Assembly (NCBI GenBank): GCA_938074335.1
Contig: CALJEL010000116.1
Location: 1 to 34,585 of the forward strand
DNA length: 34,585 bases
Source of the DNA: an uncultured bacterium
Lineage (GTDB): Bacteria > Nitrospirota > Thermodesulfovibrionia > Thermodesulfovibrionales > CALJEL01
Reading direction: 5' to 3'
The notes beneath the pieces are model-generated. The model was not told the origin of the DNA, searched no databases, and was given only the letters and a program-made list of their open reading frames with translations. Shown piece by piece: positions 1-34,585 of the stretch (its first letter is position 1; every line of letters starts with the position of its first letter). The position numbers and the translations under genes are program-made.

Positions 1-160
1 GTCTTCACCCAAAAGGTGAAGTTAGTTATGTATAGTAAGCTTATTAATAGTATTACACTAAGGTGTCGCAGGTAAAGCCTTTTTCGGCAGACTGCCAGTT
101 TTATTAAAGGCTTTTTATAAATTTCTAATGGCAGATTACGGTAAGGCTGTCTGTCGCTCT
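1..160. repeat. Copy A of dispersed MITE-like element (truncated by window edge; inner boundary uncertain)
   Basis: TTCACCcAAAAGGTGAA hairpin (4-20), then GTAA..TTATTAA..TTACAcTAAGGTGTCGCaggTAAAGCCTTTTTCGGCAgaCTGCCA, matching the reverse complement of 14239-14345. Confidence 0.6.
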
Positions 161-190
161 GTTATGGTGTTTGATATGTTATTATAAAAA

Positions 191-949
191 ATGTCATATA
201 TAATAGCCTTTGCAGGAAAGGGTGGAACAGGTAAGACGACTCTTTCTGCCCTTACAATAAGATTTCTTATTGAGAATCGCCGGGGTCCTGTTCTTGCTGT
301 TGATGCTGATAGCAATTCCTGTTTAAATGAGGCACTGGGTGTTCAAGTTCATGCAACTGTTGGACGGCTCAGGGAAGAGTCTCTTCAAACCATAAGGGCT
401 GGTGAGGAAAGGCCTGGTGGCATGAGTATGGAGCAACTTTTTGACTACAAAATTCAGCAGAGTCTGATTGAGGCAAAGGGCTTTGACCTTCTTGTGATGG
501 GCAGGCCAGAGGGTCCAGGTTGTTACTGTGCAGCAAATAATATTATAAGAAAATATACCGACAGGCTTTCAGAGCATTATCCCTATGTGGTTATTGATAA
601 TGAGGCCGGTATGGAGCATCTATCCAGAAGGACCACCCATAATGTGGATATCCTTTTTATTGTGAGTGATGCAACAAAGAAAGGTATCCTTACAGCCAGA
701 AGAATCAACGAGCTTGTGGATGAGCTTAAACTTGAAGTCAAACAGAGGTATCTGATAATAAACAGGGTCCAGGAAGACCCTTCCTCCTTAATAAACCTTG
801 CAAAAGAATACGGGTTAAATATCGCTGGAGCGCTCTTAGATGATCCTCTTATTGGTGAATATGATCTCAAAGGCATACCTGTCATGGAGTTACCAGAAGA
901 CTCAAGACTGCTTAGAAATTTTTATGATATATTGAACAGTTTGTTATAA
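191..949 (+). CDS. cooC: CooC-like carbon monoxide dehydrogenase nickel-insertion ATPase (MinD/ParA-type P-loop)
   Basis: Deviant Walker A GKGGTGKTT and the CooC-type CxC motif in RPEGPGCYCAANNIIR. Confidence 0.88.
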   Translation: MSYIIAFAGKGGTGKTTLSALTIRFLIENRRGPVLAVDADSNSCLNEALGVQVHATVGRLREESLQTIRAGEERPGGMSMEQLFDYKIQQSLIEAKGFDLLVMGRPEGPGCYCAANNIIRKYTDRLSEHYPYVVIDNEAGMEHLSRRTTHNVDILFIVSDATKKGILTARRINELVDELKLEVKQRYLIINRVQEDPSSLINLAKEYGLNIAGALLDDPLIGEYDLKGIPVMELPEDSRLLRNFYDILNSLL

Positions 950-955
950 TAACTT

Positions 956-2374
956 ATGTCACCGCCTTTTTCTTCTAAACCCCTTACCCTGAAGCAAAAG
1001 CTTGTCTTGATAATGGTAGGGCTCTTCTTTGCCCTCTTGAGCATTCTTTTGATTTTATACTATCAAGCAGAAAAAAACCTCTACAGGAATCTTCAGGATC
1101 AGATAACAGATCTTTCAAAGGTTATTCAGGTCGGGGTTGAGGAGGTTACAGGTGCATCTGATGAAAAAAGATTAAAGGCATACCTTGCTCAATTAAGAGC
1201 TAAGGGGATAAAAGAGATATCCATCATAAGCAATACCGATGAGATAGTTGCAAGCACAAATCCTGAAAAAACAGGCAGTTCAATAAATCCCAGAAAGAAA
1301 GAGATGATAATCAAGGCAGAACTTGGAGAACCTGTTACTGCTGAGGGAAGAACATATAATGTAATTATACCGGTTATAACCAATAATGAGCATTATGGTT
1401 ATCTTCATCTGCAGATTAATACAGAGGATTTTTCCAAAATGCTCAGGTCAAATCTTTATAAGAGGATACTCGTAACATTAGCAATATTTCTCTTGGGGAC
1501 AATAATCATTGTCTTTCTATCAGCTCAGTATACAAGGCCTATTCAGGATATTATCATAGCGGTAAGAAAGATTATGGCAGGTGACTATAAATATAATCTC
1601 ACTGTTAATTCTTCTGGAGAAGTGGGAGAATTGAGTAAGAATATAGAAAGGATGGCACAGATTCTTGAGACACAACAGAGACTTCAGGAAAACCTGAGAA
1701 AGGCTGAACACCTTGCAACTGTAGGGCAATTTGCAAGGGAGGTTGCCCATGAAGTAAGAAATCCTTTAAATTTTATTAATCTTACAATTGACCATGTAAG
1801 GGCAAGATTATCTCGTGATAATGCCTTTCAGAAAGAAATAGCGCTTCTTGACACGGTAAAAAAGGAAGTGCATAGACTTGATGGACTCGTAAATAATTTT
1901 CTTGAATATGCAAGACCCCTAAGGGTAAATAAAAGAGAAACCAGTTCAGAGAGTTTTTTCAAAGAGCTCATAGACTTAATAAGGACAAAGGCAGATTCAA
2001 CAGGGATCCAGCTGAAAACAGAATTTTTATCCCTGCCGCCTCTCATAATAGATGCAGACCTTTTTAAAACCTGCCTTATGAATATAATAGGAAACTCCTT
2101 TGAGTCCATGCCTTCTGGTGGGCTGCTCACGATAAGGACATGGGATGAGGATAAAAATTATTTTATCGAGATTTCAGACACAGGTGAAGGCATATCAGAA
2201 GAAGATCTTGGCAGGGTTTTTGAACCCTTTTTCGCTACAAAACAGCATGGCCTTGGTCTTGGTCTTTCCACGGCAAAGAGGATAATAGAAGAGCACGGTG
2301 GCTCCATCTCTATAAAAAGTAAAAAGGCAGAAGGAACCACTGTGAGGATATGCCTGAAGCTGAAAGAGGTGTGA
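956..2374 (+). CDS. Membrane-bound HAMP sensor histidine kinase
   Basis: TM helices, HAMP-like segment, H-box FAREVAHEVRNPLNFI, N-box and G-boxes (DTGEGI, GLGLGLSTAKRI). Confidence 0.9.
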   Translation: MSPPFSSKPLTLKQKLVLIMVGLFFALLSILLILYYQAEKNLYRNLQDQITDLSKVIQVGVEEVTGASDEKRLKAYLAQLRAKGIKEISIISNTDEIVASTNPEKTGSSINPRKKEMIIKAELGEPVTAEGRTYNVIIPVITNNEHYGYLHLQINTEDFSKMLRSNLYKRILVTLAIFLLGTIIIVFLSAQYTRPIQDIIIAVRKIMAGDYKYNLTVNSSGEVGELSKNIERMAQILETQQRLQENLRKAEHLATVGQFAREVAHEVRNPLNFINLTIDHVRARLSRDNAFQKEIALLDTVKKEVHRLDGLVNNFLEYARPLRVNKRETSSESFFKELIDLIRTKADSTGIQLKTEFLSLPPLIIDADLFKTCLMNIIGNSFESMPSGGLLTIRTWDEDKNYFIEISDTGEGISEEDLGRVFEPFFATKQHGLGLGLSTAKRIIEEHGGSISIKSKKAEGTTVRICLKLKEV

Positions 2375-2389
2375 TGAAGGATAGAACAA

Positions 2390-3754
2390 ATGGATGTTTT
2401 AGTAGTTGATGATGAAGAAAACCAGAGGAATATAATTGTTACAATCCTCCAGCAAGAGGGTATAGATGCCAGAGGAGCCTCAGCTCCTGAGGAGGCTATG
2501 GAGCTTATAAAAAAATATAAGCCAGAGGTTGTCCTTACAGACCTCAGGCTCGGCAGCATGGATGGCATAGAACTAATGGAGAAGGTCCATTCTCAGTCAG
2601 ACTCAAGACCACCTGCCTTTATAATCCTTACAGCCTATGGCACTATAGGCTCTGCAGTTGATGCAGTGAAAAAAGGTGCCTTTGATTATCTTACAAAGCC
2701 TGTTGACAGGGATGTCCTGCTTATCTCAATAAAGAGGGCTCTTGAAAGAGAGAGGATTATAAGGGAAAATATCAGGCTAAAGGAAGAACTATCTGAACAT
2801 TTTAAGATTGAGGGTATAGTTGGTAGATCTCCCAATTTTCTGAAGGCACTTTCTATTGCCAGAAGGGTAGCTTCTACAAATGCTACTGTTCTTATAACAG
2901 GTGAGAGTGGAACAGGCAAGGAGCTTATTGCCAAGGCCATCCATTACAACAGCCCGAGGAGTTCAAGGCCTTTTGTAGCCATAAATTGTGCATCTATACC
3001 TGAGACATTGATAGAAAGTGAGCTCTTTGGATATGAGGCAGGTGCCTTTACAGGTGCCGTGGCAAGGAAAAAGGGTCTCTTTGAGGCTGCCAATGAGGGT
3101 ACATTATTTCTTGATGAAATAGGGGATATGCCACTAACAACTCAGGCAAAGCTCCTGAGGGCGCTTCAGGAAAAGGAGATAATGAGGCTCGGTGGAAGAG
3201 AACCAGTAAAGATAGATGTGAGGCTCATAGCAGCAACAAACAAGAACCTTGAGGAAGAACTGAAAAGAGGAAGGTTCAGAGAAGACCTCTTCTACAGATT
3301 AAGGGTTATAACAATTGAGATGCCTCCTCTGAGGGAGAGAAAGGAGGATATCCCTCTTCTGGTAGAATACTTCATAAAGAAATATTTAAAGGAGTTCCAA
3401 AAGACAATTAAGGGTATAGAATCACTTGCCCTCAAGAGACTGGAGGGATACCACTGGCCAGGTAATATTAGACAGCTTATGTCAGTAATTGAGAAGGCGG
3501 TGATAATGACTGATGAGATTATAAGGATTGATCATATAAAGGATGAATTAAAAGACTTCTCAGCTCAAAGTATCTACGATATCGATATCCCGGCAGAGGG
3601 CATTAATCTTGAGGAACTGGAAAAGGAGCTTTTAAAAAAGGCAATGGAGAAATCAAACGGAGTTATAGCCAGGGCGGCAAAACTTCTCGGTCTCAGCTAT
3701 AAGGCCTTCTGGTACAGGTGGCAGGCCATGCAGAATCAGAAGTCAGATACCTGA
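2390..3754 (+). CDS. Sigma-54-dependent NtrC-family response regulator
   Basis: Receiver (VDDEENQ, TDLRLGSMDG), AAA+ GESGTGKE, ESELFGYEAGAFTGA (GAFTGA loop), C-terminal Fis-type HTH. Confidence 0.94.
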   Translation: MDVLVVDDEENQRNIIVTILQQEGIDARGASAPEEAMELIKKYKPEVVLTDLRLGSMDGIELMEKVHSQSDSRPPAFIILTAYGTIGSAVDAVKKGAFDYLTKPVDRDVLLISIKRALERERIIRENIRLKEELSEHFKIEGIVGRSPNFLKALSIARRVASTNATVLITGESGTGKELIAKAIHYNSPRSSRPFVAINCASIPETLIESELFGYEAGAFTGAVARKKGLFEAANEGTLFLDEIGDMPLTTQAKLLRALQEKEIMRLGGREPVKIDVRLIAATNKNLEEELKRGRFREDLFYRLRVITIEMPPLRERKEDIPLLVEYFIKKYLKEFQKTIKGIESLALKRLEGYHWPGNIRQLMSVIEKAVIMTDEIIRIDHIKDELKDFSAQSIYDIDIPAEGINLEELEKELLKKAMEKSNGVIARAAKLLGLSYKAFWYRWQAMQNQKSDT

Positions 3755-3758
3755 CTTT

Positions 3759-5030
3759 CTATAAACAGATCGGCTTGCAGGAGAAATCCTGAGTTATATA
3801 AGAGAATCTCTTCTTAAACTCCATCGGGGTCATCCCTGCAACCTTAGATATTTTCTTTAAATTCTCTTCCCTGAAATCCTCCTGCTCCAGCCGTATCATA
3901 TACATCCTGCCAACCCTGTAGGTCTCTGAATTTATATCCACAAGTCTTGGACTTATCCTCCCTTCTCTGTCAGTCAATTCTTTGAAGGCCAGAGGATAAA
4001 GTCTTCCTTCATAGAGGGTGATAATCGCTCCTTTGCCGCCTTCAAGCAGGAATCTTACAGCACCGTATCCAAGATTTCTTGTATATTCCACATCAAAAGG
4101 TATAGGAGCTGCTGCCCTTAGTTCATAGCCAATATTTTTATCAACTATGGTTACATCTATTCCGTATTCCTTAAGTGTCTTTTTCACTTCATGCTTTAAG
4201 ACCCTGCCGAGCTGTATCTCTGAAAGCCTGATCCTTCCTGTCTCATCCTTTTCAAGATACTCGTACCTGCTGAGTTCATTTATGTCAAGTTTTTCAGCTA
4301 TCCCTTCTGCCAGAATCGCCACTCCATGATTTCTTGCCATGGCAAGCCTCTTTAATATTGAGCCCGCAAGTATATCTGAGATCATCTTGAGAGGAACGGT
4401 CCTTTCCTTGAATTCCTCAGGAATAAGGGTTATTGTTGCACCTGATGATTTGCCAATTCCAAGGGCAAGGTGACCTGCATGTCTTCCCATGGTGGTTACA
4501 AAATACCATCTTTCCATTGTCCGTGCATCTTCCATTATATTTTTTACAATCTCCACACCCCAGTGCCTTGCTGTCTCATATCCAAATGTGGGCATACCAC
4601 CTGGCAGGGGTATATCATTATCAATCGTCTTTGGTACATGGGCAACTGATAACCATTCTGCCTCTTTCTGAATCCAGTTTGCCATAAAGGCAGTACCCTC
4701 TCCTCCGATTGTTATTAGATAACGAATACCTAACTCCTTCAATGTCTTTAACAGTACTTTGAATTTTTCCTTTACCCTGTCAGGGTAATCCCTCGAGGTT
4801 CCGAGAATGGAGCCTCCCTGTGTATGGATCCTTGAGACATCATTGATGGTGAGTTTTATGACCGAGCTTTTGTCACCATTGAACAGTCCTTTAAAACCCC
4901 CTTTAATGCCCTTTACCTTATAGCCTTCGTTTATGGCCTCTATGGTTGCAGAACTAATCACACCATTTATACCGGGTGCCGGGCCACCTCCTACAACTAT
5001 TCCGAAATATCCCTTTTTCGTTTCTGCCAT
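3759..5030 (-). CDS. 6-phosphofructokinase family (phosphoryl donor uncertain)
   Basis: GGGPAPGIN, TIGGEGTAF and PKTIDNDIPLPGG motifs of the PFK family. Confidence 0.9.
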   Translation of the reverse strand: MAETKKGYFGIVVGGGPAPGINGVISSATIEAINEGYKVKGIKGGFKGLFNGDKSSVIKLTINDVSRIHTQGGSILGTSRDYPDRVKEKFKVLLKTLKELGIRYLITIGGEGTAFMANWIQKEAEWLSVAHVPKTIDNDIPLPGGMPTFGYETARHWGVEIVKNIMEDARTMERWYFVTTMGRHAGHLALGIGKSSGATITLIPEEFKERTVPLKMISDILAGSILKRLAMARNHGVAILAEGIAEKLDINELSRYEYLEKDETGRIRLSEIQLGRVLKHEVKKTLKEYGIDVTIVDKNIGYELRAAAPIPFDVEYTRNLGYGAVRFLLEGGKGAIITLYEGRLYPLAFKELTDREGRISPRLVDINSETYRVGRMYMIRLEQEDFREENLKKISKVAGMTPMEFKKRFSYITQDFSCKPICL

Positions 5031-5033
5031 AAA

Positions 5034-6305
5034 TTACCTTGATAAATCTCTCACTTTTTCCCTGACAATTTCCACAGTATTTGTAACCCTGAGTTTTTTG
5101 AACAGCAGTTCAAACCGGGCTGCCAGTTCATCTCTGAGCCCTGTTTTAATATCTTCTGAAAGGTCCCACCACCTTTTCTTTAATGCACCAAATCCCTTTT
5201 TCCTCACCTTGTATATAAACTGCTCCTCTGTTTCACCCTCTTTTTTCTCTGATAAGAATTCTTTTCTTAGATATTCATAGACCTCATTCCTGAAGTTTGA
5301 GGGAAGGGCTTTACTTTCATAAATGATATTTTGAAAACCTGTTGCAAGATGTATCTCTGCTGTACCTGCTTGAGGGAACATATCAAAGGCATCTTCAGGT
5401 AGTGTGGAGGCTCCGTGCTGAACTGCTCCTCCTAGACCGTATTCCTTCCTTGCTATCTCTGAGAGATTTTTGAGTGTTTCAAAATCTATGCTGACCTGTT
5501 TGAGGCTTCCGTCAGGAAGCACTATGCCTCCATGAGATGTACCTGTCTGAACACTTATCTTGCTGAGGCCATTTTTTTCTTTAAATACCGTATTAAATCC
5601 ATCAAGAAAGGCCCTTAATTCTTCAGGTGTGCTGTTTTTATGTCCTATCTCTCCTATCTCTCCACCTATGGATATGGAAACTCCTTCCGGTTCAAGGGAT
5701 CTTATATATTCAGCAAGCATGGCAGTATATTCAAAATTAGGTCTTTGCTGTTCAAAAAGCTCCTCTTTTGATAAATCCACAAGCGTTGAGCTGTCAATGT
5801 CTATATTATAAAATTCAGCCTCTATTGCCTCTCTGATTAATCTTTTTAGATAATTGATCTCTCCATCAGGGTCTTTTTCAAAGTTTCTCCTTACAATCTG
5901 AAAATGATCACCCTGAAGAAAGACAGGCCCTCTGTATCCTTCCCTTACAGCTGCAGAAAGGATAACAGCAGCGTATTCAAGAGGTCTCTGTTTTGTATAT
6001 CCTATTTCTGAACGGGCAATCTCAAAGATAACGGCACCAACATTGTATTCGATAGCCTTTCTGAAGGCAGCCCTTGCAACATCATAGGTGAGCCCCCTGA
6101 TGTTTATGGCTGGAACAGTAAACCCAGGATAATCCTCTGCAAAATATTCATAAAGGCCCTTTATGGAGGCAGGCCATACACCCTGTAATTTTGCCTCTTC
6201 CTTTAACTGAAGCAGGGCTTCTCTTTTCTTATCTTCATCTTCAGTAAATACAGCATTATAAACCCTTTCATCAAGGGCATTACCAGTGGTCCGTAAATTC
6301 CTCAT
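5034..6305 (-). CDS. Class II fructose-bisphosphate aldolase-like protein
   Basis: FTVPAINIRGLTYD, QGDHFQI, NIDIDSSTL, SIGGEIGEIG and QTGTSHGG resemble class II aldolase active-site regions. Confidence 0.8.
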   Translation of the reverse strand: MRNLRTTGNALDERVYNAVFTEDEDKKREALLQLKEEAKLQGVWPASIKGLYEYFAEDYPGFTVPAINIRGLTYDVARAAFRKAIEYNVGAVIFEIARSEIGYTKQRPLEYAAVILSAAVREGYRGPVFLQGDHFQIVRRNFEKDPDGEINYLKRLIREAIEAEFYNIDIDSSTLVDLSKEELFEQQRPNFEYTAMLAEYIRSLEPEGVSISIGGEIGEIGHKNSTPEELRAFLDGFNTVFKEKNGLSKISVQTGTSHGGIVLPDGSLKQVSIDFETLKNLSEIARKEYGLGGAVQHGASTLPEDAFDMFPQAGTAEIHLATGFQNIIYESKALPSNFRNEVYEYLRKEFLSEKKEGETEEQFIYKVRKKGFGALKKRWWDLSEDIKTGLRDELAARFELLFKKLRVTNTVEIVREKVRDLSR

Positions 6306-6478
6306 TGTTCCTCCTCAAATTTTTTAAGACTTTGTTTTTTAATGGCCTCCTCTTCAGATAGCTTTATACTGATATCCCTAACAAATTCGGGACAGTGTAT
6401 GGATTTCCCCGAGATGGTGAATTTTTTCTGACAGGTTTCCCTCCAGGCACATATGACGCAGCATTCTATTTTTTCCAT
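6302..6478 (-). CDS. Uncalled 58-aa Cys-rich small protein (not in ORF track)
   Basis: Manual translation: MEKIECCVICAWRETCQKKFTISGKSIHCPEFVRDISIKLSEEEAIKKQSLKKFEEEQ*. Stop overlaps the aldolase ATG as ATGA. Confidence 0.65.
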   Translation of the reverse strand: MEKIECCVICAWRETCQKKFTISGKSIHCPEFVRDISIKLSEEEAIKKQSLKKFEEEQ

Positions 6479-6545
6479 AAACTCACCCGCCTTACAGTTC
6501 AGGCACTCCAGAAAACTTCAGATTCCTGGAGGCATACAAAAGGGT

Positions 6546-7436
6546 TTATAAATTCAAACCTCTATGCTTATATTTATGATACCATGAAAGGACGATCTCT
6601 ATGTTATAAATAATAGAGTCTTTGGAATTCATTATATACAGGGTATTGGCTATATGGAATATCTCTTTTTTGATCCTTTCAACTGGTGGTGGTTCTTTAA
6701 AAAAATTGCGGAGCTCCTCCTCAAACATGGGAACTATCTTATCCTTCATCCTGAGTTCAGTATCCATAAAAAAGATGCTCAATTCGGGGGAAAGGGTCTT
6801 TATCCTTTTTAAAAAAGCCTTTATCTCTTTCTGGTAAATCTGTTTTGGTGGAGAGGATTTGATCTCTGCATAGAGTATAGAATTATTGAATTTTGCTATT
6901 ACATCGTAATCTCCACCAGCTGTTATCTCACCTTCAGGTGAAATGGCGGGTCTTTTAAATCTTATTCCCCATATTGAGTCCATTAGAAATTCTCTTTTCA
7001 GGATTTCCGAAAAAAACCATTCAAGGGTCTCACCAAAACTCTTTACCGGCCTTGTAAGAAAAAATAATTCTCTGTCAGGAAATTTATCAACCAGTTTAAT
7101 ATTTTTTAGATAGGATATGTATTCTTTTGTTACTTTTTCTGTAGCATAGTGTGTTACCTGGGCAGCTGTAAAGCCCTTCTGAAATTTAATAACATCTCTT
7201 AAAAATAGACGAAAAGAGTATTTATGCAGCTTCCTGTAATAATCCTCAATATAAGCAGGCTCTGGTATGAGAAGGTCCTGAGAGGGTTCTTTTGTGTAGA
7301 TCTTCAGCCCCCTTTTTCTCAGGAGGGCCTCAATGGAAGGAGATAAATCCCTTATAACCTCTCTCAGTCTTTTAATCTCTTTTTTGTAATAAGAAATTGA
7401 TGGCGGAAGTAATAGCTTGGGAGGTTTTTCAGTCAT
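6546..7436 (-). CDS. Hypothetical protein with PD-(D/E)xK nuclease-like signature
   Basis: GGDYDVIAKFNNSILYAEIKSS fits D-x(n)-ExK; overlaps yjbQ-like gene by 8 nt in an operon-like arrangement. Confidence 0.6.
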   Translation of the reverse strand: MTEKPPKLLLPPSISYYKKEIKRLREVIRDLSPSIEALLRKRGLKIYTKEPSQDLLIPEPAYIEDYYRKLHKYSFRLFLRDVIKFQKGFTAAQVTHYATEKVTKEYISYLKNIKLVDKFPDRELFFLTRPVKSFGETLEWFFSEILKREFLMDSIWGIRFKRPAISPEGEITAGGDYDVIAKFNNSILYAEIKSSPPKQIYQKEIKAFLKRIKTLSPELSIFFMDTELRMKDKIVPMFEEELRNFFKEPPPVERIKKEIFHIANTLYIMNSKDSIIYNIEIVLSWYHKYKHRGLNL

Positions 7437-7833
7437 CAGAAAGTATCTTTACCACAACCCTTCTGTGCCTCGGACCGTCAAATTCACAAAAATATATAGC
7501 CTGCCATGTCCCGAGAACAAGGCGTCCATCTTCTATAAAGACAAATTTATCAACCCCTACTATCGTTGATTTAATATGGGCATCTGCATTGCCTTCCCTG
7601 TGGAGGTAATTAAGATCCTGGGGTGCAAGTCTTGTCAGGAGTGTCTGGATGTCCTTCTGGACTGATGGATCAGCTCCTTCATTTATAGTGATACCTGCAG
7701 TTGTGTGAGGTACAAAGAGGAAACAGATACCATTTTTAATCCCCTCATTGTCAATAAGCTTCTGGATCTCAGAGGTTATATCAATAAACTCTGTTCTTGA
7801 TTTACTCTTTACAGCAATGTTTTTTACCTTCAT
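7429..7833 (-). CDS. YjbQ/UPF0047 family protein
   Basis: CFLFVPHTTAGITINEGADPSVQKDI and WQAIYFCEFDGPRHRRVVVKI are family hallmarks. Start moved to MKVKNI because GGAGGcAAGGA precedes it. Confidence 0.9.
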   Translation of the reverse strand: MKVKNIAVKSKSRTEFIDITSEIQKLIDNEGIKNGICFLFVPHTTAGITINEGADPSVQKDIQTLLTRLAPQDLNYLHREGNADAHIKSTIVGVDKFVFIEDGRLVLGTWQAIYFCEFDGPRHRRVVVKILSDD

Positions 7834-7874
7834 TCCTTGCCTCCAGCCCGAGGTGTGAACTAACAAGGTGTGGT

Positions 7875-8357
7875 CTAAAGTTTATAGCCGATCTTTCTAA
7901 GGAATTCCTTTCTCTTAATCCTGTCTTCATTACTCTCAACTCCTTTTGGTGAGGCTCCATCTATAACACCCAGTATGCCCCTTCCCTGTTCTGTCTGGGC
8001 AACTATCACCTCCAGTGGATTTGCTGTGGCACAGAATATCCTGCATACCTCCTGGCAGGCCTTTATCTGATTAAGGATATTTATAGGATAGGCCTTTCTG
8101 AGCAGTATACAGAATACATGACCTGCTCCTATATCCTGGAGGATAGACACACAATTTTCTATGAGATCTTCAGCATTCCCCTCTGTCCTTATAAGGCAGG
8201 GACCAGATGCCTCTGTAAAGGCTATGCCAAATTCTGCACCGGGAAGACTGGTAACAAGAATTTCATAGAGATCTTCAGCAGTTTTTATAAAATGGGTCTG
8301 TCCAAGGATTATATTACAACCCTCAGGTATATTGATTTTAATTGCCCTTAGCTCCAT
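7875..8357 (-). CDS. Adenosine-specific kinase family protein
   Basis: MELRAIKINIPEG.NIILGQTHFIKTAEDLYE, FGIAFTEASGPCL, IFCATANPLEVIVAQTEQGRGILGVIDG. Start set at the internal Met. Confidence 0.88.
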   Translation of the reverse strand: MELRAIKINIPEGCNIILGQTHFIKTAEDLYEILVTSLPGAEFGIAFTEASGPCLIRTEGNAEDLIENCVSILQDIGAGHVFCILLRKAYPINILNQIKACQEVCRIFCATANPLEVIVAQTEQGRGILGVIDGASPKGVESNEDRIKRKEFLRKIGYKL

Positions 8358-8487
8358 GGTGCCTCCCTTTTCTGCTATAATGAATAAAATTATGAAACAA
8401 AACAAGAGGAGAATTCAAGTCCGCTCCTATCACACCAATGCGCCAGAAAGAGGGCCATTAGCATTATCCCCTAAAATTATTGATTTT

Positions 8488-9144
8488 ATGCGGGCTTCCT
8501 TTATCTGGAGCTCACTATCTGATACCTTAAAAAATCAAAAGAAATTCGGAACCCACTTTTATTTATATAACAAGAGGTTCTCACCAGCTTTCTACTGCCT
8601 TTTTGGGATCCTGCTGTTTGTTTTGATCTTTTCACGGATTATTTATGCCCAGGAAATAAATAACCTTGATGTAAAGATTAAAGGTGAAGAACTTATAGTC
8701 TCCATATCCATAATCCTCCATGAAGAATTTATAAATGAGGTCAAAAATGGTATCCAGAAGGAACTGATCTTTTATATAGATCTCTTCAGGGTCTGGAAAT
8801 TCTGGCCTGATGAATATGTCTATGGTAATTCTATAGTAAGGAAGATTGTGGGGGATGTAATAAAAGGTGAGTACATAATGAGCTCTTTTGATAGAAACAA
8901 AAAGGTGATTATTGAAAAGAAGTTCAAAAGCCTTGAATCAATGCTTAAGGCTATGGCAGAGATAGGTCCTATTTCCCTTATAAATATTAAAGGAATGGAA
9001 TCAGGTGATTATTATGTGAGGGTTACTGTGGAATCAAGGTTGAGAAAACTACCTCCTGTGGTGGGCTATATCCTGTTTTTTATACCAGAAAAGGAGTTTT
9101 CAATAACAAAGGATTCTCCCATCTTCAGGCTTGGTTCAAGATGA
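8488..9144 (+). CDS. DUF4390-like exported protein (start uncertain)
   Basis: Signal-like hydrophobic segment followed by FYIDLFRVWKFWPDE and LKAMAEIGP, directly upstream of an NtrY-type kinase, the usual DUF4390 context. Confidence 0.65.
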   Translation: MRASFIWSSLSDTLKNQKKFGTHFYLYNKRFSPAFYCLFGILLFVLIFSRIIYAQEINNLDVKIKGEELIVSISIILHEEFINEVKNGIQKELIFYIDLFRVWKFWPDEYVYGNSIVRKIVGDVIKGEYIMSSFDRNKKVIIEKKFKSLESMLKAMAEIGPISLINIKGMESGDYYVRVTVESRLRKLPPVVGYILFFIPEKEFSITKDSPIFRLGSR

Positions 9145-11261
9145 GATCGTATAGAAACATAGTTATACTCCTTTTGCTGCTCAGTCTGTTTTTTGCTGTG
9201 AATATTTATCTCTTCACAAGATTTATAAAACTTGGCAATGAACCCCTCCATGCAATACTTTTTCTTGCAGAGATTAATCTCAATCTTCTTGCCCTGCTGA
9301 TACTCTTCTTCTATGTTGGTAAGAGCCTGCTCAGGCTCTACATAGACAGGAAAAAAGGGGTTCCGGGACATAGATTCCAGATACAGCTCGTGAGTATCTT
9401 TGTAATCCTTACCCTCATACCAGGAGTATTTCTCTTCATTATAGGAAGTGGCCTGGTGACAGGTTATATTGACAGATGGCTGACCCCTCAAAGCCTTTCC
9501 TCCCTTGAGCAATCACTTGCAATGGCAAGGACATATTATGAAGATAAAAAGGAACTGCTGAGATCCGAAGGACAGCGGCTCAGGCATGGTATTAATAGAA
9601 GTCGTGGTTCAGAAGATTGGTATCTGAAATCAGAGAATTCCGGGGAAGGGAGGATCGGTGTATGGGAGATAATAAAATCTCCTGAGGATGAGCTAACAAG
9701 GGAGGCATCTCTTAGAGGAGAGTCCTCTGATATACTGAAGACAGGGGAAGGCGAATATATAAGGATAGCCCTTCGTTCAGAAAAGGGGATTTTGAGGGGT
9801 GCCTTAAAAATTCCTGCAGAAATAACAGGGTCAGTAGATAGATTAAAAAAAGATTATGAGGACCTTTCTCTAAAATTAAAATGGAAATTTCCTCTTAAGA
9901 TAAATTTCGTTATGATCTTTGGTTTCTTTACACTTCTTATTATTATGCTTGCCCTGTGGACTGGTATCAGGATATCAAAAAGAATCACAGTGCCCGTGGC
10001 AGAACTTACAGAGGCAACCATGGCTGTAGCATCAGGAGATCTTGATGTGCGGTTAAAAACTGATCCGGGTCGAAATGATGAAATTGGCTATTTAATAAAA
10101 AACTTCAATTTTATGATAGAGGAGCTTAAAAACAGTAAAGAGGAATTACAGGAGGCATACAGGCAGACAGAGGAGCAAAGAATAAGGCTATCCAGTATAC
10201 TTGAGCATATACATACAGGTGTCCTTTTTATTGACAGTAATGGTGCAATAGTATCCATAAATAAGGCGGCAGAAAAGATACTGGGTATTTCTCAGGAGTT
10301 TCTGGGAAAAAATTACAAAGACCTTCTTTCCTATATAGGCTCTGAAGAACTGGATAAACTTATAAGGGGTATAAGGCTCAGAGACCTTAAAGGAATAGAG
10401 AAGGAGATAAGACTTAATATTAAAGAAAGGTCTCTATCCCTCAGGGTATTCATAACAGGCTTGAGGATACCTGACAGGGCGGGTGAAGTGATAGGGTTAA
10501 TAGTGGTCTTTGATGACATCACCGATATTGTCAATGCCCAGAGGGCCCTTGCCTGGCAGGAGATAGCCTTAAAGATTGCCCATGAGGTCAAAAATCCCCT
10601 CACCCCGATAAAATTATCCACGGAAAGGCTTATAAAGAAGTGGCATCAGAAAGACAGTGACTTTGAAGAGGTCTTTGAAAGCTCCACAAGGACTATTATA
10701 CGGGAGGTGGAAAGCCTGAGAAGACTTGTTTCTGATTTTTCCCAGTTTGGCAGGATGCCGCAGATTAAAAAGAGAACTGTTGATTTAAGAGAGATATTAA
10801 AGGAGCTTTATAATCTTTATACTGGTTTTAAGGACATTAGAATGCATCTTGAACTGCCTCCTCAAGAGGTGATAGTTGAAATGGATCCAGAACAGATGAA
10901 GAGGGTTTTTATTAATATAGTGGATAATGCAATTGAGGCTATAAAAAGCCAGGATTCAACCCACGGCCCTCAGGTGAAAGGGAATATTTATATAAGTCTG
11001 AGTACCGATTATGATGCAGAGCAGGTAATGGTAAGGATTGCAGATGATGGCCCGGGGATATCTGATGATATAAAGGATAAACTTTTCATGCCTCATTTTA
11101 CCACCAAAAGAGGAGGTTCAGGTCTGGGACTTGCAATTGCAAACAGGATTGTTACAGAACACAGGGGATTGATTAAAGTAAAAGATAATGAACCCAAGGG
11201 AGCGGTCTTTATAATTGAAATACCCTTTATGAAAGAGGTTTCCCGAGATCATTATATCTGA
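9141..11261 (+). CDS. NtrY-like sensor histidine kinase (TM, HAMP, PAS, HisKA, HATPase)
   Basis: N-terminal TM helices, HAMP, PAS (ILEHIHTGVLFIDSNGAIVSINKAAEKILG), H-box IAHEVKNPLTPIKLSTERL, GSGLGLAIANRIV. Confidence 0.92.
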   Translation: MRSYRNIVILLLLLSLFFAVNIYLFTRFIKLGNEPLHAILFLAEINLNLLALLILFFYVGKSLLRLYIDRKKGVPGHRFQIQLVSIFVILTLIPGVFLFIIGSGLVTGYIDRWLTPQSLSSLEQSLAMARTYYEDKKELLRSEGQRLRHGINRSRGSEDWYLKSENSGEGRIGVWEIIKSPEDELTREASLRGESSDILKTGEGEYIRIALRSEKGILRGALKIPAEITGSVDRLKKDYEDLSLKLKWKFPLKINFVMIFGFFTLLIIMLALWTGIRISKRITVPVAELTEATMAVASGDLDVRLKTDPGRNDEIGYLIKNFNFMIEELKNSKEELQEAYRQTEEQRIRLSSILEHIHTGVLFIDSNGAIVSINKAAEKILGISQEFLGKNYKDLLSYIGSEELDKLIRGIRLRDLKGIEKEIRLNIKERSLSLRVFITGLRIPDRAGEVIGLIVVFDDITDIVNAQRALAWQEIALKIAHEVKNPLTPIKLSTERLIKKWHQKDSDFEEVFESSTRTIIREVESLRRLVSDFSQFGRMPQIKKRTVDLREILKELYNLYTGFKDIRMHLELPPQEVIVEMDPEQMKRVFINIVDNAIEAIKSQDSTHGPQVKGNIYISLSTDYDAEQVMVRIADDGPGISDDIKDKLFMPHFTTKRGGSGLGLAIANRIVTEHRGLIKVKDNEPKGAVFIIEIPFMKEVSRDHYI

Positions 11262-11270
11262 GAGGTGGGC

Positions 11271-12644
11271 ATGGCTTATTTGATACTGGTTATAGATGAT
11301 GAGGAAGGGATAAGGGAAAGCCTCAAAGGTATCCTTGAAGATGAGGGCTATGAGGTCCTTACTGCTAGTAGCGCAGAAGAGGGGATGAAGATATTTGAAG
11401 AACAATTACCTGACCTTGTGCTTCTTGATATATGGTTGCCCGGTATGGACGGGATAGAGTCTTTAAAGAGGATGCGGGACAGAAGACCTTCTATCCCTGT
11501 AATAATGATATCAGGTCATGGAACAATAGAGCTTGCAGTAAAGGCTTCAAAACTCGGTGCCTATGATTTTCTTGAAAAACCCCTTTCCCTTGAAAGGGTT
11601 CTTATAACCGTTAAAAGGGCACTGGAGGTAGCAGCTCTTGAGGGTACACTAAAGGCATTAAAAGAGGAGGCAGCAGGCCGTTTCAGGCTTGTTGGTGAAT
11701 CTGCTGCAATAAGACACCTTAAGGCACAGATAGATATTGTTGCACCTTCTTCAAGTATAGTACTCATTACAGGAGAGAGTGGTTCAGGAAAGGAACTCGT
11801 GGCAAGGCTCATTCATGAAAGGAGTCCACGGAAGGGTGGTCCTTTTATTGAGGTAAATTGTGCAGCCATACCCCGGGAGCTTATAGAAAGCGAACTCTTT
11901 GGCCATGAAAGAGGTTCCTTTACAGGTGCTCATGAGAGGAAAAAGGGGAAATTTGAGCTTGCTGACAGGGGAACACTTTTTCTTGATGAGATAGGAGATA
12001 TGTCAAAGGAGGCACAGGCAAAGGTCTTAAGAGTAATAGAGACAAAGGAATTTCAAAGAGTTGGTGGAGGGAAAAATATAAAGGTGGATGTAAGGATAAT
12101 AGCAGCAACAAATAAGGACCTTCAGGAAGAAGTTAGAAAGGGAAACTTCAGGGATGATCTCTTCTACAGGTTAAATGTGATCCCTTTGAGGGTTCCTCCT
12201 TTAAGAGAGAGAAAAGAGGATATCCCTCTTCTTGTAGAGCATTTTTTAACCCTCATAGCATCTGAATATGGCAAGCCAAAGAAGAGACTGGAAGAAAAAG
12301 CCATAAAGCTTCTTGTAGACTATAACTGGCCCGGCAATGTGAGGGAATTAAGGAATCTCGTGGAGAGGCTTTTTATTATGTCTCAGGGAGATATCATTAG
12401 ATCAGAAGATATTGAATCTTCTTTTGGTCTTCCATCCCCTGGAATTCATTCCTATTTCAAATTCAATACACTCAGGGAGGCAAGGGAGGCCTTTGAAAGA
12501 GATTTTATCCTAAAAAAACTTCAGGAGAATAACTGGAATATCTCTAAGACAGCAGAGGCAATAAGTCTTGAAAGGACAGCGCTGTATAGAAAGCTTAAAC
12601 ATTTAGGGATAACAGAGGCTGATAGTAGTGCGACAGTGCGATAG
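11271..12644 (+). CDS. NtrX-like sigma-54-dependent response regulator
   Basis: Receiver, GESGSGKE, ESELFGHERGSFTGA, Fis-like HTH; ATG preceded by gaggtggg. Confidence 0.93.
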   Translation: MAYLILVIDDEEGIRESLKGILEDEGYEVLTASSAEEGMKIFEEQLPDLVLLDIWLPGMDGIESLKRMRDRRPSIPVIMISGHGTIELAVKASKLGAYDFLEKPLSLERVLITVKRALEVAALEGTLKALKEEAAGRFRLVGESAAIRHLKAQIDIVAPSSSIVLITGESGSGKELVARLIHERSPRKGGPFIEVNCAAIPRELIESELFGHERGSFTGAHERKKGKFELADRGTLFLDEIGDMSKEAQAKVLRVIETKEFQRVGGGKNIKVDVRIIAATNKDLQEEVRKGNFRDDLFYRLNVIPLRVPPLRERKEDIPLLVEHFLTLIASEYGKPKKRLEEKAIKLLVDYNWPGNVRELRNLVERLFIMSQGDIIRSEDIESSFGLPSPGIHSYFKFNTLREAREAFERDFILKKLQENNWNISKTAEAISLERTALYRKLKHLGITEADSSATVR

Positions 12645-12697
12645 TGCGACAAACTACACAGAACCTCTCCCCGCTCTGTCGTTCTGTCGCACTATTT
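12626..12697. repeat. Octamer-array inverted repeat / bidirectional hairpin between convergent genes
   Basis: AGTGCGAC AGTGCGAT AGTGCGAC ... GTCGTTCT GTCGCACT ATTTTT; arms are complementary. Confidence 0.8.
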
Positions 12698-14206
12698 TTG
12701 AACTGTTTTAATTATTGCCTCCACCAGTGCCTCGTTTGTCGCCTTCTCAGGCATTATGGAGACCTTAAGCCCGGCGGATTCAACTACCTTTTTTGTAACA
12801 GGACCTATGACCGCTATCTTTACATCCATTAAAAATTCCTTTGCCTCCTGGCCGATCAATTCTATAAAATTATTAAAGGTAGCACCACTTGTAAAGACCA
12901 CCATGGTAATCCTTCCCTCTTTTAGAAATCTCTTTATCCTCTTTGCATGGGTCTCTGGCTTTATGGATCTATATGTAACAGGTGCATCCACATGACCTCC
13001 AAGTTCCTTTATCCTTTCAGGTATTATCTCCCTTGCAATATCTGCCCTTGGAAAGAGTATACGGATACCCTCTAAATTTCCATTATAAAGCCTTTTAAAG
13101 GCCTCCACCACACCCTCTGCCCTGAATTCTTCAGGTACAAGGTCAACCAGTATGCCATATTTTTTTAATTCTTCTTCAGTTTTTATGCCAACAGAGCATA
13201 TCTTTACGCCCTTCAGCTCCCTCACATCCAGACCTTTTTCAAGCATTCTTTCCATGAAATATCTGACACCTGAAGAAGAGGTAAAGATGATCCATTGATA
13301 TGTTTGAAGCCTTGATAAGGAGTTATCAAGGCCTGTCCAGTCTTCTGGAGGTGTAATCTCTATTGTGGGAAAATCTATTACTTCTGCTCCAAGGAGCTCT
13401 AATTTTTCATAGGCCTCTGATTCCTTTCCTGTAATAACTATCCTCTGACCAAAGAGGGGCTTTTTTTCATACCAGAGAAGGACATCCCTGAGCCTTACCA
13501 CTTCACCGATTATAAATATGGCAGGTGGATTAATTTTTTTTTCTTTTATTATCTCAGGTATGGTCCTGAGAGTCCCTGTAATCGTAATCTGATCTGCCCT
13601 TGTCCCCCATCTTATAAGTGCAGCAGGAGTGTCGGGGTCTTTGCCATTTCTGATAAGCTGTTCTGTGATGGCAGCTAAATTTCTTACTGCCATAAGAAAG
13701 ACAAGGGTACCATCAAGTTCTGCAAGGGCCTTCCAGTTTATCCTGGTTTCATGTTTTGTTATATCTTCATTCCCTGTAATTACCGTGAACAGAGAAGATA
13801 GGTCTCTGTGTGTTAATGGGATACCCGCATAGGCAGGTACCGCAATTGCAGAAGATATCCCGGGTATTATCTCAAAGGGTATACCTTCCCTTGCAAGTAC
13901 CTCAGCCTCTTCTCCTCCCCTGCCAAATACAAAGGGGTCTCCACCCTTAAGCCTGCAAACGATCTTCCCCTCCTTTGCCTTTTCAACCAGTATCCTGTTT
14001 ATCTCTTCCTGAGTCATCTCATGATGGCCACCGCGTTTACCAGCGTAAATAAACTCAGCCTCATTTTTAAGATAGTTCAGGATTTGAGCATTTATGTGAA
14101 AGTCATATACCACAACATCAGAGAGTTGAAGTGCCTTCAGACCCTTGATGGTGAGAAGACCTGTATCTCCAGGGCCAGCCCCTACGATGTAAACCTTACC
14201 TGTCAT
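12692..14206 (-). CDS. cobA-hemD: Uroporphyrinogen-III C-methyltransferase / uroporphyrinogen-III synthase fusion
   Basis: N-terminal GKVYIVGAGPGDTGLLTIKGLKAL, RLKGGDPFVFGRGGEEAE; C-terminal HemD-like domain (FTSSSGVRYF, VVFTSGATFNNF). Confidence 0.93.
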   Translation of the reverse strand: MTGKVYIVGAGPGDTGLLTIKGLKALQLSDVVVYDFHINAQILNYLKNEAEFIYAGKRGGHHEMTQEEINRILVEKAKEGKIVCRLKGGDPFVFGRGGEEAEVLAREGIPFEIIPGISSAIAVPAYAGIPLTHRDLSSLFTVITGNEDITKHETRINWKALAELDGTLVFLMAVRNLAAITEQLIRNGKDPDTPAALIRWGTRADQITITGTLRTIPEIIKEKKINPPAIFIIGEVVRLRDVLLWYEKKPLFGQRIVITGKESEAYEKLELLGAEVIDFPTIEITPPEDWTGLDNSLSRLQTYQWIIFTSSSGVRYFMERMLEKGLDVRELKGVKICSVGIKTEEELKKYGILVDLVPEEFRAEGVVEAFKRLYNGNLEGIRILFPRADIAREIIPERIKELGGHVDAPVTYRSIKPETHAKRIKRFLKEGRITMVVFTSGATFNNFIELIGQEAKEFLMDVKIAVIGPVTKKVVESAGLKVSIMPEKATNEALVEAIIKTVQK

Positions 14207-14238
14207 GCCTGTTTACTGTATAGTCTTTTTACCTTAAT

Positions 14239-14431
14239 CTGCCGATAGCAATGGCAGGGGATGCCGAAAAGGCTTTATCGCGACACCTTAATGTAAGATT
14301 TTTAATAACATTACCGAACATTTCTTACTTCACCTTTTGGTGAAAAACTGTTTAATACATGATAAATAAAAATTTGTCGCATTATAAAGGCTTTGAGGCA
14401 TCCCCTGCCATTAAAAATGCATTTCTATCAG
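14239..14431. mobile_element. Copy B of MITE-like element with long terminal inverted repeats
   Basis: Left CTGCCGATAGCAATGGCAGGGGATGCCgaaaAGGCTTTATcgCGACA; right end reverse complement CTGATAGAAATGCATTTTTAATGGCAGGGGATGCCtcaaAGCCTTTATAATGCGACA. Confidence 0.75.
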
Positions 14432-14433
14432 TT

Positions 14434-14460
14434 GTAGGGGCAATTTAGAATTGCCCCTAC
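14434..14460. repeat. Perfect GTAGGGGCAATT/AATTGCCCCTAC palindrome overlapping the hemC stop codon
   Basis: GTAGGGGCAATT tag AATTGCCCCTAC: 12-bp stem, 3-nt loop. Confidence 0.85.
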
Positions 14461-15458
14461 TTTTTATAGACCTCATCCAGTATCTCCTTAGCTCCTTTCT
14501 TAAGGAGGTCTTCAGCAAGGGCTATTCCGAGCCTTTCTGCCCTATCAATTGCACCTGTATCTGCAGAAGTACCTGTAAAAGCATCTTCTAAATGGCCCTT
14601 AATAAGCCTGTCCCCACTGAGAGAACCCACAAGTCCATCCATAACAAGTTTTCCCTCAAGGAGTCTTGCATGGGCAGCAATAGGGACCTGGCAGCCTCCT
14701 TCAAGTCTTTTAAGGAATGCCCTTTCTGCAATTACCTCAATAGAGGTTTTATAATCATTTAAGGGCTGAATCAGGGAATTGATAAACTCATCATCAATCC
14801 TGCATTCTATACCAATTGCGCCCTGGCCTATTGCCGGAAGGCTTATCTCAAGAGGAAGTATCTCTGTTATCCTGTGCTGCCAGCCAAGCCTTTTAATGCC
14901 AGCTGCAGCCAGTATCATGGCATCAAACTGGCCTTCATCTAACTTCCTGAACCTTGTATCAAGATTGCCCCTTAACTGTATTATTTGAAGATCAGGTCTT
15001 ATACTGAGAAGCTGACAGGCCCTTCTGAGACTGCTTGTGCCAAGCCTTGCACCTTCCGGGAGGTCTTGAAGGTTTTTATATTTAAAAATGATCTGTTCTG
15101 ATTTCTGACCTCTGACTTCTAAGCTCTTACTGATAAAGGCATCTCTTGGATCCTCTCTCTTACATATGGCGGTCAGATGAAGTCCATCGGGTATCACGGT
15201 GGGTACATCCTTCATACTGTGAACTGCAAGGTCAATTTCTTTCCTTAATAAGGCCTCTTCAATCTCTTTTACAAATAGACCTTTGCCCCCTACCTTTGCA
15301 AGAGGGACATCAAGTATCTTGTCTCCAGTGGTCTTTATCTTTCTGAGTTCTATCTCCATATCTGGTGAAAGTCTTAATATTTCATTTTTAACCCATTCAG
15401 ACTGCCACAGGGCAAGCTTTGAACCCCTTGTGCCGATAACTATTTTTTTTCTTTTCAT
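14457..15458 (-). CDS. hemC: Hydroxymethylbilane synthase (porphobilinogen deaminase)
   Basis: IVIGTRGSKLALWQ, VHSMKDVPT, ARLGTSSLRRACQL, LRGNLDTR, EGGCQVPIAAHA. Confidence 0.96.
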   Translation of the reverse strand: MKRKKIVIGTRGSKLALWQSEWVKNEILRLSPDMEIELRKIKTTGDKILDVPLAKVGGKGLFVKEIEEALLRKEIDLAVHSMKDVPTVIPDGLHLTAICKREDPRDAFISKSLEVRGQKSEQIIFKYKNLQDLPEGARLGTSSLRRACQLLSIRPDLQIIQLRGNLDTRFRKLDEGQFDAMILAAAGIKRLGWQHRITEILPLEISLPAIGQGAIGIECRIDDEFINSLIQPLNDYKTSIEVIAERAFLKRLEGGCQVPIAAHARLLEGKLVMDGLVGSLSGDRLIKGHLEDAFTGTSADTGAIDRAERLGIALAEDLLKKGAKEILDEVYKK

Positions 15459-16714
15459 TCCTCTTCTCCATTAAGGGAATACAACTTTTTAATGGTTGCA
15501 ATCAATATATCTTTATCCTCGCTATCATTCTTCAGGGCTGCTGTAGGAGGATGTATAAGTTTATTGACAATGGTACTGGCCAGCTGTATTACTGCCTTTC
15601 TTTCACGCTCATCCATGGATGGAAATTTGTTGAAGAAGTCTTTAAGCTCTGTCTCCTTTATTTCTTCCGCCTTTTTCCTCAGGGCGACAATTGTGGGAAC
15701 TGAATCAAGGGAATTAAACCATTTTTCAAACTTTTCCACCTCTTCATTTATTATATTCTCTGCTCGCTCGGCCTCTTTCTTTCTTTCAAGCATATTTGAA
15801 TCTACGACACCCTGAAGGTCATCTATATCATAGAGATAGACATTTTCAATTTCATTAATGGCAGGGTCTATGTTTCTCGGTACAGAGATATCTATCAGAA
15901 AGACCGGTCTGTGTCTTCTTTCCTTCATCACATGATGCATCTGCTCTTTTGTAACCACATATCTGGAGGCACCGGTTGAGCATATTACAATATCTGTATG
16001 GATTAGCTCTCCCGGGAAATCCTCAAATCTTATGGCCCTTCCATTGAATTCCTTTGCAAGCTCGCAGCCCCTTTCATAGGTCCTGTTTGCAACCGTGACC
16101 GCTCTTACGCCATTTGTTATAAGATGCCTTGCTGCAAGCTCAGCCATTTCACCAGCGCCAAGGAGCATAAAACTCTTTGTTGAAAGATCTTCAAATATCT
16201 TTTTTGCAAGTTCCACAGCAGCATAACTTATTGATACCGCATTTTCAGCGATCCTTGTTTCTGTCCTCACTCGTTTTGCAGCGGATATGGCCTTTTTTAC
16301 AAGGGTATTGAGAATAAGTCCTGTTGTCTTTCTCTGAAGGGCAAAATCAAAGGCATCCTTAACCTGACCGAGTATCTGGGGCTCTCCAACTATCATGGAA
16401 TCAAGACTTGATGCTACTCTGAAAAGATGTCTTGCAGCATCCATATCCTTCAGGATATAAAGGCTTTTTCTCAGATCCTGAAGCTCAACGGAATGAAAAC
16501 TTGAAAGAAACTTAATCAGCTCCTCTGATATATCCTCTTTTGAATGAAGATATAATTCAACCCTGTTACAGGTGGATATGATAAAGACCTCTTTAATTAA
16601 TGGATGGGCTGCAAGCTCCTTCAGTCCTTCCTCAAGCTTTGGACCATTGAAGGCAAGCCTTTCCCTTATCTCCACCTCTGCGGTTTTATGATTTAAACCT
16701 ATAACAGTTATCAT
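15455..16714 (-). CDS. hemA: Glutamyl-tRNA reductase
   Basis: MITVIGLNHKTAEVEIRERLAF, STCNRVELY, GEPQILGQVKDA, LLGAGEMAELAARHL. Start at internal Met, overlapping ccsA stop. Confidence 0.95.
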   Translation of the reverse strand: MITVIGLNHKTAEVEIRERLAFNGPKLEEGLKELAAHPLIKEVFIISTCNRVELYLHSKEDISEELIKFLSSFHSVELQDLRKSLYILKDMDAARHLFRVASSLDSMIVGEPQILGQVKDAFDFALQRKTTGLILNTLVKKAISAAKRVRTETRIAENAVSISYAAVELAKKIFEDLSTKSFMLLGAGEMAELAARHLITNGVRAVTVANRTYERGCELAKEFNGRAIRFEDFPGELIHTDIVICSTGASRYVVTKEQMHHVMKERRHRPVFLIDISVPRNIDPAINEIENVYLYDIDDLQGVVDSNMLERKKEAERAENIINEEVEKFEKWFNSLDSVPTIVALRKKAEEIKETELKDFFNKFPSMDERERKAVIQLASTIVNKLIHPPTAALKNDSEDKDILIATIKKLYSLNGEEE

Positions 16715-17532
16715 CAGCCCTTGAAACCATGATAAGTCTTCAATAATAAACTCACACCGAAGAATGTAAACATAACAAAGATAAATCCAAGGATAGATAG
16801 AAATGCTGCCCTTCTGCCTCTCCAGCCTGCAACCAGTCTTGCATGAAGAAGCAGGGCATAGATAAACCATGTGATAAGAGACCAGGTTTCTTTTGGATCC
16901 CATCTCCAGTATGTTCCAAAGGCTGTTTCAGACCACACAGCACCAGTGATTATGGCAAGGCTGAGAAGTGGAAAGCCGAGGGTGATCAACCTGTAATTTA
17001 TTTCATCAAGACTCTGAAGGCTTGGTAATCTGCTGAATAATCCTGAAGGATGTTTTGACTTAAGATAATATTCTTGAACAAGGTACATTATGCCAATTAC
17101 AAAGGAAAGGGCAAAGGCAGCATTCCCGAGGAAGGCAAGAAGAGTATGAACCGGTAACCAGTAGCTTCTGAGAAGTGGGTCCAGGGGCTTAAGTTCTCTT
17201 GGAAGCATGGAGGAGGATAACATCAATACAAAGATAAGTGGCATAATGAAACAACCAAGAAGCCCTAATTTATACCTTGACTCAAGGAAAAAAAACAGAA
17301 CCAGTATAGCCCAGGCATAAAAGGAAGAAGCTTCATGAAGATTGGTAACGGGAAGATACCCCCCCTGAAAATATCTCAGGACAATGGAAAGGGTATGAAA
17401 GAAAAATCCAACAATCGCTATGTATATAACAGGTCTTGATGTAGCCCTTGAGCCCATCCACAGCTCTACTATGCTTACTATTGCAGCTGCAAAATAGAGT
17501 GTTAAGGCAATCTCAAATAAGAGCGTTCCCAA
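16714..17532 (-). CDS. CcsA/ResC-like cytochrome c biogenesis membrane protein
   Basis: Multiple TM helices and tryptophan-rich WWD-type motif FGTYWRWDPKETWSLITW; adjacent to hemA. Confidence 0.88.
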   Translation of the reverse strand: MGTLLFEIALTLYFAAAIVSIVELWMGSRATSRPVIYIAIVGFFFHTLSIVLRYFQGGYLPVTNLHEASSFYAWAILVLFFFLESRYKLGLLGCFIMPLIFVLMLSSSMLPRELKPLDPLLRSYWLPVHTLLAFLGNAAFALSFVIGIMYLVQEYYLKSKHPSGLFSRLPSLQSLDEINYRLITLGFPLLSLAIITGAVWSETAFGTYWRWDPKETWSLITWFIYALLLHARLVAGWRGRRAAFLSILGFIFVMFTFFGVSLLLKTYHGFKG

Positions 17533-17577
17533 TTTTACCTCAAAGCCTGAGTCCAGGAAAGATAAAGATCTTCAGGT

Positions 17578-18216
17578 TTAAAAACATCCAAGCTCGCAAT
17601 TTACAATCTTGATGCCCAGGGCATCAGCCATCTCTCCTACATCTCTGTATCGGAGTCCGAGGGTTTCAGCAATCTGTCTCGCCACAGAACAGGATATCTT
17701 GTTATTAATCGCCCTTTTCTTGAGTTCATGAGACAATAGCGATTTTTTACTTATTAACTCCTCTGTTTCTTTCAAGGCATCTTCCATCTTATCAGGTCTT
17801 ACAATTATATCTGCCCGCTCTTTTACCTTTATTGCTGAGCCCTTTGGGGGTCTTTCAAGCCCATTTAAAAATACTACTACATCTGGCTTTAAAAACTCAA
17901 TCGGGCTGTTTCCTTCTATGATTATCCCTTTATAATTTGATAGCCGTTCCAGGCTCATAGAAAGCACCTCAGATAAGCCTTCTTTAGGAGATTGAACCCA
18001 CAGGACCTCACAGGCACCTGCCTCAAGGTATTTCCTTGTGTCCTTTCCATCTACAGAAAGCATATCTTTATTATTAACTATCGTTGAGTAAAAGCCTGTC
18101 TTTGTGTATTTTATAACTGCCCAGTCTTTACCGAGTGACCTGAGGAGCCTGGTTCCAAAGGTTGTCTTTCCACAACCGCTGTAAGAGCCACCTATGAGAA
18201 CAATAAAGGGCTTCAT
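17578..18216 (-). CDS. MobB-like P-loop NTPase with C-terminal HTH-like/CELGCF tail
   Basis: GGSYSGCGKTTFGTRLL Walker A, IIIEGNS; tail CSVARQIAETLGLRYRDVGEMADALGIKIVNCELGCF. Confidence 0.65.
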   Translation of the reverse strand: MKPFIVLIGGSYSGCGKTTFGTRLLRSLGKDWAVIKYTKTGFYSTIVNNKDMLSVDGKDTRKYLEAGACEVLWVQSPKEGLSEVLSMSLERLSNYKGIIIEGNSPIEFLKPDVVVFLNGLERPPKGSAIKVKERADIIVRPDKMEDALKETEELISKKSLLSHELKKRAINNKISCSVARQIAETLGLRYRDVGEMADALGIKIVNCELGCF

Positions 18217-18233
18217 AATGTATAATATCAAAA

Positions 18234-18662
18234 ATGTTCAGGATAGCTGTTATAGATGGTCAGGGAGGAGGTATAGGTTCCCTTATTGTGAAGAGGCTGA
18301 GGGAGGAGTTTGCAGAGACGGTGGAGATAATTGCCCTTGGCACAAATTCCACAGCAACCAGCCAGATGATGAAGGCAAAGGCAAATAAGGGAGCCACTGG
18401 AGAAAATGCTATTGTCTATAATTGTCAGAGGGTTGATCTTATAATTGGTACCATGAGTATCATTATTGGTAATGGCATGCTTGGAGAATTAACTCCTCAA
18501 ATGGCCAGAGCGATATCCTCTGCAGCCTGTCCAAAGTTTTTGCTTCCTCTGAATCAGGAGCAGGTGCATATAGCAGGTGTTAAAAAAGAGCCACTTCCCC
18601 ATCTTGTGGAGGAGCTGATAAGCCTGGTTAAGGAATACAAAAAGGAGATGGAAAAAAATTAA
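18234..18662 (+). CDS. DUF3842 family protein
   Basis: IAVIDGQGGGIGSLIVKRLRE, ALGTNSTATSQMMKAKANKGATGENAIVYN. Confidence 0.82.
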   Translation: MFRIAVIDGQGGGIGSLIVKRLREEFAETVEIIALGTNSTATSQMMKAKANKGATGENAIVYNCQRVDLIIGTMSIIIGNGMLGELTPQMARAISSAACPKFLLPLNQEQVHIAGVKKEPLPHLVEELISLVKEYKKEMEKN

Positions 18663-18681
18663 TCTTGATGGAGGTGTAAGC

Positions 18682-18873
18682 ATGTGTGAGGCAAATGCCT
18701 ATGTATATGAAGATGGCAAGGAGATACTCTTTCTTGAGGGAGTTGATATTCTTATCCCTGAAGGTGATAGGCTATTCCTGAGGAATCTTTTTGGAGAACA
18801 GAAGACCTTTGAAGGCAGGATAAGGGAGATTTCTCTTATAAAACACAAGATTGTTCTTGAAAAACTGAAATGA
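18682..18873 (+). CDS. cooT: CooT-like nickel-binding small protein
   Basis: MCEANAYVYEDGKEILFLEGVDILIPEGDRLFLRNLFGE matches the CooT N-terminal MCxANxY pattern; good RBS (ggaggtgtaagc). Confidence 0.82.
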   Translation: MCEANAYVYEDGKEILFLEGVDILIPEGDRLFLRNLFGEQKTFEGRIREISLIKHKIVLEKLK

Positions 18874-18891
18874 TACTCTCCAGACAAAGTA

Positions 18892-19014
18892 GTGCGACAG
18901 AGCTAAAGTAGTGAGTTAGTGAATTAGTATGCAAATGAGTTAGTGATTTAGTATTTTCTAATTCACTAATTCACTAACTCACTAATTCACTAATCACTAA
19001 TTCACTAACTCACT
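18892..19014. repeat. Octamer-array inverted repeat (AGTGAGTT/AATTCACT arms)
   Basis: AGTGCGACAGAGC, AGTGAGTT AGTGAATT ... AATTCACT AATTCACT AACTCACT AATTCACT. Confidence 0.9.
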
Positions 19015-19064
19015 TTAAACTGTTTGTAAGCCTTAAGCCTGAAGATAAGGTGAAAAGGATAAAG

Positions 19065-19910
19065 ATGACACAGAAGGTATGGAGGCTTATTGACACAGGA
19101 CCAGAGGATGCAGCATTTAATATGGCACTTGACATTGCCATTTCTGAATCTGTCTGCGAAGGGATAGCCCCTCCTACCCTCAGATTTTATTCATGGAATA
19201 AGCCTTCACTGAGCCTTGGATACTTTCAAACACCACGAGGTATCTCCTTTAAAGCCTGTTTTGAACTTGATATTCCTGTGGTAAAAAGGCCAACAGGTGG
19301 AAGGGCAATTTTACACTGCAGGGAGCTTACTTATAGTTTTTCCTCAAATTATAATGATTTCTTTAAAGAGGCAGGACTCTTTGAAACATACAGGATGATC
19401 TCCCTGTGTTTTGTTGAGGCCTTAAGGAGTTTCAATCTACCGGTGACTATGGAAGACAGGAAAAATGCAAGATACGGTCATAATCCTTTATGTTTTCTTT
19501 CAAGCTCCTATGGTGAGGTCATCCTCTGGGATAAAAAGATTCTTGGCAGTGCCCAGAGGAGATTAAAGGGAGGTTTTCTTCAGCAGGGCAGTCTCCCCTA
19601 TTATATAGAAAGAGAGATTATAAAAAAAGTATTTGAGTGTTCAGATCCTGCAGCCCCTCCTATGGGGACAACCCTGTTGGGACTTTTTGAGGTACTCAAG
19701 GAGCAGGGAATGGATACAATAATAGATGAGGATAGCCTAAAAGACTCAATCATCAGTGCCTTTAAAAGAAGATTTAACATTGAATTTATTAAAGAAAGGC
19801 CTCGAGATTCTGAAATAAAAAGGGCAGAAGAACTTAGAGATTCCTTTGTGAATCATATAGATATACAAAGGCAGAGGAAAGAACAGAGAGATTTATATAT
19901 ATCTGGATAA
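19065..19910 (+). CDS. Lipoate-protein ligase A / biotin-lipoate ligase family protein
   Basis: WRLIDTGPEDAAFNMALDIAI, LSLGYFQ, VVKRPTGGRAILHCRELTYSF, KILGSAQRR. Confidence 0.88.
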   Translation: MTQKVWRLIDTGPEDAAFNMALDIAISESVCEGIAPPTLRFYSWNKPSLSLGYFQTPRGISFKACFELDIPVVKRPTGGRAILHCRELTYSFSSNYNDFFKEAGLFETYRMISLCFVEALRSFNLPVTMEDRKNARYGHNPLCFLSSSYGEVILWDKKILGSAQRRLKGGFLQQGSLPYYIEREIIKKVFECSDPAAPPMGTTLLGLFEVLKEQGMDTIIDEDSLKDSIISAFKRRFNIEFIKERPRDSEIKRAEELRDSFVNHIDIQRQRKEQRDLYISG

Positions 19911-20706
19911 TTGAGAGGATAAGCTCATATAGGCCGAGGCCTGAAAGGCTTTTAAAAAGACTCCCCAGAAATCCCAAAGAGATAGTAAGTATTATTGCTC
20001 CAATACTTAAGAAGGTGTAAAAGATAAGGGCATCGGGTTTACCAGTAACAAAGTTAAGAGAATCTTTCAGGGCTCCAATGGTCTTTTCCTCCTTTAAAAT
20101 CATAAAACCAGCAGCATAGGTAAAGATAGCCATAAAGAATATTACGGCACCAAGTGAAAGCAGTATCGAAAGGAGATTTAAAAAATTCCTTAAGAAATCC
20201 CTTAAAAGATCTCCACTGATTGAAGTCACCTGTGTAAGGCCACTGAAAAGACCTGCTAAAAAGGATAGCAGGATGAGCATAAGGAGTCCCAATATTGACA
20301 GCTGAAGAAATCTTTTAAATAGTCCCTTTCCGAGGCTTGTGAAAAGCCTCCAGGAGTAATCTCCCCTGCCACTGATGGAATGCATAATTACACCTGATGT
20401 CCCTGCAAGCGTATATATGAAAATAATTGATGCAATGACGATATAAATAAGCAGACCCGCAATCACAGTGATTACAATAGAGATATAGGTAGAAAGTCCT
20501 TTGTTAAATATCAGTTCTATCAGTCCTTTAAGTCCATTTTCCGGCAATTCAATACCTGTTTTTGTAAATACTATGATAAGAGGCACACCCACAATCAGTA
20601 TAAACAGGAAAAAGGCTATTATCAGGGCTCCTGTTTGAACAAAAAGGAGCTGATAATTTTTGTTCACCCTCTCAATGCCCTGTTTTAATGCATCTCTGTA
20701 TCTCAT
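19834..20706 (-). CDS. Multi-pass integral membrane protein
   Basis: Several long hydrophobic segments; full-length ORF up to a Met start. Confidence 0.7.
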   Translation of the reverse strand: MRYRDALKQGIERVNKNYQLLFVQTGALIIAFFLFILIVGVPLIIVFTKTGIELPENGLKGLIELIFNKGLSTYISIVITVIAGLLIYIVIASIIFIYTLAGTSGVIMHSISGRGDYSWRLFTSLGKGLFKRFLQLSILGLLMLILLSFLAGLFSGLTQVTSISGDLLRDFLRNFLNLLSILLSLGAVIFFMAIFTYAAGFMILKEEKTIGALKDSLNFVTGKPDALIFYTFLSIGAIILTISLGFLGSLFKSLSGLGLYELILSIIQIYINLSVLSSAFVYLYDSQRNL

Positions 20707-20740
20707 AAAGTTATATCATTAAGATTGATCTCAGAGTGGT

Positions 20741-21841
20741 TCAATATATTTTAATTATATTATAAAAGCTGTCCCTTTCTGCAGGTATCCTGCCAGCATT
20801 TCTTATCAGATCAATAATTTCTTCTACTGATAAGGCCTGTGGGGTGGTTACACCTGCTTCATGGGATATCTTTTCCTCCGTAACTGTTCCCTCAAGGTCA
20901 TCAGCACCCCACAGAAGTGCTATTTGTGCAACCCTTTCACCAAGCATTACCCAGTATGCCTTTATGTGATCAAAATTATCAAGCACAATTCTGCTTATTG
21001 CAATTGTCTTGAGGTCATCAATGGTACTTCTTTTATTCTCATTCCCGATATAAGGTAGCGGAATAAAGGCCTGAAATCCTCCTGTCCTGTCCTGAAGGTC
21101 TCTGAGCCTCAGTAGATGATCTATCCTGTGCTCAGGACCTTCCAGATGACCATAAAGCATGGTTGCGTTTGACCTTATACCCATACTGTGGGCAATCTCC
21201 ATTATCTCAAGCCATCTTCTGGATGATATCTTTTCGGGACAGAGGATCCCTCTTACCTTTTCATCAAATATTTCTGCACCACCACCTGGTATGAGGTCAA
21301 GACCTTTTTCTTTCAGTATTTCCAGGACCCTTTGAATTGAAAGGCCTGATATCCTTGAGAAATGGTCCAGTTCAGTGGCAGTATAGGCCTTTATTTTAAT
21401 AAAGGGGAAGGCCTCCTTTATGGAGGAGATGATGTTTACATAATGCTCAAATCTCCACTCAGGGTGAAGACCTCCAACAATATGCACCTCTTGAAAACCC
21501 TTACCTTCTGATAGATGGGAGCTTATCTTATTGAGAATTTGCTCAATAGTAAGTTCAAAGACACCAGGGTCACCTTTTGAGCGACTGAAGGCACAGAACC
21601 GGCATCTATTTATACAAAGGTTTGTGGGATTTATGTGCAAATTTTTAATAAAAAAGGCATAATTACCATTTTTCGACAGGGCCACCTCACTGGCAAGCCT
21701 TCCAAGGTTGAAAAACTCCTCATCCCTCCAGAGACTCAGGGCATCCTCTCTGGAGATCCTCCTTACAGTAACTCCAGAAGGCCCTTTGATCTTTGGGGCA
21801 TTACCATGCTGGATTCCAGCTTTATTAATTGATAAAGACAT
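20741..21841 (-). CDS. mqnE: Aminofutalosine synthase-like radical SAM enzyme (menaquinone futalosine pathway)
   Basis: CINRCRFCAFSR radical SAM cluster, HIVGGLHPEW, GAEIFDEKVRGILCPEKISS, LEGTVTEEKISHEAG. Start placed at MSLSINK. Confidence 0.85.
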   Translation of the reverse strand: MSLSINKAGIQHGNAPKIKGPSGVTVRRISREDALSLWRDEEFFNLGRLASEVALSKNGNYAFFIKNLHINPTNLCINRCRFCAFSRSKGDPGVFELTIEQILNKISSHLSEGKGFQEVHIVGGLHPEWRFEHYVNIISSIKEAFPFIKIKAYTATELDHFSRISGLSIQRVLEILKEKGLDLIPGGGAEIFDEKVRGILCPEKISSRRWLEIMEIAHSMGIRSNATMLYGHLEGPEHRIDHLLRLRDLQDRTGGFQAFIPLPYIGNENKRSTIDDLKTIAISRIVLDNFDHIKAYWVMLGERVAQIALLWGADDLEGTVTEEKISHEAGVTTPQALSVEEIIDLIRNAGRIPAERDSFYNIIKIY

Positions 21842-21869
21842 AAAAAAATTATAACATGAATAACAACTT

Positions 21870-21893
21870 GGTGCGACAGAGCGACAGTGCGAC
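21870..21893. repeat. Short octamer array GGTGCGAC AGAGCGAC AGTGCGAC
   Basis: Three tandem 8-nt units upstream of mqnE. Confidence 0.75.
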
Positions 21894-21910
21894 CGTTTCA
21901 CCCCTCAATT

Positions 21911-22263
21911 TGCCGATAGAAATGCATTTTCATCGGGGTTCACGGGGTGAAGCTTGTCTTCACCCCGTGCTCTAATGGCGGGGTATGCCTCAAAGCCTTT
22001 TTAGACCAGCAGAGCAGTAGTGCAGTAGAGCAGTAGTTTTTATTGATAGAGCAGTAGACCAGCAGAGCAGTAGTTTTTATTAAGGAATTTTTTTAAATTA
22101 ATATTTAACTGCTGCGCTGTTGCTCTGCTGCTCTACTGCTCTGTTATTGCCTGCTGCTCTACTGCTCTATTAAGGTGTCGCGAGCGGGGTCCCCAGAAAA
22201 TCGTCAGATTTTCTGGGGTGCTGATATTGCCTTTTTCGGCAGCCCCGACCATTCCTATCGGCA
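21911..22263. mobile_element. Copy C of MITE-like element with octamer-array core and two embedded hairpins
   Basis: Terminal TGCCGATAG (21911) / CTATCGGCA (22255-22263); internal AATGGCGGGGTATGCCTCAAAGCCTTT and TTAAGGTGTCGCGA...GCCTTTTTCGGCA match copies A and B. Confidence 0.75.
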
Positions 22264-22284
22264 GTTTAGGGTAATGGCTTATAC

Positions 22285-22314
22285 TTGACTATCCTGTTAT
22301 TTCTATGTTACTCT
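22285..22314 (+). promoter_or_regulatory. Candidate sigma-70-type promoter for rpsB operon
   Basis: TTGACT, 18 nt, extended TGt-TACTCT. Confidence 0.35.
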
Positions 22315-22372
22315 TTTCACTCTGAAGGGAATCTAATTTAGATTCTTAAAACGCATGCCCTTTTTAAATTAC

Positions 22373-22411
22373 TGTCTCTGGTCCCTTGTATAAAAATGTA
22401 AGGGTTAGACA
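22373..22411 (+). promoter_or_regulatory. Possible rpsB leader stem-loop
   Basis: TGTCT..CCCTT gtataaaaatgt AAGGG..AGACA nested complementarity in the 5' leader. Confidence 0.35.
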
Positions 22412-22443
22412 GGATAGGGCAGAGGGAAAACCAGGAGGAGTTT

Positions 22444-23194
22444 ATGGCGGTAGTAACTATGAAAGAGCTTCTTGAGGCTGGTGTCCATTTCGGGCATCAG
22501 GTAAAGAGATGGAATCCAAAGATGAAAAAATACATCTTTGGAGAGAGAAATGGTATCCACATAATAGACCTTCAGAAAACTGTCAAGGCTGTTGAAGAGG
22601 CCTACGAGTTTATAAAATCAGTTACACAGCAGGGCGCTCCTGTTCTATTTGTTGGAACAAAAAAACAGGCGCAGGAGGCAATTGAGGAGGAGGCAAAGAG
22701 GGCTGGAGCTTTTTATGTGAATCAGAGATGGCTTGGAGGAATGCTCACTAATTTTTCCACTATCCAGAGGAGTATACAGAAGCTCAGAAGATTTGAAAGG
22801 ATGAAGGAAGATGGCACCTTTGAAAGGTTACCAAAGAAAGAGGTTGCCGGGATAATAAAGGAGATGGAAAGACTTCAGAAGTACCTTAATGGTATTAAAG
22901 ATATGGATAGACTTCCAGGAGCAGTGTTTGTGGTTGATCCCAAGAAGGAAAAGATTGCTGTTCATGAGGCAAGGCTCCTTGGCATCCCTGTTGTTGCAAT
23001 TGTGGATACAAACTGCGATCCTGATGAGGCAGATTATGTTATCCCGGGTAATGATGATGCCATAAGGACAATAAAGCTTCTTACTTCAAAAATAGCAGAT
23101 GCTGTTATTGATGGAAAGGCATCACTTGAGAAGGTGGCTCAGGAAGCTGCTGAGGTGGCAGCCATTGAAGAAAAGGTCATGATGGAGGAAGAAA

Positions 23195-23202
<8 letters not shown>
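22444..23202 (+). CDS. rpsB: 30S ribosomal protein S2
   Basis: [44 protein letters not shown] aggagg. Confidence 0.98.
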
Positions 23203-24509
<1,307 letters not shown>

Positions 24510-24519
24510 GAGGTGGAGT

Positions 24520-25077
24520 ATGGAACCTCAGTTAAAAAAGAGACTTGCTGAAAAGATGGATGCCACAATAGAGGTTTTTAGAAAGGAGCTTGCCTCTGTA
24601 AGAACGGGCAGGGCATCTATTGCATTACTTGATGGAATAACAGTGGATTATTATGGAAATCAGACACCCCTGAATCAGGTTGCCACCCTTACAGTGCCTG
24701 AACCAAGACTCATTACCATACAGCCCTGGGAACAGAGACTGATACCAGAGATTGAAAAGGCTATCCTGAAATCTGATCTTGGGCTTAACCCGACAAACGA
24801 TGGGAAGCTTATAAGACTGGCAATTCCACCTCTTACCGAGGAGAGGAGAAAGGAGCTCGTTAAGGTTGTAAAAAAGAGGGCTGAAGAGGCAAGGGTTGCC
24901 CTCAGGAACATCAGAAGGGATGTCCTTGAGGAGATAAAGAAGCTCCAAAAAGAAAAGAATCTCAGCGAGGATGAAGTGAAGAGATGGAATGAGGAGGTAC
25001 AGAAGATTACGGATTCTTACATCAAAAAGATTGACGAGATGCTCAATCACAAGGAAAAAGAGATAATGGAAGTATAA
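24520..25077 (+). CDS. frr: Ribosome recycling factor
   Basis: [38 protein letters not shown]. Confidence 0.98.
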
Positions 25078-25153
25078 AAGGGCTTTGCCCCTTAAAAGGT
25101 CAGATTATTTCAGAAAGCTGGAGGGATGGAGTCCATCAAAGGAGGTAAAAAAA

Positions 25154-25321
25154 ATGAATATTAATTACATGCTTAAGGTAGAGGATGCAAAGCTTACAGA
25201 TATTCAAAAGGCACTTACTCAGGCAGGGATAAAGGTAAGAAGCATTATAGAGGTTTTTAAAGAAGGCACTCAAGTCACTGAAGCATCTATTACATCACCA
25301 TCAACAGAGGAGAAAAAATAA
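25154..25321 (+). CDS. Hypothetical 55-aa protein (start re-assigned)
   Basis: ATG preceded by strong RBS GGAGGtaaaaaaa; stop overlaps the next ATG region. Confidence 0.65.
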   Translation: MNINYMLKVEDAKLTDIQKALTQAGIKVRSIIEVFKEGTQVTEASITSPSTEEKK

Positions 25322-25878
25322 TGACAAAGAAAAGGCAGAAGGTTTCTAAAAAGACAAAGAAGACAACTCGTGAGATTAAAAAAAAGTTGAGAAAATCAGC
25401 CAAACCTGTTAAGAAGGCTAAAAAGCCAGAAAAGAAAAAATCTATTTCAAAGGCCTCGGTTGTTAAAAAAGAGAGCACAAAGGCGTCTGTTACTACAGAG
25501 GTTGAGAGGAAGGAAAAACTCAGAAGGTTTTTGCTTGACCTCAGAGCAAAGATACTTTCTGAGGCAAAGACAGAGATAGCAAAATACATGAAGGGTGAGA
25601 CAAAGCAGATTGTAGAGACCGCCCTTGATGATGGAGACTGGTCTGTTGTGGACCTGGCAGAGGATGTGAGTCTGAGACAGTTAACCACTCACAGGGAAAA
25701 CCTGATAAAAGTGGATGAGGCATTAAGAAAAATTGATGAAGGCACCTATGGAATATGCGAGGAATGCGGTGAGGAGATTACAGAGGAAAGGCTGAAGATA
25801 CTTCCCTTTGCCATATATTGCAGGGAATGCCAGGAAAGAAAGGAGATACTTGAGAAGATAGAAAAGGAATATGAGTAG
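25321..25878 (+). CDS. DksA/TraR-type zinc-finger protein with Lys-rich N-terminal extension
   Basis: GTYGICEECGEEITEERLKILPFAIYCRECQ; N-terminal ~60 aa is Lys-dominated. Confidence 0.88.
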   Translation: MTKKRQKVSKKTKKTTREIKKKLRKSAKPVKKAKKPEKKKSISKASVVKKESTKASVTTEVERKEKLRRFLLDLRAKILSEAKTEIAKYMKGETKQIVETALDDGDWSVVDLAEDVSLRQLTTHRENLIKVDEALRKIDEGTYGICEECGEEITEERLKILPFAIYCRECQERKEILEKIEKEYE

Positions 25879-25879
25879 T

Positions 25880-26647
25880 TTAATAATATACCCTTTCAAG
25901 AAAAAGGCCCTTTGCCGGTGCTGTGACTCCGGCAAGTCGCCTGTCTCCTGCGGTAAATATATCCTTTATTGAGGATATCTGTCTTCTGCCTTTTCCGATT
26001 TCCACAAGGGTACCCACAATGTTCCTGACCATGTATCTCAAGAAGGCATCTCCTTTAATTCTAAATCTGATAAAACTGCCTTCAATATCCATTCCCAGGA
26101 AAGGAATAACAGAATATTTATCAATAGAGAATTCAAAGATTGACCTTATTGTTGTCCTTGCTCCGCAACCCTTTGCCCTGAACCCTGCAAAGTCATGCCT
26201 GCCTGTTATATACCCTGAGGCCTCTTTCATCGCATTTATATCAAGCGTTCCTTTTACAGTCCAGCAGAAATCAGTGACAAATACTGATGGCCTCTCATCA
26301 AGGCTTACAAAATATATATAGCTTTTTGCCTTTGCAGAGAAGCGTGGATGGAAGGTATCTTCTGCCTCCTCAGCATTTATTATTCGTATATCATCGGGTA
26401 AGAGGCTATTCAGTGCCCTTTTAAATACCTGGGGTGAATGCTTACTTTCTGTCCTGAAGGCTGCAACCTGCCCCATTGCATGAACACCTGCATCTGTCCT
26501 TCCAGCAGAGATGACCTTTATCTTTTCTCCTGTAATCTTTGAGATGAGCTCCTCAAGTATGGACTGGATGGTTATCTTTCCCTTTTGCCTTTGCCAGCCA
26601 TGATAATTGGTGCCTCTGTATTCAAGAAGGAGTTTAATGTTTCGCAT
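25880..26647 (-). CDS. truA: tRNA pseudouridine(38-40) synthase
   Basis: LLEYRGTNYHGWQRQ, SAGRTDAGVHAMGQVAAF, FLRYMVRNIVGTLVEIG. Confidence 0.96.
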   Translation of the reverse strand: MRNIKLLLEYRGTNYHGWQRQKGKITIQSILEELISKITGEKIKVISAGRTDAGVHAMGQVAAFRTESKHSPQVFKRALNSLLPDDIRIINAEEAEDTFHPRFSAKAKSYIYFVSLDERPSVFVTDFCWTVKGTLDINAMKEASGYITGRHDFAGFRAKGCGARTTIRSIFEFSIDKYSVIPFLGMDIEGSFIRFRIKGDAFLRYMVRNIVGTLVEIGKGRRQISSIKDIFTAGDRRLAGVTAPAKGLFLERVYY

Positions 26648-26656
26648 AGTACAAGG

Positions 26657-27028
26657 CTATGACTCCTTCATAGCAGACTGAACAACAGATATAAGGGTTT
26701 CTGGTGTAAAGGGTTTCTCAAGATATTTAGTGGCACCAGCCTCCACAGATCTCTCAGCTATCTCAGGAGTGGAAAAACCGGTGATCACTATTACCTTTGA
26801 AGCAGGTGAATTCTTTTTTATCCACTGCAGGACCTCCAGCCCGTCCATCTTCGGCATCTTGAGGTCTGTGATTATGATATCATAGGACTGTTTTTTAATA
26901 AGCTCAATAGCCTCGTATCCATCAGCAGCAAGGTCCACAAGAAATCCCTCTGGTTCAAGTATCCTCTTACAGGAGACACGAACTATGCTTTCATCATCAA
27001 CAACAAGGATGCTTTTCTTTTTATTCAT
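26657..27028 (-). CDS. Single-domain response regulator (CheY-like)
   Basis: ILVVDDESIVR, DIIITDLKMPKMDGLEVL, KYLEKPFTPE. Confidence 0.92.
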   Translation of the reverse strand: MNKKKSILVVDDESIVRVSCKRILEPEGFLVDLAADGYEAIELIKKQSYDIIITDLKMPKMDGLEVLQWIKKNSPASKVIVITGFSTPEIAERSVEAGATKYLEKPFTPETLISVVQSAMKES

Positions 27029-27578
27029 CTTTAAGTCTTTTTAATTCTTCATTAAGATATTCCTTTATAAATTTTAATACAGGTGGGGCATTTAGTGGTA
27101 TATCTTCAAGTTCGGCCCTTAATTCTCCTGTATCAAAAATAAAAGATTCTTCCTCGCCTGTAAGCTTAACACTTTTATATGTAAATCTGAAATGACATTC
27201 AGGGCACAGAAGGATTGCGGCCACAATTGTGGAGGCTATATCTCCCATGGGTTTTCTGTCTATATGGTCCCTTCTGAATGTTGCCTTAATGGAGGTGCCT
27301 TTCAGGGGAATTGAGGTTATGGTGAACTGCCCTTCAGTTTCAATTGCTGATTGCTTGAGCAGAGGGATCCCGAGGCCTGTTTTCTTTGATTTTGTTGTGT
27401 AAAAGGGGTCTTCCACCTTTTTTAAAATCTCTTCGTCCATTCCTCTTCCATCGTCTTTTATTTCAATTGAAAGTACATTATCCCTTTTATGGTCCACTAT
27501 GGTTATCTCTATATTCTTTGCAGAAGCATCTATTGAGTTCTGGATCATATCAAGTATATGGAGAGAGAGGTCTTCCAT
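27021..27578 (-). CDS. Histidine-kinase-like ATPase domain protein
   Basis: ILDMIQNSIDASAKNIEI, DDGRGMDEE, TKSKKTGLGIPLLKQ; CPEC motif in C-terminal region. Confidence 0.85.
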   Translation of the reverse strand: MEDLSLHILDMIQNSIDASAKNIEITIVDHKRDNVLSIEIKDDGRGMDEEILKKVEDPFYTTKSKKTGLGIPLLKQSAIETEGQFTITSIPLKGTSIKATFRRDHIDRKPMGDIASTIVAAILLCPECHFRFTYKSVKLTGEEESFIFDTGELRAELEDIPLNAPPVLKFIKEYLNEELKRLKDE

Positions 27579-28339
27579 TAGAAATTATACTCCATAGAAT
27601 CATCAGCCTTTTGGATTCCTATTATCTTCCTGCCACTCTCTCCCCTCAGGGCCAGCCTTAATTCCTCGACAGCTGGTCTTTCAATTAAAAATCCTGTATA
27701 GGCCCTGCCTATATCCTTGAGATGGTGGCTATCAGAGGATTGTATAATGGGAAGGCCAAGGTCTGAAAATCTCCTTTTTGCCTCTTCCATGCCCATATGG
27801 CAGGATATTTCAAGGGCATCAGGTTTTATATCAGGCGGTATAAAACCGAGCTGTGATATTATGCTGAACACCTCTTTGTCTATATGTGAGGCTATGGCAA
27901 GACCATTAAACTTATGGATTAAATTAACAACCTCTCTTGTGCTGAGGCCTGTTGCACCTATCAATGGCCTTTTTGAAAAGGAAAGTATCTCTTCTTTTTC
28001 ATTGACAATAAGCTGATAGCCAAGCCTTCCATCAAACTCAGGACCTTGAAGTGACCTGTAAATGATCTCCTGAAGTGGTTTAATTTCTTCATAACTGTTA
28101 AATATGGCAAGTATATGGACCTCTTCGGAGGTGGTTATCTCCATTCCTGCAAAGACGGTTATGCCGCCTGATATGCTGTAAAAGGCAGGTAAATTTTCTG
28201 CTGAATTATGGTCAGTTATTGCAATTATCTGAAGACCTGAGTCTCTGGCCTGCTTTATAATCTTCGGTGGGGTCATATCAAGTTCTGCACAGGCGGATAA
28301 ACAGGTATGGATATGAAGATCTGACCTATAGATATTCAT
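27578..28339 (-). CDS. PHP domain phosphoesterase
   Basis: SDLHIHTCLSACAELDMTP, IAITDHNSAEN, SSDSHHLKDIG. Confidence 0.9.
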   Translation of the reverse strand: MNIYRSDLHIHTCLSACAELDMTPPKIIKQARDSGLQIIAITDHNSAENLPAFYSISGGITVFAGMEITTSEEVHILAIFNSYEEIKPLQEIIYRSLQGPEFDGRLGYQLIVNEKEEILSFSKRPLIGATGLSTREVVNLIHKFNGLAIASHIDKEVFSIISQLGFIPPDIKPDALEISCHMGMEEAKRRFSDLGLPIIQSSDSHHLKDIGRAYTGFLIERPAVEELRLALRGESGRKIIGIQKADDSMEYNF

Positions 28340-28671
28340 TATTCTGTAAGAAGCTTATAGAGTCTTCCAGCTGCCTCAAAGGTGGTGAGATTTGTTTTAA
28401 AGATTGCTATGCCTTCTGAAGAGGCCTTTTTAATTGTCTCCTCATCAGGTTTTTTATTGTTGGTAATAATAATGGCAGGTATATTTTTCAGGGTGGCAAC
28501 TGCCACAATATTCAAATGAACCTGAAGGGTTATCCATACCTCACCTGGTTTCGCATTTGCCATCACATCAGAAAGAAGGTCACTCACATAGGCACTTTTT
28601 ATATCCCTGTCCTGATATTTTTCAGTGAGAAGTTCAAGATTTAAAGAGCTGATAATCTTACTGAGATTCAT
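28339..28671 (-). CDS. DRTGG-domain-like protein
   Basis: SAYVSDLLSDVMANAKPGEVWITLQVHLNIVAVATLKNIPAIIITNNKKPDEETI resembles DRTGG domain proteins. Confidence 0.7.
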   Translation of the reverse strand: MNLSKIISSLNLELLTEKYQDRDIKSAYVSDLLSDVMANAKPGEVWITLQVHLNIVAVATLKNIPAIIITNNKKPDEETIKKASSEGIAIFKTNLTTFEAAGRLYKLLTE

Positions 28672-29116
28672 GAGACCTCCATTCCTTTGGAATATATATT
28701 ATCAATTCAACTGTTGTACCTTCTCCAACTACTGAGTCGATGTTGAAGACATCAGCATTCTTCTTCATATTGGGCAGGCCCATCCCTGCACCCCATCCCA
28801 TCTCCTTAACCCACTCAGGAGCAGTGGAATATCCTTCCTGCATGGCGAGTTCTATATCAGGAATACCAGGTCCCATATCAGTTACCACGATTTTTATCCT
28901 TTCAGGTGTTACAGAATAAAGCATTGTACCTGCAATGGCATGGATAATTACATTCATCTCTGCCTCAAAGGCTGAGATAGTAGCCCTCTGTATAATATCT
29001 TCAGGAAGATGGAGCTTCTCAAGGATTGATTTCAGTTCACAGGATGCAGCACCACCCTTAGAGAAATCTCCTCCTATCAAAGAAAAACTTCCCTCTAATG
29101 TTTCACTTAGCTTCAT
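28658..29116 (-). CDS. Anti-sigma-factor-like (RsbW-type) ATP-binding protein
   Basis: FEAEMNVIIHA N-box, DMGPGIPDIELAMQEGYSTAPEWVKEMGWGAGMGLPNMKKNAD. Confidence 0.83.
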   Translation of the reverse strand: MKLSETLEGSFSLIGGDFSKGGAASCELKSILEKLHLPEDIIQRATISAFEAEMNVIIHAIAGTMLYSVTPERIKIVVTDMGPGIPDIELAMQEGYSTAPEWVKEMGWGAGMGLPNMKKNADVFNIDSVVGEGTTVELIIYIPKEWRSHESQ

Positions 29117-30714
29117 CCCTCCACTTCCTTCACAGGCAATCTGATGAAGAAACTTGCTCCTTTCCCCGGGCTACTTTTAACAAAGATAGAGCCACCGTGT
29201 CGCTTTATTATCCCATAGCTGACAGAAAGCCCGAGTCCTGTACCTTTGCCTGGTGGCTTTGTTGTAAAGAATGGTTCAAAGATCTTTGACAGATATTCCT
29301 CAGGGATGCCTGGGCCTGTATCGGTAAATTCAAGCTCTATCTGCTCCTTTGAAGGATCTTCACTATCCTTTATAAGCCTTGATGAAATCATGATGGTACC
29401 CCTTTCATTCATTGCATCAGCAGCATTAATAAGTAGATTTAAAAAGACCTGTTCCATCTGGTGTGCATCAACAGTTATCTGTGGAATTTTTCGTTCCAGA
29501 TTTATTTTGAATTCTATGTTATGAAACCTTGCCTGATTTTGAACCATGGCCACTGTCCGTTCAATAAGGGAATTTATATCGGTCAGGGTCTTTTCATAAC
29601 CTGTTTTCCTTGAAAAACCAAGAAGACCCTTTATGATTCTGCTGCATCTTTCTGCCTGTTCAATGATAACCTGAAGGTCTTCCCTGTTTTCTTTATCTGT
29701 CTCAGGCAGTCTTTTCATGATAAGATGGGCAAAGGTAATTATACCTGTAAGGGGGCTGTTCAGCTCATGGGCAAAACCTGCTGCCATTCTACCAAGGGAG
29801 GCAAGTTTTTCAGCATTCATTAGCTGTTCCTGTGCCTTTTTAATCTCAAGAGTCTTTTTCTCGACCTCTTCCTCAAGACATTTGGTCCACTGTTCGAGTT
29901 TGTGCCTTGAATCCTTCAATTCCTGGGCCATGGCATTGAAGGTCTCTGCTAAAAGGCCCATCTCATCCTTTGTCTTTATGTTAATCCTGTGGTCAAGGTT
30001 TCCTTTTCCAATATTTCTCATCCCCTCTTCAAGAAGAGAAAGCGGCTTTGTGACAAAATTCCAGAGTATGAAGCAGAGAACAACGGAGATAAGGGCAATA
30101 AAAGATACGCCATAGATAATGGTATTGATCCTGTTCTTCTGGATCAATGAATCAACAGAGGCAGTGCTGAAGCTCGTCTCTATAAAGCCTATAACAGAAA
30201 TCGTCTTACTGTGCCTGTGACAGGAGGCTGTATAGCAAGCCGGTTCATTCATTATAGGTTTTATAAAATTTATCACCCTCTCCCCTGATGGAAGCCTTCC
30301 TATCCTCCAGCACCTTCTCTCCTTTCCTTTTAACCTGAAATCATCCTTACCATGGCAGATGGTGCAGTCTCCTTCCATGTTTTTATCAATTATCCTGCCC
30401 ACCTCTTCTTGAGAGGAGGAATAAAATATCCTGCCAGATGTATCAAATATCCTTATCACCCTGACACCCTCCGCATCCTTAACAGAATTAATGGTCTGTT
30501 CAATCACCTCTCGCTGTGAGCTGAGCATGCCATAGCGAAGCCCCCCTCTTATAAGTTCAGAGAATATCTCCACCTGGGTCACAAGGTTTTTAATCATAAG
30601 GTTTTCCTGATATCTGAGATAAAAGTATGCAGAAAGTAGCCCCCCAAGGGTCATCAAAAGACCAATGGTAAAAATCAGTTTGTTGGTAAGGGATGTAAGG
30701 GAATTCTTTATCAT
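29113..30714 (-). CDS. HAMP sensor histidine kinase with c-type heme-like motifs in its extracytoplasmic domain
   Basis: TM, periplasmic CTICH (CxxCH) and CYTASCH (CX4CH), TM, HAMP, H-box [35 protein letters not shown]. Confidence 0.9.
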
Positions 30715-30815
30715 TATTTAATGCTAACCTATTCACATACTTCAGGGCAACCCTGCTGTGCGAGGTCCTTAAAAATGAATGTTAGATCTGTCCTCCTACC
30801 TCACCCCTTCACCTC

Positions 30816-31646
30816 TTATTCCAGTTGAAGTGGTGAGGGAATAAAACAGAGGATAAATATCAGCATGGAGACTATACCTGTTATCTTCCTCAGGATGCTC
30901 AAATTTTCTTCCCATAATAAAACAGGAGGATGTTTTATCCCCAGTATGAATAAAAGACCTGCCCAGAGAAACCATCCATACCATGCCACAATTCCAAGAA
31001 TAAGCAGGATGCTCATAGATATTAGGGATATGTATCTATGTCCTCTGCCAAATAGTGCATAGGTTATATGGCCACCGTCAAGCTGACCTATAGGTAAAAG
31101 GTTCAGGGATGTTACTAAGAATCCTATCCATCCAGCAATTGCAACAGGATGAAGAATCACAGCATATCCATCCTGTATATCACCAAGGATAAGCCTTGTA
31201 AGGATTAAAAAGATTAAAGATGTGCCAAAACCTATTCCCTTTATATCATCAGCCTTTGCAATATCAGAAAGATTAAGACCAACAATGGTAGCTACAATAC
31301 TCATAATAAACCCTGCAACCGGTCCTGCGGCTCCTATATCAATAAGTGCCCTCCTGGTGGTGATTGGTGACTTCATCCTAATAATCGCACCGAATGTGCC
31401 GATTGCGGTGGGAGCTGGTATAAAATAGGGCAGGGTTGCCCTTGTCCTGTGAAGTCTTGAGGCGATATAATGGGAGAATTCGTGGCTCAGCAGTATGCTG
31501 AGAAGTGCCAGAGAAAAGGGCCAGCCTTCTATGATCCTTTCCGGTTCTTTAAAGATATCAATCCCCTCCCATATGGTACCTGCACCGAGGGTGGTTATAA
31601 TGGTAAGCAAAAATAAGATAATATGAATCCATGGGAAGCTACTCAT
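30816..31646 (-). CDS. M50-family site-2-protease-like membrane metalloprotease
   Basis: LLSHEFSHYIASRLH (HExxH) and LPIGQLDGGHI motifs, many TM helices. Confidence 0.9.
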   Translation of the reverse strand: MSSFPWIHIILFLLTIITTLGAGTIWEGIDIFKEPERIIEGWPFSLALLSILLSHEFSHYIASRLHRTRATLPYFIPAPTAIGTFGAIIRMKSPITTRRALIDIGAAGPVAGFIMSIVATIVGLNLSDIAKADDIKGIGFGTSLIFLILTRLILGDIQDGYAVILHPVAIAGWIGFLVTSLNLLPIGQLDGGHITYALFGRGHRYISLISMSILLILGIVAWYGWFLWAGLLFILGIKHPPVLLWEENLSILRKITGIVSMLIFILCFIPSPLQLE

Positions 31647-31658
31647 GTAACTATCCTT

Positions 31659-33008
31659 TCACTGCATATCTCCAATAACATCTGCCTCAAGGTCGTAGTC
31701 ATAGGCCTTTTTAATCAGAACTTCCCTGAAAGTACCGGGTCTCAGGTCATTGCCTTTTATTATAACGAGACCATCTATCTCAGGCGCCTGACCTTCAAGT
31801 CTTCCATAACCGACACCTTCATTTACCTCATCAATAAGGCAGATCATCCTTCTGCCTATAAGGGAGAGATTTTTTTTAAGTGATATCTCAGTCTGAAGCC
31901 TCATGAGCTCATCATACCTTCTATCCTTTGTTCTTTGAGAAACATGACCTTTAAAATAACAAGCTGGTGTGCCTTCTTCTCTACTGTACCTGAAGGCACC
32001 GAGTCTTTCAAATTCCATTTCTTTAACAAAATAAAGAAGGCCCTTAAAATCCTTTTCTGTTTCACCAGGGAACCCCACAATAAATGTTGTTCTTAAAGTA
32101 ACATCCGGGATGATGGATCTTATATGTTGTATTAATCTCTTATAGCTATTTTTTGAACCAGGTCTTTTCATTAATTTGAGTATCCTGTCCTCAGAATGCT
32201 GAAGCGGCATATCAAGATATTTACAGATTTTTTTATTTAAGGCAATCTCCTCAAGAAGCTCATCACTTATGCTCTGTGGATGAAGGTAGAGAAGCCTGAT
32301 TCTGAAGTCTCCAGGGATGGAAGAGATCTCTCTAAGAAGTTTATTTAAAGGTGGGCAAGCAGGTCTATCAATTCCATAGGAACTTATCTCCTGACCAACA
32401 AGGATAAGCTCTTTTACTCCAGCTGAGAGGAGTTTTTCTGCTTCTTTTAATATCTTTTCTGGCTCAATGCTTTTATATCTGCCTTTAATCATTGGTATTG
32501 CACAGAAGGTGCATCTCCTTCTACAGCCATCGGATATCTTGATATAGGCATAGGATGAAGGAGCCTGGAGCACAGGACCAGGCTGGAGAAACCTTTCTGT
32601 TGTTCTGTTGTTGATATATTGAATTATTTTTTCCTCCTCACCAAGACCGAAAAAGGTCTTAATCTCTGGCAATTCCCTTCCAAGTTCCTTTTTATATCTT
32701 TGCACAAGGCAACCTATCGGTATAATCTCTGTGCCATTTTTTTTGAGTGCAGCAAGCCTCAATATTTCTTCAATGGATTCCCTCTTTGCATCCTCTATGA
32801 ATCCGCAGGTATTTATAATAATAAACCCTGCCCTTTCAGGAGACTCGGTAACAGGAATACCTGCCTCAATAAGTCTTTCCATGAGGTCTCTTGAGTCTGC
32901 AGTATTCTTGGGACAGCCAAGTGTTACTATGTGAACACCTTTAACCTGACCCTTGAATTGTTGGGTGTCAGACAGGCTCTCTATAATCTCATTCTTCTGA
33001 GGCTTCAT
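31659..33008 (-). CDS. rimO: Ribosomal protein S12 methylthiotransferase
   Basis: VHIVTLGCPKNTADSRDLMERL, SDGCRRRCTFCAIPMIKGRYKS, GFPGETEKDF. Confidence 0.93.
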   Translation of the reverse strand: MKPQKNEIIESLSDTQQFKGQVKGVHIVTLGCPKNTADSRDLMERLIEAGIPVTESPERAGFIIINTCGFIEDAKRESIEEILRLAALKKNGTEIIPIGCLVQRYKKELGRELPEIKTFFGLGEEEKIIQYINNRTTERFLQPGPVLQAPSSYAYIKISDGCRRRCTFCAIPMIKGRYKSIEPEKILKEAEKLLSAGVKELILVGQEISSYGIDRPACPPLNKLLREISSIPGDFRIRLLYLHPQSISDELLEEIALNKKICKYLDMPLQHSEDRILKLMKRPGSKNSYKRLIQHIRSIIPDVTLRTTFIVGFPGETEKDFKGLLYFVKEMEFERLGAFRYSREEGTPACYFKGHVSQRTKDRRYDELMRLQTEISLKKNLSLIGRRMICLIDEVNEGVGYGRLEGQAPEIDGLVIIKGNDLRPGTFREVLIKKAYDYDLEADVIGDMQ

Positions 33009-33435
33009 AGGGTCTCCGTCTTTTTGAGAGAATAACATAGATAATTATATAACTTAACACAGAAGAGATGAAGCCAACAATGATAGAACCTGTAACGAAT
33101 GGAAGCAGGAGATTACCTGCATTATGAAGGAGTTGAGAAAAGGTAATGTCATGCCAGTCTATCTCTATCTTTAAACTTCTGTTAAGAAGCCTTGCTCCTA
33201 TCAGGGTTGAAAAGGTATAGATTGGAACTATAGTCCATGGATTTGTCAGATAGGTGGCAACAAGGATCACCAGTTTGTTCAGTCTGAATATAATTGCAAC
33301 GGTGAGTGCTATCAATGTATGGAGTCCAATAAGGGGAGACATACCTATAAAAAGCCCTATGCTGAAGGTGAGGGCAATTCTTGATGGTGGATCTTTAATA
33401 TAAAGTATAAGCTTGAGCTTATCCCATATCTTCAT
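32989..33435 (-). CDS. DUF2062 family membrane protein
   Basis: PSRIALTFSIGLFIGMSPLIGLHTLIAL, NPWTIVPIYTFSTLIGARLL. Confidence 0.82.
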   Translation of the reverse strand: MKIWDKLKLILYIKDPPSRIALTFSIGLFIGMSPLIGLHTLIALTVAIIFRLNKLVILVATYLTNPWTIVPIYTFSTLIGARLLNRSLKIEIDWHDITFSQLLHNAGNLLLPFVTGSIIVGFISSVLSYIIIYVILSKRRRPYEASEE

Positions 33436-34367
33436 GTCTTGTGAACAAATCCTTCTGGTTTGAGGGGTCTTTTCTCTCCGTTCTTTCCTGTTATCCAGAG
33501 ACCATCCTCTTCTGTTATTCTCCCTATCTCTGTTATACCCTCTATGCCTGTGATCTTATCTGCTGTGAAAAGCAGTTCATAGTCTTCACCACCTGAAAGG
33601 GCAAAGGTCAGGGGATCCATATGGAGGATCTTTGAAAGATTAAGGAGTTCACGGGATAAAGGAAGTTTTTCTTCAAAAATTATGGCTCCCACTTTGCTTT
33701 GCTCACACAACCTCCAGAGGTCAAGGCAAAGGCCATCACTTATGTCAATCATGGCATGGATATCTTTGACCCGCTTGTGCAGAGGCATCGGTTCAGGCAT
33801 AAGGGCTTTTTTTATTAAAGGATATTTAATTTCTTCCTCAAGTTTTACCTGTCTCTTTAATATCTCAAGACCACAGGCAGCATCTCCGAGTGTGCCTGTA
33901 ACATATATTCTATCACCTGGTCTTGCTCCGCTTCTGAGGATCGGGCTGGAGGTTACTCCTGTAAGGGTAGCAGATAGGAAAATATTTTGCGGGGATCTGG
34001 AAAAATCACCTCCGATAAGGTCTATCCTGTACTTTCTTATGCATTCTTCAATACCATCCAGGAGTTTCTCAACAAAATCCCTTTCAGTACCTTCAGGAAG
34101 GCAGAGATTTAATAAAAGAAATTCAGGTTCTCCACCCATTGCAAAGATATCACTTACATTCCTTGCCACAAGCTTGAATCCTAACTGAAAGGGTGTAATG
34201 AACGATAGGTCAAAATGAATCCCTTCAATCATCATGTCAGTTGTATAAAGAAAAAGCTGCGGGTAGGCCCCTATCACAGCTGCATCATCACCAATGCCTT
34301 TAAGGACCTTCTGGTTTTCAGGTGAGAATCTATTTCTCAGCAGGTCTATTAACTCAAGTTCATCCAT
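33432..34367 (-). CDS. thiL: Thiamine-monophosphate kinase
   Basis: GIGDDAAVI, TTDMMIEGIHFDL, ARNVSDIFAMGGEPE, IDISDGLCLDL, ALSGGEDYELLFT. Confidence 0.94.
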   Translation of the reverse strand: MDELELIDLLRNRFSPENQKVLKGIGDDAAVIGAYPQLFLYTTDMMIEGIHFDLSFITPFQLGFKLVARNVSDIFAMGGEPEFLLLNLCLPEGTERDFVEKLLDGIEECIRKYRIDLIGGDFSRSPQNIFLSATLTGVTSSPILRSGARPGDRIYVTGTLGDAACGLEILKRQVKLEEEIKYPLIKKALMPEPMPLHKRVKDIHAMIDISDGLCLDLWRLCEQSKVGAIIFEEKLPLSRELLNLSKILHMDPLTFALSGGEDYELLFTADKITGIEGITEIGRITEEDGLWITGKNGEKRPLKPEGFVHKT

Positions 34368-34384
34368 TTTAATCTGCTACTAAT

Positions 34385-34486
34385 TAGTGCGACAGTGCGA
34401 CTGTGCTACAGTGCGAAAGACTATTTGCATATCAAATTTTACCAAACCTGCGGTCGCACTGTTAACTATCGCACTATACCGTCGCA
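34385..34486. repeat. Octamer-array inverted repeat (AGTGCGAC arms)
   Basis: AGTGCGAC AGTGCGAC TGTGCTAC AGTGCGAA ... GGTCGCACT GTTAACT ATCGCACT ATACC GTCGCAA. Confidence 0.8.
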
Positions 34487-34507
34487 ATCCCTTCTAAATG
34501 AGGTCGG

Positions 34508-34574
34508 CTAAAGTAGTGAGTTAGTATGCAAGTGAGTTAGTGAGTTAGAAAATACTAATTCTCTAATTCACTGT
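34508..34574. repeat. Octamer-array inverted repeat (AGTGAGTT arms), paralogous to 18903-18972
   Basis: GCTAAAGTAGTGAGTTAGTATGCAAGTGAGTTAGTGAGTTAGAAAATACTAATTCTCTAATTCACT. Confidence 0.85.
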
Positions 34575-34585
34575 GCAAAAAACTT

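Follow-up and report, generated by a model that had tools for sequence, protein, structure and literature searches.

A modular MITE-like element upstream of rpsB carries hairpin modules and an inverted octamer array that also lies in frame in protein genes of Thermodesulfovibrionales

What is the palindrome-rich stretch that has rpsB (22444-23202) on one side and an MqnC/CofH-type radical SAM gene (20741-21901, minus strand) on the other in a 34,585-nucleotide piece of a Thermodesulfovibrionales draft genome (the window), and where did its parts come from? The reading that we consider probable is that of a MITE whose interior gained dispersed palindromes, with an octamer array that is itself a separate, order-wide element tolerated in frame within genes.

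The original prediction, a MITE-like element upstream of rpsB, had been bounded by the ends TGCCGATAG (21911-21919) and CTATCGGCA (22255-22263). Both sequences are present, but each forms part of a 17-bp terminal inverted repeat that extends further out, so 21903-22271 (369 bp, no strand assigned) gives the better limits of the element. Its B end, CCTCAATTTGCCGATAG, occupies 21903-21919 on the plus strand, and its A end, the reverse complement of CCCTAAACTGCCGATAG, occupies 22255-22271 on the minus strand, with CTATCGGCAGTTTAGGG as the extended form of the right end. Subterminal inverted repeats lie at 21974-21997 on the B side (plus strand, AATGGCGGGGTATGCCTCAAAGCC), a feature also found in plain 197-bp copies, and at 22229-22253 on the A side (minus strand), as delimited by copy comparison. 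The two perfect hairpins are where they had been placed, each with 12-bp arms: hairpin 1 (CACGGGGTGAAG-cttgt-CTTCACCCCGTG, 21941-21969) has a 5-nt loop and hairpin 2 (CCCCAGAAAATC-gtca-GATTTTCTGGGG, 22191-22218) a 4-nt loop. The inverted octamer-array core, put earlier at about 22005-22170, is found at 22002-22169 (no strand assigned), with a left arm (22002-22073), an AT-rich centre and a right arm (22109-22169). With at most one mismatch allowed, AGAGCAGTAG matches the window 10 times where 2.2 matches are expected; nine of the 10 fall in the element, and no shuffle reaches 10 matches. As single-stranded DNA, the element has a predicted folding energy of -89.6 kcal/mol (z = -11.6), and 0 of 100 shuffles are equally stable. 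A second, plainer copy without hairpins or octamers is found at 14232-14432 (plus strand, end coordinate approximate) and is presumably the 'copy B' with which the original prediction compared this element. The B end of this plainer copy abuts, and at about 14425-14460 runs into, a GTAGGGGC palindrome, a kind linked to RAYT transposases.

Within its own 2.22-Mb draft genome, the element returns 216 BLAST matches. The A end CTGCCGATAGVAATGGC has about 60 close sites in this genome versus 11 for the reversed pattern, and the B end TTTGCYGATAGAAATGCATTT likewise about 60 (58) versus one; the ends are therefore not unique to the window. At least 31 copies carry both 17-bp ends, CCCTAAACTGCCGATAG and CCTCAATTTGCYGATAG, a count that is a lower bound since copies were taken as extracted stretches. 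These paired copies are 53-532 bp long, below the ~600 bp usual for MITEs, and have no coding capacity. In 21 of the 31, direct repeats of 5 bp or more flank the copy, mostly 5-8 bp and mainly 6 bp long (TGGACA, AGATCC, ACAGGAC and ACCATAAT are examples), whereas shuffled flank partners give a mean of 1.2 such copies and never more than six. This excess of target duplications is a signature of transposition and, together with the shared ends, upholds the assignment as MITE-like. The window copy itself has no recognisable target duplication, and its left flank is a GTGCGACA-type short array (21871-21895, plus strand) seen directly in the sequence. The copy set would fit a non-autonomous terminal-inverted-repeat element that is, or formerly was, moved by a transposase making ~6-bp target duplications.

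The copies differ by discrete modules. The plainest, of 197 bp (for example L142, L159 and L161), consist of the ends, the subterminal inverted repeat and a common core, and nothing more. Compared with these, some copies carry hairpin 1 as a clean 42-bp addition at port 1, between GCCATTA and AAAATGCATTT (21931-21972 in the window, plus strand), and others carry it as a ~45-bp addition at port 2, between GATGCCGA and AAAGGC. The two ports are never both filled, so that a copy has hairpin 1 at one fixed position, at the other, or not at all. L189 shows the edges of both ports, joined by one hairpin with everything between them deleted; in L004 the hairpin was assigned to port 1 by reading. Hairpin 2 is either absent or at a third port, where it replaces TTTATC (22182-22228 in the window, plus strand, edges approximate), as seen from filled and empty copies and from its stand-alone occurrence in other genomes. 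The core takes the plain form, an octamer array or a GTGCGACA-type array. In L179, a complete second element of a TGCCATTAG-ended type, with ~130 sites in the genome, is nested in the octamer core, and further copies contain CACAGACAAGAATGTCTGTG or GTAGGGGC palindromes. Arrays of GTGCGACA 8-mers and CTGTTTGAA 9-mers are also seen in core position or flanking the element (window 21871-21895, L152, L178, L191).

Beyond this genome, a search across 177 genomes of the order gives matches in 11 and leads to a related element (L371) in G001, the sister species within the genus, where a hairpin-2 type palindrome lies at the matching place. The exact hairpin-1 palindrome has no match in other GTDB genomes. 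Hairpin 2 is also present outside the element, in other families of the order, where a paired change turns AGAAAATC/GATTTTCT into AAAAAATC/GATTTTTT. It lies in frame in RecJ (L070), there inside an octamer array, in a 559-aa putative CobQ gene (L041) and in two more open frames.

Module gain and loss between copies is thus observed directly, and hairpins occupy three ports across the 31 copies. The original prediction went further, reading the nested palindromes as repeated insertion of hairpin-forming units into an existing element. The gain and loss of units stands; the insertion chemistry does not follow from it, as the hairpin modules leave no clear target duplication (at most ~1 bp is possible). 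The element interior may have acted as a landing place for hairpin 1 at two ports and hairpin 2 at one, while an inverted array of degenerate octamers would have replaced the original core; both the mechanism of each step and the order of insertions are what we infer from the copies. The hairpin modules could also have passed from copy to copy by recombination or template switching. Small size, lack of coding capacity, inverted ends, high copy number and optional internal pieces are shared with the modular MITEs Correia/NEMIS (PMC2229807) and BOX of pneumococcus (PMC3049150), and with BrickBuilt of Porphyromonas gingivalis, in which a tandem array of 23-nt direct repeats lies within a MITE that is always intergenic (PMC4596501). 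Unlike in those MITEs, several separate palindromes here enter at fixed ports, and the array is found in genes as well, outside the MITE; unlike that of BrickBuilt, it is inverted and built of 8-nt units.

The octamer array is a separate dispersed element of the order and the most interesting part of the find. Its unit, AGAGCAGY, occurs in inverted arrays that also stand alone outside the MITE. The octamer pattern matches the home genome about 90 times on both strands, with 0 matches for the reversed-pattern control. Inverted arrays are found in 21 of the 177 genomes of the order, the home genome included, in several families and with a near-zero reversed-pattern control; two of the 21 (G144, G051) have single matches that are possibly due to chance. 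Across all of GTDB, the pattern also picks up common tandem repeats with all units in one direction, in many phyla. Arrays inverted around a short AT-rich centre are found, among the matches listed, mainly in Nitrospirae/Thermodesulfovibrionales records and in one of Nitrospinota. The centre motif TAAGGAA/TTCCTTA is common to 10 of 66 arrays from relatives, versus 0.9 expected, which suggests descent from one dispersed element.

Many of these arrays reside within protein genes. Of the 66 distinct arrays from relatives that were read, long open frames span 38. Random insertion of the same arrays into genes would leave the frame open in only ~6-7% of cases, so the observed share is far from chance; random intervals of the same loci are spanned by frames in 88%, which indicates that the loci are gene-dense and nothing more. 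Independent events number fewer than 38, because several cases are orthologues. By reading, 13 of the in-frame arrays are internal to proteins and the other 25 are N-terminal or precede the N-terminus; about five of these 25 probably lie ahead of the true start. With Pfam used on the array-bearing proteins, internal arrays include those in the EPSP synthase AroA, HisF, MqnC, a fused CbiG-CobJ (two arrays) and a P-type ATPase, and further in glycerate kinase, CbiD, a CoA-activase-like protein, MurE and RecJ. AroA aligns over its full length to the solved structure 3rmt, with the array opposite a 21-residue gap, and HisF has 67 extra residues, array included, between residues 136 and 138 of HisF-LUCA (4evz).

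The N-terminal arrays include those of LptD (two genomes), the D-Ala-D-Ala carboxypeptidase DacA (two records), a PilQ-like secretin, an M16 peptidase, an outer membrane efflux protein and several proteins with a lipobox-like cysteine (lipoproteins). By eye, these N-termini consist of a basic or polar stretch from the left arm and a hydrophobic stretch from the right arm, followed by A-x-A or cysteine. Judged from this composition, array-derived N-termini may act as signal peptides.

Residence in frame is also seen in the home genome, in an N-acetylmuramoyl-L-alanine amidase of the cell wall (L331) and a glycerate kinase (L340); 22 of 29 arrays from loci of this genome lie without any open frame. 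The glycerate kinase (L340, G000:C31) is ~94% identical to one with the same in-frame array in another family (L231, G053:C5), which suggests recent transfer or contamination.

The arithmetic of the unit accounts for the fit to any frame. Because 8 is not a multiple of 3, all three frames are passed within 24 nt and every frame is readable: a AGAGCAGC run gives permutations of RAAEQQSS in every frame, and the complementary arm gives permutations of the hydrophobic AALLLCCS. Units ending in T (AGAGCAGT) produce TAG stops. All of this is a consequence of the genetic code. A frame-neutral array of this kind would be tolerated in genes, whether it forms a loop in a conserved enzyme or a signal-peptide-like start whose hydrophobic stretch comes from the right arm, and such tolerance would be the reason for its survival there.

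Homologous loops hold different arrays in different species. The CobJ loop after VFE-x-LK contains an octamer array in G014, and elsewhere 7-mers (ATGCGTT, ACGCATC or AGCCATC) or TTCACCGA 8-mers, with a significant 7- or 8-nt period in 9 of 11 sequences tested. A period of 7 or 8 nt is likewise significant in the MqnC loop after PGNTEL in six of eight tested, and several more genomes have other palindromes in this loop. In AroA, an array of GGGGTCAA 8-mers in G014 takes the place of the octamers of G159. A search for simple empty sites within genes of related genomes found none; the homologous loops mostly hold other repeats. In-frame palindromes of CCCCCCC...GGGGGGG and GGGGACTGTCCC type also sit in the same loops (L323, MqnC of G033; L348, AroA of G098), and other MqnC loci with such palindromes are L306, L316, L308 and L311.

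These loops may be sites that readily accept incoming arrays, or the arrays may be changing in place. It is conceivable, somewhat short of an even chance, that mobile inverted arrays of 7- or 8-nt units repeatedly colonise the same enzyme loops, with other units in each species, and supply signal peptides, and that the window array is one such array captured by a MITE. A rather unlikely alternative is that the arrays are not mobile at all, grow, shrink and change by replication slippage and hairpin-associated template switching, and reach new sites only through recombination between similar arrays. The number of units does differ in every copy, and the presence of different 7- or 8-mers at the same MqnC, CobJ and AroA site in different species is what such local change would leave. 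Against it, a single unit recurs at many loci, both inside genera and across them, and the shared centre motif, more frequent than expected, suggests descent from one dispersed element.

Several components of the probable reading, a MITE with dispersed palindromes inside it, are known already: a MITE with a tandem array, modular MITEs, in-frame palindromes and a MITE-derived signal peptide. Palindromic repeats in frame in conserved protein genes are represented by the Rickettsia palindromic elements (RPEs) and by YPAL/RU-2 of Yersinia, one element of which forms part of a predicted signal peptide (PMC2229807, PMC2759123). The octamer array, palindromic and in frame in conserved protein genes, works likewise; the likeness is one of mode, and membership of the RPEs is not claimed. 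Unlike RPE and YPAL, it is a degenerate 8-nt array with no fixed 100-150 bp sequence, belongs to another host lineage, frequently provides signal-peptide-like starts and has different arrays in its place in homologous loops of different species. The STRR heptamer repeats of cyanobacteria (Vioque 1997, as cited in PMC4748335) and the TAACTGA repeats of Beggiatoaceae (PMC4679880) likewise consist of short tandem arrays with units of 7-8 nt that are scattered through the genome and in some cases lie within functional genes. The octamers share with STRRs the dispersal of short tandem arrays of a fixed small unit, here the 8-nt AGAGCAGY rather than the 7-nt cyanobacterial unit. They differ from both in their inverted arms, their AT-rich centre, the many different units found within one order and their long residence in coding frames.

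The literature searched, mostly outside subscription papers, contained nothing relevant on this repeat class in Nitrospirota. Within that literature we did not find the combination described here, a frame-neutral 8-nt unit, frequent signal-peptide-like starts or same-site turnover. Selfish palindromes that lie in frame have been described chiefly in Rickettsia and Wolbachia; the present arrays would be a second, unrelated case from another lineage. With a unit arithmetic that explains the any-frame fit and with frequent signal-peptide-like starts, such a case would open the gain of protein loops and targeting signals from repeats to direct test. In MqnC, CobJ and AroA, the same-site, different-array pattern allows repeat turnover in coding sequence to be followed as a natural experiment.

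The original prediction also pointed to a TnpA-REP/Y1-type nuclease as a possible mover, and this idea fared poorly. It is improbable that Y1 transposases (RAYT) move the hairpins as REPs and that the element is a REP cluster. The hairpins are small, perfect, in some cases within genes and nested in other repeats, and the genome does encode two Y1 transposases. However, one Y1 gene is flanked by its own palindrome, CCTGCACCTACGAGGTGCGG, and the other lies beside CACAGACA palindromes; none of 30 Y1 loci in relatives carries hairpin 1, hairpin 2 or octamers, many being flanked by GGGACACATCCC-like palindromes instead. In none of the loci examined does a palindrome of the element flank a Y1 gene, as in a REPtron, and the whole element has terminal inverted repeats and target duplications, both absent from REPs. 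The hairpins resemble the GTAG/CGTC REPs with RAYT transposases (PMC3733652) as small, dispersed and partly intragenic structures, and differ from them in having no linked Y1 gene in the loci examined. A search for one other family, DDE_Tnp_1, found no such transposase gene in the home genome, and no autonomous copy with the element ends was found. One Y1 transposase domain, accompanied by CACAGACA-type palindromes, lies in frame within a 1393-aa open frame (L031, G000:C61:12256-15534) that looks like a type II restriction-modification enzyme.

It is very improbable that the element is instead a conserved, non-mobile structure that serves rpsB or the adjacent radical SAM gene as a regulator or terminator: the predicted fold is strong and the site lies between two genes, but copies of the element occupy dozens of unrelated sites across the genome and an Rfam search of the window gives no match. 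We claim no role in rpsB expression. Plasmid and phage searches with the element likewise give no match. An assembly artefact, suggested by a draft of 116 contigs, many of which end in these repeats, is scarcely credible given the many contig-internal copies with unique flanks and matching target duplications and the presence of hairpin 2 in a single-contig genome (G012). The home genome also contains a second, commoner family of ~200-bp elements with ends TGCCATTAGAAAW and ~130 sites; the element nested in the octamer array of L179 belongs to it, and examples lie at G000:C17:4843-5048, C47:40354-40560 and C87:5976-6181.
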